NCBI RefSeq assembly: GCF_000010785.1
Contig: NC_013799.1
Coordinates: 682,001 to 746,000, forward strand
Length of the DNA stretch: 64,000 bases
From: Hydrogenobacter thermophilus TK-6
GTDB taxonomy: Bacteria; Aquificota; Aquificia; Aquificales; Aquificaceae
Direction of reading: 5' to 3'
In this document: positions 1 to 64,000 of the stretch, piece after piece
Position numbering within the stretch: position 1 is the first letter of the stretch
How the letters are laid out: every line of letters begins with the position of its first letter
The notes under the pieces: generated by a model
Databases searched by the model: none
Seen by the model: only the letters and a program-made list of their open reading frames with translations
Told to the model about the DNA's origin: nothing
Made by a program: the position numbers and the translations under genes

Positions 1-1
1 G

Positions 2-97
2 GACATAAGATTTCTAAAAGGGATAGACAGCGAGCTCAAGGATGGAGATGTCCTATCTATAGTCCCTGCTATAGCAGGCGGCTTATCTGATATATAG
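2..97 (+). CDS. MoaD/ThiS-like sulfur carrier protein, C-terminal fragment (cut by window start)
   Basis: Reading from base 2 gives 31 residues ending in a stop at 95-97. The segment KDGDVLSIVPAIAGG is the typical tail of the ubiquitin-fold MoaD/ThiS sulfur carriers, whose C-terminal Gly-Gly is adenylated and loaded with sulfur for molybdopterin, thiamine or cysteine synthesis. The N-terminus lies outside the window. Oddly, four residues (LSDI) follow the Gly-Gly; most family members end exactly at GG, so a processing step may be needed. The stop region overlaps the convergent gene at 83-517 by 15 bp. The exact pathway cannot be told from this fragment. Confidence 0.75.
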   Translation, partial: DIRFLKGIDSELKDGDVLSIVPAIAGGLSDI

Positions 98-517
98 TCT
101 TTCAATGTTCAGAAGTATCTGGTCAAAGAGGGATCTTGCTGTTTCCTCGTCTTTTAAAGGTATAGTGATCCTCTCTATTCCCCCCGTGTAGATGACTACC
201 GTCTTTCCTTTTAGTTCCAGAGTCCTTATATGGGAGTAAGGTACTGCGTAAGTGCTGTCCTTTACCCTATAAAGAAGGTATCTGTCTTCCAAAAGAACTC
301 CTTCGTCAATGAGTATGTCTTTGGTTTTTACATCCTCTTGGGACATGAGAAGATCCTGCGAGAACTCAAGAGCTTCGTCTTCCGACATTATGCCTTTTCT
401 GACCAAAAAGAGCAGTATACTCTCGTCCTTATTCTTTTCCCTGAGGAAAGTCTCCACATCCTCCTTCCTTATCTTGTTCCTCCTTATAAGTTCTTTTATT
501 ATATCTGCGTCCTTCAT
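83..517 (-). CDS. conserved hypothetical protein, 144 aa
   Basis: I do not recognise a family. The protein is soluble-looking and charged. The N-terminal half (about 1-75) is helical and acidic/basic, with two similar-looking helical segments around 'DIIKELIRRNKI' and 'DESILLFLVRKGIMSEDEA'. The C-terminal half looks like a small beta domain (residues about 75-130). It starts at ATG 517 inside the stop of the upstream methyltransferase (ATGA, 4-bp overlap), so it is the last gene of the uvrB-methyltransferase operon and translationally coupled. Its 3' end overlaps the convergent MoaD-like gene. Function unknown. Confidence 0.7.
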   Translation of the reverse strand: MKDADIIKELIRRNKIRKEDVETFLREKNKDESILLFLVRKGIMSEDEALEFSQDLLMSQEDVKTKDILIDEGVLLEDRYLLYRVKDSTYAVPYSHIRTLELKGKTVVIYTGGIERITIPLKDEETARSLFDQILLNIERLYIR

Positions 518-1101
518 ACCATTTCCTTAGTAAATAACGCATAAACACCGTAAGCGTATCTGCCAAGGTCCACTATCCTCCCCACCTTTACCCCTGCTTC
601 TTCTAATATAAGCCCCACCTCCCACTCGGAGTAAACCTCTTGAGCGGGAGGTCCTTTGTCCCTCTCTTCCTTTTTCCAATCTATTATAGCAAGGTAGGTA
701 TATCTTTTTGAAACTCTTCTGAGTTCTTTCAAAAACTCTACGGGATTGCTAAGCTCGTGAAACACAAAAGCCATAAAGATAAAGTCAATACTATCATCAG
801 CAAGTGGAATGCTATTCTCCTCCGACTTTAGCACATAAACATTTTTGAGTCCCATACTTTCTACTTTACGCTTTGCATATTCAACTGCGGATGGTTCTAC
901 ATCAACTGCGTAAACTTTCCCCTCCTCTCCTACGGCCTCTGAAAGATAAGGAAGATAAAAGCCTGCACCAGTGCCAACATCCAGCACGCTCATACCCCTT
1001 TTTAGCCCAAACTCCTTGAGAACTCTCTTAGGGTCAAAAAGTTCAAGCCTTGAAGGGTCGTCCAGCTTTTCCAACTTGGAAGGGTCAAACTTGTGAGCCA
1101 T
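514..1101 (-). CDS. class I SAM-dependent methyltransferase, 195 aa
   Basis: A Rossmann-type methyltransferase: motif I LDVGTGAGFYLPYL at about residues 40-53, the acidic residue ending strand 2 in VYAVDVEPSAVEYA, and 'FIFMAFVFHELSNPVEFLKEL' around residues 108-128. It resembles the UbiE/COG2226-like methyltransferases common in Aquificales, but the substrate cannot be named. It starts at ATG 1101 with a GAGGTGG ribosome site, 12 bp after the uvrB stop, so it is probably the second gene of the uvrB operon. The downstream unknown gene overlaps its stop by 4 bp. The family call is firm; the role is not. Confidence 0.85.
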   Translation of the reverse strand: MAHKFDPSKLEKLDDPSRLELFDPKRVLKEFGLKRGMSVLDVGTGAGFYLPYLSEAVGEEGKVYAVDVEPSAVEYAKRKVESMGLKNVYVLKSEENSIPLADDSIDFIFMAFVFHELSNPVEFLKELRRVSKRYTYLAIIDWKKEERDKGPPAQEVYSEWEVGLILEEAGVKVGRIVDLGRYAYGVYALFTKEMV

Positions 1102-1113
1102 AGCTTTCCCACC

Positions 1114-3105
1114 TCATAATAGATTTAAAAGCTCTCTGAGTTTTTTAATCTCATCCCTAAGTTTAGCAGCCTTTTCAAACTCCCACTTTTTGGCGCACTC
1201 CAGCATTTCCCTTTCCAACTTCTCAATTCGGCGGATGATATCCTCCTCGCTTTTTATCCCCTTGGGAATCTCGGAAGGTACCTTAACATAATCCAGCTCC
1301 TCAATAGAGAGGAGGTCTTTGACAGGTTTGACTATGCTTCTGGGGGTTATTCCGTGAAGATGGTTGTGTTTTCTTTGCTTTTCTCTTCTTCTTCTGGTTT
1401 CCTCTATGGCTCTCTTCATAGATTCTGTCATCCTGTCTGCGTAAAGAATAGCCTTTCCGTTTATGTTCCTTGCAGCTCTGCCTATGATTTGTATGAGGGA
1501 TGTGTAGCTTCTCAGAAAGCCTTCCTTGTCTGCATCCAGTATGGCAACCAGAGAAACCTCTGGAAGGTCAAGCCCCTCCCTGAGCAGGTTTACACCTACT
1601 ATAACATCTATGCTTCCTTCTCTGAGGTCTTTTATGATCCTCGCCCTCTCTATGGCATCCAAGTCCGAGTGCATGTATTTGGCAGAGACTCCTCTCTCCG
1701 TAAGGTAGTCTGCCACTTCTTCCGCGAGTCTTTTGGTGGTGGTAAGCACAATTGCTCTCTCGTTTCTTTTCTTTCTTATTTGAATTTCCCTGAGCAGGTC
1801 CTCCAGCTGTCCTCTCGTAGGTCTTACTTCCACCTCCGGGTCTAAAAGACCAGTAGGCCTGACTATCTGCTCCACTATGATGCCTCTGCTCCTCTGAATT
1901 TCCCAATCGCCGGGCGTTGCGGATACATAGATAACTTGGTTTATCCTCTCTAAAAATTCCTCAAACTTTAGAGGTCTGTTGTCCAAAGCTGATGGCAATC
2001 TCCAGCCATACTCCACCAGCTTTTCCTTTCTTGACCTGTCTCCGTTATACATAGCTCTTATTTGTGGCACTGTCACATGCGACTCGTCTATTATCAGCAA
2101 AAAGTCCTTGGGGAAGTAATCAAGAAGCGTAAAGGGTGGCTCTCCGGGCTTTCTACCATCAAAGTACCTTGAGTAGTTCTCTATCCCCTTGCAGTGCCCT
2201 ATCTCCCTTATCATCTCTAAATCATACATGGTTCTCTGGTAAAGCCTTCTGGCTTCAAGCTCCTTTCCCTGATTTTTGAACCACTTGACCCTCTCTATAA
2301 GGTCCCTCTCTATCTGCAAAAGAGCATCCTCTACTGTGCTTCTTGGTGCTATGTAGTGGGATGATGGGAAGATGGTAAATTCCTCAAGCTCTCCAATGGT
2401 GTGCCTGTTTAGTGCATCTATAAGGGTGATCCTTTCTATCTCATCATCCCAAAACTCTATCCTGACTATCCTATCCTCCGCATCCGAGGGGATGACCTCT
2501 AATGCGTTTGCCCTGACGCTAAAGGTGGCTCTTTTGTATGTGTAGTCATTTCTCTGATAGCCAAGCTCTACAAGTTTTCTGAGCAGTTTGCTGGTGCTTA
2601 TCCTCTCGCCTACTCTCAGCTTTATCCTCATGGAGTAGTAATGATGAGGAGACCCAAGTCCGTATATACAGGAGACCGATGCCACAACTATAACATCCCT
2701 CCTTTCCAGCACGGATATGGTGGCAGAATGTCTGTAGCGCTCCAACACTTGATTGATGGAGGCATCCTTTTCTATGTACAGGTCTTTCTCAGGTATGTAA
2801 GCCTCGGGCTGGTAGTAGTCGTAATAAGAGATAAAGTACTCCACGGCGTTGTTGGGAAAAAGCTCTTTGAACTCTCTGTATAGCTGTGCTGCCAGCACTT
2901 TGTTGTGAGCTATGACAAGAGTTGGCTTATTGTACTGAGCTATAAGATTTGCAAGAGTAAAGGTTTTTCCCGTGCCTGTAGCTCCCAAAAGCACCTGCTC
3001 TTTTACTCCTCTTTCCAGGTTATTCAAAAGCTCCTCTATGGCTTTGGGCTGATCGCCTGCTGGCTTTAAGCTTGTTTGCAAAACAAACCCTTCCTGAACT
3101 TTCAT
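1114..3105 (-). CDS. uvrB: excinuclease ABC subunit B
   Basis: UvrB, the damage-verifying subunit of nucleotide excision repair that is loaded by UvrA and recruits UvrC. At 663 aa it is of normal length. Walker A GATGTGKT is at residues 41-48, the damage-binding beta-hairpin region ([13 protein letters not shown]) near 92-104, the helicase motif [10 protein letters not shown] near 336-343, and the C-terminal UVR domain ([15 protein letters not shown]) in the last 35 residues. It starts at ATG 3105. A TATATT box sits 8 bases upstream and no Shine-Dalgarno is visible, suggesting a leaderless transcript. It is divergent from mnmC2, with only 16 bp between the two start codons, and heads a three-gene operon. 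Confidence 0.98.
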
Positions 3106-3113
3106 ATCTTTTA

Positions 3114-3119
3114 AATATA
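3114..3119 (-). promoter_or_regulatory. -10 element of uvrB (leaderless type)
   Basis: TATATT on the minus strand ends 8 bases before the uvrB ATG at 3105. There is no room for a ribosome-binding site between expected transcription start and ATG. No convincing -35 is seen. The 16-bp uvrB/mnmC2 gap must hold both divergent starts. Confidence 0.45.
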
Positions 3120-3121
3120 GT

Positions 3122-4084
3122 ATGCTGGCACTAAAACTTGACAGCTATCTTTTAAAAGCAGGCATTGAGCTAAGTCATAGGAGCAAAGAGAACATACTTA
3201 GGGAGTTAACAGCTTGGTTAAATCCATCCGCTCTGGGCTCAGGTTTGGTCATCACGCAAGACGGCAGTTATACACTTGTAAGCTCTGCCTACGGAGAGCC
3301 ATATCACAGCATAAGCGCAGGTGCCATAAGAGAGTGCCTTTTAAAGTTCGTGGAACCATCTACGGTACTTGAAAGGTCCAAAGTAAAAAGCGAGGTAAAG
3401 CTGTTGGACATTGGCTTTGGCTTGGGCTATAACCTGGCGGTGGCAATAAAACACCTGAGAGATATAAACCCAAAGGTGCGTATAGAAATACGGTCTTTTG
3501 AAAAAGAGCTTTTGCAGGACATACCCCTTTTGCCAGAACCTTACAGACAGTACCACAAACTCCTTCTTGATGGGCTTCCTGAGTTGGAAAAAGATGGAAT
3601 AAGCTTTAAACTTCTCATCGGGGATGCAAGGCAGAAGATAAAGGAAGTTGAGGGTTTTGGTGCAGATGCTGTATTTCACGATGGTTTTTCACCTTACAGA
3701 AATCCGGAACTCTGGAGCTATGATTTTTTAAAAGAGATAAAACAAGCCATGGCGGAGGATGGCTTCTGGGTATCTTACACCTCATCACTGCCTGTGCGAA
3801 AAGCTCTAAGGATGCTAAGCTTTGGCATAGCAAACTCCAGGAGTGTAGGCAGAAAGAGGTCTGGCACCGTAGCATCCCTTTCATTAAAAGAGAGTCTGGG
3901 ACCTGGCGAGATAGAAAAACTTAACTCTTCACCTTACGCCATACCCCTCAGAGATGAAAACCTTAAGATGGAGCCTCTTGAAATACTCATAGATTACAGA
4001 GTGAGGGTTGAACTTTTAAAAGTGGCCCAGGGCGGAATCGAACCGCCGACACCCCGGTTTTCAGCCGGGTGCTCTACCAACTGA
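3122..4084 (+). CDS. mnmC: stand-alone tRNA MnmC2-type methyltransferase (DUF752)
   Basis: A stand-alone MnmC2 domain: the SAM-dependent methyltransferase that converts nm5U34 to mnm5U34 in tRNA, without the FAD oxidase domain fused to it in E. coli. The Aquifex aeolicus DUF752 protein is the characterised example of this architecture. Visible signatures are [11 protein letters not shown] (about 61-71), the SAM motif [11 protein letters not shown] (94-104) and [16 protein letters not shown] (about 183-198). It starts at ATG 3122. The reading frame has no stop until 4084, so the last ~20 codons run antisense through the tRNA-Phe gene at 4023-4095. The tail [13 protein letters not shown] is simply the antisense of the tRNA. 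The enzyme domain itself ends before it. Confidence 0.9.
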
Positions 4085-4095
4085 GCTACCGGGCC
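4023..4095 (-). tRNA. tRNA-Phe (anticodon GAA)
   Basis: The minus strand folds as a canonical 73-nt cloverleaf. The acceptor stem GGCCCGG pairs with CTGGGCC with one G-U. The D arm is GCTC...GAGC, the anticodon stem CCCGG/CCGGG with loop CTGAAAA gives anticodon GAA, and the T arm is GGCGG-TTCGATT-CCGCC with discriminator A. CCA is not encoded (the next bases are CT). G+C-rich stems fit a thermophile. The gene lies antisense to the 3' end of mnmC2 (62-bp overlap). Confidence 0.97.
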
Positions 4096-4105
4096 TGACA
4101 AAAAT

Positions 4106-4111
4106 ATTATA
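4106..4111 (-). promoter_or_regulatory. -10 box of tRNA-Phe
   Basis: A perfect TATAAT on the minus strand ends 10 bases before the first tRNA base (4095), leaving a leader of only a few bases. No clear -35 hexamer was found at 16-18 bp spacing. Confidence 0.5.
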
Positions 4112-4196
4112 TCAAATAAAATGCCCAAAGCATGCACACAAAACAACCCCTGCCACTGAGCTGAAAAAAACAGGATTGAGAAGCTGGTAAAGTATG

Positions 4197-4202
4197 TATA
4201 AT
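4197..4202 (+). promoter_or_regulatory. -10 box of the nth operon (leaderless type)
   Basis: A perfect TATAAT ends 8 bases before the nth ATG at 4211. TTGAGA at 4176-4181 is a possible -35 but the spacer is only 15 bp. The mRNA would begin at or next to the start codon; no Shine-Dalgarno is present. Confidence 0.5.
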
Positions 4203-4210
4203 AAAGTTAT

Positions 4211-4840
4211 ATGCAGAAGGAAGAACTTGTGGTAGAGGTTATACGCAGGCTTGAGAAGGTTTATCCCAATAAGTTGGAGCTAAACTTTAAAAACCCTTTT
4301 GAGCTTCTCATTGCGGTTATACTTGCAGCTCAAACAACGGATGCTAAAGTAAATCATGTTACGGAAAGGCTTTTTAAAAAGTACAAGACGCCTGAGGATT
4401 ACCTTAGGGTGCCACTTGAGGAGCTACAAGAAGATATAAGCTCAATAAATTATTACAGAAATAAGGCAAAGTATATAAAAGGTGCTTGTAAGATGATAAT
4501 TGAAGATTACGGTGGGGAAGTTCCCAAAAGCATAGAGGAGCTTACAAGACTTCCGGGTGTGGGAAGAAAGACTGCCAACATGATCCTTTATAACGCCTTT
4601 GGCATAAACGAAGGCATAGCGGTTGATACGCACACGGCAAGAGTGAGCAAAAGGCTGGGACTTACTGAGGAAGAAAAGCCAGATAAGATAGAGCAAGAAC
4701 TTATGCAGATAACTCCCAAAGAAGAGTGGGGAAAACTCTCCAACCTCCTTATACTGCACGGCAGGTACATATGCACTGCCAAAAATCCCAAGCACAAAGA
4801 GTGCGTACTTTATGACCTTTGCCCTTCAAGAGAATCTTGA
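4211..4840 (+). CDS. nth: endonuclease III (DNA glycosylase/AP lyase)
   Basis: Base-excision repair glycosylase that removes oxidised pyrimidines and cleaves AP sites. It has the usual length (209 aa). The helix-hairpin-helix LPGVGRKTAN carries catalytic Lys120, and catalytic Asp139 lies in AVDTHTARVS. The C-terminal [4Fe-4S] loop normally reads C-x6-C-x2-C-x5-C. Here it is Cys188-x6-His195-x2-Cys198-x5-Cys204, so the second ligand is His (codon CAC, two base changes from TGC). It is the first gene of a seven-gene operon; rsmA begins inside its stop codon. Confidence 0.96.
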   Translation: MQKEELVVEVIRRLEKVYPNKLELNFKNPFELLIAVILAAQTTDAKVNHVTERLFKKYKTPEDYLRVPLEELQEDISSINYYRNKAKYIKGACKMIIEDYGGEVPKSIEELTRLPGVGRKTANMILYNAFGINEGIAVDTHTARVSKRLGLTEEEKPDKIEQELMQITPKEEWGKLSNLLILHGRYICTAKNPKHKECVLYDLCPSRES

Positions 4841-5582
4841 GGCTAAAAAAGAGATACGGACAACATATACTACTATCTAAGGGTGTTATAAAAGCTATAG
4901 TAGAGCGCCTTAGCATACAAGAAGGTGATATACTGCTGGAGATAGGTCCAGGGACTGGAAATCTCACCCGTGAGCTTTTAAATACTCCCCTTAAAAAGCT
5001 CTACCTCATAGAAATAGACTCTCAGATGGTGCATGAGCTAAAAAAGATAGAGGATGATAGAGTGGAGATATTCCTTGCGGATGCCACTCAATTTGATATT
5101 TGCTCCTTAGGTGGAGAGCTCAAGCTCGTCGGAAACCTTCCTTACAATGTGGCTAGTCTTATAGTTGAGAATACCGTCATACACAGAAAGTGCATCCCCT
5201 TTGCTCTCTTTATGCTACAGAAGGAAGTGGCGCAGAAGCTATTAAAAGGTCCTTCGTGGCTCTCCACCTTCGTAAGAACTTTTTATGACCTTAATTACGT
5301 AATGAGTGTGCCTGCAAGGTTCTTTTTCCCAAAGCCAAAAGTCCAGTCCGCACTGTTGGAATTTGTAAGGAAGCCAGACGGGGAGATGATAGAGGATGAA
5401 AAAGACTACAAAAGATTTCTCACAAAATTATACTCTATGAGAAGGAAGGCTATAAAGAGCAAGATAGAGGAGGACATATTAAAAATGGCGAATATTGACC
5501 CCCTCAAGAGGGTGGAAGAGCTTTCAGTTGCTCATGTCCTTTTGTTGTATAATCTATCAAAAACTCATGAGGTGGATAAGAA

Positions 5583-5586
<4 letters not shown>
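4837..5586 (+). CDS. rsmA: 16S rRNA (adenine1518-N6/adenine1519-N6)-dimethyltransferase
   Basis: RsmA/KsgA dimethylates two adjacent adenines in the 3' hairpin of 16S rRNA during small-subunit assembly. The start RLKKRYGQH matches the family start (LKKxxGQH); the SAM motif EIGPGTGNLT and the catalytic motif NLPYNVAS are intact. I chose the TTG at 4837, which overlaps the nth stop (TTGA), because the family begins here. A TTG at 4819 would add six residues. speE follows with a 4-bp ATGA overlap. From 4837 the protein is 249 aa, normal for the family. Confidence 0.95.
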
Positions 5587-7894
<2,308 letters not shown>

Positions 7895-7897
7895 AAG

Positions 7898-10684
7898 ATG
7901 TTTCCCTCTGAGTGGTGGCAGCTTGCCCAGCAAAGACTTATAAACCCAGCCAAAGCAAGAGAGAGTTTAGAAGATATGCTAAAAAGACACCCAAACCCGA
8001 AAAGTCTCATAGATTACCTCAACCAGAGGAGGTTTATACTACTTCTTGAACTGCTTGACCACTCGGACTGCATGAGAAAATTCCTCATAAACCACCCGGA
8101 GGACTTTCAGAAAACCATACCTGGCATTTGGTATATCAGTAAGAAAAAAGAGGACTACATAAAGGAACTAAAAGAGCTTTTGAGCGATAGCCTGCCTGAT
8201 GATGAGTTTTCCAAGAGGTTAGCCTACTACCGACACAGGGAACTTATGAGAATACTGTCCAAAGAGATACTGGGAACTTCAAAGCTTGAGGACCTTCTTG
8301 TTGAGTATTCACATCTTCCCGATGCCATGCTGGAATATTGCTACTCAAGAGCTTTAGAAGAGTTTAAACAAGCATACGGCCAGCCGGTAGAGGAAGGTGG
8401 CAGACCAGCAAGTGCCTGTATAATAGCTCTTGGAAAGCTGGGAAGCTATGAACTCAATTACTACTCGGACATTGACTTAATGTTTATACACTCATCCGAC
8501 AAGGGACAGGCTGGAAAGCTGAACCTTAACGAATTTTTCTCCAAGGTATTTCAAAAGGTTGTTAGTCTGATGACAAAGATAACACCAGAAGGAAAGCCCT
8601 ACGAGGTGGACCTGGACCTTAGACCCTTTGGAAGGTCTGGACCCATCAGCATGCCCCTCTTGAGCGCGGAACTTTATTATGAATCTTACGGAAGGATCTG
8701 GGAGAGGTTTGCCCTTTTGCGTGCCAGATTTTCAGCGGGTGATGAGGAACTCTACCAGACCTTTGAGCAGGAAGTGAAAACGCCTTTTGTTTTTAAAAGA
8801 ACTGTGGATTACAGAGTCATAGAGGAGGTTCAGCTCATAAAGGCGCAGATAATCTCTCAGGCAAAGAGGCAAACTCTGTCTTCCCTTGACATAAAGCTGT
8901 GCGAAGGTGGTATAAGAGAGCTGGAGTTTGCAGTTCAGTCTCTTGTGCTGCTTTTGGGCGGGAAGTTCCCCTTTTTGAGAGAGAGCAACACCTTCAAAGC
9001 CATATGGAAGTTAAACCAGAAGGGGATATTTTCCGACGAAGAAGCAGGGTTTTTGGAAAAGGCGTACGAATTCCTAAGAAGGTTGGAACACAAGTTGCAA
9101 ATCTACAAGTGCATACAAACCCAGAAACTAACAAGAGAAGACATACCTCTGGTGGCTAAGATGATGGGCCTTGCTCCCCAGGATTTTGAAAAAACGCTAA
9201 GCTATTATACAAAAGGCGTAAGCAAGATATTTGTCAGCATAATACCCTCCCATGAAAGCAAGGAGCTTGAGCCCATACAGCAGGCGGTATTGTCAGAGGA
9301 CATAAACTTTGCAAAAGAGATACTCTCCCAGCTGGGCTTTAAAAACCCTGTAAGAGCTTACAACATGCTTCTTAGCTATGTGCATGGCAGAGAAGGTATA
9401 AAGCTTTCCAACTACGAAAGGAAAAAGTTTTTGGAAATGCTTCCGCAAATACTCTCTTATATGTCCGCATCCTCAGACCCAGACGAAACTCTAAACAACT
9501 TTGACAAATTTTTCTCAAACCCCACGGGAAGGAAGGTGATCCTTAGCCCTTCAAAAGAAGATGTGGTCAAGATACTCTGTAAGGTGTTTTCCCTCTCTTC
9601 TTACCTTTCCACGCTGGTGAGCAGAAATCCGGACTTGGTGGAGGACCTTTTGACGCTCTATCAGGACTTTCCCGAAAGGACTCTTTTTGAGGAGGAGTTT
9701 GAAAAGTACGAAAAAACGCTGGGACTTAGCTTAGAAAACACCTTCAGAAGGTTTAAAAAGGTGTGGGAAGTGAGGATAGTTCTCGTATATCTTGCCAAAA
9801 AGGACGAAAGATATAAAAAGCTCAAGGACTTTTTCAGGAGTCTTACAAATCTTGCTGACTTTCTTATGGAAAAGCTATGGGAGAGGCTAAGGCTTGAAAA
9901 GGAAAGCATGATGCTTTTGGCGCTGGGCAAATACGGAAGCTCAGAGCTCTCTTTGGGCTCTGACCTTGATCTGGTGTTTGTGGGAAGAGATCACATGGCT
10001 GAGAGGGTGAAACTCGCGCAGGACTTTGTGAGGTTTTTGACTACCCACACAAAGGAGGGATACCTTTACGATGTAGATTTTCGCTTAAGACCCATGGGGA
10101 CGAAGGGAGAGCTTGTACCTTCAATGGACTTTTACAAGGAGTACTTTTCCAAATACGCAAGAACATGGGAGAGAATAGCATGGACACGCTGCAGATTCAT
10201 TGCGGGGGACACAGAGCTTTACCAAGAATTTGAGCACATCCTTGAGAGCTTTCTTTTTGATACGCCAATGGGAAAGGAGCAGAAGGAGGAGATAAAGAGT
10301 ATAAGGTATGCCTTGGAGGGGCAGGCAAAAAGGGGAGCTGGTGCCATAGACCTTAAGTTTTCCCCGGGTGGCATAATAGACGGTGAGTTTTTGGTGCAAT
10401 ACTTTATAATTCTTGAAAGACTCAGGGAGCCTTCTATGATAACTGCTTACGAAAAGTTGTTGGTAAAACATCCTATACTAAAGAAAGCTTACGAAAACTA
10501 CATGTTTTTGAGGCTTGTGGAGACAAAGCTAAGACTCTCCAAAGAGAGAGGCACATCTGTACTTACTCCACAAGACGCTCCAAGAGTTGCAAGCTCTTTA
10601 AACATGGAAAAGGAGGAATTTTTAGAAACTCTAAAAGCATCCATGGGAGAGCTAAGAGAGATATTTTTGGAGGTTTTTGATTGA
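7898..10684 (+). CDS. glnE: glutamine synthetase adenylyltransferase/deadenylase
   Basis: GlnE adjusts glutamine synthetase by adenylylating or deadenylylating it according to nitrogen status. The 928-aa protein carries the two duplicated nucleotidyltransferase domains. The first has GKLGSYELNYYSDIDLMF (about 182-199) followed by DLDLRPFGRSGP. The second has GKYGSSELSLGSDLDLVF (about 676-693) followed by DFRLRPMGTKG. Both keep the Asp-x-Asp metal ligands. It lies 3 bp after metG, and its stop overlaps the TTG start of the next gene (TTGA). glnA and glnB are not in the window. Confidence 0.95.
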   Translation: MFPSEWWQLAQQRLINPAKARESLEDMLKRHPNPKSLIDYLNQRRFILLLELLDHSDCMRKFLINHPEDFQKTIPGIWYISKKKEDYIKELKELLSDSLPDDEFSKRLAYYRHRELMRILSKEILGTSKLEDLLVEYSHLPDAMLEYCYSRALEEFKQAYGQPVEEGGRPASACIIALGKLGSYELNYYSDIDLMFIHSSDKGQAGKLNLNEFFSKVFQKVVSLMTKITPEGKPYEVDLDLRPFGRSGPISMPLLSAELYYESYGRIWERFALLRARFSAGDEELYQTFEQEVKTPFVFKRTVDYRVIEEVQLIKAQIISQAKRQTLSSLDIKLCEGGIRELEFAVQSLVLLLGGKFPFLRESNTFKAIWKLNQKGIFSDEEAGFLEKAYEFLRRLEHKLQIYKCIQTQKLTREDIPLVAKMMGLAPQDFEKTLSYYTKGVSKIFVSIIPSHESKELEPIQQAVLSEDINFAKEILSQLGFKNPVRAYNMLLSYVHGREGIKLSNYERKKFLEMLPQILSYMSASSDPDETLNNFDKFFSNPTGRKVILSPSKEDVVKILCKVFSLSSYLSTLVSRNPDLVEDLLTLYQDFPERTLFEEEFEKYEKTLGLSLENTFRRFKKVWEVRIVLVYLAKKDERYKKLKDFFRSLTNLADFLMEKLWERLRLEKESMMLLALGKYGSSELSLGSDLDLVFVGRDHMAERVKLAQDFVRFLTTHTKEGYLYDVDFRLRPMGTKGELVPSMDFYKEYFSKYARTWERIAWTRCRFIAGDTELYQEFEHILESFLFDTPMGKEQKEEIKSIRYALEGQAKRGAGAIDLKFSPGGIIDGEFLVQYFIILERLREPSMITAYEKLLVKHPILKKAYENYMFLRLVETKLRLSKERGTSVLTPQDAPRVASSLNMEKEEFLETLKASMGELREIFLEVFD

Positions 10685-11448
10685 AGAGGCTTTCGGTGCT
10701 TATCCGCACAAAGAATGAAGAGAGAAACATCCAGAGGGCTATAAGGAGCGCGCAGGGACTTGCAGATGAGATTGTGGTGTTGGATTCTGGCTCAGAGGAT
10801 AACACCATAAAGCTGGCAAGGGATATGGGAGCTGAAGTTTTTTTCAAGGAGTGGCAGGGCTACTCACAGCAGATAAATTATGGAATTGAACTCTGTCAGG
10901 GGGAGTGGATTTTCCTTTTGGATGCGGACGAGGAGCTAACGGAGGAACTAAGAGACTCTATAAGAGAAGCTATTTCTACTCAAGAGTATAAGGCTTATAT
11001 GGTAAACAGAAGGACCTACTACATGGGAAGGTTTCTCTCTCATGCATGGCAACCCGAATGGAGAGTAAGGCTTTTCAAAAAGGGACATGTGCGCTTTGAA
11101 GGAGTGCTTCACGAAAAGGCTATCTTTTCAGGTAAAGCTGGAAAGCTCAAAGGCTATCTAAATCACTACTCTTTTAAAAGCCTTAACCATCAGTATAAAA
11201 AGCTTGTGGAGTATGCAAGGCTGATGGCAAAAGCTATGAAGGAGGAAGGAAAGAAGTTCAGACTGTATAAACTTCTTCTTAATCCCTTCTGGGATGCCTA
11301 TAAGGTTTACTTTCTAAAGCTGGGCTTTTTGGAGGGGCTTAGAGGAATTTCCATTGCCTTTTCCACCTTCTTTTATGTATTTTTAAAGTACCTGTTTTTA
11401 TGGGAGATGGAGCTAAAGGAAAAGTATGGAGATAAGCTATGGAAGTGA
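10681..11448 (+). CDS. family 2 glycosyltransferase (LPS core WaaE/KdtX-like)
   Basis: A GT-A fold glycosyltransferase. [20 protein letters not shown] opens the nucleotide-sugar domain, [11 protein letters not shown] follows at about 33-43, and the DxD-like FLLDADEEL is near 79-87. Length (255 aa) and the C-terminal aromatic/hydrophobic helices resemble the beta-1,4-glucosyltransferases of the LPS inner core. The sugar and acceptor are not certain. It begins at TTG 10681, overlapping the glnE stop; mtnA starts 10 bp before its end. The placement is a compact-operon effect rather than a functional clue. Confidence 0.87.
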
Positions 11449-12392
11449 GAGCTTTTTACTGGGAGGATGACCACCTTCTTTTGCTGGACCAGAGAGAGCT
11501 TCCCCAAAAGGAAGTTTGGTTAGAGCTAAGGGATCACAAGGCTGTGGCAAAAGCTATAAAAGAGATGGCAGTCAGAGGCGCTCCCGCAATAGGCTGTGTG
11601 GCAGCATACGGCTTTGTCTTGGGAGTTAAAAAAGAGGACCCGCAAAAGGTTTATGAGGTTTTAAAAAGCACAAGACCCACCGCTTATAACCTCTTCTGGG
11701 CTCTGGATAGGATGATGAAGGCTCTAAAAGAGGGAAGGGATATAACTGAGGAAGCTATAAGCATAGAGAGGGAAGACTACGAGGCTAACAGAAGGATGGG
11801 AGAAATAGGAAGTCAGTTTATAGATGATGGTATGAGGGTTTTGACTCATTGCAACACGGGAGCTTTGGCAACTGCTGGCTGGGGTACAGCTCTGGGAGTT
11901 ATAAGGTCGGCTCACTACTCTGGCAAGAGAATCCACGTTTTTGTGAATGAAACAAGACCTTACATGCAAGGAGCAAGGCTTACCGCCTGGGAACTTCTCA
12001 AAGAGGGCATCCCCCACACACTCATAACGGATATGACAGCAGGCTTTCTTATGAAAAAAGGACTCATAGACGCAGTCTTTGTAGGTGCGGACAGAATAAC
12101 CAAAAGGGGAGATGTAGCCAACAAAATAGGCACTTACACCCTTTCCGTGCTTGCCAAAACCCATAACATACCCTTTTATGTGGTGGCACCTACATCCACC
12201 TTTGACCCCAACATGGAAAGCGGTGAAGATGTGCCCATAGAAGAAAGATCCGAGGAAGAAGTAAAATCCTTCAAAGGATGTCACTTTTCACCCAAAGAAA
12301 CAAAAGCCCTTCATATAGCTTTTGATATAACCCCAGCAGAGAACATAACAGCCATAATAACCGAGAAAGGGATTATTTATCCCAACAGATAA
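11439..12392 (+). CDS. mtnA: S-methyl-5-thioribose-1-phosphate isomerase
   Basis: Methionine-salvage isomerase (aldose-ketose, eIF2B-alpha fold). Characteristic blocks are [32 protein letters not shown] (catalytic Cys region), [18 protein letters not shown] and [20 protein letters not shown] (catalytic Asp). At 317 aa it is slightly short for the family, trimmed at the N-terminus. Start ATG 11439 has GGAG upstream and overlaps the glycosyltransferase by 10 bp. It recycles methylthioadenosine made by the aminopropyltransferase earlier in this operon. Its 3' end overlaps the convergent epmA-like gene by 20 bp. Confidence 0.95.
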
Positions 12393-13272
12393 AGTCTATA
12401 CTGTTTAGACCCATCAAAACCATAAACAGTCTCTCAAGACCTATGGAACATCCAGCACACGGAGGAAAGTTTTCGTAAGCTTTTATAAGCTCCTCATCTA
12501 TTGGTAGGTCCCTCCCCTGAAGATAGAGCTTCATCCTTCTTTCTATCTCACTTTTGGAAGTCTCCTCCGTCCAGCCGTTGGCTATCTCCACACCCTTTAT
12601 ATAAAGCTCAAACCTCTCCGCATACCCATCTTTTACCTTTGCATACGCGCCAATCCGTGAAGGAAAGTGGGTTATAAATGTCGGTTTTTCATGTCCCAGA
12701 TGCCTTTCCACTTCTATGTAAATCCTATAAAAAAGGGTTTCCCAGTCCTCTTGGTCGCTAAAAGGATAGCCGTAAGCTATCAGGTTGTTTTTGAATATCT
12801 CCTCATCTTCGGAAAGTATAACTCCTGCATACTCTTCAAAAGCATGCTCCAGCCTTATGACCTCACAATCTTCAGAAAAGCCTAAATACTTAAGGAACTC
12901 CTCTATCTCTTTCATAAGATACTTATAGTCCTGCCCCACTTTATACCACTCTAACATAGTAAATTCAGGTCTGTGAAGCCTGCCACAGGGGTCCTTTCTA
13001 AAGACTTTTCCTATCTGAAAGATATCCATTTGATATTTGCTAAGAAGCTTTTTCATAGAGTTCTCCGGAGAAGTCCTTAGCCAAAGCCGTTTGGGACAGT
13101 CTGCTAAACCTTCCGTATCAATACTAAAAGGCTCCACATGAGGATCAATGTTGGGATAAGGCTGTAGTATGCTGGTATCCACCTCAAAATATCCCCTTCT
13201 CTTAAAAAAGCTTCTAACCTTGTCTAAAAACTCACTCCACTCTTTAACAAGCATGCCATGATTATAAAGCAT
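12373..13272 (-). CDS. epmA: EpmA/GenX-like elongation factor P lysyltransferase (truncated LysRS paralogue)
   Basis: A class II lysyl-tRNA synthetase catalytic core without the anticodon-binding domain. Motif 2-like [11 protein letters not shown] and the motif 3-like end [15 protein letters not shown] are present, as is [14 protein letters not shown]. This matches EpmA (PoxA/GenX), which attaches beta-lysine to EF-P. I chose ATG 13272 with a weak AAGG site; a TTG at 13296 would add eight residues. It overlaps nikR by 11 bp upstream and mtnA by 20 bp downstream. No EpmB aminomutase or efp is in the window, so the beta-lysylation role is inferred from family only. Confidence 0.85.
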
Positions 13273-13672
13273 TGGAAGCCTTTGTGAGCTTTGCAAACTT
13301 TACACCCCTTAACCCACCTATGCTGATGGCTATACTCTCTATCTCGTGAGGTCTACCCTTTAACACTATGTTTTCAAGGCAGTTGTGATGATCCAGGTGT
13401 ATGTGCGTACTGCAAAGCACCTTTACATAAGCGCTGTGCTGGATGTCAAGCATTTTTTGTGTAAGCTCCCTCTGGTGGTGGTCGTATATGATGGTCAATA
13501 CACCTATCACCTCTTCCCCCTCCTGCCACCTATCTTCTATCATAAGCTCTCTTATAAGATCCCTCACCAGCTCAGACCTTGATGAATAACCCCTTTTTAT
13601 TATTCTTCTGTCAAGCTCCCTTAGCAGATCTTGAGGCAAAGATACGCAAAACCTGACTACATTTTCCTTCAT
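13262..13672 (-). CDS. nikR: nickel-responsive transcriptional regulator NikR
   Basis: A ribbon-helix-helix DNA-binding domain (residues 1-45, [18 protein letters not shown]) is followed by the ACT-like nickel domain. The four high-affinity nickel ligands are present as His79, His90, His92 and Cys98 in the [20 protein letters not shown] region. At 136 aa it has normal length. It represses or activates nickel uptake or nickel-enzyme genes, which fits an organism depending on [NiFe] hydrogenases (inference). Start ATG 13672 has no Shine-Dalgarno; its own promoter overlaps the tpx stop. The epmA-like gene overlaps its 3' end. Confidence 0.95.
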
Positions 13673-13682
13673 TATTGACTGT

Positions 13683-13711
13683 ATTATGTATCAGCCAGAG
13701 CAAAAAGTCAA
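13683..13711 (-). promoter_or_regulatory. nikR promoter
   Basis: On the minus strand, TTGACT (13706-13711) and CATAAT (13683-13688) are separated by exactly 17 bp. The -35 overlaps the tpx stop codon. The -10 ends 10 bases before the nikR ATG, so the leader would be 0-4 bases. nikR therefore probably has its own promoter in addition to any read-through from tpx. I found no clear NikR operator dyad here. Confidence 0.65.
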
Positions 13712-14220
13712 GAAAGAAGGCTCTTTACCTTTTGTATCACCTCATCGTAGTTAGGCTCCTGAGTGATTTCTGGAACGAGCTGGATATAAGCTATTTTGCC
13801 CTCCTTGTCCACCACAAAAACCGCTCTTGCCAGTATTCCCTTTAATGCTCCTTCTGATATCAGCACACCGTACTTTTCCATGTCTCTGTATCTAAAGTCA
13901 GAAGCCACGGTTACATTTCCTATGTTAAAGCTCTCGCAGAACCTCTTTTCCGCAAAGGGAAGGTCCATGGATACTACTGTGACATCTACGCCTTTTAAAC
14001 CCGCCAGCATTTCGTTAAACTTTTTGGTCTCTGTTTCACAAACAGGTGTATCAAGGGATGGCACCGTTATTATCACCTGAACTACTCCCTTTGCACCGCC
14101 TATGGCTTTTTCCTGAAGGTCTTTTGTAACAACTACAGCCTCTGGAGCTCTATCACCTACAGAGAGTGCTGGTCCCGACAAGGCAACAGGATTTCCCTTT
14201 AATGTAACCGTTTGAGCCAT
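13708..14220 (-). CDS. tpx: thiol peroxidase (atypical 2-Cys peroxiredoxin)
   Basis: Tpx reduces peroxides with thioredoxin. The N-terminal segment VTLKGNPVALSGPAL-x-VGD is diagnostic. Peroxidatic Cys61 sits in SLDTPVCETETKKFN and resolving Cys95 in EKRFCESF. At 170 aa it is full length. ATG 14220 is preceded by a strong AAAGGAGG and a well-formed promoter, unlike most genes in this window, which suggests high expression. nikR follows 35 bp downstream with its own promoter. It probably defends against peroxide made during microaerobic respiration (inference). Confidence 0.96.
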   Translation of the reverse strand: MAQTVTLKGNPVALSGPALSVGDRAPEAVVVTKDLQEKAIGGAKGVVQVIITVPSLDTPVCETETKKFNEMLAGLKGVDVTVVSMDLPFAEKRFCESFNIGNVTVASDFRYRDMEKYGVLISEGALKGILARAVFVVDKEGKIAYIQLVPEITQEPNYDEVIQKVKSLLS

Positions 14221-14227
14221 GTTAAAA

Positions 14228-14269
14228 CCTCCTTTTTAAGTTTATATGGAATTTTAAAAGAATTCGCAA
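14228..14269 (-). promoter_or_regulatory. tpx promoter and ribosome-binding site
   Basis: On the minus strand, TTGCGA (14264-14269) is 17 bp from TATAAA (14241-14246). AAAGGAGG (14228-14235) lies 7 bases before the tpx ATG. This is one of the few complete -35/-10/Shine-Dalgarno sets in the window. Confidence 0.7.
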
Positions 14270-14302
14270 GAAGACTGCAAGATGATACACATCAGCATGG
14301 AT

Positions 14303-14308
14303 TATAAT
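14303..14308 (+). promoter_or_regulatory. -10 box of alr
   Basis: A perfect TATAAT ends 17 bases before the alr ATG (14326), giving a leader of roughly 10 bases. No good -35 at standard spacing. Confidence 0.45.
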
Positions 14309-14325
14309 AAAAGGACAATTTTGAT

Positions 14326-15342
14326 ATGGCAAGAGCGGTATTAGAGATAGATGCTGATGCCATAAGGCAAAACATAAAAGCTATAAGGGATTTTTCTGGC
14401 AAAAGGGTCATAGCGGTTGTCAAGGCGGATGCTTACGGTATTGGCGCTGTGCACATATGCCCTATACTGGAGGCGCTTGATGAGGTGTCTTCTTTTGCAG
14501 TCGCTTGCGTTGAGGAGGGTATAGAGCTTAGAAAGGCTGGTATAAAAAAAGACATACTTATTCTTGGGGGAGTTTTCAAGGGTGAGCGGAAGGCTCTTAT
14601 TGAGTATGCTTTAACTCCGGTTGTTTCACATGAGGCTCATCTAAGGGCTATTGAAGGGCTTGATATCGGTTTTCATGTAAAGTATGACACGGGTATGGGA
14701 AGGTTAGGCTTTTTTGAAGATGTTCTGATAAAAGATAGAAGGGTAAAGGGGGTGCTTACGCATCTGTCAAGCCCTCTGGATAAGGACTTTTCCCTTATGC
14801 AGATAGAGAAGTTTAAAAAGATAGTTAAAGCTTATTCAAATGTAGATATTCATTTGGAGAGTTCTGCTGGGATAGTTTATATGGTCCCATTTGCTACGCA
14901 TGTAAGAATTGGTCTTGCCATGTACGGTGAAAAGCCTGCTCCTGATTATCCTATAGAGCTCAAAAGAGCCATCAGCATAAAGGCGCGCATCTTATCAGTA
15001 AAGTATCTACCGCCTTCTTATCCCGTTTCTTACTCAAGGACTTTTATCACTGACAGGAAGAAAAAGGTAGGTGTGGTAGCTTTTGGCTATGCTGATGGCT
15101 TGGCAAAGGCCCTCTCTAATGTGGGATGTCTCTATTGGAAGGATAAGCCTTTGAGAATACTTGGAAACATCACCATGGATATGACGATGGTGGACCTGGA
15201 TGATACGGATGCGCAGGTGGGTGACGAGGTGGAAGTGGTGGGACCCCATCAGAGCTTTAGCCATCTTGCCAAACTTGCAGGAACCATACCTTACGAAATC
15301 ATGTGCCATCTGTCCAGTCGCATAAAGAGGGTTGTTGTTTAA
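14326..15342 (+). CDS. alr: alanine racemase
   Basis: PLP-dependent interconversion of L- and D-alanine for peptidoglycan. The PLP lysine is in AVVKADAYGIG (about Lys33). The C-terminal beta domain holds the catalytic Tyr in PVSYSRTFIT, and GNITMDMTMVDL is the conserved late motif. At 338 aa it is a little shorter than the usual 360. It stands alone, 65 bp upstream of the aconitase gene, with its own TATAAT. Confidence 0.95.
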   Translation: MARAVLEIDADAIRQNIKAIRDFSGKRVIAVVKADAYGIGAVHICPILEALDEVSSFAVACVEEGIELRKAGIKKDILILGGVFKGERKALIEYALTPVVSHEAHLRAIEGLDIGFHVKYDTGMGRLGFFEDVLIKDRRVKGVLTHLSSPLDKDFSLMQIEKFKKIVKAYSNVDIHLESSAGIVYMVPFATHVRIGLAMYGEKPAPDYPIELKRAISIKARILSVKYLPPSYPVSYSRTFITDRKKKVGVVAFGYADGLAKALSNVGCLYWKDKPLRILGNITMDMTMVDLDDTDAQVGDEVEVVGPHQSFSHLAKLAGTIPYEIMCHLSSRIKRVVV

Positions 15343-15369
15343 AGTCATCGTACAAGGTTGTAAAAAGTC

Positions 15370-15375
15370 TATAAT
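15370..15375 (+). promoter_or_regulatory. -10 box of the acn-mdh-fum operon
   Basis: TATAAT 32 bases before the acn ATG, leaving a normal leader that contains the AGGAGG ribosome site at 15398-15403. No -35 of quality at 16-18 bp. Confidence 0.5.
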
Positions 15376-15407
15376 ATATATCATCACTTTTTGCACAGGA
15401 GGATCTC

Positions 15408-17390
15408 ATGGCAAAAGGTACTGTAGCATACAAGATAATTGAAAAACATCTGGTAAGTGGAAGGCTCATTCCTGGTGAGGAGATAGCCATAAAGATAGAT
15501 CAAACACTTACGCAGGACGCTACTGGCACTATGGCGTACCTCCAGTTTGAAGCTATGGGAGTTGATAGGGTAAAAACGGAACTTTCCGTGAGTTATATAG
15601 ACCACAACATGCTTCAGACGGACTATAAAAACCCTGATGACCACAAATATCTTATGAGCGTTGCCAAGCGCTACGGCGTTTATCTTTCAAAACCTGGCAA
15701 TGGTATATGCCATCAGGTTCATGTGGAGAGGTTTGCAAAGCCCGGAAAAACTCTGTTGGGGTCTGATTCCCACACTCCCACCTCGGGTGGAGTTGGCATG
15801 CTGGCTATAGGTGCCGGCGGTCTTGATGTTGCTGCAGCGATGGCGGGTGAGCCTTTCTATCTGAAGATGCCCAGGATAGTTGGTGTAAAGCTAACGGGCA
15901 CACTTCCCCCTTGGGTAACTGCAAAAGATATAATACTTGAGCTTTTAAGAAGGCTCACTGTAAAGGGTGGTGTTGGCAAGATATTTGAATACTTCGGTGA
16001 GGGTATAAAGGAGCTCTCCGTTCCAGAGAGAGCCACCATAACCAACATGGGTGCAGAGCTTGGTGCTACCACTTCAATATTTCCCTCCGATGAGATAACA
16101 AGGGCATATCTCAAAGCTCAGGGAAGGGAGGAGGACTGGATAGAGCTTTTGCCGGATGAAAATGCCGAGTATGATGAAGTCATTGAGATAAATCTTTCTG
16201 AGCTGGAGCCTCTCATAGCATGCCCACACTCTCCGGACAATGTGGTGCCCGTAAGAGAGGTAGAAGGTGTAAAGGTTGATCAGGTGGTCATAGGCTCTTG
16301 CACCAACTCCTCCTTTGTAGACCTTACCCGTGCCGGGAAGATGCTGGAAGGAAGGAGGATACACCCGGATGTTATATTTGCGGTAGCTCCGGGGTCAAAG
16401 CAGGCTCTTGAACTCATCGCTCAAGAGGGTATACTTCTCAACTTTCTAAAAGCCGGAGCAAGGGTGTTGGAGAGTGCCTGCGGTCCATGTATAGGTATGG
16501 GATACGCACCTCCCAGCGGAGGAGTGTCCGTAAGGAGCTTCAACAGAAACTTTGAAGGAAGGTCAGGCACAAAGGATGCCAAGGTGTATTTGGCATCTCC
16601 AGAAGTCTGCGTAGCCTCCGCCATAGCAGGTGAGATTATAGACCCCAGAAGGCTGGCAGAAAGGGAAGGTATAAAGTGGATAAAGGTTCAAATGCCTGAA
16701 AGATTCCCTTACGGAGACGAAGCCATCATACCCCCCCTGCCAGAGGAAGAAGCCAAGAAGGTGGAAATATACAGAGGTCCCAACATAGCACCCCTTCCCG
16801 AATTTGACGAGCTTCCTACAGAAATACAAGGGGAGGTCTCTCTTATTGTAGGTGATAACATTACAACGGACCACATTATGCCAGCGGGTGCAAATATACT
16901 GCCTCTCAGGTCCAACATATACGCCATAAGCGAATATGTTTATCACTATGTGGACCCTGAGTTTGTAAGTAGGGCTAAAAAGATAAGGGACGAAAAAGGC
17001 ATAGCCAACATCATAATAGGCGGTGAAAATTACGGACAGGGCTCTTCAAGAGAGCATGCGGCATTGGCTCCCAGATTTTTGGGTGTCAGAGTAGTCATTG
17101 CCAAATCCTTTGCGCGCATACATCACGCAAACCTTATCAACTTTGGCATATTGCCCCTTGAGTTTGTAGATAAGAGAGATTACGCCAAGTTCTCCTTGGG
17201 TGATGAGGTGCATATTCCAGAGCTGATAGATAGACTTAAAGGAGGAAAGGAAATTTTAGTAATTAACAAAACTACCAAGGAGGAGATAGCCTGCAAGTAC
17301 AGCCTGACGCCAAAGCAAGTATCTGTATTGCTATCTGGGGGGCTTTTAAGGTGGATAAAGAACAAGCAGAAAGTTAGTGTAGGAGGGTAG
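15408..17390 (+). CDS. acn: aconitate hydratase
   Basis: Aconitase isomerises citrate and isocitrate; in Aquificaceae it serves the reductive TCA cycle. [4Fe-4S] ligand cysteines lie in GSCTNSS (about 301-307) and ACGPCIGMGY (about 359-368). The C-terminal swivel domain has ENYGQGSSREHAALAPRFLG with the catalytic Ser. At 660 aa it resembles the shorter 'aconitase X/Aquifex type' rather than the ~890-aa AcnA. ATG 15408 has AGGAGG 6 bases upstream. mdh starts 4 bp after the stop, so acn, mdh and fumarase alpha form an operon. Confidence 0.94.
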   Translation: MAKGTVAYKIIEKHLVSGRLIPGEEIAIKIDQTLTQDATGTMAYLQFEAMGVDRVKTELSVSYIDHNMLQTDYKNPDDHKYLMSVAKRYGVYLSKPGNGICHQVHVERFAKPGKTLLGSDSHTPTSGGVGMLAIGAGGLDVAAAMAGEPFYLKMPRIVGVKLTGTLPPWVTAKDIILELLRRLTVKGGVGKIFEYFGEGIKELSVPERATITNMGAELGATTSIFPSDEITRAYLKAQGREEDWIELLPDENAEYDEVIEINLSELEPLIACPHSPDNVVPVREVEGVKVDQVVIGSCTNSSFVDLTRAGKMLEGRRIHPDVIFAVAPGSKQALELIAQEGILLNFLKAGARVLESACGPCIGMGYAPPSGGVSVRSFNRNFEGRSGTKDAKVYLASPEVCVASAIAGEIIDPRRLAEREGIKWIKVQMPERFPYGDEAIIPPLPEEEAKKVEIYRGPNIAPLPEFDELPTEIQGEVSLIVGDNITTDHIMPAGANILPLRSNIYAISEYVYHYVDPEFVSRAKKIRDEKGIANIIIGGENYGQGSSREHAALAPRFLGVRVVIAKSFARIHHANLINFGILPLEFVDKRDYAKFSLGDEVHIPELIDRLKGGKEILVINKTTKEEIACKYSLTPKQVSVLLSGGLLRWIKNKQKVSVGG

Positions 17391-17394
17391 AGCT

Positions 17395-18399
17395 ATGAAG
17401 ATGAGAAAGGTTGTATCGGTGATAGGTGCGGGCAATGTAGGGGAGCATGTGGCAAGCCTTTTGGCTCTGAGAGGTCTTGTGGATGTTAGGATGTTTGACA
17501 TTCCAAGAAAAGACGGAGAGAAGGTCATAGAACCTGTAAAAGGCAAAGCTCTTGATATAAGGCAGATGCTGGCAGCCATAGACATTGACGCAAAGGTGGA
17601 GGGTTATACCGTAAGCCCAGAAGGCAACGGTTATGAAGCGCTGGAAGGGAGTGACATAATAGTTATCACCGCAGGCTTTCCAAGAAGACCGGGTATGTCC
17701 AGAGAAGACCTTCTTGAAAAAAACCTCTCCATCCTTTCCGTCATATGCGAGAAGATAAAGCAGTATGCCAAAGAAGCCATCATTATAGTGGTGACAAACC
17801 CCGTTGACCTTATGACCTACGCAGTTTACAAAATGCTAGGCTTTAGCAAGAGAAAGGTGATGGGAATGGCGGGTGTGCTGGATTCTGCCAGGTTCAAAAC
17901 TTTCATATCCCAAGAGGTTAAAGTCTCTCCCAAAGACATACACGCATATGTTATAGGGGGGCATGGGGACGAAATGGTACCCCTCATATCCATATCCAAT
18001 GTGGGGGGAATACCTTTAAAAGATATGCTCCCAAAAGAAAAGCTAAGCGAGCTTATAAAGAGGACGCAGTTTGGTGGTGGTGAGATAGTGGACCTTATGG
18101 GAACATCTGCTTACTATGCACCTGCCGCATCCATAGTAGAGATGGTGGAAGCCATAGTGACAGACAACAAGAGGATACTTCCTTGCTCTGTTTATCTTGA
18201 AGGTGAAGAAGGCAAATATTACGAGGCTGAGGATGTTTGCGTAGGTGTGCCTGTAAAACTTGGCAATTGTGGTGTAGAGGAAATTATAAACATACCCATG
18301 TTGCCCGAAGAGAGGGAAATGTGGAGAAGGTCTGTATCATCGGTGAGAAAAAACCTCAAGGTGGTGGAGGAAATGCTTCATGCGCGAAGTGTATTGTGA
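17395..18399 (+). CDS. mdh: malate dehydrogenase
   Basis: NAD(P)-dependent malate/oxaloacetate interconversion, running reductively in the rTCA cycle. The dinucleotide-binding SVIGAGNVGEHVA lies at 8-20, the substrate loop ITAGFPRRPGMSREDL has the Arg residues that favour oxaloacetate, and the catalytic His is in VIGGHGDEMVP. This is the LDH-like MDH subfamily, 334 aa. The start has a GGAGGG site at 17382-17387, inside the end of acn. Fumarase alpha overlaps the 3' end by 20 bp. Confidence 0.95.
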   Translation: MKMRKVVSVIGAGNVGEHVASLLALRGLVDVRMFDIPRKDGEKVIEPVKGKALDIRQMLAAIDIDAKVEGYTVSPEGNGYEALEGSDIIVITAGFPRRPGMSREDLLEKNLSILSVICEKIKQYAKEAIIIVVTNPVDLMTYAVYKMLGFSKRKVMGMAGVLDSARFKTFISQEVKVSPKDIHAYVIGGHGDEMVPLISISNVGGIPLKDMLPKEKLSELIKRTQFGGGEIVDLMGTSAYYAPAASIVEMVEAIVTDNKRILPCSVYLEGEEGKYYEAEDVCVGVPVKLGNCGVEEIINIPMLPEEREMWRRSVSSVRKNLKVVEEMLHARSVL

Positions 18400-19225
18400 T
18401 GAGATAATAAAGGCGGTTAAAGAGATAGCCATAAAAGCCAATTACGAGCTTCCTGAGGATGTAGTATATGCCTTTCAGTCGTCTCTTGAAAAAGAAGAGT
18501 CCCAGATAGGAAAGGAGGTCCTCAGACAGATACTTTTGAATGCACAGGCTGCCAAAGAGGAGCAGATGGCTTACTGTCAGGATACTGGTGTTGCGGTGAT
18601 CTTTGTGGAGATAGGGCAGAATGTTCATATAGTTGGTGGGTCGCTCATAGATGCCATCAACGAGGGCATAAGACAGGCATACAAGGAAGGGTATCTGAGA
18701 GCGTCCATGGTGTATGACCCTGTTTTTGAGAGGAAAAACACAGGAGATAACACACCTGCTGTAATACACACCTTTATAGTGCCAGGTGATAGAATAAAGA
18801 TCATCTTTGCTCCAAAGGGTGCAGGCTCAGAAAACACCTCGCGCCTTGCCATGTTAAAGCCCGCTGATGGGTGGGAAGGTGTGAAGAAGTTTGTCCTTGA
18901 AACAGTCAAGCTGGCAGGACCCAACGCCTGCCCACCTCTTACCGTCGGCGTAGGCATAGGTGGGAATTTTGAACTGTGCGCTCTTCTCTCTAAGAAAGCT
19001 CTTCTGAGAAAGACAGGAGAAAGAAGTCATGACCCTATAGCAAGGAAGATGGAAGAGGAACTCATACAGGACATAAACAAGCTGGGACTTGGACCTATGG
19101 GATTTGGCGGTAAGGTGACGGCTGTGGATGTAAGGGTTGAGCTTTATCCCTGTCATATAGCTTCCTTGCCTGTGGCGGTTAACATTCAGTGCCATGCCTC
19201 AAGACACGCAGAGATAGAGTTATGA
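18380..19225 (+). CDS. class I (Fe-S) fumarate hydratase, alpha subunit
   Basis: The N-terminal half of the two-subunit, oxygen-sensitive class I fumarase/tartrate dehydratase family. Cluster cysteines appear in QMAYCQDTGVAVIF, in GPNACPPLTVGVGIGG and in NFELCALL. At 281 aa it matches the alpha subunit. The beta subunit is not adjacent (two membrane proteins follow), so it must be encoded elsewhere. It continues the rTCA order aconitase-malate dehydrogenase-fumarase and starts 20 bp inside mdh. Confidence 0.93.
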   Translation: MREVYCDEIIKAVKEIAIKANYELPEDVVYAFQSSLEKEESQIGKEVLRQILLNAQAAKEEQMAYCQDTGVAVIFVEIGQNVHIVGGSLIDAINEGIRQAYKEGYLRASMVYDPVFERKNTGDNTPAVIHTFIVPGDRIKIIFAPKGAGSENTSRLAMLKPADGWEGVKKFVLETVKLAGPNACPPLTVGVGIGGNFELCALLSKKALLRKTGERSHDPIARKMEEELIQDINKLGLGPMGFGGKVTAVDVRVELYPCHIASLPVAVNIQCHASRHAEIEL

Positions 19226-19320
19226 AGTATATACTCTTGCTGGCTGTCATAGGTTTTATCACTCTGCTCTTTCTTTCAGGTCTTGCTTTTAGACTCTTCA
19301 GAAAGATAAGGTCCCTATGA
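19222..19320 (+). CDS. 32-aa single-pass membrane miniprotein
   Basis: A short frame starts at ATG 19222 (overlapping the fumarase stop as ATGA) and ends at TGA 19318-19320, which overlaps the next ATG. The product has a hydrophobic span of about 20 residues (ILLLAVIGFITLLFLSGLAF) followed by a basic tail RLFRKIRSL. The perfect two-sided ATGA coupling in a tight operon argues that it is translated. No family is recognised. It may work with the adjacent DUF4149-like membrane protein. Confidence 0.6.
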   Translation: MKYILLLAVIGFITLLFLSGLAFRLFRKIRSL

Positions 19321-19712
19321 GCAAGCTCCCTCTTGCCCTTTACGCAGGGTCTTTGTTCCTCTTAGTGTTTGTAGTTGCTCCAACGCTTTTAAGAGAAAGG
19401 CAGAACAAAAACTTAGCAGGAAGGTTTTACGGAAGGATACTCTGGCGCTTTTACCCTCTTGCTTTTTTATTGCTTATGTTTTATCTTATTTCTGATGCCA
19501 ATAAGTTTCACGCTTTACTTCTCATGAGTGGGTTGGGGGTAAACATTACAATTTCATACTACCTTAGGAAAATAAAAAAGTCCCTGGGGGATATAGACAC
19601 CTTACCTTTTGAGCATCCCAGAAGGAGCTTTTTCAGAAAGCTCTCTATCTTTTCAACCTTAGTTTTTTCCCTTAATTTTTTCTTATCCCTTTATTTGCTT
19701 TTAATGTCATGA
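19317..19712 (+). CDS. DUF4149/TMEM205-like membrane protein, 131 aa
   Basis: Four predicted hydrophobic spans (about 6-23, 45-60, 65-82, 108-130). The start LALYAGSLFLLVFVVAPTLL and 'NLAGRFYGRILWRFYPLAF' resemble the DUF4149 pattern. The function is unknown in any organism I know of. It begins inside the stop of the 32-aa membrane miniprotein. infC follows after 27 bp. Confidence 0.75.
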   Translation: MSKLPLALYAGSLFLLVFVVAPTLLRERQNKNLAGRFYGRILWRFYPLAFLLLMFYLISDANKFHALLLMSGLGVNITISYYLRKIKKSLGDIDTLPFEHPRRSFFRKLSIFSTLVFSLNFFLSLYLLLMS

Positions 19713-19739
19713 TACACCTGAAAAAACTTGGAGGTGATG

Positions 19740-20258
19740 ATGCAGGATCACAGAATAAACAGGCAGATTAGAGCTAAGGAAGTTAGGCTCATTGACGAGA
19801 ATGGCAAGCAAATAGGCATAGTGCCTCTTGAAGAGGCGCTAAAATTAGCTGAGGAGAAGGGGTTAGACCTGGTGGAGATAGCTCCTCAAGCAAATCCGCC
19901 CGTATGCAAGATACTTGATTACGGGAAGTTTGTATACGAGCAGAAGAAAAAGGAGAAGGTTGCCAAGAAGAAACAGAGAGAACACGCCATTGAGGTAAAG
20001 GACATACAGCTCTCCACCAGAATAGACGAACACGACCTTAAAGTGAAACTAAAACACATGAGGGAGTTTCTGGAAGAGGGTGATAAGGTGAGGATAAGAA
20101 TAAGGTTCAGAGGTAGGGAACACATACATCCCGAGCTTGGGGATAGACTAGTGCAAAGAATATTAGAAGAGCTTTCTGATATAGGAAAGATAGAATCAGA
20201 ACCCAAGAAAGAAGGAGCTTTTCTTATGTTTTCCCTTTTACCCATCTCCAAAAAATAA
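19740..20258 (+). CDS. infC: translation initiation factor IF-3
   Basis: IF-3 binds the 30S subunit, prevents premature 50S joining and checks the initiator tRNA. N-domain: RINRQIRAKEVRLIDENGKQ and GLDLVEIAPQANPPVCKI. The basic linker with KKKEKVAKKKQRE leads to the C-domain with LSTRIDEHDLKVKL. Of four nearby in-frame starts (TTG 19728, GTG 19734, ATG 19737, ATG 19740), I chose 19740 because GGAGG at 19730-19734 then has normal spacing. It uses an ordinary ATG rather than the AUU known in enterics. The following gene is convergent with a 6-bp gap. Confidence 0.95.
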   Translation: MQDHRINRQIRAKEVRLIDENGKQIGIVPLEEALKLAEEKGLDLVEIAPQANPPVCKILDYGKFVYEQKKKEKVAKKKQREHAIEVKDIQLSTRIDEHDLKVKLKHMREFLEEGDKVRIRIRFRGREHIHPELGDRLVQRILEELSDIGKIESEPKKEGAFLMFSLLPISKK

Positions 20259-20264
20259 ACCAAA

Positions 20265-21470
20265 TTACCTTAAGAGACTTTTGAGTAGCACAAGGTAATC
20301 TTTAAGATGCCTTATAATCAAAAAGCGATGCTTTACCCTATTCCTTGCGTAAAATCCCATCCTTTCCCTAAGCTCTCTGTCTGAGAGAAGCTGCCTTGCT
20401 CTGTATGCAGTACCTTCTATGGTGTTTACCAGAAAGCCAGTTGTACCTTCTATAATCTGCCTTTTTATACCGCCTACATTGCCGCCTATAACAGGCTTTT
20501 GCTTCCACATGGCTTCGGAAACCACAAGTCCAAAGCCTTCCCTTATGGATTTTTGAAGGACTACCGTACTCGCACGCTGAAGTGCGTTTATCTCCAGATG
20601 GCTGTTGGGAGGAAGGTTTAGTACAAAAACATCCCTGTCATCCGCGGTGGCATTGAGCATCTCTCTGTAAACTTCTTCTCCTTCAGGATCGTCGCTGGCA
20701 TAAGAGCCAGCCAGTATAAGCTGGCATGCATACTTGCTTTTTACCATCCTGTAAGCCTGATAAACACCTATAGGGTCCTTGAGCCTATCAAACCTTGAAA
20801 CCTGCAAAAGTATGGGTCTTTGTGGGTCTATGCCAAACTTTTCCAGAGTTTGCAGGATAAAATCTCTGTCCAGCTCTATATTTTTGGGGTGAAGGGGGTC
20901 TATGGAAGGAGGGATTATGTAAGCAGGCACCTGGAGTTTCTGGTAAACAAACTCTGGTATGTGAAATACCGTAGCATCGTAAGCATTTACGAAAAGCTCT
21001 ATAAAGTCCCAAGCTTTGGGGTCGGGCGTTGATGTATCTATATGACAGCGCCATACCCACTTTTGGTGCTTTTGCTTGTTTATCACCATGCCCATAGGCT
21101 GAGGGTCGTGTATGAAGACTACATGGTAGGTTTCTGTCTTTATACTGTTCAGGTTCTCGTAAGTGGTCCTCAGATATGTAGCCACTTCATGGCTCTCTAT
21201 TCTGGAAAAACCGGGAAGGTGAAGCATGTTGTGGAGCTTTTTGGTAAAGCGAAAAAACTCCTCCGAACCCTTAAAAACCTCCCAGTGGGTCTCTATGCCT
21301 AAGGCGTTCATAAGTGGTACAAGCCTTGAAAGTATCTCTGCAACACCTCCACCTTCTCTTGTGGAGTTTATATGAAGCACCTTAAGGTTTTTTAAACTGC
21401 TTGCAAGGAGTCTTAGCTCCTCAATTGTCTCTCCGTCCGCATACTGGGCGTAGTCCTCAAGGTTTATCAT
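20265..21470 (-). CDS. treT: GT4 trehalose synthase (TreT-like glycosyltransferase)
   Basis: Family 4 glycosyltransferase resembling trehalose glycosyltransferring synthase, which joins NDP-glucose and glucose. The N-terminal LKNLKVLHINSTREGGGVAEILSRLVPLM is diagnostic, and the donor site is SIREGFGLVVSEAMWKQKPVIGGNVGGI near the C-terminus. I start it at ATG 21470, which overlaps the upstream stop (ATGA). The open frame extends to 21581 but those residues are not family-like. From 21470 it is 401 aa. It sits with DUF5752 and an OtsA-OtsB fusion, so two trehalose routes may be co-transcribed. The substrate assignment is from family only. Confidence 0.87.
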   Translation of the reverse strand: MINLEDYAQYADGETIEELRLLASSLKNLKVLHINSTREGGGVAEILSRLVPLMNALGIETHWEVFKGSEEFFRFTKKLHNMLHLPGFSRIESHEVATYLRTTYENLNSIKTETYHVVFIHDPQPMGMVINKQKHQKWVWRCHIDTSTPDPKAWDFIELFVNAYDATVFHIPEFVYQKLQVPAYIIPPSIDPLHPKNIELDRDFILQTLEKFGIDPQRPILLQVSRFDRLKDPIGVYQAYRMVKSKYACQLILAGSYASDDPEGEEVYREMLNATADDRDVFVLNLPPNSHLEINALQRASTVVLQKSIREGFGLVVSEAMWKQKPVIGGNVGGIKRQIIEGTTGFLVNTIEGTAYRARQLLSDRELRERMGFYARNRVKHRFLIIRHLKDYLVLLKSLLR

Positions 21471-22084
21471 GCGCTCAGCACCTCTATAATAAGCTCCTTT
21501 ACCTCGTAAAGGTTCAAAGCGTAAACATCCAAGGCATCTATGGCTTCTGCCTTCTTGGCATAACCTTGACTGAGCAGCCACTCAGAGTAATCGTTTACAA
21601 GGCTTTTTTTATCTATTCTTGAAGTGATAAGGTGATAAAAAAGGGAAGAAATACCCAGGCTTTTTATGCCTTCCAGAAGCTCCTCAATGTTTGATGCGCA
21701 TTTGCTCGTATCTATCACCTCCCTGTACACGCTCATGAAGTAAAAGGGCTGGAGAGGTCTTTTTACTTTCTCCTCAGAGCTCTCCGAAAGGAGAGCTAAA
21801 ATGTCGTTTCTTAGAACCTCAAGATCATAGTAGCGCGTTGGGTCTATAGAAGATACCTTTTCCGCCAGCACCTCATAGCCGTTGGACGCGAGCCAGTAAG
21901 AAAAACTGTTAGGATAGTCGGTAGGTAAGTTGTGGTAATTGAAGAGATGGATGTAAAGATGATAAAGAAGACTTCCGCACGGCACAGCCCGAAGAGCTTG
22001 TATAAACTCCTGAAGGTTTTGTACCTTTATGCCTGTATAAACTGGCACCCAAACCTCTGTCTTAAAACAAAAGATATCAGCCAT
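21467..22084 (-). CDS. DUF5752-like protein with internal duplication, 205 aa
   Basis: The sequence contains two related halves: residues about 4-100 (FCFKTEVWVPVYTG, SLLYHLYIHLFNY, YSWLASNGYEVLAEK-like) and about 112-203 (FYFMSVYREVIDTS, SLFYHLITSR, YSEWLLSQGYAKKAE). Each half has a S-L-hydrophobic-Y-H-L helix and a W/YWL-x-x-x-GY segment. I believe this is the DUF5752 family, recalled as often sitting beside trehalose or glucan synthases; no reaction is known to me. It overlaps otsAB by 8 bp and treT by 4 bp, so it is translated with both. A regulatory or scaffold role in trehalose synthesis is inference. Confidence 0.7.
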   Translation of the reverse strand: MADIFCFKTEVWVPVYTGIKVQNLQEFIQALRAVPCGSLLYHLYIHLFNYHNLPTDYPNSFSYWLASNGYEVLAEKVSSIDPTRYYDLEVLRNDILALLSESSEEKVKRPLQPFYFMSVYREVIDTSKCASNIEELLEGIKSLGISSLFYHLITSRIDKKSLVNDYSEWLLSQGYAKKAEAIDALDVYALNLYEVKELIIEVLSA

Positions 22085-24251
22085 TTTCTACAAGATATTT
22101 TAATAGGTTTAGGGCATCTACCTGAGAGGCTAAATGATACCTGGCAAAGGAAGGAGCCACCCCCACTTTTATAGTTATAGCCTTCGGGGATAACGCTTTA
22201 AACATATCCTCGTCGGTAATGTCATCACCCATGGCCAGCACAAAATCACAGTTCTGGCAGAAAGATATGGCAGTTGTACCTTTATTTACACCTGCAGGAC
22301 GCACCTCAATTACTTTATTTCCCGTAAGTATGCTAAGCTCCGTATTGGCTATTAGAGCTTTAAGCTCATCCACCAGCTCTGCAACTCTGAGAGAGGCCAT
22401 CTCTGGGTCTGCGTTCCTGTAGTGAAAGGCTACGGTAAAATCCTTATCCTCTACAAAAGACTGAGGAAGTCTGTCCACATATGTATCCATGATGGTTCTT
22501 ACTTTCTCTTTGAGTTCACTTTGGATATTACACCTGCTATCCCAGTCTCTCTTTGGCTCCTTTACCCAACAGCCGTGCTCTGCAACAAGGGTTATAGGTA
22601 GATTCCCAAACCACAGATGCAGCTGCTCCTTTTTTCTACCTGATATTAGCACCACCTGCGTATTTTCCAGCATGCCCAGTAGATAAAGTATGTCCTTTAT
22701 CTCCTGAGTAGGTACAGCAAGCTGTGGCCTCTTTGCCAAAGGCACCAGCGTCCCGTCGTAGTCCACAAGAAGCAGCCTACTTTTGGCACTCCTAAACATG
22801 TCTTTAAGCTTGCGTGTGAGCCGGTCGCCGAGCTCCTTTGTCTTGAGCGTATCCCTTTTGGATGCTATCCCTTTAAGGGTTTCCAGAAACTCACTTCCCC
22901 ACTTTAACACATCGTACCTTTTGAGTCTGTCCTGCATAATTCTTAATCTGCTTTCCTGTTCTTCAGGAGGCATCTCAAGAGCAAGCTCTATCGCTTTTGA
23001 TAGCTCCTCTACTGAGTTGGGATTCACCACCAGCGCCTCACCCAGCTCTCTACTGCTCCCTGCAAACTCAGAAAGCACCAGAACACCCCTGAGGTCCCTT
23101 CGCGATGCTACAAACTCCTTTGCTATCAGGTTCATACCATCCTTTATAGGGGTCACCAGCAGTACATCGCTGGCTTTATAGTGTGCCACAAGGTCCTCCA
23201 CAGACAGGGACTTGTAGTGATATAGCACAGGCACCCACTCCACGGACCCAAAAGTGCCGTTTATCTGGGCAACTTTTTCCTCAATTTGGCGCTTCATACT
23301 TTGATACTGCTCCACCCCTTCCCTTGAAGGTACCACATTCAGAATAAGAACCACCTTCCCCCTCCAGTCTTCCCTCCTTCGCAAAAAGTCTTCAAAAGCT
23401 AAAAGCCTGTTGTATATGCCTTTTGTGTAATCAAGCCTATCTACGGAGAAAACTATTTTCTTATTACCCAGAGCCTGCTTTATAGCCTTTGTCTTCTTAC
23501 TAACGCCCTTTATAGAGTTGAAAAGCTCAAAATCTATACCCATCGGGAATGTATCCACCTTTAGCAGTCTGTCCAAATACACCAGCTCCCCCATACTGTG
23601 CTCTATGCCTAAGATTCTTGAGAGACTTCTAAGAAAATTAATCGTATACTCGTAGGTATGAAAGCCGATAAGGTCAGCTCCCAAGAGCCCCTCCAGAATC
23701 TCCCTCCTCCAAGGAAACTGAGCATATATCTCCGGAGGTGGGAAAGGTATGTGAAGAAAAAAGCCTATCTTTGCCTCCGGATGGACCTCCCTGAGCATGC
23801 CGGGCAGAAGCATAAGATGGTAGTCATGAATCCATATTTGAGTTTCTTTGCCCACTTCAAGGTTTTCTAGCAGGGTCTTCAGAAATATGCGGTTTACCTC
23901 TATGTAGCTCTCCCATGTGCTTTTTTCGTAGGTTGCGAGAGTAGGCATACTGTGAAAAAGAGGCCAAAGAGTCCTGTTGCAAAAGCCGTTGTAAAACTTG
24001 TTCATAATCTTCTCAGGCACATAAGCAGGCAAACACCTATGTTTATTGAGTAGGAGTTCCTTTATCTTCTGTACATCCTTTTTTCTTAAGTTGGAACCAC
24101 CCCAGCCCATCCACACCCAATCAGAGATGCGTGCCTTTTTGATAAAAGTCTCTATGCCTGATACCAATCCACCAGGACTCCTCTCAAACTTTACAGGGTC
24201 AAGACTCTTAACCGTTACAGGAAGCCTGTTGGCAATTACCACCAACCTCAT
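22077..24251 (-). CDS. otsAB: trehalose-6-phosphate synthase/phosphatase fusion (OtsA-OtsB)
   Basis: The N-terminal GT20 domain (about 1-465) has VIANRLPV, SPGGLVSGIE, WIHDYHLMLLPGMLR, FFLHIPFPPPE and VDRLDYTKGI. The C-terminal HAD trehalose-phosphatase domain (about 490-724) has LLLVDYDGTLVPLAKRP with the nucleophile Asp and MGDDITDEDMFKAL near the end. One 724-aa chain therefore makes trehalose from UDP- (or ADP-) glucose and glucose-6-phosphate. It starts at ATG 24251 behind TATACT with a 6-base gap, with no Shine-Dalgarno. It is the first gene of the trehalose operon. The usual separate otsA and otsB are fused here. Confidence 0.96.
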   Translation of the reverse strand: MRLVVIANRLPVTVKSLDPVKFERSPGGLVSGIETFIKKARISDWVWMGWGGSNLRKKDVQKIKELLLNKHRCLPAYVPEKIMNKFYNGFCNRTLWPLFHSMPTLATYEKSTWESYIEVNRIFLKTLLENLEVGKETQIWIHDYHLMLLPGMLREVHPEAKIGFFLHIPFPPPEIYAQFPWRREILEGLLGADLIGFHTYEYTINFLRSLSRILGIEHSMGELVYLDRLLKVDTFPMGIDFELFNSIKGVSKKTKAIKQALGNKKIVFSVDRLDYTKGIYNRLLAFEDFLRRREDWRGKVVLILNVVPSREGVEQYQSMKRQIEEKVAQINGTFGSVEWVPVLYHYKSLSVEDLVAHYKASDVLLVTPIKDGMNLIAKEFVASRRDLRGVLVLSEFAGSSRELGEALVVNPNSVEELSKAIELALEMPPEEQESRLRIMQDRLKRYDVLKWGSEFLETLKGIASKRDTLKTKELGDRLTRKLKDMFRSAKSRLLLVDYDGTLVPLAKRPQLAVPTQEIKDILYLLGMLENTQVVLISGRKKEQLHLWFGNLPITLVAEHGCWVKEPKRDWDSRCNIQSELKEKVRTIMDTYVDRLPQSFVEDKDFTVAFHYRNADPEMASLRVAELVDELKALIANTELSILTGNKVIEVRPAGVNKGTTAISFCQNCDFVLAMGDDITDEDMFKALSPKAITIKVGVAPSFARYHLASQVDALNLLKYLVENG

Positions 24252-24257
24252 GCCATA

Positions 24258-24263
24258 AGTATA
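24258..24263 (-). promoter_or_regulatory. -10 box of the trehalose operon (leaderless type)
   Basis: TATACT on the minus strand ends 6 bases before the otsAB ATG (24251). Transcription would start at or just inside the start codon. It faces the opposite-direction TATAAT at 24278-24283, only 14 bp away, so the two promoters probably compete for polymerase. Confidence 0.5.
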
Positions 24264-24277
24264 GCATAGAGGTGCGG

Positions 24278-24283
24278 TATAAT
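24278..24283 (+). promoter_or_regulatory. -10 box of the 24290 gene (leaderless type)
   Basis: A perfect TATAAT ends 6 bases before ATG 24290 (or 15 bases before ATG 24299). No Shine-Dalgarno and no convincing -35. Confidence 0.5.
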
Positions 24284-24289
24284 TACCGT

Positions 24290-24655
24290 ATGGTCTACAT
24301 GTTGATGTTTATGTTGTTTAGTGTTGGCTTTTCTAATGAGGTGGAAAAGATAATGAGTAAGAATGTCTTTCCTCAACTTTCCAAGGTGGGAGGGGATGCT
24401 CAGAAACAGCCATTGGGGTATGTAAAGGTGGGCAAAAGAGGTTATGTATTTTACGAGGATCAGGGGAAGTTAAGGCGTGTACCTTTTGGGAGCAATATAC
24501 TAGACATAAGGGGGAGTAAGATGTATATAAAGGAGGATGGAAAGATAAAGGTGGAGGAGTTTAGGTTTGCCAGAAGGGGGGCTACCACAAATGCGCAACA
24601 GCCTCAGAACTTACCACCTTTGAGGGAACTTCTGGAGGGTGGCAAGAGCAACTGA
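24290..24655 (+). CDS. small exported protein, 121 aa, unknown function
   Basis: A Met-rich hydrophobic N-terminus ([15 protein letters not shown]) looks like a short signal peptide. It is followed by a basic, Gly/Lys-rich region ([24 protein letters not shown]) and a Gln/Pro/Leu-rich end. The middle part resembles small periplasmic proteins tied to pilus or secretion apparatus, but I cannot assign a family. The start is uncertain between ATG 24290 and ATG 24299; a GTG at 24272 lies upstream of the likely promoter and is rejected. Endonuclease V begins at its last base (TGATG). Confidence 0.6.
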
Positions 24656-25308
24656 TGGAGATAGAAGAGCTAAAAAAGATACAGCAGGAGTGTGCAAAAA
24701 AGGTAATTCAAAGGGACGATTTTGAAAAGCTTATCACTGTTGGTGGCATAGACCTCACCTTTGAAGACATAAAGAGCAATCCCACTAAAGCTTGGGCATC
24801 CATAGTAATAGTTGATATAAACACTCTAAAGCCTGTGTATGAGGATGTGGTAGAAGGCCTTGTGGACTTTCCTTACATACCTACCTTTTTGGCTTTCAGG
24901 GAGCTACCTCTTATGCTTGAACTTTACCAAAAGATAAAAATAAAACCTGATGTTTATTTTATAGATGGTCAGGGCGTAGCTCATCCCAGAGGGTGCGGTA
25001 TAGCCTCCCACTTTGGTGTAGCCACAAACAGCGTAAGCATTGGTGTGGCAAAGACCAAGCTCTTTGGCTACTACAAAGAGCCGGAAGAAAAGAGGGGAAG
25101 CTACTCTTATTTAACATATAAGGGCAGTATAGTGGGGGCTGTGCTGAGAACCAAAGACAGAACGGAGCCTGTTTATGTTTCTGTAGGGCACAGAATAAGC
25201 TTGAAAAAGGCTATTGAGCTTGTGCTAAGAACTTCCATTTATCGCATTCCTGAACCTACAAGGCTCGCACACAACCTCTTACAGAAGGTGAGAAAGCGCC
25301 TATATTAA
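24655..25308 (+). CDS. nfi: deoxyinosine 3'-endonuclease (endonuclease V)
   Basis: Endonuclease V nicks DNA 3' to deoxyinosine, the product of adenine deamination, which is frequent at high temperature. The catalytic Asp is in GGIDLTFE (about 31-38), the wedge/PYIP motif in [14 protein letters not shown], and the second catalytic block [23 protein letters not shown] is near 101-123. At 217 aa it is full length. It begins with ATG at the last base of the preceding gene. The next gene, a radical SAM/HhH protein, starts 6 bp after its stop; both probably act in DNA repair. Confidence 0.95.
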
Positions 25309-25314
25309 AGCCTG

Positions 25315-26403
25315 ATGGGTGAAGAGCAAAAACTCCGCATCCTTTCCAGATTGACAGCTTTTGAAAGAGATGGAGACATAAATTTAGAGAGTTGCATATA
25401 TATGGCTTCTACGCCAAGAGGCAAAGTTCCAGTTCTCAAGGTTATGCAAACTACCATGTGCGATAAAAACTGCACCTACTGCGCCTTTAGAAGGGATAGA
25501 GACATAACTCCAAGGCTCTACATACCACCAGAAGAACTCGCAAAATCTTTTATGAAGCTCTACAATTCCAAGAAGGTAAAAGGTCTTTTCCTCTCATCGG
25601 GCATATTCGGACACTCTGAGTTCATCATGGAAAAGATGATAGATACAGTAAAAATTCTAAGGAGCAAGTATGACTTTAAGGGATATGTGCACTTGAAGCT
25701 TATGCCGGGCATATCCCTTCAGACGCTGGAAGAAGCGGTAAAGGTGGCGGATAGAGTTTCCATAAATATTGAAACATCAAAGGAAGAAAGGATAAAGAGG
25801 ATAGCTAAAGGTAAAAGCATATTGCAAGACATACTTCCCAAGATGGAGGCTGTGAATAAGCTACTGCAAAATTACAGAGACAAAAGTCAGATCACCCAGA
25901 TGATGGTGGGTGTTGATGGAGAAAAGGATGAGGAGATAATAAGAGCCGTTCACTTCCTAAACAGACACTACAGACTCAGCAGAATATACTTCAGCGCCTT
26001 CTTTCCTGTAAAAGGCACACCGCTGGAGAACAGACCTCCAGAAAGTCCTCTGCGTGAGTACAGGCTCTATCAGGTGGACTTTCTCATAAGGGACTACCAC
26101 TTTGAGCTTGAAGACCTAAAGAGAGTGCTGGTGGATGGCAACCTTCCCCTTGACAGAGACCCAAAGGAAGCCTGGGCGCAAGCAAACCCTGAGCTTTTCC
26201 CTGTTGAGCTAAACACAGCAGACTACCGTATCTTAATCAGGGTGCCCGGTATAGGAAGAGAAACCGCAAAAGAGATAATAAAGAGGCGCAGGGAGAAAAA
26301 ATTGGGATATCCTCAGGACCTGAAGGGTATAAGAAACCTCAAAAAGGTGCTCCAGTATACCACATTAAACGGAAGGTACTACGGGACTAAGAGCCTTTTT
26401 TGA
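25315..26403 (+). CDS. putative DNA modification/repair radical SAM protein with C-terminal HhH
   Basis: The radical SAM cluster motif C-x3-C-x2-C is CDKNCTYC (about residues 49-56). The C-terminus carries a helix-hairpin-helix DNA-binding element (ILIRVPGIGRETAKEII, about 304-320). This architecture matches the family named 'putative DNA modification/repair radical SAM protein' (TIGR03916 type), whose partner is often a uracil-DNA-glycosylase-like protein. No such partner is next to it here. ATG 25315 has no Shine-Dalgarno; TATATT at 25301-25306 ends 8 bases before it. It follows endonuclease V, supporting a repair role. The substrate is unknown. Confidence 0.85.
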   Translation: MGEEQKLRILSRLTAFERDGDINLESCIYMASTPRGKVPVLKVMQTTMCDKNCTYCAFRRDRDITPRLYIPPEELAKSFMKLYNSKKVKGLFLSSGIFGHSEFIMEKMIDTVKILRSKYDFKGYVHLKLMPGISLQTLEEAVKVADRVSINIETSKEERIKRIAKGKSILQDILPKMEAVNKLLQNYRDKSQITQMMVGVDGEKDEEIIRAVHFLNRHYRLSRIYFSAFFPVKGTPLENRPPESPLREYRLYQVDFLIRDYHFELEDLKRVLVDGNLPLDRDPKEAWAQANPELFPVELNTADYRILIRVPGIGRETAKEIIKRRREKKLGYPQDLKGIRNLKKVLQYTTLNGRYYGTKSLF

Positions 26404-27361
26404 AAAGTTCAGGCAGTTTAAGAAGGTACAGGTATATGCGCTTCCACCTGCTCCACTCTATGGATGGAAGGTTAGCACCGTAAGTGCCGTTGGCTTCAAG
26501 GTCGTTGGCAACACCGGATTTGGCCACCACTTGGACATTGTCGCCTATGCTCACATGGTCTGCCACGCCTACCTGACCAGCGAGAACCACATTCTTGCCA
26601 GTTTTTACACTTCCAGCAAGTCCAACTTGAGAGACAAAGATGTTGTTTTCCCCGATCTTACAGTTATGTCCTATCATCACCAGATTGTCTATCTTGGTGC
26701 CCCTGCCTATGATGGTCCTGTCTATAAGAGCCCTGTCTATGGTGGTGTTTGCACCTATTTCCACATCGTCTTCTATCACCACGCTACCTATATGATGGAG
26801 CTTTGTTATACCCTCTTTGCCAATGTAATATCCAAAACCATCCGCACCTATCACCGCACCGCTATGAATTCTCACCCTCTTACCTATAACACACCTGGGG
26901 TATATATGGACACCGCTGAATATAACCGTTTCATCACCTATGAGGCACTGATCGCCTATGTAGGAAAAAGGGTATATCTTCACATGGTTTCCGATTACAA
27001 CTTTATTGCCTATGTATGTAAATGGGGCTATGTAAACTCCTTCTCCTATAATAACCTCCTCACCTATGTAAGCTTTTTCAGAAACGCCAGAAGGATGCTC
27101 CTCAGGGTAAAAAATTCTCAAAAACATTGCCATGGCGTACTTTACATCCTCAACCACTACGCAGTTGGCATCTTGGACGGGAGTATGTACCACCAGTGCC
27201 ACTTGCTTTATATCTTTTACCCTTTCCACATCCCTTTTGCTTGAGCAAAACACCAGCGTCTTTGGTTTGGGATTCTCTACGGAAGACACACCTTCTATCT
27301 CAAAGTTTTTATCACCTTCCAGTCTGCCCCCCAAAAGCTTTGCTACATCTCCAAGCTTCAT
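26387..27361 (-). CDS. lpxD: UDP-3-O-(3-hydroxyacyl)glucosamine N-acyltransferase
   Basis: Third step of lipid A synthesis, adding the N-linked hydroxyacyl chain. The N-terminal uridine-binding domain (about 1-100, KLGDVAKLLGGRLEGD) is followed by a left-handed beta helix of hexapeptide repeats (about 105-290). The catalytic His lies in GSVVIEDDVEIGANTTID/LHHIG. At 324 aa it is normal length. It shares ATGA with the skp stop upstream, giving the usual skp-lpxD pair of outer-membrane biogenesis. It ends 17 bp inside the convergent radical SAM gene. Confidence 0.96.
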   Translation of the reverse strand: MKLGDVAKLLGGRLEGDKNFEIEGVSSVENPKPKTLVFCSSKRDVERVKDIKQVALVVHTPVQDANCVVVEDVKYAMAMFLRIFYPEEHPSGVSEKAYIGEEVIIGEGVYIAPFTYIGNKVVIGNHVKIYPFSYIGDQCLIGDETVIFSGVHIYPRCVIGKRVRIHSGAVIGADGFGYYIGKEGITKLHHIGSVVIEDDVEIGANTTIDRALIDRTIIGRGTKIDNLVMIGHNCKIGENNIFVSQVGLAGSVKTGKNVVLAGQVGVADHVSIGDNVQVVAKSGVANDLEANGTYGANLPSIEWSRWKRIYLYLLKLPELFKKGS

Positions 27362-27843
27362 TTACCTTGGTCTAAGCTCTTTATTATTAAGTCCGTTATA
27401 TCTATACCAGGATCCTTATAAACAAAGGCACTGCAATCAAGCACACCTGTGTATCCGTTTTTCTTGGCTATACTCTCCGCAACTCCTCTAACCTTGTTAA
27501 GTATGTCCTCCTCCAGCTTACTCTTTAACTCTACTATTTCCTTTTGAGCTTTTTGCTGGAGTTCTAAACCTTCCGCTTCAACCTTCTGGTACTCCTTTAT
27601 CTTCTCCTCTTTTGCCTTCTGACTTATGCCTTTGCTTTCTATCTGCTTTTTAAGCTCGTCAAGTTTCTTTTGCTTTTCATCCAGCTGCTTTTGGTAATCC
27701 TGAACCTTTTTTCTCAGTTGCTCCTGAGCCTGAGAGACAGATTTAGACTCGGAGAGTATTCTGTTTGGGTCCACACAGGCAAACTTCTGCTGTGCCATAG
27801 TGAGTCCACTAAAGAGCAGGCTTGCAAGGATGAGCTTTTTCAT
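27358..27843 (-). CDS. skp: periplasmic OmpH/Skp-family chaperone
   Basis: The product has a signal peptide MKKLILASLLFSGLTMA and then FACVDPNRILSES, the conserved start of Skp/OmpH. A long Lys/Glu/Gln-rich coiled coil (about 40-115) and a C-terminal beta segment (TGVLDCSAFVYKDPGIDITD) follow. Skp holds unfolded outer-membrane proteins in the periplasm. I chose ATG 27843 with AGGAGG at 27849-27854; the frame extends 14 codons further upstream but without support. It lies 19 bp after clpX and overlaps lpxD by 4 bp. Confidence 0.92.
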   Translation of the reverse strand: MKKLILASLLFSGLTMAQQKFACVDPNRILSESKSVSQAQEQLRKKVQDYQKQLDEKQKKLDELKKQIESKGISQKAKEEKIKEYQKVEAEGLELQQKAQKEIVELKSKLEEDILNKVRGVAESIAKKNGYTGVLDCSAFVYKDPGIDITDLIIKSLDQGK

Positions 27844-27862
27844 ACTATCCTCCTGTGGTTTA

Positions 27863-29110
27863 TTATACCGCTTCCTTATAAACATACTTGGGCTTTATTC
27901 TGTTTCTGACCACTTCCTCATCTATGATCACCTTTTTCACTCCCTTCATGGATGGTATTTCAAACATTACATCCGTCATGATCTCTTCCATTATGGCTCT
28001 TAGTCCCCTTGCACCCGTTTTCCTTTTGATGCTTTCTCTGGCTATCTCTATAAGAGCCTCTTGGGTAAACTCCAGATCCACATTATCCATCTCAAAGAGT
28101 TTTTTATACTGCTTGACTAAGGAGTTTTTCGGCTCTGTAAGTATTCTGACAAGGTCTTCTTCTGTAAGCTCATCCAGTACTGCTATCACTGGAAGTCTTC
28201 CAATAAATTCGGGTATAAGACCGAAATGTATAAGGTCATCCGGCTCCACAAGCTCAAGCACATTCATTTCCTTAAAAGCTCCCTTCACCTGAGATTCAAA
28301 ACCTATGGTGGACTTGCCAAGCCTGCGCTTTATTATGTCTTCAAGTCCTACAAAGGCTCCACCGCAAATAAAGAGTATGTCAGTGGTATCAACCTGTATA
28401 AACTCCTGATGCGGGTGTTTTCTACCACCCTGCGGTGGCACGTTGGCAACAGTCCCCTCCATGATCTTCAAAAGTGCCTGCTGAACACCTTCACCCGACA
28501 CATCTCTGGTTATGGAGGGATTTATGCCGGACTTTTTGGCTATCTTGTCTATTTCGTCTATATAAACTATGCCCATCTGAGCAAGCTTTACATCGTACCC
28601 ACAGTTTTGTAAAAGTCTGGTGAGGACATTTTCTACATCTTCGCCCACATACCCCGCTTCTGTTAGGCTTGTGGCATCCGCAATGGCAAAGGGAACATTG
28701 AGCAACTTAGCCAGGGTTTTTGCAAGAAGCGTTTTACCAGAACCTGTAGGTCCTATGAGAAGTATGTTGCTTTTTTCCACCTCAACATCGTCAAAGCCAA
28801 GCCCCATCTCTTTGGCTTTTACCCTCTTGTAATGGTTGTAAACGGCTACGGAAAGTATCCTCTTTGCCCTCTCCTGACCTACCACATACTCGTCAAGGAA
28901 GCTTTTGATCTTCTCGGGTTTTGGTATGCTTCCAAGACCATGATAAGTATGCTGTTTTTTCTGCTCCTTTATGACAGAATTGCAAGCTTCCACGCACCTA
29001 TCGCATATAAAGGTATCGTTGGGACCAGCTATAAGGACCAGAACTTCATCCTGCGACCTTCCACAGAAGGAGCATCGGTTTTTAGCATATGTTTTCATTC
29101 TATTACTCAC
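27863..29110 (-). CDS. clpX: ATP-dependent Clp protease ATP-binding subunit ClpX
   Basis: AAA+ unfoldase that feeds ClpP. The N-terminal zinc domain is CSFCGRSQ...CDRCVEAC (about 13-43), Walker A is [15 protein letters not shown] (about 119-133) and Walker B is [11 protein letters not shown]. The pore loop YVG (GYVGEDVE) and the ClpP-docking loop IGF (STIGFESQ) are present. I start it at GTG 29110, which has GGAG 7 bases upstream; ATG 29098 would remove four residues. It follows clpP by 12 bp, in the conserved order tig-clpP-clpX. Confidence 0.97.
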
Positions 29111-29122
29111 AATATATCTCCA

Positions 29123-29722
29123 TTACTGTCTTTTTGCAATTACCCTGTCCACAATCCCATACTCTCTCGCCTCTTCTGACGACATAAAGTAGTCTCTCTC
29201 CACATCTCTCTCTATACGCTCAAGTGGCTGTCCGGTATGCTTTGAAAGTATCTCATTGAGCATATGCTTTATTCTCTTTATCTCCTCAGCATGTATTATG
29301 ATGTCCGTTGCCTGCCCTGTTATACCCCCCAAGGGTTGATGTATCATTATGCGCGAGTGAGGAAGTGCGTATCTCTTGCCGGGAGCACCTGCAGCCAAAA
29401 GCACCGCTCCCATGGATGCTGCCTGCCCAATGCATATGGTAACCACATCTGGCTTTATGTACTGCATGGTGTCGTATATAGCCATACCTGCAGTCACAGA
29501 CCCACCCGGTGAGTTTATGTACATGTATATGTCCTTTTCAGGGTCCTGAGCCTCCAAAAAGAGCAGCTGAGCGACTATGAGGTTGGCCACATGATCATCT
29601 ATAGGATAACCCAAAAGCACTATCCTATCCTGAAGCAGCCTTGAGTATATGTCGTAGGCTCTCTCACCTCTTGGCGTTTGTTCTATAACTATTGGGACCA
29701 GCTGATCAATCACCTTGCTCAT
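29123..29722 (-). CDS. clpP: ATP-dependent Clp protease proteolytic subunit
   Basis: Serine protease forming the two-ring barrel. The catalytic Ser is in [12 protein letters not shown] (about 95-106), the His in [14 protein letters not shown] (about 118-131), and the Asp region in [13 protein letters not shown] (about 170-182). At 199 aa it is standard. Its ATG lies 17 bp inside the end of tig. Together with ClpX and trigger factor it handles nascent and misfolded proteins. Confidence 0.97.
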
Positions 29723-30995
29723 CCTTCTTCTCCTCTACTTCCTTTATCACAGCTTTACTTATTATATCATTGAAAGCTTTCTCTCTGAGAACATCTTCAA
29801 AAAGCACATTTTCCATATTCTGGCTTCTAAAGTACTCCTTTATCTCTTCAACGCTTCTCCCATACTGCTGTGCTATCTCTTGGTATTTCTTCTGCAAGTC
29901 CTCCTCGCTCACCTGCAAGCCCTTTTCCTTAGCGTACTTTTCAAGTATGTATCTTAGCTTTATGTTGAACATGGCTTGAGGCATAAGCTCTTCCGCCATA
30001 GATTTATAATTGAGATACTTAGTGTCTATGCCATACTGGGAAAGCTCTCTCGCTCGTATTTCTACAAGATGTGAGACTTCACGCGCAAGAAGCGTTTGAG
30101 GTATATCAAATTCAAACATCTCAACAAGCTTTTTAGCCACAGATTCTTCCACCAACGCTCTTTTTATGCGCTCCACACTATCTTTTACTTCCTGCCTTAT
30201 CTTTTCTTCAGCTTCTTGCCAGGTTTGGGCTATGCCAAGCTCTTTGGCAAAGTCATCTCCTATCTCTGGGAGGACTTTTTCCTTTACGCTCTTTATAATT
30301 AGCCTCACCTTTGCCTTCCCAGCCTCTTTCCCTTCCGTATCGTAAAGAGTGAGGTCTTCAAAGGTCACTTCCTCGCCTTCCTTTCTGCCCACAAGAGCCG
30401 TGTCTATCTCTTCTCTGAACATTCTCTGACCTACTATGCCTGAGGTTTCTCCCTGTGTGCTTTCTCCGCTTTCCATCTCCTCTATGTAGTAATCAACGGA
30501 TACAAGGTCTCCCTCCCTGATTTCCCTTTCCACAGGTTGCCATATGGCATGCTCCTCTCTGAGCTGCTCTATCCTCTTCTTGACCAGCTCCTCATCAAAC
30601 TCAACTTTTTTTACTTCTACCTGCAAACCTTCCAGCTCTTTGAGTTCAAACTCGGGAGGTGTTTCAAAGGCAACCCTGTAAATTACCTTAGGCACTGCCT
30701 CCTCAAGCTTTACCTCTTCTAAGTATATATCCGCAACAGGCTTTAGTTTGCTCTCCTCTATGGCTGATGGAAGGGTTCTGTCCGCTACCCTTTTCCCCAC
30801 CTCCTCCTGAATGTAATCCTTGTACCTTGCCTTTATTATCCACATGGGTGCGGTGCCTTTCCTAAAGCCCTCAATACTTACGCTTTCCCTCAAGTTTTTG
30901 TAAACTTCCTCAAGAATTGAACTGACTATATCACCCTCTACTTCAACGCTTAGCTCTTTAAATAGCCCTTCTCTCTCTCTCATGGAAACCTTCAT
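29706..30995 (-). CDS. tig: trigger factor (ribosome-associated chaperone/PPIase)
   Basis: The N-terminal ribosome-binding domain contains the signature [12 protein letters not shown] (the family has GFRxGKxP). An FKBP-like middle domain with [16 protein letters not shown] (about 165-180 of the mature frame) and a long helical C-terminal domain follow. Starting at ATG 30995, with AAGGAGG at 31002-31008, gives 429 aa, the usual size; the open frame reaches 31034 but without a ribosome site. It is the first gene of the tig-clpP-clpX operon. The following skp-lpxD genes may be read through. Confidence 0.95.
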
Positions 30996-31026
30996 ACGAT
31001 GCCTCCTTCTTAATAATCTTATAAAG

Positions 31027-31054
31027 TTTAACACAAAAGTTCTGATGATAAAAT
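31027..31054 (+). promoter_or_regulatory. trpE promoter (leaderless type)
   Basis: TTTAAC (31027-31032), a 16-bp spacer and TAAAAT (31049-31054), then exactly 6 bases to the trpE ATG. The -35 is a weak match. No trp leader peptide or attenuator fits in this space. Confidence 0.45.
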
Positions 31055-31060
31055 CTTTAT

Positions 31061-32539
31061 ATGCTAAGCCTTAGCTTAAGTCAAGTGAAGGAGCTTTCCA
31101 AAGATTATAGCGTCATACCTCTCTTTGAAGAGGTGCTAGCTGACACAGAAACCCCCCTCTCCCTCTTTTTGAAACTAAAAAAGCAGGAGCAGTACAACAT
31201 ACTTCTGGAAAGTGCAGAAGGCGGCACCAAGTGGGGAAGGTATTCCTTCATCATAAGGTCCTCCTCCCTCACCTTTAAATACAGAAAGGGATACGGTGAG
31301 GTATTAAGGAAGGGAAAAGCTTGGTGCTTTGAAAGCAAGGACCCCTTAGGTGTGCTAAAAAAACTTATAGGTGATTTTATACCATACAAAGATGATAGAC
31401 TTCCAAGATTCTGGGGGGGACTTGTGGGATATATAGGCTACGATATAGCCAAGTATTACGAGCCAATAAAGGACGAAAAACCCGACCCTATTTCTACCTA
31501 TGACATATTTATGGTGCTTACAGACCTTGTGGTGGTGCACGACAACCTAACTGGCAAAATAAAGATACTCTCTCCCATATTTACAGATGGAGATGTGGAG
31601 AGAGAGTACAGCAGAGCAAAAGAGACCATAGAGCTGGCAAAGGAGGACATATTTGGAAAGTGCGTCCCACCTGTCAATTACCCAGAAGGTGAGCCAGACC
31701 TCTCCCAGTGGCAATGCAACATGAGTAAGGATGAGTTTGAAAGGTTGGTCCTCAGAGCTAAGGAGTACATAGCCTCCGGTGATATTATTCAGGTGGTGCC
31801 ATCCCTCAGATTTAGCAAAGTGTTTAAAGGCAAGCCCGATGACCTTTACAGGGTTTTGAGATTTTTAAATCCTTCACCCTATATGTATTACTTGGACTTT
31901 GGACATATAAAGGTTGTAGGCTCTTCGCCGGAGGTTTTGGTAAGACTTGAGGAGGGCAGAGTGGAAACAAGACCTATAGCCGGCACAAGAAGAAGGGGAA
32001 ACACCGAGGAGGAGGATAGAGCTTTGGAAGAGGAGCTTTTGGCAGACCAAAAGGAGCGAGCGGAACACCTGATGCTGGTTGATCTTGCAAGGAATGACAT
32101 AGGAAGAGTGGCAAAGTCTGGCACTGTAAAGGTGGAGGAATTTATGAAGGTAGAAAGATACTCTCATGTAATGCATATAGTGAGCCATGTGGTAGGTCAA
32201 ATAAAAGAAGGTTTGGATGCTGTGGATGTCATAAAGGCTACCTTTCCTGCAGGAACTGTCTCTGGTGCTCCCAAGGTAAGAGCCATGCAGATTATAGAAG
32301 AGTTAGAGCCAGAGAGGAGAGGCATATACGCAGGGTCGGTGGGATACCTGTCCTTTCAGGGCAATACGGATATGGCAATAGCCATAAGAACTGCTGTTTT
32401 GAGGGGGGATGAGGTGTTTGTGCAGGCCGGGGCAGGTATAGTAGCAGACTCGGACCCAGAAAGGGAGTGGTGGGAGTGCATAAGCAAGGCAAAAGCTCTT
32501 ATGAAAGCAGTTAGCATAGCGGAAGCTCATAACACATAA
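31061..32539 (+). CDS. trpE: anthranilate synthase component I
   Basis: Makes anthranilate from chorismate with TrpG-supplied ammonia. The chorismate-binding C-terminal half has [41 protein letters not shown], and [20 protein letters not shown]. The N-terminal Trp-binding region holds the LLESAEGG element (LxES) used in feedback inhibition. At 492 aa it is full length. It stands alone; trpG and the rest of the pathway are not here. It begins directly after a -10 box, so attenuation at this locus is unlikely. Its 3' end overlaps a convergent unknown gene by 13 bp. Confidence 0.96.
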
Positions 32540-33069
32540 ATGGACAGTGGGCGTAGGTTAAACATCTTCATAATCTCGTGTTTTATCATAAGTTTAAAAA
32601 GCTCATCATTTTCTTTAAACTGAGAGTACTTTTTTAAAATCTTAGCCTTTTCTTCCTTTTTTAGGCTATCCCACAACTTTTTTGTTATCATGCTTTCTAC
32701 GAGCTTTAGGTTCTCTTCCGCCTCTTCTGGAGTTTTAGGCTCTTTTAGTTTTATATCTTCTAAAAAGCGTCTCACCTGCTTTAGTTTTTCCTCGTAAGTT
32801 TTTAGCCAATCTATCTTTACAGACCTTCCCTGCTGGAGAGTGTACCTATGATATGCCTTCTTTATGTTTTCAAAGGCAAAGAAAAGGGGTGTTTTGGACC
32901 TTTTTTCTGGAGGGACAGCTCTGTAAAACTCGTTTATACCTTCTTTCACCACCTGCAAGGGATATTGGGCGTCTTCCAGAAATTTTAGAAACCATATCTC
33001 CCTCGGTGAGAGAAAAAAAACATCCTTCAAAGAGAGGATACCATCTTTTAGCTCCTTGTAATAGCTCAT
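32527..33069 (-). CDS. hypothetical protein, 180 aa
   Basis: I do not recognise a family. The protein is helical and Lys/Glu-rich with no membrane segment. An N-terminal LSPREIWFLKFLEDAQYPLQ looks like a conserved winged or helical module; the middle (KLKQVRRFLEDIK) is coiled-coil-like. It shares ATGA with the end of trm1, so it is the last gene of hemE-trm1-unknown. A role linked to tRNA modification or heme cannot be claimed from this position in so compact a genome. Confidence 0.65.
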   Translation of the reverse strand: MSYYKELKDGILSLKDVFFLSPREIWFLKFLEDAQYPLQVVKEGINEFYRAVPPEKRSKTPLFFAFENIKKAYHRYTLQQGRSVKIDWLKTYEEKLKQVRRFLEDIKLKEPKTPEEAEENLKLVESMITKKLWDSLKKEEKAKILKKYSQFKENDELFKLMIKHEIMKMFNLRPLSIYVL

Positions 33070-34175
33070 TTTATGCTCTCCACAAGCTTGAGAAGTTCTC
33101 TGTGGCTCAAAAGTGTTCTAAAGCCTTCCCCGGTAAAGTGAGTTGGTTTGCCTTGCACCAAAGATAGCATCCTTTCCAAGGTGGGTAGGTTTCCAACCTT
33201 TAGCCTTTCGCCTATGGCGGATAAAGTGTAAAAGCCTATGGTCTGTTTTTTAGCCTCTTGGCTTATCTTTTTGATGATTTTGAGGGTTTCTCTGCTAAGA
33301 GGCAGTTTTTCCATAGCTTTTAGCATGCTTTTTAGAAGCTCCTCGTCCCATAGCTTTCCAAGCCAAAGGGGTCCAGCATAAAGGAGTTTTCCCTCACATA
33401 TAGGACATGTGCTTCTTAAATTTTCCAAACTTACACCTTCTCTGTAAAGACAGCTGTTGCAGTAAATCAAGTAGCCTATGTTTTTTATAAGATGGTCTGC
33501 CTTCCTTGCCCCTACATCCTTTTTAAAAAAGGCTTTAAAGTGGTGCCTGTAAGAGTAGCAAAAGATGGGAATGAGTGCAAAATCCATCTTGGCACCCTCT
33601 TCAATAACTTTCTTTAAAAGAATTCTGATGCCTATCTCGTGATAAAACTCAGCCTCCAAAAGTGGCTTTGAGCCGTACCTTCTTATACAAGTCTGTGGAT
33701 AGGTGCCAGAGAGCACAGCGGTATCAGTAGCAGAAACTCCCAAAATCCCACCTCGCTTTACAGGTAATATACCACTTTCTAAAAAGGCTATAGGTGAGCC
33801 AAAGGGGTCTACATCCACATAGTCGCAACCCCTTATCCTTCTCAAAAGGATGGACGCATCTTCTGTATGCACCTGTACCTTAGACTCATCTACACCATGC
33901 ATTTTCAATAGCTTTTTAAACTCCTCCACAGCCCTTGGGTTTATGTCGTTGTATATCACCTTTGAGGCACCTGCTTCCAAGAGAAACCTCAGGCTTCTTA
34001 CACCGCTTGCACCCATAGGGTCGCAAACGATAGCTCCTTCACCTACAAAAGCATAAACCACCAGCAGGCTTATATCTCTGTTTACTACCATGTGAGGATT
34101 GTAAAAGACAGGCATGCGAGAAGATACAACCTGTGGCAACTCTATGTTTAACAAAACCTTCCCTTCCTTTATCAT
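33066..34175 (-). CDS. trm1: tRNA (guanine26-N2)-dimethyltransferase Trm1
   Basis: Trm1 methylates G26 of tRNA; the bacterial enzyme is mainly known from Aquifex, where it also modifies G27. Signatures are FYNPHMVVNRDIS near the N-terminus, the SAM motif CDPMGASGVRSLRFL, VIYNDINPRAVEEF, and DYVDVDPFGSPIAFLE with the catalytic Asp. A zinc-binding set YCNSC...STCPIC is near 250-275. At 369 aa it matches archaeal and Aquifex enzymes. It is rare in bacteria and probably an ancient transfer from archaea (inference from family distribution). It overlaps hemE and the next gene by 4 bp each. Confidence 0.93.
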   Translation of the reverse strand: MIKEGKVLLNIELPQVVSSRMPVFYNPHMVVNRDISLLVVYAFVGEGAIVCDPMGASGVRSLRFLLEAGASKVIYNDINPRAVEEFKKLLKMHGVDESKVQVHTEDASILLRRIRGCDYVDVDPFGSPIAFLESGILPVKRGGILGVSATDTAVLSGTYPQTCIRRYGSKPLLEAEFYHEIGIRILLKKVIEEGAKMDFALIPIFCYSYRHHFKAFFKKDVGARKADHLIKNIGYLIYCNSCLYREGVSLENLRSTCPICEGKLLYAGPLWLGKLWDEELLKSMLKAMEKLPLSRETLKIIKKISQEAKKQTIGFYTLSAIGERLKVGNLPTLERMLSLVQGKPTHFTGEGFRTLLSHRELLKLVESIK

Positions 34176-35182
34176 GCTATATAAAAGCTCTTTACCGCAT
34201 TCACCAAAAACTTGACTTTATTAAACTCCATATCTGGCATAAGCCCATGTCCCAAGTTAAAGATATACTTGGTTTTTCTTGGTACACATCTGAGAAGCTC
34301 CAAAGTCTTTTTAAAAATAGTCTCCTCGTCAGCATAAAGCACATGAGGGTCAAGGTTTCCCTGAAAGGCTCTATGCACGCTTCTCATACCACCAAGCATG
34401 TCCACAGTCCAGTCAACGGAGATAACATCAACGGGAAGGTCTTTGATAGCCTCTAAGAAAGAGCCTGACCCTCTGTAAAAATAAATAATAGGCACATTAA
34501 ACTCCCTCTTTATACCTTCCAAGAGTTTTTTCAGATATGTCTCTGCATAATCTCTGTAGTCCTCATAAGGCAGGTACATAGCCCAGCTGTCAAATATCTG
34601 CACAAGGTCTGCACCGGCAAGTATCTGCCCTTTTAAATACTCTATCAGATTATCCACCAACAGAGACATCAAGGCGTGGTAATCTTCTTGTTTCCACATG
34701 AAGATTTTGGTATCTTTCATATCCTTCCCACCCCTTCCCTCTATTAGGTAAGACAGTAAAGTAAAAGGACCACCGCAGAAGCCTATGACTGGGACATCCT
34801 TCTGAGCTTCTTTGACGCCTTTTATTACCTCATTCACAAAATCAGTATCTTTGTATGATATCCTTTTTAAAGCCTTCACATCTCTGTCCCACGAGATAAC
34901 AGGACCTTCTCCCTCTTTGAACTCAATGCAAACGCCCATTGGCTCAAGGGGGATGAGTATGTCGGAGAATATTATGACCGCATCTACATCAAGAAGCTCA
35001 AGGGGAAGAAGGCTAACCTTAACCGCAAGCTCTACATTTTTGCAAAAGCTGAGAAAATCCCTCTCCTTTTCCCTTAGCTCTCTGTACTCCTTCATGTATC
35101 TGCCAGCCTGACGCATAAGCCACACGGGGAATCTCTCAATCTTTTCTCCTCTTATACTTCTCAGGAGCAAGCTGTCTTTCAT
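34172..35182 (-). CDS. hemE: uroporphyrinogen decarboxylase
   Basis: Decarboxylates uroporphyrinogen III to coproporphyrinogen III in heme synthesis. The N-terminal motif FPVWLMRQAGRYMKEYR holds the substrate-binding Arg residues. IIFSDILIPLEPMG has the catalytic Asp, GFCGGPFTLLSYLIEG follows, and FNLGHGLMPDM is near the C-terminus. I start it at ATG 35182 (336 aa), because the extra 80 residues of the open frame up to 35422 are not family-like and run antisense into the next gene. It heads the hemE-trm1-unknown operon. Divergent from the lipoprotein gene at 35241. Confidence 0.95.
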   Translation of the reverse strand: MKDSLLLRSIRGEKIERFPVWLMRQAGRYMKEYRELREKERDFLSFCKNVELAVKVSLLPLELLDVDAVIIFSDILIPLEPMGVCIEFKEGEGPVISWDRDVKALKRISYKDTDFVNEVIKGVKEAQKDVPVIGFCGGPFTLLSYLIEGRGGKDMKDTKIFMWKQEDYHALMSLLVDNLIEYLKGQILAGADLVQIFDSWAMYLPYEDYRDYAETYLKKLLEGIKREFNVPIIYFYRGSGSFLEAIKDLPVDVISVDWTVDMLGGMRSVHRAFQGNLDPHVLYADEETIFKKTLELLRCVPRKTKYIFNLGHGLMPDMEFNKVKFLVNAVKSFYIA

Positions 35183-35204
35183 AGGGAAAAATGATAACAC
35201 AGGC

Positions 35205-35232
35205 TTGCTACAGGACTGCCATTGCATAAAAT
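35205..35232 (+). promoter_or_regulatory. promoter of the thioredoxin-fold lipoprotein gene (leaderless type)
   Basis: TTGCTA (35205-35210), 16-bp spacer, TAAAAT (35227-35232), then 8 bases to ATG 35241 with no ribosome-binding site. Confidence 0.55.
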
Positions 35233-35240
35233 TATTAGCT

Positions 35241-35732
35241 ATGAGGAACTTCTTAGTTTTACCTATACTTTTGAGCCTTACACTACTCCTTTCTTGCAGT
35301 AAAAGTGGTACCAACACAAGCTCTGCCCAGATTAAAGACATCACTCCCAAGAAGGCACATAACCTTCTCATAGTAGAAAGCGAAAGCTGTATATACTGCA
35401 AGCAGCTGGACAGAGATATCAAAAGCGATCAAAATCTTCAAAAGGCTCTTGTGGGAGTTGATGTAAATAAGCTTCTTTACGAGAGCAATGCCAAGGTGCG
35501 CTACAGGTTTGGAAAAGAGGAAGGGATAAGTCAAGAGCATGAGGTAGCAAGAATGCTGGGTGTAAACTCCTTTCCGTATCTTTTCTTTTACGACCAAGAG
35601 GGTAAGATTATCCTCAGCATCCCGGGTTATATAGAGCCTAAAACCTTTGCATGTGTACTGGACTATGTGAAGGAAAACGAGTATACAAAGAAGAAGCTTC
35701 AGGACTATCTTAAAGAGAAAGGATGCGTCTAA
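35241..35732 (+). CDS. thioredoxin-fold lipoprotein with CxxC motif, 163 aa
   Basis: The signal peptide MRNFLVLPILLSLTLLLSC ends in a lipobox (LLLS-Cys), so the protein should be lipid-anchored. The mature part has a redox motif SCIYCKQLD and later NSFPYLFFYDQEGKIILSIPGYI, the cis-Pro loop of thioredoxins. It resembles SoxW-type or other extracytoplasmic thioredoxin-like reductants. Its partner is unknown; no sox or cytochrome assembly gene is adjacent. The frame opens at 35205, upstream of the promoter, so ATG 35241 is the supported start. gph begins 10 bp before its end. Confidence 0.85.
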   Translation: MRNFLVLPILLSLTLLLSCSKSGTNTSSAQIKDITPKKAHNLLIVESESCIYCKQLDRDIKSDQNLQKALVGVDVNKLLYESNAKVRYRFGKEEGISQEHEVARMLGVNSFPYLFFYDQEGKIILSIPGYIEPKTFACVLDYVKENEYTKKKLQDYLKEKGCV

Positions 35733-36358
35733 AGCTCTTTATCTTTGACCTGGATGGCACACTCATAGACTCTTACATGGACATTGGTATGTGTGTAAAT
35801 GGTGTGCTAAGAAGCATGGGAAGGCAGGAGATAGAACCAGACAGCGTAAAGAATTGGATAGGCGGAGGAGCAAGAGGACTTTTGGAAAAGCTCTTTCCCA
35901 GTGAGGAAATAGACAGAGCTTTGGAGCTTTTCAGAAAGTATTACAGAGAAAATCCTGTGGTTTACACCAAAGCATACAAAGGCATAAGGGAAGTGCTAAC
36001 ACACCTGAAAGCTATGGAAAAACGCCTTGCTGTAGTAACCAACAAGATGGAAGACCTATCCGTTGAAATACTAAAAAGGTTGAACCTTTATCACTATTTT
36101 GACATGGTGGTAGGGGGTGATACCTTTCCCGAAAAAAAACCTTCCCCTGTGCCTATAAAAGAGGTTTTGCGATGGCTGGGTGTAGATGCTAAAGAAGCTG
36201 TTATGATAGGAGATACGGATGCTGATGTGCGCGCAGGTAAGGATGCAGGCGTCTGGACTGCACTGGCAAATTGGGGCTATGTGAGGATGGATGGAGTAAA
36301 GCCAGACTTTGTTTTACATAAACCTGAGGACATTATAAATCTACCTGGAAGAGCTTGA
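35723..36358 (+). CDS. gph: HAD-family phosphatase, phosphoglycolate phosphatase-like
   Basis: HAD subfamily IA: motif I FIFDLDGTLIDSY (nucleophile Asp), motif II VVTNKME, motif III with Lys in EKKPSPVPI, and motif IV MIGDTDADVRAGKDAG. At 211 aa with a helical cap it looks like Gph, which removes 2-phosphoglycolate; other small phosphosugars are possible. Start ATG 35723 is 10 bp inside the lipoprotein gene. Its end overlaps the convergent DUF167 gene by 26 bp. Confidence 0.85.
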   Translation: MRLKLFIFDLDGTLIDSYMDIGMCVNGVLRSMGRQEIEPDSVKNWIGGGARGLLEKLFPSEEIDRALELFRKYYRENPVVYTKAYKGIREVLTHLKAMEKRLAVVTNKMEDLSVEILKRLNLYHYFDMVVGGDTFPEKKPSPVPIKEVLRWLGVDAKEAVMIGDTDADVRAGKDAGVWTALANWGYVRMDGVKPDFVLHKPEDIINLPGRA

Positions 36359-36554
36359 TTTTTGAAGTATGCCCTTTTAGAAGTTTTATACGACTCTTAG
36401 GGATTCCCAAATGATAGGATAAAAGCACTGCTATCCTTTCGTTGGCTTTGCCTTCCTGCGGTGGTTCTTTGACCGCAACCTCATAAACACTTTCTGTTAT
36501 CTTCTTCACATACTCTCTTTTAGCTTTGGGTTTTGCCCTGACCTCAAGGATCAC
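36333..36554 (-). CDS. DUF167 (YggU/UPF0235) family protein, 73 aa
   Basis: The short alpha/beta protein starts LEVRAKPKAKREYV and has VKEPPQEGKANERIAVLLSYHLGIPKSRI followed by LLKGHTSKIKLFQV, the signature order of DUF167. Function is unknown. It starts at GTG 36554, overlapping the stop of the upstream small gene (GTGA). Confidence 0.88.
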   Translation of the reverse strand: MILEVRAKPKAKREYVKKITESVYEVAVKEPPQEGKANERIAVLLSYHLGIPKSRIKLLKGHTSKIKLFQVDL

Positions 36555-36760
36555 TCTTCGGAGATCTCCTTAGATATTTTGTAAGTTATAGTGTAGAGCA
36601 CCACAAAACCGTCTATACCGTGCTCCCTTGCGTGAGTGACGGTGATATCTACGGGAGTTCCACCTTCCTGCTCTATGGTAGCAAGCACCTCGTTTAGCTT
36701 CTGCGTTATCTCTTTGGTAGTTCCCTCCAGGTCTATTACCAAACACCTGTATTTTTCCAT
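36551..36760 (-). CDS. hypothetical protein, 69 aa
   Basis: Not recognised. A beta-alpha-beta pattern is visible: YRCLVIDLEG, a helix TQKLNEVLATIEQEGG, then DITVTHAR and DGFVVLYTITYKI. This suggests a small ferredoxin-like or DUF4177-like fold, but that is weak. It starts at ATG 36760, 8 bases after TATAAT (36769-36774), and is coupled to the DUF167 gene by a 4-bp overlap. Divergent from queF. Confidence 0.65.
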   Translation of the reverse strand: MEKYRCLVIDLEGTTKEITQKLNEVLATIEQEGGTPVDITVTHAREHGIDGFVVLYTITYKISKEISEE

Positions 36761-36768
36761 GGTCTTAA

Positions 36769-36774
36769 ATTATA
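36769..36774 (-). promoter_or_regulatory. -10 box of the 36760 gene (leaderless type)
   Basis: TATAAT on the minus strand, ending 8 bases before ATG 36760. It lies in the 18-bp gap to queF and overlaps a plus-strand TATAAT that is too close (2 bases) to the queF ATG to serve it. Confidence 0.5.
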
Positions 36775-36778
36775 ATCT

Positions 36779-37156
36779 ATGGAGAAAAAGTACGGCGAGC
36801 TGGCAATAGAATCTGCAAGGTTGGAGCCTTGGGAAAATCCAAGCCCCGAAAGGGACTATATGATAGAAATAACCTTTCCTGAGTTTTCCTGTCTCTGTCC
36901 CAGGTCTGGATACCCAGATTATGCTACCATAAAGATACGCTACATACCAGATAAGTACATAGTAGAGCTCAGGTCTTTAAAACTTTGGTTAAACAAGTTT
37001 AGAAACCGATACATCTCCCACGAGCAGGCTACCAATGAAATATACACAGCCCTTTACGAAACTTTAAGACCTAGATTCTTGGAAGTCATAGGAGACTTCA
37101 ACCCGCGTGGCAATGTTCATACAGTAATAAAAGTCAGGAGTGATGGAAATTACTGA
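36779..37156 (+). CDS. queF: NADPH-dependent 7-cyano-7-deazaguanine reductase
   Basis: QueF (unimodular, GTP cyclohydrolase I fold) reduces preQ0 to preQ1 in queuosine synthesis. The catalytic Cys is in [17 protein letters not shown] and the QueF motif in [15 protein letters not shown]. His in [14 protein letters not shown] also fits. At 125 aa it is the short type. No other que gene is in the window. ATG 36779 lies next to an AT-rich divergent promoter region without a ribosome site. Its end overlaps the convergent transglutaminase gene by 23 bp. Confidence 0.93.
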
Positions 37157-39050
37157 GACCTTTGCTTTTGAGAACTTTCTTTATACTGCTTAAAGCTCTG
37201 TATCCCTCCATTATCTCATCACGATAAACCTTGTAAGGTGAGAATTTATGCCTCTGATAAAGATATACTATGTATTCCACATAGGGGTATACCTCAGAAC
37301 CTTTCATATGGCTCAAAAGCACTTCTGGAAGAGGTTTACCTTTCACTTTTAGAGTAGTGAGAAGCTTTTTGTAAAGATTTTCTGGCGTCTTTCTGCTGGA
37401 GATATACAGTTTGACGGTAAGGTAAAGAAGAAGTAAATACAGAGCAGGTTCAAGGACTTTTGAGATGTAGCCTTTTATATTGGCAGGTCTTAACCCCACC
37501 TTTATATCTCTGTGTAGTTTTTTGAAAAGAGAAAACTGTTTTTCTGAGGAAAAACCCACCACATTGGAGTACCAAAAGCTAACTACTGCGTCCCTAAGGA
37601 GCGAAAAGCTTGATATTTCTTTTACACCCGGTGAGACATAAGGGGGTGTTGTGTCTACTCTTATCCACCTGCCATTTATGTATGCCTCCACCCACACATG
37701 AGCCATAGAGTTGGTGATAACATAGTACTTTCCGTAATCGTTCCACACACCACCCTTAAATCCGCCCACAACTCTCGCCGGAATTCCCATAAGTCTTAGT
37801 AGTATGGCTGTGGCGCTTGCATAATACTCGCAGTTTCCCCTTTTGGAGACAAAGAGAAAGTAATCAAGAGGATTTCCCTCATACTTCTCAAGTTTGAGAG
37901 AGTATTTAAAACCCTTTGAGAAGAAACCTTCAACCCTCTTTAGCATATCCTCCTGCTTTTTAGCACCCTTTGAGAGTTCTTTAGCAAGTTCTACTATGCT
38001 ACGGGATACATTCTCAGGCACTTTCGTATATTCCTGAGGATCATCGTAAAAAGGCGTGTTTGTAGATACCGCAGTGTATCTTATAGGCTTTGTGATCTCT
38101 TCAGAAGTGGCAAGCACACCTCCAGAGGACATATAGACCCTTCCTTTAAAGCCTTCTATGTTTAGCACCGCCACAGGATAGTCAAGGGCAGGCAGATATT
38201 TTTCAAAGGTAGGTTCCAGCATCACCGTATATTGAATGGGATTACCTTTTAAAGGTGGATTAGGTATTGGGTACTTTCTTGTGCTTATCCACTGGTTGCC
38301 TATGTAAGTATCAAAGACGGAAACCCTCCAGTAGAGATTCTCAAGCCCCTTTGGAAGACCATAAACCCTAAAAGCCACCGTATTGTCCTGTTGTATTTCA
38401 CCAACTTTACCAAGGCTCACGCTGTCAGCTATACCAGTTTTTAGCCCAGAGTTTGCCCTTCCAAAGAGGTCAAAGAGGGGTGTTTGAGTTCTGGGAAGAA
38501 GAACAAAGAAGGGAATTGTTAGAAACGCTACTGCCAAGAAGAAGGCTCCAGAAACCAAGGCATAGCTCTTTACTACCCTGTAGCTTACCACCTTCTCCCC
38601 TATGTTTTTTTGCAAATTTATAAAAACTAAGGAAGAAACACCCAAACCTATCACTAACAAAAGAAGAAAAGCAAAACTTATACTCAAATTGTAAACCGTT
38701 GATACAGACACAGCAAAGAGACTTAAAAGCAGTATCTGATACATATCCCTTGGCTTTTTCTCTTCCAAGCTTTTTATAGCAAGGAGGAGAAGCACAGCAT
38801 TGGCAAAAGGTCTAAGGAGGTCTTCAAGACTTATAAAGGAAAGAAAGTAAAGGGAAAAGATGATGGCAGAAGCGTTTAAAATCCATCTTCTTATAGGATA
38901 GAACTCTTTCACATCTGCGTATATGCCTACCGCATAGACAAAAAGGAAGATAGCAAAAAAGATACCATCCGCCACATTGTAAAGGGATGTGATACCCACA
39001 AGAGCGCAGAGATGCACAAAAAGGAGAGTTATGCGTCTAAGGCTTACCAT
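37134..39050 (-). CDS. TgpA-like membrane transglutaminase (DUF3488 + transglutaminase core)
   Basis: The N-terminal half (about 1-190) has several membrane spans of the DUF3488/TgpA_N type. A periplasmic transglutaminase-like core follows, with the triad Cys in [24 protein letters not shown], His in [11 protein letters not shown] and Asp in [10 protein letters not shown]. Another span ([14 protein letters not shown]) precedes a short C-terminal domain. Such proteins are essential in Pseudomonas, with an unclear envelope role. I start it at ATG 39050 with an AGGGGA site, giving 638 aa; TTG 39068 is possible. The usual neighbours (MoxR, DUF58) are absent. Confidence 0.88.
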
Positions 39051-40173
39051 GATATCCCCTTTTGGCAAGATAGCTCTTTATATCATCCTTTAAACTTCTT
39101 TCGGCGTATATGCGGTGTATCTCAATATCCTTTAAACTGGAAAAGATTTCCGATACTTCTTTAAGTGGGAAGACCTTGCCCTTTTCCGAGACAAAAATCT
39201 CTTCGTCCAGCACCTTTTTGCTAACACTGTCAAATCTCACCAGCTGAGGATCATAAACTGCCAAAAGGTCTTCCTTTGCCCTCTCAAACTCCTCCTTTGA
39301 ATTGGTGCGAAAAACTTCTCTAAAGTGTTCCCTACCCATGAGCCTTTTTACATGTATGTCTTGGGGGTATTTTAATGCCACAGAGAGTATGTCTCCGTCC
39401 GTAAGGGTCATAAGCTTTTCCGCATTCAAAAAGTAATCGCTACCAAAAAATCTCTCTATCATTTCCAGCAAATGTATGTTGAGGATTCTAACCACCTTAT
39501 GAAAGTAAACCTGAAGATACATAAAGTACCTTCCTAGGATAAAACTCTCCAAAGCCCTAAGAGCGCTTAAATTAACGGTTTTTTTGCCTTCTACCAGTTC
39601 AATGTGATTTAAGAGCCTCTCATAATCAAAAAAACCGTAAGAAGTTCCGCAAAAGTAGGCATCCCTTCTCAGATAGTCCATTCTGTCTGCTCCAAACTCA
39701 CCCGTTATTATGTTGGAAAGAAGCTTTTCTGAATCATCTTGAGCCTTTTTAAAAGCCAGCTTAGCTATCAGCTGGACCTCCTCCCAAGAAAAGCCCTCCT
39801 TTTTTAGCATGTCTCCTACCTGACCCATTATCACCTTGTAGCCTATGTCTTCGTGTCCTCTGCTTCCCAGAAGCACCTCTGTAGTGTGAGAAAAGGGAGG
39901 ATGCCCTATATCATGCAAGAGTCCTGCCAGCCTCACCACCCGCATGAGCCTGTCATCTTTAAAACCAAGACTTTTGTATATGCGTGTGGAAAGCTCCATG
40001 ACGCCAACAGAGTGTTCAAAGCGTGTGTGCTGTGCTGAAGGAAACACCAAGTATGCAACACCTAACTGTCTTATGTATCTAAGCCTTTGGAAAAGTATAG
40101 CGTCTATAACCTTAAGCTCGTGGTCCTCCACCCTCACAAAACCGTATATAGGGTCCGAAAGGTCCTTAAACAT
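39037..40173 (-). CDS. HD-domain phosphohydrolase (SAMHD1/dGTPase-like)
   Basis: HD metal ligands lie in HTRFEHSVGVMELS (about 50-63) and LAGLLHDIGHPPFSHTTE (about 87-104), with the distal Asp in EFGADRMDYLRRDA. The architecture matches the family of dGTP triphosphohydrolase-like proteins with YfbR/SAMHD1-type cores. The nucleotide substrate is not known. It begins at ATG 40173, sharing one base with the upstream stop (TGATG); a TTG one codon earlier is possible. It overlaps the transglutaminase start by 14 bp. Confidence 0.88.
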   Translation of the reverse strand: MFKDLSDPIYGFVRVEDHELKVIDAILFQRLRYIRQLGVAYLVFPSAQHTRFEHSVGVMELSTRIYKSLGFKDDRLMRVVRLAGLLHDIGHPPFSHTTEVLLGSRGHEDIGYKVIMGQVGDMLKKEGFSWEEVQLIAKLAFKKAQDDSEKLLSNIITGEFGADRMDYLRRDAYFCGTSYGFFDYERLLNHIELVEGKKTVNLSALRALESFILGRYFMYLQVYFHKVVRILNIHLLEMIERFFGSDYFLNAEKLMTLTDGDILSVALKYPQDIHVKRLMGREHFREVFRTNSKEEFERAKEDLLAVYDPQLVRFDSVSKKVLDEEIFVSEKGKVFPLKEVSEIFSSLKDIEIHRIYAERSLKDDIKSYLAKRGYHGKP

Positions 40174-40379
40174 CAATGACTTTCTTCTTTCTCCGCCTCC
40201 ATATGCTTTATCTCTTTCATTGTCTGGTCAAAGTTGTAAAGCGCTACTGTAACATCTTTGAGGTGCTTGGCTGCTCTCAAGTAAGCTTCTTTCAGCTTTC
40301 CTTCGGGGAGTTTATCTGCCTTTTCAAGCAAGCCTCTATGGAATAGTAGCAAACCATTTCTGAGCTCGTTAAAGTCCAT
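40173..40379 (-). CDS. small helical hypothetical protein, 68 aa
   Basis: A charged, all-helical product (LLLFHRGLLEKADKLPEGKLKEAYLRAAKHLKD) with an acidic C-terminus; no family recognised. ATG 40379 has a strong AAAGGAGG seven bases upstream, one of the best ribosome sites in the window. It is very likely real although 88 bp of it overlap the 3' end of the preceding gene in another frame. It is coupled to the HD gene by a shared base (TGATG). Confidence 0.75.
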   Translation of the reverse strand: MDFNELRNGLLLFHRGLLEKADKLPEGKLKEAYLRAAKHLKDVTVALYNFDQTMKEIKHMEAEKEESH

Positions 40380-41206
40380 CTCTTACCTCCTTTTAACCCT
40401 CTGAGTATACCCTTCACATGGCTTAAAAACCTTTTCCAAAAAGGCTCTTTACTATCCCCTCTGCTTACAAACTCTATTTTTACACTTTCTATGGTTTTGC
40501 CCTTCTGAAGTCTCTTTAAAAGCTTTGATAGATGGCTCCTGAACTTTCCAAGGTTTATATTGTAGTAAACATCACCTAAGGGAGTTAGCTTTTTGATGCC
40601 ATCGCTAATATAGGATATGGCTTGCTCGTGCTTCTGGCGTGAATAGTGTCTGTAAGCTAAAGACAGAGATATAAGGGCTTCAAAAAATGCGGATTCCTTT
40701 TTGAATCTTTCCTTTTGAAATTCACAATAACCTTCAAGCTCCTCGTAGAGTTCTTCGTTAAACATGATGGCTGATGCGTACACGGCATCGTAAGGAGTTA
40801 CGCTCCTACCGTAATGGGATATTTTATTTACAACTCCCCAGTACTTAATAGCTTTAGAGCTAAGTAAATTGACATTTCTACAGTACTTTTGGTCTATCCT
40901 CATGAAATAGAATTCTCTCTCATCAATGCGGTATATGTCCTTTCCCGTGTAAGCATTTCCGTAAAGGTCGGTTATGGTAAATATGTTCATTTCTGCCAGC
41001 ACATCCTTCCACGAATTTCTGTTGGTAATAAAGTTCTTGCTTGCGCATCTTAAAAACTGATCAAGTCCTACTGTAATGTTTCCTTCCTTTCTTACCAACT
41101 GTACATAGCACAAAAGGTAGAGAAGCAACTCTTTCTTGGAAGTGTCCTCCAAAACTTCAAGAAAGATGCTCTGGAGTCTATCCGTCTCCTTTATATAGTC
41201 CAGCAT
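40292..41206 (-). CDS. hypothetical protein, 304 aa
   Basis: Not recognised. It is soluble, mostly helical; residues about 150-235 contain repeated helix pairs (EFQKERFKKESAFFEALISLSLAYRHYSRQ, then KHEQAISYISDGIKKLTPLG), reminiscent of a TPR-like region. The N-terminal ~100 residues could be a winged-helix-like module (inference only). It has its own promoter (TTGCAC-17-TAATAT) and starts 7 bases after the -10. Its final ~29 codons run out of frame through the strong ribosome site and start of the 68-aa gene, so the C-terminus may be a read-on after loss of an original stop. Confidence 0.7.
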   Translation of the reverse strand: MLDYIKETDRLQSIFLEVLEDTSKKELLLYLLCYVQLVRKEGNITVGLDQFLRCASKNFITNRNSWKDVLAEMNIFTITDLYGNAYTGKDIYRIDEREFYFMRIDQKYCRNVNLLSSKAIKYWGVVNKISHYGRSVTPYDAVYASAIMFNEELYEELEGYCEFQKERFKKESAFFEALISLSLAYRHYSRQKHEQAISYISDGIKKLTPLGDVYYNINLGKFRSHLSKLLKRLQKGKTIESVKIEFVSRGDSKEPFWKRFLSHVKGILRGLKGGKRWTLTSSEMVCYYSIEACLKRQINSPKES

Positions 41207-41213
41207 AATTAAA

Positions 41214-41242
41214 ATATTAAGCCAGCCTCAAGCCTGGTGCAA
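41214..41242 (-). promoter_or_regulatory. promoter of the 41206 gene (leaderless type)
   Basis: On the minus strand, TTGCAC (41237-41242), 17-bp spacer, TAATAT (41214-41219), then 7 bases to ATG 41206. No ribosome site can fit. The promoter lies between the 49-aa gene and this gene. Confidence 0.6.
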
Positions 41243-41256
41243 GCCAGCTAAGATGG

Positions 41257-41406
41257 TCAGTCCTTTACGGTAAGCGCCTTCTCCTCTTTCTCCTTCTTGG
41301 CTTCAAAGTCAGAAGGCTTTATGTCCTTGAGGGCTTCCTTTACCTTCTTTTTTTCCTCTATGATAGCCTTCATTCTTTCCAGCTCTTCCTTGGTGTAGTA
41401 GCACAT
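41257..41406 (-). CDS. 49-aa charged miniprotein starting MCYYTKEELE
   Basis: A 50-codon frame from ATG 41406 to TGA 41257-41259 with a GGAGGTGA ribosome site 8 bases upstream. The product is strongly charged: an N-terminal Cys-Tyr-Tyr, a long Lys/Glu helix (KEELERMKAIIEEKKKVKEAL) and a Lys/Glu/Asp tail. The clear ribosome site and amphipathic composition support translation. No family is recognised. The 69 bases upstream to the DnaC-like gene hold no clear terminator. Confidence 0.6.
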   Translation of the reverse strand: MCYYTKEELERMKAIIEEKKKVKEALKDIKPSDFEAKKEKEEKALTVKD

Positions 41407-41475
41407 GACTTTCACCTCCACAAGTTGATGTCTTTTACTTTATGCCCCCTTTTGTATCACGCAATATGTTTTTTA

Positions 41476-42132
41476 TCATGGTATTATGTAAAGGATGGTG
41501 TTCATCTGGTGGATTCTGGATACTACCGCCTCAGAAAGTCTCTCTTCTAAGGTTTGTGCCACTTCCTTTTCGTCGGTTTTTCTCAGGGCATAATTGGTGG
41601 TTATTATGGTGCTTTTCATGTGATTGTATCTGTATGAGATGATGTGGGTGATGATCTCTCTCTGCCAGTCGGATAGGCGTTCTGAGCCAAGGTCGTCAAG
41701 CGCCAAAAGGGGTGTTTTTAGTAAAAAATTCATAAGTTTTGTGTACTTTTCGTTATCTTCCATAAGACTTTTGAGTTTAAAAAGCATGTCCTTTGTATCA
41801 AAGAATAGACCTCTTATTTCCTTCTGTCTGTATACGCTTTTGAGTATGGATACCGCCAGGTGCGTCTTTCCCATGTGAGGAGGTCCAAGAAGTGTGAGAC
41901 CCTTCCCTTCGGCAGGGTCAAAGCTGTAGGCATAGCTCATACATACACTCAGAGCCTCTCTCTGGGATGGCGATACTGGTTTATAGTTTTCAAACTCCGC
42001 ATCTGCAAACCTTGGTGGTATGTGCAGATACTTGGATATATCTCTTCCCTGAAACCTGCACGAGCAGATTTCTACGGTGCGACCTTTGTCTACAAAGCCT
42101 GTTCCACCGCATATGGGACAAATTTCTGCCAT
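41476..42132 (-). CDS. dnaC: DnaC/DnaI-like helicase loader ATPase
   Basis: AAA+ ATPase of the DnaC/DnaI/IstB group. An N-terminal zinc knuckle CPICGGTG...CSCRF (about 5-26) resembles the DnaI helicase-binding domain. Walker A is LLGPPHMGKTHLA (about 80-92), Walker B is LLALDDLGSE (about 140-149), and sensor-like IITTNY is near 173-178. At 218 aa it fits a chromosomal helicase loader as characterised in Aquifex; no transposase is adjacent, so an IstB role is unlikely. It starts 7 bases after TATATT with no ribosome site. Divergent from surE with an 18-bp gap. Confidence 0.87.
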   Translation of the reverse strand: MAEICPICGGTGFVDKGRTVEICSCRFQGRDISKYLHIPPRFADAEFENYKPVSPSQREALSVCMSYAYSFDPAEGKGLTLLGPPHMGKTHLAVSILKSVYRQKEIRGLFFDTKDMLFKLKSLMEDNEKYTKLMNFLLKTPLLALDDLGSERLSDWQREIITHIISYRYNHMKSTIITTNYALRKTDEKEVAQTLEERLSEAVVSRIHQMNTILYIIP

Positions 42133-42136
42133 ACTT

Positions 42137-42142
42137 TAAAAT
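42137..42142 (+). promoter_or_regulatory. -10 box of surE
   Basis: TAAAAT ends 8 bases before the surE ATG (42151). GAGG lies just before the ATG but would probably be at or beyond the transcript's first base. It overlaps the minus-strand TATATT (42140-42145) of the DnaC-like gene: two divergent -10 boxes within 18 bp. Confidence 0.45.
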
Positions 42143-42145
42143 ATA
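42140..42145 (-). promoter_or_regulatory. -10 box of the DnaC-like gene
   Basis: TATATT on the minus strand, ending 7 bases before ATG 42132; overlaps the divergent surE -10 box. Confidence 0.45.
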
Positions 42146-42150
42146 GAGGT

Positions 42151-42903
42151 ATGTTGACTTTTTTGCTTACCAACGACGATGGCTACTTTTCCGAAGGAAT
42201 AAAAGCCCTCAGAGATACCCTCAAGAGCATAGGTAGGGTGGTGTGCGTAGCTCCCGATAGGAATCTGAGCGGTGTAGGACACTCTTTGACCTTTAACTCT
42301 CCACTGAGAATAAGAAGAGTGGATGAGGATTTTTGGACGGTTATTGGTGGCACACCGGCGGATTGTGTGCATCTTGGTTATTACCTCATACTGAATGGAG
42401 AAAAGCCCGATCTTTTGTGTTCTGGAATAAACGAAGGTCCCAACCTAGGGGAGGACATTACTTACTCAGGTACGGTTTCGGGTGCTATGGAGGGGAGAAT
42501 TCTCGGGATTCCTTCGGTTGCCTTCTCCGCCTTTGGTAGAGACGAGATAAACTTTGAGGAGGTAGCCAAATGCGCGAAGGATGTGGTTTTAAAGGTGTTA
42601 GAAACAGGTATGCCTGAAGATACTTACCTTAATGTAAACATACCCAACCTGCGCAGGGACGAGATAAAGGGCTTTCTCATCACAAGACAAGGCAAAAGAA
42701 GTTATAAAGAAAAGGTTTTGAGGCTTTCAGACCCTCACGGAAAACCCATATATTGGATAACTGCTGAGGAATTCGGTTGGAGGCTTGAGGAAGGCACAGA
42801 CTATTGGGCAGTTTATCACGGATATGTTTCCATCACCCCATTGCACCTGGACCTGACCAATTACAGAGCGTTGAAAGAGCTAAAAGACAGATGGAAGTTA
42901 TAG
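42151..42903 (+). CDS. surE: 5'/3'-nucleotidase SurE
   Basis: Metal-dependent nucleoside monophosphatase. The N-terminal LLTNDDGYFSEGIKAL has the two Asp ligands. VVAPDRNLSGVGHSLTF (as VCVAPDRN), SGINEGPNLGEDITYSGTVSGAMEG and the conserved Asn motif follow. From ATG 42151 it is 250 aa, the family size; the open frame upstream (to 41860) is antisense to the DnaC-like gene and rejected. purL follows after 15 bp. Confidence 0.95.
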   Translation: MLTFLLTNDDGYFSEGIKALRDTLKSIGRVVCVAPDRNLSGVGHSLTFNSPLRIRRVDEDFWTVIGGTPADCVHLGYYLILNGEKPDLLCSGINEGPNLGEDITYSGTVSGAMEGRILGIPSVAFSAFGRDEINFEEVAKCAKDVVLKVLETGMPEDTYLNVNIPNLRRDEIKGFLITRQGKRSYKEKVLRLSDPHGKPIYWITAEEFGWRLEEGTDYWAVYHGYVSITPLHLDLTNYRALKELKDRWKL

Positions 42904-42918
42904 TAAAATCATTCTTTA

Positions 42919-45159
42919 ATGGTTGAGATTTACAAGCTTTACGGACTTAACAAAGAAGAGTATGAGCGCATAGTTGAAAAGCTTGGCAGAGAACCCAATC
43001 ATGTGGAGCTTGGCATTCTTGGAGCCATGTGGTCCGAGCACTGCTCTTACAAATCTTCTAAAGCGCTTCTCAAAATGCTTCCCACCAAGTCTGATGCAGT
43101 GATTCAAGGACCAGGGGAGAACGCCGGTGTTGTTAAGATAGATGATAATGTGTGGATAGCCTTCAAAGTGGAAAGTCACAATCACCCCTCTTACATAGAA
43201 CCCTTCAACGGTGCTGCAACTGGCGTGGGAGGCATCATCAGAGACATTCTCTCCATGGGTGCAAGACCAATAGCTTTGGGCGACTCTCTGAGGTTTGGAC
43301 CTCTTACAGACCCAAAAACCAGACATATAATAAGAGGTGTAATAAAAGGTATAAGTCATTACGGCAACTGCATAGGTGTGCCTACCGTATGCGGTGAAAC
43401 CTTCTTTGAAGAGTGCTACATAACCAACCCGCTTGTTAATGTCTTCTGTCTTGGCATCCTTCCTGCAGGGAGGATGTACACATCCAGGGCAAAAGAAGTA
43501 GGTCAGGCGCTTGTACTTTTGGGTTCCACAACGGGAAGGGATGGAGTGCACGGTGCTGTTATGGCTTCTGGGGAGTTTTCCGAAGATACCCAGTCAAAAA
43601 AATCACATGTGCAGGTGGGAGACCCTTACTTTGGCAAGAAGCTCATAGAAGCGCTAATGGATATCATTGAAAGAGACCTGGTGGTGGGTATCCAAGACCT
43701 GGGAGCGGCTGGACTTGCAGGTGCTGCATCCGAAGTGGCAAGCAAATCTAAAATGGGAGTGGAGCTCTACCTTGATAAGGTGCCTCTGAGAGAAGAAAAC
43801 ATGGACCCATACGAGATCCTCCTCTCGGAGAGCCAGGAGAGGATGCTTCTGATAGTAGATGAGAAGAACATAGAGCAGATAAAAGCCATAGCCCAGAGCC
43901 ATCACTTGGAGTGTGAAAAGGTAGGAAAACTCACACAGGACGGATACATGAAGGTTTACTTGGGTGGTGATAAGGTGGCTGACCTTCCCATAAACCTTAT
44001 TGTGGAAGAAGCTCCCGTCTATATAAGGGAGAAGAGAGAGCCTTCTTATATAAAGCAGGTGAGAGATCTCCATCAGGAAGCTCTTCCACCGGTGGATATA
44101 AAATCCTCTATAGAAAAACTCCTCTCCTCTCCCAATGTTTGTTCAAAAGAGTGGGTATACAGCCAGTATGACCATCAGGTGGGAACCAACACGGTTTTAA
44201 AACCCGGTGGTGATGCATCTATTCTGCGTATTAAGTGGCCATCAAAACCAGAGGTAAAGAGCGAAAAAATGCTGGCTATAAGTATGGAAGGAAACTCAAG
44301 GATGGTTTACTTAAATCCATACGAAGGTGGAAAGTTTATAGTGGCAGAAGTCTGCAGAAACTTAGCCTGCGTGGGAGCTAAACCTATGGGCATTACGGAC
44401 TGTCTTAACTTTGGCAATCCAGAAAGACCTGAGGTCATGTGGCAGATGGAGCAAGCTATAAAAGGCATGTCAGAAGCCTGCCAGAAGCTCGGGGTGCCCA
44501 TAGTCAGTGGGAATGTTTCCCTATACAACGAAACTGTTGACAGGGAAGGAATAAGAAACATATACCCAACGCCTGTAGTAGCAGGTGTGGGAGTAGTGGA
44601 AAACAGAAAGTTTGTGGACCACAAGTTCAAAGAAGAAGGAGACCTCATATTCCTTCTGGGAGACCTCAAGAGACCTTCAAAAATAGACGGGAGCGAGTTT
44701 CTAAAAGTGGTGTACGGGAAAGTTATGGGAGATGTGCCGTTGGTTGACCTTGATAAGGAAAGGAAACTCCATCAGCTTCTTTTAAAGCTCATAGAGATGG
44801 ACATCATACTTTCCGCTCACGATATTTCAACAGGTGGGCTTTTGGTGTGTTTGCTGGAGTGTCTCTTTGGAACATCTCTTGGTGCTAATATTAACCTTTA
44901 TACTGATGAAAGGATTGACTTCTTCCTTTTCTCTGAAAATCCTACGCGAGTGGTAGTTAGCGTAAAAAGGGAGGATGTGGAGGTCTTTAAGGATATGGTA
45001 GAGGCTCAGGGACTTGACTGGATTCTTCTGGGAAGGACCACCGATGACGGAAAGATAAAGGTGGAACTTTACGATGAGCCAGTGCTGGATGAGGAGCTAA
45101 AGAGGCTGGAGGATCTATGGAAAAACTCTCTGGAAAGAGCTTTATCGCATATCTTATAA
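42919..45159 (+). CDS. purL: phosphoribosylformylglycinamidine synthase subunit PurL
   Basis: ATP-dependent amidation of FGAR in purine synthesis. This is the small PurL (746 aa), which works with separate PurS and PurQ, neither in the window. Motifs are LGILGAMWSEHCSYKSSK, VWIAFKVESHNHPSYIEPFNGAATGVGG, and in the second half VSGNVSLYNE and SAHDISTGGLLVCL. A TAAAAT at 42904-42909, directly after the surE stop, ends 9 bases before the ATG. lspA begins 43 bp before its end. Confidence 0.96.
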   Translation: MVEIYKLYGLNKEEYERIVEKLGREPNHVELGILGAMWSEHCSYKSSKALLKMLPTKSDAVIQGPGENAGVVKIDDNVWIAFKVESHNHPSYIEPFNGAATGVGGIIRDILSMGARPIALGDSLRFGPLTDPKTRHIIRGVIKGISHYGNCIGVPTVCGETFFEECYITNPLVNVFCLGILPAGRMYTSRAKEVGQALVLLGSTTGRDGVHGAVMASGEFSEDTQSKKSHVQVGDPYFGKKLIEALMDIIERDLVVGIQDLGAAGLAGAASEVASKSKMGVELYLDKVPLREENMDPYEILLSESQERMLLIVDEKNIEQIKAIAQSHHLECEKVGKLTQDGYMKVYLGGDKVADLPINLIVEEAPVYIREKREPSYIKQVRDLHQEALPPVDIKSSIEKLLSSPNVCSKEWVYSQYDHQVGTNTVLKPGGDASILRIKWPSKPEVKSEKMLAISMEGNSRMVYLNPYEGGKFIVAEVCRNLACVGAKPMGITDCLNFGNPERPEVMWQMEQAIKGMSEACQKLGVPIVSGNVSLYNETVDREGIRNIYPTPVVAGVGVVENRKFVDHKFKEEGDLIFLLGDLKRPSKIDGSEFLKVVYGKVMGDVPLVDLDKERKLHQLLLKLIEMDIILSAHDISTGGLLVCLLECLFGTSLGANINLYTDERIDFFLFSENPTRVVVSVKREDVEVFKDMVEAQGLDWILLGRTTDDGKIKVELYDEPVLDEELKRLEDLWKNSLERALSHIL

Positions 45160-45602
45160 CCTTCAGCCTTTTGCTGGTGTGCGACCTTATAACCAAAGAC
45201 ATGGCAGAACGCTATCTTCTTAACAAAGATATAAGTTTGCTACCCTTTCTGCATTTGGTTTTGGTTTATAACAGAGGTGTAGCTTTTGGCTTCCTCTCGG
45301 ATGCACCCGACTTTATAAGATTACCTATTGTGCTACTTACGCCAATTTTTGCCCTTATCCTCACCTTCCTTTATGCCATAAGGCACAACGATACAAAAAA
45401 TGCCCTTCTCATGGGTATGATCGGAGGGGGAGCCATAGGGAACTTGTATGACAGATTCTTTTTGAGTTATGTGAGGGACTTTATATACATCTCTTATGGC
45501 AAGTTCTCGTGGCCTGCCTTCAACATGGCAGACATGGGTATAAGCATTGCCATCTTACTTTTGCTTCTGAGACACTTCTTTACCGGATCTGGAAAAAGGT
45601 GA
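45117..45602 (+). CDS. lspA: lipoprotein signal peptidase (signal peptidase II)
   Basis: Membrane aspartyl protease removing signal peptides from prolipoproteins. Four membrane spans are present; VYNRGVAFGF, GNLYDRFF with one catalytic Asp, VRDFIYI, and FNMADMGISIA with the other. At 161 aa it is full length. ATG 45117 has GGAGGATCT just upstream, so the 43-bp overlap with purL in a different frame is real. Its substrates include the lipoprotein at 35241. Confidence 0.95.
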   Translation: MEKLSGKSFIAYLITFSLLLVCDLITKDMAERYLLNKDISLLPFLHLVLVYNRGVAFGFLSDAPDFIRLPIVLLTPIFALILTFLYAIRHNDTKNALLMGMIGGGAIGNLYDRFFLSYVRDFIYISYGKFSWPAFNMADMGISIAILLLLLRHFFTGSGKR

Positions 45603-45614
45603 TAAAATAAAATA

Positions 45615-45620
45615 TATTAT
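45615..45620 (+). promoter_or_regulatory. -10 box of gatC-recA operon (leaderless type)
   Basis: TATTAT ends 6 bases before the gatC ATG (45627); AT-rich surroundings, no -35 and no ribosome site. Confidence 0.4.
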
Positions 45621-45626
45621 TCAAGT

Positions 45627-45908
45627 ATGGTAGATATTAAAACGGTAGAAAAGACCGCTTACCTTGCGAGGATTGAATTAAAAGAGCATGAGAAGGAAGT
45701 TCTTGGCAGGCAATTTCTTGACATACTCACCTTCGTGGAACAGCTCAAGGAGGTGAATACGGAAGGTGCAGAAGATATGGAGTATCAAGTTGGCACGCCC
45801 CTGAGGGAGGACATCCCCGGTGTGTGCCTAAGTCAAGAAGAAGCCACTTTTAACGCACCGCAGAGGGAGAAGGGATTTTTTGTAGTTCCAAGAGTTGTGG
45901 AGGTGTAA
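45627..45908 (+). CDS. gatC: Asp-tRNA(Asn)/Glu-tRNA(Gln) amidotransferase subunit C
   Basis: GatC, the small clamp of the GatCAB amidotransferase that makes Gln-tRNA and Asn-tRNA by transamidation. The start [23 protein letters not shown] and the end [35 protein letters not shown] are typical. At 93 aa it is full length. gatA and gatB are not adjacent. recA starts 4 bp after its stop, and the recA ribosome site lies inside the end of gatC. Confidence 0.95.
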
Positions 45909-45912
45909 TCTT

Positions 45913-46929
45913 ATGATAGAAGAAAAGGAAACTGTTGAAAAGAGAAAAGCCCTTGAGAGTGTGCTCTCTGTGATAGAGAGAAAGTTTGGTAAAGGTTCTA
46001 TAATGCCCCTAAAAAACGCGGAAAAGGTCAAGGTGGATGTTATACCTACAGGCTCTTTGTCCCTTGACATAGCAACCGGTATAGGTGGTATTCCCAAAGG
46101 CAGGATCATAGAGATCTTCGGACCCGAATCCTCCGGTAAGACTACCTTAGCTCTTCATGTGATCGCATCTGCGCAGAGGATGGGAGGAGTGGCGGTGTTC
46201 ATAGATGCAGAGCACGCCCTTGACCCCAAGTATGCGGAAAAGATAGGTGTCAACACAGAGAGCCTTTACATATCTCAGCCGGATTACGGTGAGCAAGCCC
46301 TTGAGATAGTGGAAAGCTTGGTAGCCAGCAACGCAGTGGATGTAATAGTCGTAGACTCGGTGGCTGCGCTGGTGCCTAAGGACGAGCTGGAGGGAGAGAT
46401 GGGAGAGGCGCATGTAGGCAAGCAGGCAAGGCTTATGTCTCAAGCTCTTAGAAAGCTCAAAGGTATGGCGCACAAAGCAAATACTGCCATAATATTCATA
46501 AATCAGCTTAGGGAAAAAATAGGCGTTATGTTTGGAAACCCAGAAACAACTCCTGGAGGAAGGGCATTAAAGTTTTTTGCGGATATGAGACTTGATGTAA
46601 GAAAGGTGGGGGACATAAAAGATAGCAATGACAAGGTGGGTAATAGGGTAAGGGTAAAGGTGGTCAAAAACAAGCTGGCACCTCCCTTCCAGGAGGCGGA
46701 GTTTGATGTGATATACGGTGAGGGCATATGCAAGCTCTGCGACCTTATAGACATTGCCACTGAACTGAAGGTCTTAAACAGAAGCGGTGCTTGGTACAGC
46801 TACGGTGAGCTAAAGCTGGGTCAGGGCAAGGACCAAGTCAAAAAGTTTTTGATGGAAAACCCTGAATTAGCCGGTGAGATAGAGCAAAAGGTTAGGGAGG
46901 TTGTGGGACTTGCTCCAGCTGATACTTAA
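45913..46929 (+). CDS. recA: recombinase RecA
   Basis: RecA strand-exchange ATPase. Walker A is [11 protein letters not shown], the IDAEHALD segment follows, Walker B is [14 protein letters not shown], and L2 has the [21 protein letters not shown] block. At 338 aa from ATG 45913 it is normal; GGAGGTG at 45899-45905 supports this start over one six codons upstream. It sits between gatC and pilT with near-zero spacing. No LexA-type operator was recognised upstream. Confidence 0.98.
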
Positions 46930-48007
46930 AAAAGCAATAGAATTTGGAGCTTCTGACATTCACATAAAGTCTGGCAGCCCACCAGTCATAAGAGCCAAAA
47001 AGAGACTGATCAAGCTCTCTGATTTTCCTGTAGTGGAAGATAAGATGATGGAACTTTTCGTGAAGGAAGTTCTGGAGAAGAACAGAAGGAAGTTGGCTGA
47101 GTTTGAAGAGTTTGGTGAGACGGACACTTCTTACTCGCTTCCGGGTGTGGCACGCTTTAGGGTCAATGTGTACAAGCAGAGAAACACTTTTGGTCTCGCT
47201 TTCAGAGTTGTGCCTTTTGATGTCCCACCTTTTGAACGCCTAAATTTGCCCCAGGTGATGCGCAAAGTTATCATGGAAAACACAAAGGGTCTTGTGCTGG
47301 TGACAGGACCTACAGGGTCGGGTAAATCTACAACCCTTGCAGCCCTCATAAACATCATAAACAAGACAAGAGACTCAGTCATAGTCACCATAGAAGACCC
47401 CATTGAGTACCTCTTCAGGGACGAAAGGTCCTTCATAGTACAGAGGGAAATAGGCATAGACACCTCCTCCTTTGTAAGGGGACTCAGAGCCGCGCTCAGA
47501 GAGGACCCGGATGTTATCATGGTGGGAGAGATAAGAGACTCAGAGACTGCTCAAATATGTCTTCAAGCTGCTGAGACAGGACACCTGGTATTTTCAACCC
47601 TTCACACCCTTGATGCTAAAGAAACTATAAACAGGCTCATAGGCATGTTCAACCTTGAGGTGAGGGAGCAGATAAGGATACAGCTGGCGGAAACTCTCAT
47701 AGCCATATTCTCCCAGAGACTGCTTCCAAAAGCCGACGGCAGCGGTGTGATCCCGGCGGTTGAAGTTCTCATAAACACGGCAGCCATAAAAGAAGCCATT
47801 CTTGACCCCACCAAGTTTGACGAGATACCCACTTTGCTTGAAAAGGGTAGGAGCGTTTACGGCACCCAAACCTTTGACCAGCATCTGGAAGAGCTATACA
47901 GAAAGGGGCTTATAGACTACACAACAGCTCTGCTTTTTGCCAGCAAACCCGGCGACCTTGAACTAAAGCTAAAGGGCATATCCTCCGGAACGAGGGAACT
48001 CTTCTGA
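46910..48007 (+). CDS. pilT: type IV pilus retraction ATPase (PilT/PilU)
   Basis: Hexameric ATPase that pulls in type IV pili. The N-domain has [13 protein letters not shown]. Walker A is [14 protein letters not shown] (about 132-145), the Asp box [11 protein letters not shown], Walker [16 protein letters not shown], and the His box [11 protein letters not shown]. No ATG is suitable; TTG 46910 has GGGAGG nine bases upstream, while the TTG at 46901 touches the ribosome site. It overlaps recA by 20 bp. No other pil gene is in the window. Confidence 0.93.
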
Positions 48008-48678
48008 TGAAGATAGCCATAGATGGTCCTGCAGGGAGCGGGAAAAGCACTGTAGCCAAAGGTATATCAAAGGCACTCTCTATCCCTTACTTAGACACAG
48101 GGAGCGTCTACAGAGCCTTTGGGTACATAGCAAGGGAAAAAGGCATAAACCTTGTGGAAACTCAGGAACTCCTGTCCCTCTTTGAGGACCCACTGCTGGT
48201 AAAGATAGGTATAGCTATTACAGAAGTTTTCTACAAGGATAAAAAGCTTGAGAGAGAGCTAAAAGGTGAGGAAGTGGGAAAGTACGCTTCTTTGGTGGGT
48301 AGCGTGCCAGCCTTCAGGGAGAGGATGATAATTTTCTTTAGAAATATTGTAGGTGATGCGCAGGTGGTAGCAGAGGGAAGAGATGTAGGCACTCACATAT
48401 TTCCTGACGCACCCATAAAGCTTTTTATCACTGCAAGTCCAGAGGAGCGCGCGAAAAGGCGTTTTTTGGAGCTTACCGCCGTGGGAGTAAAAACCACCTA
48501 CCAGGAGGTACTTTCTGCCCTCTTGGAGAGGGACAAAAGGGATATGGAAAGACCCCTTTACCCTTTCAGACCTGCGGAGGATGCCATAATTTTAGACACC
48601 ACTCACATGAGCGCTGAGGAAGTTATAGAACAAATCCTCAGTATAATTAAAGAAAAAGCACCACACCTAAGGATTTAA
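48007..48678 (+). CDS. cmk: cytidylate kinase
   Basis: Phosphorylates CMP and dCMP. P-loop KIAIDGPAGSGKSTVAKGI, then YLDTGSVYRAFGYIA, the substrate-binding GRDVGTHIFPDA, and LIDxR-region ERDKRDMERPLYPFRPAEDAIILDTT. At 223 aa it is normal. The ATG uses the last base of the pilT stop. Its end overlaps the convergent aldehyde dehydrogenase by 12 bp. Confidence 0.95.
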   Translation: MKIAIDGPAGSGKSTVAKGISKALSIPYLDTGSVYRAFGYIAREKGINLVETQELLSLFEDPLLVKIGIAITEVFYKDKKLERELKGEEVGKYASLVGSVPAFRERMIIFFRNIVGDAQVVAEGRDVGTHIFPDAPIKLFITASPEERAKRRFLELTAVGVKTTYQEVLSALLERDKRDMERPLYPFRPAEDAIILDTTHMSAEEVIEQILSIIKEKAPHLRI

Positions 48679-50100
48679 ATCCCACACCACCATTTTTATC
48701 TCTGTGTAGTCCTCTATGGCAAACTTGGGACCCTCCCTTCCTATGCCAGAAGCTTTTACGCCTCCATAAGGCATCTGGTCTGCCCTAAAGTTGGGACCTT
48801 CGTTGATAAGCACTCCTCCCGCTTCTACCTTTCTTATAAACTCCCACGCTATGTCTATGTCTTTGGTGAATATGCTTGCCTGAAGACCGTATTCCGAGTC
48901 GTTGACGGCTCTTATGGCTTCCTCTATGTCCCTGTAGGGGTTTACCACCACCACAGGTGCGAAGGCTTCTTCCCTAAAGAGCTTGGCATGAGGTGGCAGT
49001 AGGCTAACTATGGTAGGCTCCAGCAAAGCTTTGCTTTCGGCACAGGCTACGCCACCTCTTACTAGCCTTGCACCCTCTTTTACCGCCTCGGAAAGCCACT
49101 CTTGAACCCTCTCTACCTCAGAGGTGCTTATCATGGGTCCCACATCTGTGTCTTCTTTCAGGGGGTCTCCTACCTTCAGGCTGTCTACAGCTCTTTTAAG
49201 CTCAGAAAGGTACTCATCAAAAACATCCTCATGCACAAAAACCCTCTGGACGGATATGCACACCTGTCCAGCTATGGCGTAGCCTCCCAAGACCGTTTTC
49301 TCCACAGCCTTTTTTATGTTGCCGTCTTTGTGAAGCACCAAGGCGGAGTTGGAACCCAGCTCCAGCACCACCCTCTTTATGCCAGCCTGACGGGTGATTA
49401 TCTCGCCCACCCTCTTGCTGCCGGTAAAAGAGACCACCCTAACATCAGGATGGGTGGTCATGGCTCTGCCCACATCGCCGTATCCGGGAATCACGCTTAT
49501 GGCTTGAGGTGGTATGCCCGCAGAAACCAAAAGTTCTGCCAGCATGAGAGGTGTGAGAGGTGTCCTCTCGGAGGGTTTTAAAAGCACCGCGTTGCCAGCA
49601 GCCAGCGCAGGTGCCACCTTATGCATAGAAAGGTTTAGGGGAAAGTTAAAGGGTGTTATGGCACAGACTATGCCTACAGGCTGCCTTATGTAAAAGCCCA
49701 CCTTTCCCTTCCCGTTGGGATGAGCGTCCAGAGGCACCACCTCCCCACCTATCCTTTTAGCTTCTTCTGCGGAAAATATCAGCGTCTGGATGGCTCTTTG
49801 GACTTCCGTCCTTGCCTCCCTTATGGTTTTTCCCACCTCCAGCACCAAGCTTTTGGCAAACTCCTCTGCTCTCTCTTGGAGCATCAGCGAGGCTCTCATG
49901 AGGATGGAATACCTTTCGTAAGCGGTCATGGAGGAGAGCTTTTTAAAGCCTTCCTTGGCTACCTTTATAGCCTCTTGCACATGAGCCTCTGTGCCTTTAA
50001 ACACTTTGCCCACCAGCTCACCCGTGTAGGGATAGCGCACTTCTATAAGCTCATCGCTTTGCCAATACCTGCCACCAATAAAGGGTCCCTTTTCCTTCAT
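48667..50100 (-). CDS. NAD(P)-dependent aldehyde dehydrogenase
   Basis: ALDH superfamily, 477 aa. Cofactor segment AITPFNFPLNLSMHKVAPALAAGNAVLLKPSE, FTGSKRVGEII, catalytic Glu in VVLELGSNSALV and catalytic Cys in IAGQVCISVQRVF. The sequence is closest in style to lactaldehyde/glyceraldehyde-3-phosphate (non-phosphorylating) or succinate-semialdehyde dehydrogenases, but the substrate cannot be fixed. It lies 4 bp after the stop of the membrane LuxR regulator gene region (same strand, downstream), so it may be co-transcribed with it. Confidence 0.87.
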   Translation of the reverse strand: MKEKGPFIGGRYWQSDELIEVRYPYTGELVGKVFKGTEAHVQEAIKVAKEGFKKLSSMTAYERYSILMRASLMLQERAEEFAKSLVLEVGKTIREARTEVQRAIQTLIFSAEEAKRIGGEVVPLDAHPNGKGKVGFYIRQPVGIVCAITPFNFPLNLSMHKVAPALAAGNAVLLKPSERTPLTPLMLAELLVSAGIPPQAISVIPGYGDVGRAMTTHPDVRVVSFTGSKRVGEIITRQAGIKRVVLELGSNSALVLHKDGNIKKAVEKTVLGGYAIAGQVCISVQRVFVHEDVFDEYLSELKRAVDSLKVGDPLKEDTDVGPMISTSEVERVQEWLSEAVKEGARLVRGGVACAESKALLEPTIVSLLPPHAKLFREEAFAPVVVVNPYRDIEEAIRAVNDSEYGLQASIFTKDIDIAWEFIRKVEAGGVLINEGPNFRADQMPYGGVKASGIGREGPKFAIEDYTEIKMVVWDLNP

Positions 50101-50104
50101 ATTA

Positions 50105-51361
50105 TTATTTTAAAGTAGCGCTCTTGGGACTAAAATTCTCTGAGTAAAGAGCGCACAGCTCCTCCTTACTAAGCTCCAGCTTTTCAAGTCCCCTTCTGGC
50201 ATACTCCCTTACGCTGGAGGTAGTAATTCCCATACGCTCAGAGACAACCTCGTAAGAGCATCCTTCCAAAAGCATGCTCAGCACTTCCAGCTCCCTACCG
50301 CTGAGCTTTTTCTTGTTGTCCGGTATGCTCTCCTCAAGCTCTCTCAGAAAATCCTTAGGAGTTTTACGCACTTCAGGCTTTTGAGGGTCTGACTCTTTTA
50401 CCTTCTCCCCAGCTTTGCCCCCCTGCGAAAAGTAGTAAAGCACAGAGAGAAACAGCGCAAGGTAACTAAACACTATGAAAAAGTCTCCGTAATACCTGGC
50501 AAGGCTTACAAAGTAGCCCGTGAGTATTCCGGCGCAGACGGCAAAAAAACCCAGCGGATAAGCCCTAAGAGGGTTTCTTAGAGAGTAGAGGCTCAGTAGG
50601 AGGAAAAAGTCCGCAAAGCCAAAGCCCAGCTGAAGGGAAAACATGCCGGCGTTTAAAAAGACATCGCCACCCATATGAAAAAGTGGGAGGGAAATCACCA
50701 GAAAAACTGACGCTAAGCTTATAAGAGCTTGCTGCGTGTATCTTTTGAGAAGCGCGTAAGATAGAAGCACGCCAAGAACGTAAAAGAGCACCTCAACACC
50801 AGAAAGGTACGCAACATTTCCATAGAACTCCATAAAACCCTTGTACATAACACCACCCACCAAGTAGAAGAAAAAGAAGAAAGGCAGAAGTCTGTAAAAC
50901 TCCCTCTCCACCTTTTGCGCATTCACCTTTCCCTCCAGAGGCAAAAGCAAGACCAAAAGCCCCAGAGAGACCACAAGGTACTTTACACCACCCTCAAAAG
51001 GTGCCAAGGAAAGAGCAAAAGAGAGAAGATTACCCACCGCAAGCCCCAAAAAAGCCCAGACAGCTCCCAGCTGTAGCCTGTAGCCCACCAAGACAGCAGT
51101 GGCGGAGGAGAAAAAGCCTATGGCTGACATGACCAGCTCCTTACTGTCCACATAGGGATAGACCGCAGTCAGCAGAGCCGCAACCGCAGTGAATACATTG
51201 GCAAGAGAAAGTAGCCTCTCCCCCACAAAGAACCACAGCACAAAGCCTGCAATATGAGGCAGTAGAAAGTAGGGAAGGAAGTTAGCGCTTCCCAACAAAA
51301 AGCCAGCCATAGGAAAGGACACAAGCCACAGCACAAACCCACTCAGAGCCACCAGACCCAC
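50105..51361 (-). CDS. polytopic membrane protein with C-terminal LuxR-type HTH
   Basis: Roughly 10-12 hydrophobic spans occupy the first ~330 residues. A charged linker (GKAGEKVKESDPQKPEVRKTPKD) follows, then a LuxR-type helix-turn-helix at the C-terminus (LSGRELEVLSMLLEGCSYEVVSERMGITTSSVREYARRGLEKL). It looks like a one-component regulator that senses in the membrane and binds DNA from there, the layout known for Eggerthella-type membrane LuxR proteins. I start it at GTG 51361, with AAGGAG 7 bases upstream. The frame continues to an ATG at 51511, but this would overlap the divergent ATG and make the DNA repeats coding. Target and signal unknown; the adjacent secreted-protein gene is the obvious candidate. 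Confidence 0.8.
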   Translation of the reverse strand: MGLVALSGFVLWLVSFPMAGFLLGSANFLPYFLLPHIAGFVLWFFVGERLLSLANVFTAVAALLTAVYPYVDSKELVMSAIGFFSSATAVLVGYRLQLGAVWAFLGLAVGNLLSFALSLAPFEGGVKYLVVSLGLLVLLLPLEGKVNAQKVEREFYRLLPFFFFFYLVGGVMYKGFMEFYGNVAYLSGVEVLFYVLGVLLSYALLKRYTQQALISLASVFLVISLPLFHMGGDVFLNAGMFSLQLGFGFADFFLLLSLYSLRNPLRAYPLGFFAVCAGILTGYFVSLARYYGDFFIVFSYLALFLSVLYYFSQGGKAGEKVKESDPQKPEVRKTPKDFLRELEESIPDNKKKLSGRELEVLSMLLEGCSYEVVSERMGITTSSVREYARRGLEKLELSKEELCALYSENFSPKSATLK

Positions 51362-51398
51362 AGCCCAACTCCTTGTAAAAATAGCATACCACACCTCC

Positions 51399-51458
51399 GC
51401 GACAAGGGGTGTGACAGAGGGTGCGACAGAAGGTGTGACAAAGGGTGCGACTTGACAC
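51399..51458. repeat. 12-bp tandem repeat array, 4 good copies plus a degenerate fifth
   Basis: On the plus strand, consecutive 12-mers at 51399, 51411, 51423 and 51435 follow GYGACARRGGGT (copy 3 has A in place of the first G of GGG), with C and T alternating at position 2, so the true period may be 24 bp. The fifth unit (51447-51458) keeps GCGAC, then runs into a perfect TTGACA. The array lies between two divergent genes and touches the -35 box of the plus-strand gene. It may be a multi-site operator. Confidence 0.85.
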
Positions 51459-51503
51459 GACAAAAAAAGAGGCTCTAAGATATCCAAAATCTCTTTTGGG
51501 AGG
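51452..51503 (+). promoter_or_regulatory. promoter and ribosome site of the secreted surface protein gene
   Basis: Perfect -35 TTGACA (51452-51457), 18-bp spacer, TAAGAT (51476-51481), then a ~22-base leader with GGGAGG (51498-51503) 6 bases before ATG 51510. The tandem repeats end in the -35, as expected for an activator or repressor site. Confidence 0.65.
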
Positions 51504-51509
51504 TGTATC

Positions 51510-52709
51510 ATGAAGCTGAAAGGAGCGCTTTTGGCAGGCTTGGCACTGCTGCCCTTTGCCGTGTCCTACGGCGCTTACTACGACCTTGGAACATCAGCCC
51601 CGCCAGCCTCGGTAGGTGGGTGCAACTTCGTATTTTTCAACACAGCCCCTCAGGCTGCAATTCCAGACCATACTCTTGTAAGTACCATACCCGGCGCACC
51701 CGCAGGTTACACACTCACCACATCTTATAATGTGGATAAGCGTACCGTTCCTACATCTTGGGGTACTTGGTCGCATAGCTACACCGGTCCCGTATTCTTT
51801 ACGGGATTAGGGCAAACCACCCTCACGCTTACCATAAGCCCGGCGGTTGAGAGCTTTATGCTGTATGTAGAGCCTGAGGAATTTGGCACATATAACTGCA
51901 CTGTGACAACTGACGCGGGGGACAACTCTGGACCAGTACCCATAACTGGGTATGCAGGAGCAAGGGGTTTTGCCTTTGTACATCCGTCGCCTGTGATAAA
52001 CACCATAACCATAACCTGCGACGCTGGAGCTGATGGCTTTGCTATAGGCGAGTTTGCTGCAACTTGTAGCGCTGGCGGAGGAGCACCACCACCAAACGTT
52101 TCCAACATCACATCAGAGTTTGGAAGCAGGGATATGGTAGACTTCAAAAACGTGCCTTTACTTACCAGAAAAGGACCTGCCATAGTAAGGATAGAAAGCC
52201 AGAATGTTATCTTCATAAGCGGCATCAGGATAAACGAGTTTAGCAGACCAGCACTTCAAGGAGCGTCATTGAAGTCTAACGCTATGACAGGAGCTTTGCA
52301 GCCATCTCAGGAGCAGAACTTCATACTTGACCTGAACGCAGGAGAAAGACCTTGCGGAGCTCAGCAGTTTAACCTGTCAGGCTACTGCACAGTGGGAATA
52401 ATCTTTGAGCCAAAGAGCGAAGGCAAGAAGGAAGCCTTCCTTGAGGTGTATTACAACACACCCAACCCAGTGAAAATATACATAACAGGCACGGGAGTAT
52501 CTCAGCAAAGCCAGCCACAACCACAGCCATCTCCACAGCCACCCGGCGCAGGTAGCGGTGGCTCATCAGGGGGTAGCGGCTCATCTGCAGGCACAGGCGG
52601 TGGAGGCGGAGGTGGATGCTCTATGAGCTCTGGCGCAAGTCCACTTAACGCTCTTGCTTGGCTCATGCTGCCTGGTGCGGCTCTCTTTAGAAGACTGAGA
52701 AGGTCATAA
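51510..52709 (+). CDS. secreted protein with C-terminal GlyGly/Cys-CTERM-like sorting tail, 399 aa
   Basis: Signal peptide MKLKGALLAGLALLPFAVSYGA. Domain 1 (about 25-190) is a beta sandwich with WSHSYTGPVFFTGLG and 'ADGFAIGEFAATC', similar in style to PEP-CTERM-type surface domains. Domain 2 (about 200-330) resembles the choice-of-anchor D/ASH type (CTVGIIFEPKSEGKKEAFLEVYY). A Gln/Pro linker and Gly/Ser run follow. Then comes a tail of six Gly, Cys, a hydrophobic span (ALAWLMLPGAALF) and RRLRR, i.e. a tripartite sorting signal for a rhombosortase-like or related protease. It contains several Cys. It is divergent from the membrane LuxR protein and followed by a terminator, so it is a single-gene unit. 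Confidence 0.8.
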   Translation: MKLKGALLAGLALLPFAVSYGAYYDLGTSAPPASVGGCNFVFFNTAPQAAIPDHTLVSTIPGAPAGYTLTTSYNVDKRTVPTSWGTWSHSYTGPVFFTGLGQTTLTLTISPAVESFMLYVEPEEFGTYNCTVTTDAGDNSGPVPITGYAGARGFAFVHPSPVINTITITCDAGADGFAIGEFAATCSAGGGAPPPNVSNITSEFGSRDMVDFKNVPLLTRKGPAIVRIESQNVIFISGIRINEFSRPALQGASLKSNAMTGALQPSQEQNFILDLNAGERPCGAQQFNLSGYCTVGIIFEPKSEGKKEAFLEVYYNTPNPVKIYITGTGVSQQSQPQPQPSPQPPGAGSGGSSGGSGSSAGTGGGGGGGCSMSSGASPLNALAWLMLPGAALFRRLRRS

Positions 52710-52716
52710 TTCCTTT

Positions 52717-52740
52717 GGGGGGCTTTTGCCTCCCCTTTTT
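52717..52740 (+). terminator. rho-independent terminator after the secreted protein gene
   Basis: GGGGGGC, TTTT loop, GCCTCCC (seven pairs with one G-U) followed by C and a run of T. It lies 7 bp after the stop codon. It is the only convincing intrinsic terminator I found in the window. Confidence 0.8.
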
Positions 52741-52743
52741 GCT

Positions 52744-52749
52744 TAAAAT
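52744..52749 (+). promoter_or_regulatory. -10 box of thiE (leaderless type)
   Basis: TAAAAT ends 6 bases before ATG 52756, immediately after the terminator. If the in-frame ATG at 52765 is used instead, a leader with AGG remains. Confidence 0.45.
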
Positions 52750-52755
52750 AAGGTT

Positions 52756-53406
52756 ATGGGTAGGATGAATCTATCTTTGTATTTGGTGACGGATGACAAG
52801 TACTTTGTGGGTAGAGACTTGGTGGACACCATAGAGAAGGCTCTTCAGGGAGGTGTCACTGCGCTTCAGTACAGGTTTAAAAACAAGAGCACCAGGCAGA
52901 TGTACGAGGAGCTGCTGGTTTTGAGGGAGCTGACCAGAAGGTACGGCGCGGACCTGGTGGTCAACGACAGGGTGGACCTGGCTATGGCGGTGGGTGCTGA
53001 CGGTGTGCATGTGGGCAAGGAAGACCTTCCCCCCGATGTGGTAAGAAAGATAGTGGGCGAGAGCATGTACATAGGATACTCGGTAAACAGCGTGGAGGAC
53101 CTCAGGGAGGTTAACCACCTTCCCATAGACTACATAGGCTTTGGCTCTGTTTACGAGACTACCACCAAAGAGAACTACAAACTTGTAGGCATAGAGGGAC
53201 TCAGGCAGGCGGTAAAGCTCACCTCCAAGCCTGTAGTAGCCATAGGCGGCATCACCTCATACAGGATGAAGGAAGTTTTACAAACTGGGGTAAAAGGTGT
53301 GGCGGTGGTTTCTGCCATACTGGGCTTTGAGGATGTGGAAAAGGCAGCCAGGACGCTGGCACAGATATACAAAAGCACCGTCAAGGAAAAATTTCTTATG
53401 CCATGA
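52756..53406 (+). CDS. thiE: thiamine-phosphate synthase
   Basis: Couples HMP-PP and the thiazole phosphate to thiamine phosphate; TIM barrel. LYLVTDD at the start, GGVTALQYRFKNKSTRQM (diphosphate site), LVVNDRVDLAMAVGADGVHVGKEDLP, and IGFGSVYETTTK then VVAIGGI. At 216 aa it is normal. ATG 52756 or 52765. No TPP riboswitch was recognised upstream. The exonuclease gene overlaps its stop by 4 bp. Confidence 0.94.
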   Translation: MGRMNLSLYLVTDDKYFVGRDLVDTIEKALQGGVTALQYRFKNKSTRQMYEELLVLRELTRRYGADLVVNDRVDLAMAVGADGVHVGKEDLPPDVVRKIVGESMYIGYSVNSVEDLREVNHLPIDYIGFGSVYETTTKENYKLVGIEGLRQAVKLTSKPVVAIGGITSYRMKEVLQTGVKGVAVVSAILGFEDVEKAARTLAQIYKSTVKEKFLMP

Positions 53407-54272
53407 AAGTCCTCTGTTTGCTGGATGGCTCAGCCTTTATTTACAGAAGCTTTTTTGCTCTCCCACCACTTTCTACAAAGGACGGTTTTCCCACGGGAGC
53501 CATATACGGTTTTATGAGAGCTGTTTTGCACATTCTCAAGGCGGAAAAAACCAGGTGCTTTGTGGTAGCTTTTGACCATCCCGCACCCACCATAAGAAAA
53601 GAAGCCTCCAGCACCTACAAAAGCAAAAGACCCTCCATGCCCGACCCCCTAAGGCTCCAGATTCCCGTCATAAAAGAGCTTTTAAAACTTCTGGGTATTC
53701 CAGTTATAGAAGTTCCAGGTTATGAAGCTGACGATGTTATAGGTTACATAACGGAAAGAGCCCTATCTTTTGGCTTCTCGGTAAGGATATACTCACCAGA
53801 CAAAGACATTCTCCAGTTGGTTTCCCAGAAGGTGCAGGTGATAAACCCCATAAGCGGTGAAGTCTTTGACATAAAGAGGGTGGAGGAGAAATTTGGCGTC
53901 AAACCCCATCTTATACCACACCTTCTGGCTCTTGTGGGAGACCAGACGGACAACATAGAGGGAGTAAAAGGCATAGGCAAAAAAACCGCTATAAAAGTTC
54001 TTGAAAAGTACGGCAGTATTGAAAACATACTGAGAAACTTTGATGATTTTAAAGCATCCTTCCCCCACGCAGACAGGGATAAGCTGGAACTATCTTACTA
54101 TCTGGTAAAGCTCCAGCCACCACCAGAGCTGACCATTGAGGAAGACCAACTGTGTATGAAAGAGCCAAATATGGAAGCACTAAAAGCTAAACTGCTGGAG
54201 CTTGAAATGAAAAGCCTTATAAAGGATGTGGAAAACATCTCAAAGGTTCTCTCCCAGAGGGAGCTTTTTTAA
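53403..54272 (+). CDS. stand-alone 5'-3' exonuclease (DNA polymerase I N-terminal domain type)
   Basis: FEN-like nuclease corresponding to the first ~290 residues of Pol I. Acidic metal ligands lie in LLDGSAFIYRSFFAL, FVVAFDHPAPTIRKEASSTYK, VPGYEADDVIGYI and YSPDKDILQLV, with LVGDQTDNIEGVKGIGKKTAIKVL as the helix-3-turn-helix. No polymerase domain follows; in Aquifex the nuclease and polymerase are also separate genes. It removes RNA primers and flaps. ATG 53403 overlaps thiE by 4 bp; the next gene begins 2 bp after its stop. Confidence 0.93.
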   Translation: MKVLCLLDGSAFIYRSFFALPPLSTKDGFPTGAIYGFMRAVLHILKAEKTRCFVVAFDHPAPTIRKEASSTYKSKRPSMPDPLRLQIPVIKELLKLLGIPVIEVPGYEADDVIGYITERALSFGFSVRIYSPDKDILQLVSQKVQVINPISGEVFDIKRVEEKFGVKPHLIPHLLALVGDQTDNIEGVKGIGKKTAIKVLEKYGSIENILRNFDDFKASFPHADRDKLELSYYLVKLQPPPELTIEEDQLCMKEPNMEALKAKLLELEMKSLIKDVENISKVLSQRELF

Positions 54273-54273
54273 A

Positions 54274-55131
54274 GTGATAAAGAGATTTTTGTTGCCCCTA
54301 TCTATATCTCTTATCTTCTTGCTTCTATTTTTTAGATTTGTTCCTACGGATAAGCTGATGGAAAGCTTTAGTGGTATAAGCTCTGGCAATTTTCTACTGG
54401 CTTTTTTCTTTTACACAGTAAGTCAGGTGATAAGAAGCATAAGATGGAAGCCACTTATAAGGGAGCTCAATTTCTTGGATATATACCTTATAAACAGTGC
54501 CAACATCTTTTTAAATAATGTACTTCCCGCACGGACAGGTGAAATAAGCTGGTTTTATTACTCCAAAAAACTTGGAGTTTCCCTAAGGCTATCCACCTGG
54601 TCCTTCATTCTGGGAAGGCTGTTTGACCTTTCTGCCATTTTGACCATTGCCTTGGTGGTCTACTCTGCCGTGAAAGGGTCTTTAATAGTTTTCTTGGTTT
54701 CTTCTGCGGTGCTTTTTCTCTCCATCTTTTCTTACAAGGCTTACCTTTTTATCCCTTCCTATAGAAAGCTGAAGGACTTAAAAAATTACATAAGACAAAG
54801 CATGAATCTCAAACTTTCTCTGTACCTTCTTCTTTGCTCCCTACTTTCTGTGATTTTTAAGTTTCTCGCCATAGCCAGTTTATTAACTATGCCTTTCAAC
54901 TTTTTGAGCTTTCTTTCCTTTTCTTTTGGAGAGCTTAGCACTGTATTACCTGTGCACAGCTTTATGGGCTATGGTACTTACGAGCTTAGCTTTTCCATAC
55001 CTGCCAAGCTTGCCAGCAAGGATCTAAAGGAGTGGCTGATGGAAGCTTTTATAGCTCACAACTTTTTGCTTCTGTCCTCTGCACTTTACGGCATTGTGGC
55101 TATCTTCTTGCTTCACAGAAAGGTCCAATAA
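54274..55131 (+). CDS. LPG synthase/flippase-type integral membrane protein (UPF0104-like)
   Basis: About seven to eight hydrophobic spans; motif region VIRSIRWKPLIRELNF and NNVLPARTGEISWFYYSKKLGVSLRLS is typical of the lysylphosphatidylglycerol synthase transmembrane region family (COG0392). Many members act as lipid flippases or are unassigned. I start at GTG 54274, with GGGAG about 10 bases upstream, giving 285 aa; the open frame back to 54226 overlaps the exonuclease. Function in this organism is unknown. Confidence 0.82.
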   Translation: MIKRFLLPLSISLIFLLLFFRFVPTDKLMESFSGISSGNFLLAFFFYTVSQVIRSIRWKPLIRELNFLDIYLINSANIFLNNVLPARTGEISWFYYSKKLGVSLRLSTWSFILGRLFDLSAILTIALVVYSAVKGSLIVFLVSSAVLFLSIFSYKAYLFIPSYRKLKDLKNYIRQSMNLKLSLYLLLCSLLSVIFKFLAIASLLTMPFNFLSFLSFSFGELSTVLPVHSFMGYGTYELSFSIPAKLASKDLKEWLMEAFIAHNFLLLSSALYGIVAIFLLHRKVQ

Positions 55132-55146
55132 AATTTGTTCTTCTCT

Positions 55147-55152
55147 TATAAT
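55147..55152 (+). promoter_or_regulatory. -10 box of the MNT/HEPN pair
   Basis: Perfect TATAAT ending 11 bases before ATG 55164, in an AT-rich 32-bp gap; no good -35. Confidence 0.45.
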
Positions 55153-55163
55153 AAACACAAGAC

Positions 55164-55466
55164 ATGGAAGAAACCGCTAAAGTAAGGCTTTCAAAAGAGG
55201 AAGTAGAGACAATAAAAAGTATAGTAAAAAAATACGACCCAGCGGCAGAAATACTCATATTTGGAAGCAGAACAGACTTAACCAAGAGAGGCGGGGACAT
55301 TGATATACTGATAGTATCAGGTAAAATAGACTATAGAATAAGAAGAAAAATCAGGGTAGACTTACAGCTTGCCTTAGGAGATAGGAAAGTGGACTTAATA
55401 ATAACGGACGATCCCGAAAAAAACGAATTTACAAAAATAGCTTATAAGTACGGTGTAAAAATATGA
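55164..55466 (+). CDS. MNT-domain nucleotidyltransferase (MntA-type antitoxin)
   Basis: Minimal nucleotidyltransferase, 100 aa. The catalytic pattern is ILIFGSRTDLTKRGGDIDILIV (GS...DxD) and the later Asp in KVDLIIT. In MNT/HEPN modules such a protein neutralises the HEPN RNase by adenylylating it. It starts behind its own TATAAT and overlaps the HEPN-like gene by ATGA. The two genes are visibly richer in A runs than their neighbours, suggesting transfer. The active site looks intact although the partner is broken. Confidence 0.88.
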   Translation: MEETAKVRLSKEEVETIKSIVKKYDPAAEILIFGSRTDLTKRGGDIDILIVSGKIDYRIRRKIRVDLQLALGDRKVDLIITDDPEKNEFTKIAYKYGVKI

Positions 55467-55708
55467 AAATAGAGGAATTAAAAAGAATTTTTTGTGAAAA
55501 CTTAGAACTCTTAAATAAAAACGCACAATGGCTACTCAAATCCTATGAAAAAGCCGAAAACATAGACTTTTCAAAAAAAGAGTTAACAGATGAAGAGTTG
55601 GAAGTACTTGAAACTTTGTCCAATAGATTTGGCAGAACCGTGGATGTACTAATAATAAGGAAAATAAATGAGTATTCTAAAAGAATGAATTATTGTCAGT
55701 ACGATTGA
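55463..55708 (+). pseudogene. truncated HEPN toxin remnant of an MNT/HEPN pair
   Basis: The 81-aa product matches the first part of MNT-associated HEPN proteins: MKIEELKRIFCENLELLNKNAQWLLKSY-like start, then DEELEVLETLSNRFGRTVDVLIIRKI. Full members are about 130-150 aa and end with the catalytic R-x4-6-H RNase motif. Here the frame stops at 55708, before that motif, just inside the 3' end of the convergent nfeD-like gene. The toxin is probably dead; I infer a deletion or rearrangement at this junction. The start is ATGA-coupled to the MNT gene. Confidence 0.65.
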
Positions 55709-56988
55709 ACATGCTTTGCTTTAACTCTAAGGGTAAGCCCCTTTGCGCTTTCTACAATCACCGCTTGACCCTTCTTTATATCCTCTTCACTTACTGCGTT
55801 CCATATCTCTCCTTTTATAAAAACCTTGCCCCTACCGTTGACAAAATCCGTGATAGCCTCCCCTTCCTCACCTATAAGCTCCTCCACACCCAGCATCTTT
55901 TTCCTCTTCTGAGCTTTTAGCCCTAACCTGCCTGCAAAGAGGAAAAAGCCAACTGTTAGAACCACCATGGTAGCTATAACAGAGATGGGTATGCTTCCGT
56001 AAGGTGATTCTGGACTTATGAGTATAAAGGACCCAAGAGCTAAGGCTATGCCTCCCGCCACTGCAAGCCCTCCAAAAGAAGGAGTTATCACCTCAAGAGC
56101 CAAGAGTAAGATACCCGTAAGCACCAACAGAAGCCCCAGCCAGTTTATGCCTACAACACCAAGACCGTACAAACCCAGCAGAAGGGATATGATACCAACG
56201 GCGCCAGGGATCACACTGCCTGGATTGTAAAGCTCAAAGAATATGCCGTAAAAACCTATGAGTAAAAGCATGTAAGCAACTGTAGGATTGGTCACAAGCG
56301 AAAGAAACTCTTCCCTCAGGCTCTTTTTTACACTGTAAATGGAGGCATCCTTAGTCTTTAAAGTTATCTCTCTGCCGTGTTTTTTTACAATTCTTCCATC
56401 CAGCTTGTTAAGCAGTTCTGTCATGTCTGTAGCTATCATATCTATAACCCTTGATTTGAGAGCCTCTTCGGGTGTTAGAGAGATGCTCTCTTTTACCATC
56501 TTTTCCACCACCTCCACATTCCTGCCCTTTTCTTTGGCAATGCTTCTTACAAACGCCAGAGCGTCCTGAAGGACTTTCTCCTTCATTACACTGTCTTGTT
56601 CACCGCCACCCATCTGAACAGGATGAGCTGCGCCTATGTTGGTGCCGGGGGACATGACCGCTATGTCCGCGGATATGGTTATGATGGCTCCTGCAGATGC
56701 TGCGCGACCCCCAGAGGGATATACAAAAACCACCACAGGCAGGGGTGTTCTCTGAAACTCCTGAACTATCTCCCTCATGGAAGATTCAAGACCACCCGGT
56801 GTGTTGAGTTCCAGCACAAATAAGGTTCCGCCTTCCTCCTCTGCTTTTGAGAGGCTTCTCTTTATGTAGTCCACCGTCAAGGGTGTTATGGCTTCTTGCC
56901 ACTCAGCTACAAACACCTTTGAAAAAACCTCTCCAGAGAAGAAAAGAAGCATAAAAAATAGCGGTGCTATAAAGTTTCGCATATCCAT
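55696..56988 (-). CDS. NfeD-type membrane-bound serine protease (ClpP class)
   Basis: Signal/anchor MRNFIAPLFFMLLFFSGEVFS. A ClpP-like protease domain (about 22-225) carries the catalytic Ser in GGRAASAGAIITISADIAVMSPGTNIGAAHPV and a Lys/Asp-rich SLTPEEALKSRVIDMIA. Three to four membrane spans and a C-terminal OB-fold NfeD domain (VEELIGEEGEAITDFVNGRGKVFIKGEIWNAV) complete it. Homologues pair with stomatin/PH1511; that partner is not adjacent. ATG 56988 (or 56982) follows TATTAT by 11 bases. The open frame to 57093 is upstream of the promoter and rejected. Confidence 0.9.
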   Translation of the reverse strand: MDMRNFIAPLFFMLLFFSGEVFSKVFVAEWQEAITPLTVDYIKRSLSKAEEEGGTLFVLELNTPGGLESSMREIVQEFQRTPLPVVVFVYPSGGRAASAGAIITISADIAVMSPGTNIGAAHPVQMGGGEQDSVMKEKVLQDALAFVRSIAKEKGRNVEVVEKMVKESISLTPEEALKSRVIDMIATDMTELLNKLDGRIVKKHGREITLKTKDASIYSVKKSLREEFLSLVTNPTVAYMLLLIGFYGIFFELYNPGSVIPGAVGIISLLLGLYGLGVVGINWLGLLLVLTGILLLALEVITPSFGGLAVAGGIALALGSFILISPESPYGSIPISVIATMVVLTVGFFLFAGRLGLKAQKRKKMLGVEELIGEEGEAITDFVNGRGKVFIKGEIWNAVSEEDIKKGQAVIVESAKGLTLRVKAKHVQSY

Positions 56989-56998
56989 GATGGTATGA

Positions 56999-57004
56999 TA
57001 TAAT
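56999..57004 (+). promoter_or_regulatory. -10 box of the rpmF-plsX-fabH operon
   Basis: TATAAT on the plus strand, overlapping the minus-strand TATTAT (57000-57005) of the NfeD-like gene. It leaves a ~25-base leader containing AGGAGG (57023-57028) before the rpmF ATG. Confidence 0.55.
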
Positions 57005-57036
57005 AAGTCCATTCTTAATTTCAGGAGGCGTAAAAT

Positions 57037-57222
57037 ATGGCTGTTCCAAAGAGAAAGACATCCAGATGGAGAAGAGACAACAGAAGAGCTCAAAACTTCT
57101 TTTCTAAAGTAAAACTCTCATCTTTGGTGTCTTGTCCTAATTGCGGAGAGCTTACTATCCCCCACAGGGTATGTCCCTACTGCGGATACTACAAAGGCAG
57201 GGAAGTCATAAAAGTAAGTTGA
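57037..57222 (+). CDS. rpmF: 50S ribosomal protein L32
   Basis: L32 of 61 aa starting AVPKRKTSRWRRDNRRAQ; the zinc-binding form, with CPNC (about 33-36) and CPYC (about 46-49). ATG 57037 has AGGAGG upstream. plsX begins at the last base of its stop (TGATG), giving the widely conserved rpmF-plsX-fabH order. Confidence 0.97.
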   Translation: MAVPKRKTSRWRRDNRRAQNFFSKVKLSSLVSCPNCGELTIPHRVCPYCGYYKGREVIKVS

Positions 57223-58241
57223 TGAATAGACCCAAGATAGCCGTTGATTGTATGGGGGGTGATTACGCCCCCGAGGAGATAGTTAAAGGTTGTCTTTTGG
57301 CTTGCAGAGAGCTGGAAGTCCTGCTTTATCTGGTAGGTGATGAGAAAAGGATAAGGAATATACTTGAAAGGGAAGGAGCGTGCGATAAAGAGAGGCTTGT
57401 GATTGTCCACGCGGATGATGTGGTGGGTATGCACGAACCTGCATCCAACGTGCTAAAAAAGAAAAACTCCTCCCTTTATGTGGCGGGACTTTTGTTGAGA
57501 GAGAACAAGGCGGATGGTCTTGTGTCTGCGGGCAATACGGGTGCGGTTCTTACTGTGGGTAAATTTCTGGTTGGAGCGCTGGAAGAGGTAGAAAGACCAG
57601 CCATAGGCGTGGCGCTTCCAAACCCAAAGGGGAGGACTGTTCTTATAGATGTGGGTGCCAATGTGGACTGCAAACCCAAACATCTTTTGCAGTTTGCCAT
57701 AATAGGTCATACTTATGCAAAAGAGATACTGGGCATACAGAATCCAAGAGTAGGTATTTTGAGCATAGGTGAGGAGGAGGGCAAAGGTAATGAGCTTGTC
57801 AGGGAATCTTACTCTCTCCTCAAAAGGAGCAAGCTTAACTTTCTGGGCAATGCAGAGGGCAGGGATATATACGCGGGCACCTTTGATGTCATAGTGTGCG
57901 ATGGTTTTGTGGGGAACGTTATCCTGAAAGCTAGCGAAAGCCTTGGTATGGCTGTCCTGCAGATGATAAAGGAGGAGGTCCAAAAGAGCCTTCTTGCAAA
58001 GATAGGCGCACTGCTGATAAAACCGGCTCTTAACAACTTTAAAAAGAAGGCGGATTTTGCAGAGTACGGTGGTATTCCCCTGCTGGGTGCAAAGAAACCC
58101 GTTATAATAACTCATGGGAGAGCTAACGCCAAAGCCATAAAGAACGCCATAAGGGTAGCCAACGAGTTTTATCTGCACCACTTTAACGAGAGGCTATCAG
58201 AAGACATAAAAAACTTAAGCCCCAAAGAGGTGAGAATCTGA
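57222..58241 (+). CDS. plsX: phosphate acyltransferase PlsX
   Basis: Makes acyl-phosphate from acyl-ACP for phospholipid synthesis. [18 protein letters not shown] at the start, [37 protein letters not shown], and [31 protein letters not shown]. From ATG 57222 it is 339 aa; an earlier in-frame start at 57141 lies inside rpmF. The fabH ATG uses the last base of its stop codon. Confidence 0.96.
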
Positions 58242-59164
58242 TGGGGACTACCTTGACGGGTATTGGGTACTACTTACCGCCAAAAGTTCTTACCAACTTT
58301 GACCTGGAGAAGATGGTGGACACTTCTGATGACTGGATAACAACCAGAACGGGCATAAAGGAAAGGAGGATAGCGGATAACGAAAATGTCACTCAGATGG
58401 CTTACATGGCAAGCCTTGAAGCTTTAGAGTCTGCAAACATACAGCCAGAAGATATAGACCTTATAATTCTTGCAACTCTTACACCTGAGCTTAAGTTTCC
58501 CTCCACAGCCTGCCTTTTGCAGGCTAAGCTGGGAGCCAAAAGGGCTTATGCCTTTGACATATCAGCTGCGTGCAGTGGCTTTATATACGGGCTTGAGCTG
58601 GCGGATGCTTACATAAAGTCAGGCAAAGCAAAGAAGATACTCCTTGTTGGCGTTGAAAAACTCTCCGAGATAGTAAACTGGCAGGATAGAAGCACCTGTG
58701 TGCTATTTGGGGATGGAGCGGGTGCAGTTATTATAAGTGAAGGTGATGGTGAGGTGCTCTCCTCCAAAATGCTCTCCGACGGCGAGCTGTGGGAGATTTT
58801 GTATGCTCCCAAGTGCGGATACATAAACATGAAAGGCAAAGAGCTTTTTAAGCTTGCTGTGAGAAGTATGGAGGAGGTGTGCAGGTATGTGCTTGAGTCA
58901 GCTGGTATTAGCATAGAAGATGTAAGCATTATGATACCCCATCAGGCAAACATAAGGATAATGGAAGCCCTCGCGGAGAAGCTCGGCATGCCAAAGGAGA
59001 AGGTCTATTCCAACATACACAAATACGGCAATACCAGCGCAGCCTCCATACCTATAGCCATGTACGAAGCATACAAGGAAGGTAAGCTAAGGAGGGGTGA
59101 TATCGTCATGCTAACAGCCATGGGAGGAGGGCTCACATGGGGAGCAATGCTCCTGAGGTTTTAG
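58241..59164 (+). CDS. fabH: beta-ketoacyl-ACP synthase III
   Basis: First condensation of fatty acid synthesis (acetyl-CoA with malonyl-ACP). The catalytic triad is Cys in [14 protein letters not shown], His in [12 protein letters not shown] and Asn in [15 protein letters not shown]. At 307 aa it is normal. It continues the plsX operon and is overlapped by 28 bp by the P-type ATPase gene, whose ribosome site GGGAGGAGGG lies inside its last codons. Confidence 0.96.
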
Positions 59165-61569
59165 GACTCTCTTCAGGCCAAGCTAAGGAAAGGCTTTTAA
59201 GGTATGGCTACAACACGGTAGAAGGTAGAAAGAGATTAAGCGACCTGGAAATACTTTTAAACCAGTTTAAAAACCCTTACTACCTGTTGCTCCTTTTTAC
59301 TGCCATCCTGTCCGCATTCCTAGGAGAAAAGACGGATGCTGTTGTGATAGTGAGCATAATACTGCTGGGAAGTCTTCTGGACTTCTGGCAGGAGAGAGGA
59401 GCATACAGAACTGTGGAAAAGCTTCTTACCGTTGTAAAAACCAGAGCTACAGTCATAAGGGATGGTGAGGAGAAGGATGTACCCCTGGAGGAGGTGGTTC
59501 CGGAAGATGCTGTGGTTCTGAGGGCGGGAGATATGGTGCCTGCGGACGGAGTAGTTCTCCAAGCCAAGGACCTGTTTGTTAACGAGGCGCTCATGACCGG
59601 AGAAGCCTATCCTGTGGAGAAAACAACGGGAAGCACCCTTTACATGGGTACGCATGTGGTTAGCGGATTTGGAATCATGAAGGTTTTGAAAACAGGTAGA
59701 AATACAGAGTACGGTAAAGTCGTGGAAAAGTTAAGGCTCGGAAAGGGGGAGACGGACTTTGAGAGAGGTCTCAGGCGCTTTGGTTATACTCTACTTGAGG
59801 TAGCAACCCTTCTCATACTTTTAGTCTTCGCCATAAATGCCTACTACAACAGAGGCGTTATCAACTCACTGCTCTTTGCTCTCTCCTTAGGTATAGGTAT
59901 AACACCTGCGCTACTCCCTGCAGTTGTAAGCATAGGACTATCTTACGGTGCAAGATACATGGCGCGCAAAAACGCGATAGTAAAAAGGTTAGCATCCATA
60001 GAGAACTTTGGGAGCATGACTGTTCTGTGCTGTGATAAGACAGGAACGCTCACGGAAGGAAGTATGGAAGTCTATACCGTTAAGAACATCCTTGACGAGG
60101 ATGATGAGAGGATAGCTCTTCTTTCTTATGTAAATTCCTGCTTTCAGACAGGCTACAAAAATCCCGTAGATGAGGCTATAAAGAAGAGCTTTGGAACTTT
60201 GGACATCTCCCAATTTCAAAAGCTTGACGAACTTCCTTACGACTTTAACAGGAAAAGGCTATCAGTGCTGGTTAAAAAAGGTGAGGAAAGCCTCCTGATA
60301 ACCAAGGGAGCATACTCCCATGTGCTTGAAGTGTGTAAGTATGCGCAAGTAAAGGAAAAAGTGATTGAGATTAAAGAAGTCTTAGGTAAGATTGAGGAGG
60401 TTTATGCTCGCTACAGCGGGCAGGGTTTTAAGCTGATAGCGGTAGCCTACAGGCTTTTTGGAGGTGAATCGCTGAATTATGAGGATGAGAAAGATGAGGT
60501 CTTTTTGGGCTTTCTTATTCTACATGACCCTCTGAGGAAAGACGCAAAGGAGCTTGTGGAGAAGCTTTTAAGCCTTGGTATAGAGCTCAGAATAATAACC
60601 GGAGACAACAAACTTGTTGCCAAGTATGTGGCGGAGCGGATAGGTCTTAAGGGTGAAATCATGAGCGGTGGGGATTTTGAAAAGCTCTCGGAAGAAGCGC
60701 TGGTGAGAAGAGTTAGAGACACCTCCGTGTTTGCAGAGCTTACACCTTTGCAAAAGGATAGGGTAGTTACCGCTCTGAGGAAGGCAGGCTATGTGGTAGG
60801 ATACATGGGAGATGGTATAAACGATGTTGCCGCAATGAGAAGTGCGGATGTGGCTATATCGGTGGAGAATGCGGTGGATGTGGCTAAAGAAACCGCGGAT
60901 ATAGTACTTCTAAAGTCTGATTTAAACACGGTTATAGATGCAGTGCTTGAAGGAAGGAGAATTTTTATAAACACCATGAAATACCTGTTTATGCAAACAA
61001 GCTCTAACTTTGGAAATGTCTTCTCTATGGCTGGAGCCTCCCTTCTGATACCTTTCTTGCCTATGCTACCCAAGCAGGTATTGACCGCAAACCTTCTAAC
61101 GGATAGTGCAGTAATGTCAATCCCCACAGACAGAGTAGATGATGACTGGACAAAGAGTCCCAAAAGGTGGAACATAGAGTTCATAAGAAGGTTCATGCTC
61201 TTCTTTGGACCTTTGAGCTCCATATTTGACTACATTACCTTTATTTTCCTTCTGTATGTGCTTAGAGTAAATCAGGAAACTTTTCGGTCCGCATGGTTCC
61301 TTGAGGGATTATTTACGCAGATCCTCGTATTACTTCTTCTGCGCACCCAAAGAATATTTATAAAGAGCAGACCTTCACCCCTCCTTATGCTTACCGTACT
61401 CACTGTTGGAATAGTAGGGCTTATATTACCCTTTACTCCCTTGGGTAGTATGTTAGAGTTGAGACCTCTGCCTACCCCTCTGTACGCTTTTGTCCTTTGG
61501 ATAACCCTCCTTTACTTTATATCCGTGGAAGCTGTCAAGAAATTCTTTTACAGAAAGTATAACTTTTAA
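59137..61569 (+). CDS. P-type cation-transport ATPase, MgtA-like (P3B group)
   Basis: 810 aa. Phosphorylation motif [14 protein letters not shown] (about 305), TGEAYPVEK in the A-domain, [11 protein letters not shown] in the N-domain and [27 protein letters not shown] in the hinge. The C-terminal half resembles MgtA Mg2+ pumps ([24 protein letters not shown] and [13 protein letters not shown]). However, the TM4 site is TPALLP, where MgtA-type pumps have TPEMLP, losing the Glu. Six or more C-terminal spans are present. The transported ion is therefore uncertain. ATG 59137 has a strong ribosome site. Its end overlaps the convergent DEAD-box gene by 4 bp. Confidence 0.85.
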
Positions 61570-62663
61570 ACCCCAGTATATCTTTCCTTTACCTTCTTTA
61601 TCCTCCAAAGGGCTTTGCTGTCTTCGGGTGTTATGAGGCTGTATGCTTTGCCATAACTTCCTACTCTTCCCGTTCTTCCTATTCTGTGTATATAAACCTC
61701 AGGGTCTTCGGGTATCTGATAGTTAATCACCAGACTTACACCCTTTATGTCAAGACCTCTTGAGGCTACATCCGTAGCAACCACCGTTTTCACTTTACCC
61801 TCTCTGAAAAGCTTGAGAGCGTTTTCTCTCTGCCTTTGGGTCATATCTCCGTGCAAAGACACTACGCTAAAGCCTCTGTTTTTGAGTTCCTGAGATATAT
61901 CTCGTGCATCCTTCTTGGTTCTCACAAAAATAATAACTTTTTCCAGAAGATGTTCTCTGAGTATCCTCTCAAGCTCGGATATCTTTTGCTTGGATGAGTT
62001 AAGCCTTATGAGCCTCTCCTCTATCTTTGGCTTTAGCTCTGCAGATATTACCCTTACGAATTTGTAGTCATCTTTTAAGTGCTTTCTTGCAAGCAGTTCT
62101 ATCTCCTTTGGTATGGTCGCGGAAAAGAGAAAGGTCTGTCTGTCTTTTGGTGTATAGGCTATTATGCTCTCTATGTCCTCCACAAAGCCCATGTCAAGCA
62201 TAAGGTCCGCTTCATCAAGGACAAGAAAGGAAACACCACCAAGGTTTAGCACCCCCCTACTTAGGAGGTCCTTTATCCTGCCAGGCGTGCCTATGACTAT
62301 GTTAGGTACAACCTTGGATAGAAGTTCAAGGTCTCTCCTTACAGGTGTTCCTCCGTAAAAGACAAACACCTTAAGAGCTTTGTACTTGGATAGGGCATAG
62401 AGCTGTTCTTTAACCTGAAGGGCAAGCTCACGGGTAGGTGTAAGAACCAGAGCCTTTAAGCCGTCATCTTTGCTTATCTTCTCTACTATGGGAATGCCAA
62501 AGGCAGCAGTTTTCCCCGTTCCCGTTGCCGCCTGACCCATAATGTCATAACCTTTCAAAGCTAAAGGTATAGCTTCCTTCTGTATGGGTGTGGGTTCCTC
62601 ATAACCCAGATCCCTTATTGCCTTCTGAAGTATTTCACTAAGCTGTTGAAAATTAAACTCCAT
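61566..62663 (-). CDS. DEAD-box ATP-dependent RNA helicase
   Basis: Core helicase, 365 aa, with almost no C-terminal extension. Q motif GYEEPTPIQKEAIPLAL, motif I AATGTGKTAAFG, Ia PTRELALQV, motif II VLDEADLMLDMGF, motif III SATIP, motif V ATDVASRGLDIKGV and motif VI HRIGRTGRVG. It likely unwinds RNA in ribosome assembly or decay; the exact subfamily (RhlE/CshA-like) is unsettled. ATG 62663 is preceded by AAGGAGG about 10 bases away and a strong promoter. Confidence 0.94.
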   Translation of the reverse strand: MEFNFQQLSEILQKAIRDLGYEEPTPIQKEAIPLALKGYDIMGQAATGTGKTAAFGIPIVEKISKDDGLKALVLTPTRELALQVKEQLYALSKYKALKVFVFYGGTPVRRDLELLSKVVPNIVIGTPGRIKDLLSRGVLNLGGVSFLVLDEADLMLDMGFVEDIESIIAYTPKDRQTFLFSATIPKEIELLARKHLKDDYKFVRVISAELKPKIEERLIRLNSSKQKISELERILREHLLEKVIIFVRTKKDARDISQELKNRGFSVVSLHGDMTQRQRENALKLFREGKVKTVVATDVASRGLDIKGVSLVINYQIPEDPEVYIHRIGRTGRVGSYGKAYSLITPEDSKALWRIKKVKERYTGV

Positions 62664-62685
62664 AAATAAAAAACCTCCTTATCTA

Positions 62686-62713
62686 ATTATAGTCCTTTTT
62701 ACACCTTTTGCAA
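62686..62713 (-). promoter_or_regulatory. promoter of the DEAD-box helicase gene
   Basis: On the minus strand, TTGCAA (62708-62713), 16-bp spacer, perfect TATAAT (62686-62691), then a leader with AAGGAGG. A sound sigma-70-type promoter. Confidence 0.7.
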
Positions 62714-62726
62714 AAATTCTTATAAT

Positions 62727-62736
62727 CTAATATTAG
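62727..62736. promoter_or_regulatory. perfect 10-bp palindrome CTAATATTAG between divergent promoters
   Basis: The self-complementary CTAATATTAG lies 13 bp upstream of the helicase -35 and 30 bp upstream of the other gene's -35. It could be an operator half-pair or a chance AT-rich palindrome; no factor is suggested. Confidence 0.25.
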
Positions 62737-62766
62737 TTGGGTTTATAACGCAATAAAAGTTTCTTA

Positions 62767-62795
62767 TTGAAACCATTTTTTAGATAGAATACAAT
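62767..62795 (+). promoter_or_regulatory. promoter of the sulfite oxidase-like gene
   Basis: TTGAAA (62767-62772), exactly 17-bp spacer, TACAAT (62790-62795). The leader of about 34 bases contains AGGAGG (62822-62827) 8 bases before ATG 62836. Confidence 0.7.
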
Positions 62796-62835
62796 TATCA
62801 GGCAAATTATAAAAATAAAATAGGAGGTAGAAAAT

Positions 62836-64000
62836 ATGCTTAGCAGGCGGAGTTTTTTGAAAGGCAGCCTTGTTGCAACGGCAGGGGGGCTTCTGGTGCC
62901 AAAGTATGTATTGGCATCGGTTGACCCTTCCTTGCTAAGTACTGCGGCAAAGGAGCTTCCCGAGGGAGTTTTAGAGGAGCAGGTGCTGGAAGCTCTACCT
63001 GGCAAAAAGCCACTGATAAAAAAGACCTACAGAGCTCCCAACTACGAAACCCCAGTTAAGTACTTTAACGAGATCTTTACACCCAACGATGTCTTCTTTG
63101 TGAGGTACCACCTTTCCAACATACCTGAGGTGGATGCACGCACTTGGAAGCTAACAGTAGGGGGCGATGCGGTAGAGAGACCTCTCGAGCTGACGCTAAA
63201 TGACTTAAAGACCAAGTTTGAACAGGTGGAACTGGTGGCTTTGTGTCAGTGCTCCGGAAACAGAAGAGGACTCTTTAAACCTCATGTAGCGGGTGTAGAA
63301 TGGGGATATGGGGCTATGGGAAATGCCAAGTGGAAGGGAGTCAGGTTAAAAGATATCTTAGAAAAGGCAGGACTAAAAGCCAATGCCCTTGAGGTGGTGG
63401 TTGACGGTGCAGACACGGGTGTAGCAGCGGGTACGCCTGATTTTGTAAAGAGCATACCTGTCTGGAAGGCTCTTGACGAAAACACCATAATAGCCTACGA
63501 GATGAATGGAGAGCCACTGCCTCACTGGAATGGATTCCCCGCAAGGCTGATAGTGCCTGGCTGGACTGCCACTTACTGGATGAAGCATATAGTGTCTATC
63601 AATGTAGTTTCCAAACCCTTTGACGGCTTTTGGATGAAAAGTGCGTACAGAATACCCCTCGGCAAGTTTCCCATAAGGGACAGGTTCATATCTCAGGAAA
63701 CTGCTGTCAACACACCCATAACGGAGATAGTTGTAAACTCTCTGATAACCAACATAAACGACGGGCAGACTTTCAGACTGGGACAGGTGATTGAAGTCAG
63801 AGGTATAGCGTGGGACGGTGGCTACGGCATAAACATGGTAGAAATCTCTACCGACGGTGGCAAGACCTGGCGTGAAGCCGAGCTAGGCAAAGACTACGGG
63901 CGCTACTCCTGGAGGCAGTTCACCTACAGGTTCAAACCCAGCAAAAAGGGAGCTTATACCATAATGGCAAAGGCAAGCAACAGACTTGGGCAGACCCAGA
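62836..64000 (+). CDS. Tat-exported sulfite oxidase-family molybdenum enzyme (3' end outside window)
   Basis: The start MLSRRSFLKGSLVATAGGLLVP is a twin-arginine signal peptide. The molybdopterin domain has FTPNDVFFVRYHLSNIPEV, the Mo-ligand Cys in ALCQCSGNRRGLF, and PSxF-like NGFPARLIVPGWTATYWMKHI. The C-terminal Mo-co dimerisation domain begins near residue 295 (EIVVNSLITNINDGQTFRLG). It matches periplasmic SorA/SoxC-like sulfite dehydrogenases. At least 388 codons are present and the frame is open at the window end. It suggests sulfur-compound oxidation, consistent with Aquificaceae. The cytochrome partner is not in view. Confidence 0.92.
   Translation, partial: MLSRRSFLKGSLVATAGGLLVPKYVLASVDPSLLSTAAKELPEGVLEEQVLEALPGKKPLIKKTYRAPNYETPVKYFNEIFTPNDVFFVRYHLSNIPEVDARTWKLTVGGDAVERPLELTLNDLKTKFEQVELVALCQCSGNRRGLFKPHVAGVEWGYGAMGNAKWKGVRLKDILEKAGLKANALEVVVDGADTGVAAGTPDFVKSIPVWKALDENTIIAYEMNGEPLPHWNGFPARLIVPGWTATYWMKHIVSINVVSKPFDGFWMKSAYRIPLGKFPIRDRFISQETAVNTPITEIVVNSLITNINDGQTFRLGQVIEVRGIAWDGGYGINMVEISTDGGKTWREAELGKDYGRYSWRQFTYRFKPSKKGAYTIMAKASNRLGQTQ

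Follow-up and report, generated by a model that had tools for sequence, protein, structure and literature searches.

The window, a 64,000-nt stretch of the complete, 1,743,135-base genome of Hydrogenobacter thermophilus TK-6, contains an mnmC2 gene that runs into a tRNA-Phe gene from the opposite strand, so that the two genes share their 3' ends over 62 nt (Table 1). The tRNA is a cloverleaf with a GAA anticodon and scores 72.1 bits, above the Rfam cut-off. ARAGORN gives its span as 4022–4095 and acceptor pairing gives a body of 4023–4095; as read from the sequence, the CCA is not encoded in the DNA. It is the only tRNA-Phe among the 43 tRNA genes of the genome. Folding of both strands at the tRNA gave the cloverleaf and its mirror and no other structure.

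Table 1. Features at the junction of mnmC2 and tRNA-Phe (window coordinates).
Feature	Position	Strand	Remarks or basis
mnmC2 ORF (tRNA U34 methyltransferase, stand-alone MnmC2 type)	3122..4084	+	320 aa including the antisense-tRNA tail
tRNA-Phe(GAA)	4023..4095	-	ARAGORN and acceptor pairing
Codons 297–300 (E-L-L-K), end of the last predicted helix, adjoining the tRNA	4010..4021	+	purifying selection at the protein level
Codons 301–320, tail from the tRNA antisense	4022..4081	+	ORF, loci compared, AlphaFold2
TGA stop of mnmC2, complement of tRNA bases 12–14 (T12-C13-A14)	4082..4084	+	sequence
TATAAT, -10 of the tRNA-Phe promoter	4106..4111	-	by eye; the consensus scan did not list it
nth (endonuclease III), next gene in the mnmC2 direction	4211..4840	+	
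uvrB, divergent neighbour of mnmC2	1114..3105	-	

As the original prediction stated, mnmC2 has no stop before the opposite-strand tRNA, and its last 20 or so residues (301–320) are antisense tRNA. More precisely, codon 301 starts at 4022, and two of its bases, residues 302–320, and the stop are antisense tRNA. The codon before it (codon 300, AAA) is the complement of the UUU of the tRNA's 3' trailer. The tail alone is not surprising, because any gene that enters tRNA-Phe antisense gains a tail of this size or longer: each of the three antisense frames stays open for 20 codons or more, and the frame used by mnmC2 is the only one with a stop inside the tRNA. The feature that is not due to chance, judging from the genomes compared, is the conservation of the run-in, in 17 genomes and in one frame.

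By homology, the product of mnmC2 is a genuine MnmC2. Its best solved relative is the A. aeolicus MnmC2 (3vyw, E = 6.2e-105, with residues 5–297 aligned), and Pfam Methyltransf_30 (PF05430) matches residues 154–253 (E = 1.1e-31). The A. aeolicus protein is orthologous and is also without the MnmC1 domain, but it has 308 amino acids and no antisense-tRNA tail. In genome G001, which we take to be A. aeolicus (the tRNA coordinates agree), mnmC2 is far from tRNA-Phe among the matches listed. An AlphaFold2 model of the TK-6 protein (from six aligned sequences) has a mean pLDDT of 83.5; the last helix (residues 285–302) is confident, residues 308–320 are below 50, and the tail is predicted to be disordered.

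Among the matches listed, 114 of 136 Aquificota genomes have a match to mnmC2 and 131 have a match to tRNA-Phe. The two genes are flush and in the same frame in 17 of the 114 genomes with mnmC2 (again among the matches listed), namely in all five genomes of the window's genus (g1), in 11 of 14 from genus g6, and in the single genome of g5. (This count is based on the loci that we fetched and on by-eye comparison of the listed mnmC2 and tRNA coordinates. Two named records with the same junction, L002 and L004, were left out, as they are probably the same as G039 and G042.) The common tail is [VM]AQGG[IVLF]EPPTPRFSA[GV]CST[NS]. In g1 and g6, the junction reads V-E-L-(L/I/Q)-K and then [VM]AQGG. 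In g5, it reads I-R-V and then MAQGG, which is four codons shorter with an identical frame. The remaining three g6 genomes (G037, G041, and G047) gave no match to mnmC2. G037 and G047 are also without a good tRNA-Phe match among the matches listed, which fits an assembly gap. G041 (90% complete) retains tRNA-Phe, and a search for an mnmC2 remnant beside it (contig 55; L096/L114) found nothing better than chance on that contig. The lock between mnmC2 and tRNA-Phe can apparently be broken, then, unless the G041 assembly is at fault.

We built trees from UvrB and MnmC2 together (22 genomes) and from UvrB rooted on g4 (40 genomes). In both trees, g8 and g9, which are without the overlap among the matches listed, nest among the lineages that have it. 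A clade of g1 with g6 was rejected with UvrB and MnmC2 (p-AU = 4.6e-8), with MnmC2 alone (p-AU = 0.0023), and with UvrB alone after G041 and G037 were added (p-AU = 0.012). Support is weak for some of the deeper branches (81/51 in the UvrB tree for g1 with g9, g8, g5, and g6), and the placement of g5 (G034), which is on a long branch in both trees, is unsure. So, either the overlap was already present in the ancestor of the five genera and has been lost two or more times, or it arose repeatedly in the same register. Parsimony alone favours separate origins; that the g1 and g6 junctions are identical favours an ancestral overlap.

In g3, the gene that meets tRNA-Phe is topA. It is convergent on the tRNA in 10 of the 13 g3 loci examined, and the other three have no topA there. 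(Topoisomerase I was identified by Pfam in L310 and L311; the remaining topA ORFs were named from the alignment of their ends.) In six g3 loci, topA stops 1–2 nt before the tRNA, and in G001 it likewise stops at the edge. In four g3 genomes (G012, G014, G017, and G024), topA runs in, in the frame that mnmC2 uses; the tail in G014 starts with VAQGG. These four make up one branch of the UvrB tree, with support of 98/97. One g3 genome has FKEK-stop-MAQ where others have FKEV-MAQ or FKEV-VAQ, a difference that shows the step from a flush end to an overlap.

To see how genes end near tRNAs more generally, we surveyed the 3' edges of 212 tRNAs in five Aquificota genomes (G000, which is TK-6 itself, and G036, G001, G052, and G122). 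(The survey used 41 distinct tRNAs for G001 and 42 for G122, for each of which the Rfam search gave 43. ORFs that overlap a tRNA with their 5' ends were dropped, as the start codons of such ORFs are uncertain.) For 59 of the 212, an ORF of 150 amino acids or more converges on the tRNA and ends no more than 300 nt away. The end of the ORF is no more than 3 nt from the tRNA edge in 20 of these 59 cases, and in 11 the ORF extends at least 10 nt into the tRNA. Eight of the 11 have a family match, including two copies of mnmC2, of which the one in G036 was identified by homology only. Two have no known family (at Arg-CCT in G000 and at Ala-CGC in G052), and the last, in G122, was not scanned for families. 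Other genes of G000 also run antisense into tRNAs: that of a LysR regulator enters tRNA-Arg(CCG) by 68 nt, that of a serine recombinase enters tRNA-His by 62 nt, that of a PLD nuclease enters tRNA-Gly(CCC) by 20 nt, and that of a P-II protein enters tRNA-Leu(CAG) by 19 nt. In the relatives, the overlaps are polyprenyl synthetase with tRNA-Ser (40 nt, G036), inositol monophosphatase with tRNA-Cys (32 nt, G001), and a transporter with tRNA-Met (19 nt, G052). Six types of gene have family-matched run-ins of over 30 nt (mnmC2, topA, LysR, recombinase, inositol phosphatase, and polyprenyl synthetase), and five of the six use the mnmC2 frame, although this is a post-hoc count.

The enzyme class to which MnmC2 belongs acts on U34 of tRNA, and the pairing of a tRNA-modifying gene with a tRNA had seemed curious but perhaps accidental. 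That topA, LysR, and recombinase genes also enter tRNAs supports an accident. We also considered a functional tie between MnmC2 and tRNA-Phe and rejected it as unneeded: tRNA-Phe has G34, and unrelated genes overlap tRNAs in the same way.

Is the frame translated up to the tRNA and into it? Across 16 species of g1 and g6, codons 296–300 of mnmC2 have pS = 0.683 and pN = 0.052, for a ratio of 0.076, as compared to pS = 0.730, pN = 0.262, and a ratio of 0.359 for codons 1–288. In 12-codon windows along the gene, the ratio ranges from 0.069 to 0.645 (median 0.346) and is 0.182 for codons 289–300. Synonymous changes reach the edge of the tRNA, while the amino acids and the frame are kept. For example, codon 299 varies among CTC, TTG, CTT, TTA, ATA, CTA, CAG, and CTG and is never a stop. 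All 16 species have AAA at codon 300, probably because of a constraint on the side of the tRNA: elsewhere in the family, too, the trailer of most tRNA-Phe genes is U-rich at this site. Given protein-like codons up to the edge and no stop between, we infer that ribosomes must enter the tRNA antisense. In the tail (codons 301–320), pS is 0.057 and the ratio is 0.70, and the one residue that is set by tRNA base 59, the freest base, varies (I, L, V, or F). The tail appears to be conserved as the tRNA is, by constraint on the tRNA, and nothing suggests selection on it as protein. Earlier, a protein tail and an antisense RNA had been offered as an either/or. The selected codons at the edge and the lack of a stop argue for the tail, but the either/or does not stand, because any mnmC2 transcript that reaches its stop contains the tRNA complement.

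The explanation that we hold to be very probably correct is that mnmC2 and tRNA-Phe form a fixed, inherited convergent 3' overlap in which the tRNA supplies the stop and the tail, and that no special function is needed. In this family, tRNA genes often abut convergent genes at their 3' ends. A small change could then remove the mnmC2 stop at the edge, and the next stop would be supplied by the tRNA. Because the tRNA cannot change, the tail and the linkage would become fixed. Ribosomes would translate 20 codons of tRNA antisense, which would yield an MnmC2 with an unstructured tail dictated by tRNA-Phe. Any mRNA that carries the mnmC2 stop would include at least 62 nt complementary to tRNA-Phe, so that an antisense tRNA-Phe RNA is expected, and the primary transcript of tRNA-Phe may extend into the 3' end of mnmC2. 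Neither a special function for the tail nor a coupling of MnmC2 to tRNA-Phe would be required. The overlap is real and old, but it is probably a side effect of how closely the genes are packed and not a means of regulation. It resembles the convergent overlapping pairs of compact bacterial genomes, in which the genes are on opposite strands, share 3' ends, and are kept together by an inherited overlap. It differs in that one partner is a tRNA, whose structure sets 20 residues and the stop of an enzyme.

A second possibility, which we consider unlikely, is that the overlap is a regulatory device: transcription would pass through tRNA-Phe, and head-on transcription or pairing of mRNA with tRNA would tie MnmC2, or the operon downstream, to tRNA-Phe synthesis. 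In its favour, the next ORF in the mnmC2 direction begins only 19–39 nt behind the 5' end of the tRNA in 12 of 16 genomes, and this gap also holds the tRNA's -10, which makes read-through from mnmC2 plausible. (The gaps in the other four are 1, 61, 115, and 461 nt, with the 1-nt case probably due to a mis-set start.) However, the gap is AT-rich, and the downstream gene may have a promoter of its own there, in which case read-through would not be needed. A scan for promoters and terminators found one site on the + strand in the gap and one terminator-like site on the - strand upstream of the tRNA. It found no terminator-like site behind the tRNA, and the counts of both kinds of site were near the shuffle expectation.

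There is a precedent for RNA from both strands of such a locus. For tRNA-Pro(TGG) of A. aeolicus, dRNA-seq detected antisense transcripts, which a Northern blot confirmed (PMC4227106). In G001, a convergent ihfB-like ORF ends 3 nt from this tRNA. As at our locus, a tRNA (tRNA44 Pro-TGG) lies against the 3' end of a convergent gene, but that protein gene stops before the tRNA whereas mnmC2 ends inside it. The authors leave open the functional role of tail-to-tail transcripts (PMC4227106).

The gene content around the pair also argues against a regulatory device. The genes downstream vary by lineage. In the mnmC2 direction, the tRNA is followed by nth in G000 and by a related ORF in G028. G025–G027 have a different gene in this position, murB-like by eye, and 10 of the 11 g6 loci have one that is cytochrome-like, again by eye. 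On the other side, uvrB is on other contigs in G025–G028 and is far off in the complete g6 genomes G035, G036, and G038. That the mnmC2/tRNA-Phe pair persists while its neighbours change counts in favour of the inherited overlap. Further points against a regulatory device are that the partner of the tRNA in the sister clade is topA and that g8 and g9 are without the overlap (among the matches listed).

On the tRNA side, an AT-rich, TATAAT-like element is at the same place upstream of tRNA-Phe in the relatives (by eye). In the window (4096–4111) and in the relatives, the -10 is about 10 nt from the mature 5' end, again by eye, from which a 5' leader of just a few nt is expected.

Third, the tail could be a working part of MnmC2, such as an extra segment for binding tRNA or for stability. 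This seems very unlikely: although the tail is kept in three genera, its invariance is forced by the tRNA, the residue at free base 59 varies freely, the tail is predicted to be disordered, and topA carries the same tail.

Finally, AntiFam entries are held to be spurious, and some of them are peptides of this kind. The AntiFam antisense-tRNA translations also have a tRNA on the opposite strand, but the peptide at our locus closes the conserved frame of an enzyme, with a conserved MnmC2 body and the pN/pS ratio of 0.076 at its edge. An artefact (a missed stop before the tRNA or a spurious end to the ORF) is scarcely credible even though genes predicted across tRNAs are known to give rise to spurious proteins (PMC9710616), because the body is that of a genuine MnmC2, the codons change as in a protein across 16 species, and the junction is likewise open, and in the same frame, in 16 other assemblies, which excludes the missed frameshift or base error that was a concern at the outset. 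TK-6 also has a second published genome, determined independently (PMC3111988).

Returning to the inherited overlap without special function, we can ask how far it extends. It could be one case of an architecture for 3' ends across the Aquificaceae, in which tRNAs are the ends of convergent genes (the trailer read backwards gives TAA and, if that is lost, bases 12–14 give TGA), MnmC2 and TopA have tRNA-encoded tails, and antisense tRNA within mRNAs influences the levels of tRNAs or mRNAs. Taken as a whole, this broader idea is unlikely. Our search of open-licence full texts found no report of the mnmC2/tRNA-Phe overlap. At this locus, one stretch of DNA is both a single-copy tRNA and the opposite-strand end of a conserved enzyme, and therefore annotation rules that forbid a CDS from overlapping a tRNA would truncate real proteins. 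The family also offers natural replicates of the formation of overlapping genes: mnmC2 in three genera, topA in one subclade, and relatives whose stop is at the edge. And head-on transcription over a single-copy tRNA becomes testable.

We also noticed several other ORFs that end in or cross tRNAs. The large serine recombinase of G000 (L080) has its last 20 residues antisense in tRNA-His, and it may possibly belong to an integrated element that uses the 3' end of the tRNA. In both genera, lpxK (identified by Pfam for the G000 copy) extends 38 nt into a tRNA-Lys(CTT) gene on its own strand (L071 of G000, with the tRNA at 1501–1573, and L120 of G036). As the lpxK stop is inside this tRNA, an RNase P cut at the tRNA's 5' end would remove the stop codon. 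The 3' end of a pnp-like ORF (by eye) overlaps a same-strand tRNA-Thr(CGT), by 44 nt in G000 (L074) and by 11 nt in G036 and G052. In G052, ORFs for a GHMP kinase, an amidohydrolase, and a class IV aminotransferase (L219, L233, and L235) traverse tRNA-Gln, tRNA-Pro(CGG), and tRNA-Leu(TAA), crossing the whole tRNA in the sense direction at their 3' ends.

Follow-up and report, generated by a model that had tools for sequence, protein, structure and literature searches.

A putative C-terminal sorting signal in Aquificota, its candidate CPBP protease and a link to type II secretion

We ask whether the unusual end of a secreted protein of Hydrogenobacter thermophilus TK-6 is a sorting signal and, if so, which enzyme may cut it. 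The gene lies in a stretch of 64,000 nucleotides, here called the window. From the form of the tail alone, an earlier note on this DNA had suggested a possible new sorting system in Aquificales.

The tail and the proteins that carry it

The gene and the parts of its product are as follows.

51498..51503, plus strand: GGGAGG ribosome-binding site of the tail protein gene, from the sequence
51510..52709, plus strand: gene for a secreted 399-aa tail protein (P0001), an open reading frame with a body outside any Pfam family
51510..51575, plus strand: N-terminal Sec signal peptide MKLKGALLAGLALLPFAVSYGA, called by reading the sequence rather than by a predictor
52596..52616, plus strand: run of seven Gly, from the sequence; the Gly-rich run is conserved in alignment A1
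52617..52619, plus strand: Cys370, putative cleavage or lipidation site, invariant in all readable tails
52620..52643, plus strand: spacer SMSSGASP; the pattern CS[MLV]....SP.N is common to unrelated proteins in alignment A1
52644..52688, plus strand: hydrophobic segment LNALAWLMLPGAALF with a conserved Pro inside (alignment A1)
52689..52706, plus strand: basic end RRLRRS (sequence and alignment A1)

The C-terminus read from the open reading frame at 51510-52709 is GGGGGGGCSMSSGASPLNALAWLMLPGAALFRRLRRS, in which Gly7-Cys370 is followed by eight spacer residues, a mostly hydrophobic stretch of 15 and RRLRRS. The segment LNALAWLMLPGAALF is weakly hydrophobic and includes Asn and Pro. The signal peptide agrees with the earlier claim that the protein is secreted. 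The plan of a Gly run and Cys, a hydrophobic stretch and an Arg-rich end also stands, with two amendments: the run is of seven Gly, not six, and SMSSGASP sits between Cys370 and the hydrophobic segment. No Pfam family was matched by the body in a Pfam search, and the structure predicted from the single sequence has a pLDDT of 41. Divergent from the tail gene, at 50105-51511 on the minus strand, is a gene for a membrane protein with a LuxR-type helix-turn-helix at its end; its start codon (as listed) overlaps the tail gene's own start codon within a single CATG at 51509-51512.

A profile search of the H. thermophilus genome (G000) identified at least four proteins that end in the tail: the window protein, its paralogue, a choice-of-anchor-D protein and a subtilase. 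The last two were matched at E = 1.2e-9 and 1.6e-7 by profile A1, which is built from tails of this and other genomes and contains neither of them; thus, a chance origin of the tail is excluded. For the motif scan proposed in the earlier note, a lack of other carriers in the genome would have counted against the idea; three more carriers were returned. The paralogue (G000:C1:1262759-1263694, L030) is 69% identical to the window protein over the C-terminal domain and tail and unrelated in its N-terminal half, as if an end module had been shuffled; further copies, several near contig ends, occur in G016 and G048. The differing N-terminal half of its 778-aa frame holds CSLREA, choice-of-anchor Q and InlB-type repeat domains.

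When the window protein was searched against 101 Aquificales genomes, long matches to the body were confined to the same genus. Other genera and a second family yielded tail-only matches to unrelated proteins, along with weaker body matches that fall on Ig-like repeats. Across hot-spring Aquificales, profile searches identified some 50 distinct tails at protein C-termini, and the consensus from 14 tails is SGGGGGGCSM-xx-(A/T)SPxNxLxWLLxPxxxLLRRLxR. Carriers outside H. thermophilus include subtilases, SBBP beta-propellers and InlB-repeat proteins, and choice-of-anchor proteins are also among the carriers in the order. The NCBI "choice-of-anchor" domains are named for their fusion to varied surface-anchoring tails.

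A search with a profile in which the Cys column was masked returned 54 distinct tails, although a few of the weakest (e.g., L105) may be chance matches. Cys follows the Gly run in 52 of the 52 that are readable, a count in which a slight bias remains because the loci were collected with unmasked profiles. The other two are unreadable at this position (N hides one, and an apparent frameshift the other). Almost all of the Cys-masked matches terminate no more than 8 residues from the stop codon.

Several further observations concern individual carriers. Two tail proteins (L113:1955-4195 and L126:716-3385) begin with lipobox-like signals, LAYSC and LSGC, and therefore an N-terminal lipid may accompany the C-terminal tag. 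The choice-of-anchor-D tail gene of H. thermophilus (L240:164-6019; G000:C1:427-433 kb) is convergent with, and 30 bp from, a gene for a GspE/PilB-type ATPase that stands in line with a separate 702-aa secretin gene, so that another secretion-type cluster lies beside a tail protein. In family f5, of another order of the same class, tails of five genomes (G115, G117, G122, G133 and G135) match the profile at E 1e-6 to 8e-6.

A candidate protease in the type II secretion operon

The H. thermophilus genome encodes exactly one CPBP/Rce1-like protease, 913 kb from the window.

G000:C1:1658899-1659363 (L061:5900-6394), minus strand: CPBP protease gene, about 165 aa, last gene of the type II secretion system (T2SS) operon

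The statement in the earlier note that the window holds no candidate protease is correct, with the sole CPBP and the sole rhomboid of the genome both mapping elsewhere. The protein passes the Pfam model PF02517 (43 bits; gathering threshold 22.4). Its top NCBIfam matches are the Mrt (myxosortase) models, all under their curated cut-offs: Mrt_core (NF040914) gives 55.5 bits and 5e-15 (cut-off 100), and MrtX and MrtC give 33 and 36 bits (cut-offs 180 and 195). Mrt_core is the best or second-best NCBIfam match for these proteases generally, at 40-63 bits and under the 100-bit cut-off, and for the Persephonella-type protease the highest match is MrtS, at 74 bits and also under the cut-off. All 22 relatives compared have EExxxR, a central His and HxxxN without exception, and these correspond to the MrtX catalytic residues E146, E147, H188, H223 and N227 (PMC11980579). 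A structural model based on 18 relatives is all-helical (pLDDT 89); Foldseek with this model gave no PDB match, and no relative came up when PDB sequences were searched with the protease profile. In a tree, the Aquificales CPBP proteins group together (39 rows, 89/85); on the same side of the midpoint root are an Anaeromyxobacter Mrt relative and proteins of Nitrospirota and Dadabacteria. There is a Desulfurobacteriaceae CPBP relative as well (L176). The CPBP protease is the likely cutting enzyme for the tail.

The distribution of the protease was compared with that of the tail in 71 high-quality genomes, tails being scored with profile A3 at E<=1e-3. Tails are present in 41 of 53 protease-positive and 2 of 18 protease-negative genomes (Fisher p=9e-7, with shared ancestry ignored and with A3 including some tails found beside the protease). 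Twelve protease-positive genomes have no tail at this threshold, perhaps because their tails have diverged. A clean absence of tail and protease together is seen in family f2, genus g5 and the genomes G007, G022 and G030. The genomes G022 and G030 belong to genera in which the pair is otherwise present and have lost it; GspK and GspL are missing from them too. Genus g5 retains GspK without tails or protease; thus, the protease follows the tail and not the T2SS as such. Profile searches of G036 and G078 found tails and no protease, GspK or convincing GspL, and in G045 tails were present and the protease was not found. The earlier note had proposed to look for a protease of matching presence across genomes; a single CPBP protease of the myxosortase family co-occurs with the tail, so that the note's refuting case, no candidate protease in tail-bearing genomes, does not hold. 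In the complete genomes G001 and G004 the protease is an N-terminally shortened open reading frame of 125-126 aa (L149:3053-3427 and L150:3013-3390), GspK and credible tails are lacking, and the system is perhaps decaying.

In H. thermophilus the operon consists of five genes on one strand, gspE-gspL-gspM-gspK-protease. The T2SSE ATPase and T2SSK were matched at 4.5e-135 and 1.2e-9, and the operon also encodes a GspL-like actin-fold protein and a GspM-like protein, both named from position, an actin-type fold match and conservation of the cluster. The ATG of the protease lies about 40 nt inside gspK and is preceded by its own GAGG site. GspK and the protease are adjacent in 16 of the 17 Aquificaceae genomes that have both (genera g1, g2 and g4; the exception is G013), with relatives at L151-L153 in Hydrogenobacter and Thermocrinis.

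Elsewhere the protease is placed beside tail genes. Away from the T2SS, it is divergent beside a tail gene in Persephonella (g12) and convergent beside one in g16. A tail gene adjoins the protease or is one gene off in g8, where the protease is away from the T2SS, and in g4, where it is inside the operon. In g2 the operon is flanked by a tail gene on its gspE side, and no tail gene adjoins the protease in H. thermophilus. Since the protease gene overlaps gspK, tail cutting may be coupled to loading of substrates into the secretion machine. That the protease serves the T2SS inner-membrane platform specifically and may even belong to it, so that sorting and secretion would be a single coupled step rather than separate ones, is a tentative idea, possible but less likely than not. 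No paper in the literature searched joins gspK, CAAX and sorting; Aquificota may be mentioned in Haft 2024 (PMC10810001), a key paper on the Cys-type signals.

Alternative readings and a proposed route

The earlier note had left the choice between a rhombosortase and a CPBP-type protease. The Gly-rich tripartite plan would suit processing by the single rhomboid protease, as rhombosortase processes GlyGly-CTERM, and the rhomboid is found in nearly every tail-bearing genome. However, 85 of the 101 genomes have it, almost without exception in single copy, among them the tail-less G007, G022, G030 and most members of f2; the tail-bearing G079 and G095 do not. The NCBIfam GlyGly-CTERM model matches only one of 30 tails, weakly, and we know of no invariant Cys in GlyGly-CTERM signals. 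Processing by the rhomboid is very improbable, and we reject it as the partner on its distribution, which is near-universal and independent of tails. Since it is single-copy in nearly every genome, tail-less ones too, the CPBP branch of the earlier guess is the one supported, and the protease concerned is of the myxosortase family and co-occurs with the tail.

Could the tail simply be an unannotated MYXO-CTERM (or JDVT- or Synerg-CTERM) signal, cut by an ordinary MrtX or MrtS? Trimmed from the protein, the window tail reaches 20.4 bits with TIGR03901 (cut-off 20), other tails match the JDVT and Synerg models weakly, and the protease has matches to every Mrt model, Mrt_core included. Yet the whole window protein (15.4 bits) and its paralogue (16.1) are under the cut-off of 20, and the protease, far shorter than MrtX, MrtP and MrtZ, reaches at most 55 bits against Mrt cut-offs of 75-325. 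The tails also have a consensus of their own, CS[ML]..(A/T)SPxNxLxWLxxPxxxLxRR, and in the literature examined we found no description of T2SS-operon placement for known Mrt systems. This reading is unlikely. Somewhat less credible again is an uncleaved membrane anchor, a C-terminal transmembrane segment with a positive stop, alongside a protease with another T2SS role such as turnover of pseudopilins or components. A protease in a T2SS operon could act on T2SS parts, but a plain anchor has no need for an invariant Cys after the Gly run, the protease adjoins tail genes in genera where the T2SS does not neighbour it, and both the co-occurrence of protease and tail and the retention of GspK in g5 without either argue against it.

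The tail is common to unrelated secreted proteins, its Cys is invariant, one matching protease with an intact set of active-site residues is present per genome, the two co-occur and they are linked through the operon and neighbouring genes. Thus, we infer that the tail is probably a C-terminal sorting signal, a tag for cutting and anchoring, of a myxosortase-type system in Aquificota that is linked to type II secretion. The route can be modelled on the MYXO-CTERM pathway (PMC11980579). Sec would export the tail protein from the cytoplasm, and the hydrophobic segment and Arg stop would retain it in the inner membrane. The CPBP protease, as an intramembrane glutamic protease of the myxosortase family, would cut at or directly past the invariant Cys, which is probably lipidated by Lgt or an Lgt-like enzyme. 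The T2SS would then carry the anchored protein to the cell surface, where the lipid would hold it. Genes for GspC/GspD and Lgt were identified in H. thermophilus.

This reading would add a deep-branching phylum of thermophiles to those with Cys-type C-terminal sorting, and it names candidate substrates and a candidate protease for H. thermophilus. With a single CPBP, a single rhomboid and about four substrates, this genome offers a minimal setting for finding the lipidating enzyme. The operon also ties a sorting protease directly to the T2SS at the genomic level, a link sought without success for rhombosortase (PMC3237569).

Comparison with known sorting systems

In GlyGly-CTERM/rhombosortase systems (PMC3237569, PMC6219818) the tail is likewise Gly-rich and tripartite, with a membrane protease as partner and substrates exported by the T2SS; one H. 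thermophilus substrate has a VesB-like Ig domain. Rhombosortase is a rhomboid serine protease, whereas the candidate here is a CPBP protein, and the near-universal rhomboid does not track the signal. The 2011 paper linked rhombosortase to no T2SS subclass (PMC3237569), in contrast to a protease encoded inside the T2SS operon. Synerg-CTERM/MrtS (TIGR04564/NF040589) and JDVT-CTERM/MrtJ (NF033191/NF033192) share Cys-bearing signals and small CPBP proteases, but they belong to other taxa and all scores here are under their cut-offs. MrtJ moreover forms a two-gene pair with its substrate (PMC11980579), while Aquificota genomes have several substrates.

A further close likeness is to MYXO-CTERM/MrtX of Myxococcota (TIGR03901, NF040593; PMC11980579), with its invariant Cys, hydrophobic helix and Arg end, a CPBP protease with EExxxR/H/HxxxN, many-to-one pairing and a T2SS link. 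Divergent neighbouring substrates occur for the Anaeromyxobacter Mrt and likewise in Persephonella. The tail has the tripartite form and invariant Cys of TIGR03901. The host, however, is of Aquificota rather than Myxococcota, the consensus is CSM..SP.N.L.WL..P, and the protease has about 165 aa, compared with 239 aa for MrtX, is encoded within the T2SS operon in Aquificaceae and falls below the MrtX and MrtC cut-offs (33 and 36 bits). Because neither the whole-protein nor the protease cut-offs are reached, we do not class the system as MYXO-CTERM. The tail and matching CPBP protease in Aquificales support the earlier interpretation of a tripartite sorting signal with a dedicated membrane protease, and the Cys may carry the lipid or thioester modification that the note suggested. 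The system would work like the known myxosortase kind. Phylum, consensus, a small protease clade and T2SS-operon placement are, on sequence grounds, new variant features within the Cys-type CTERM/Mrt group, and the system may be a branch of MYXO-, JDVT- or Synerg-CTERM.
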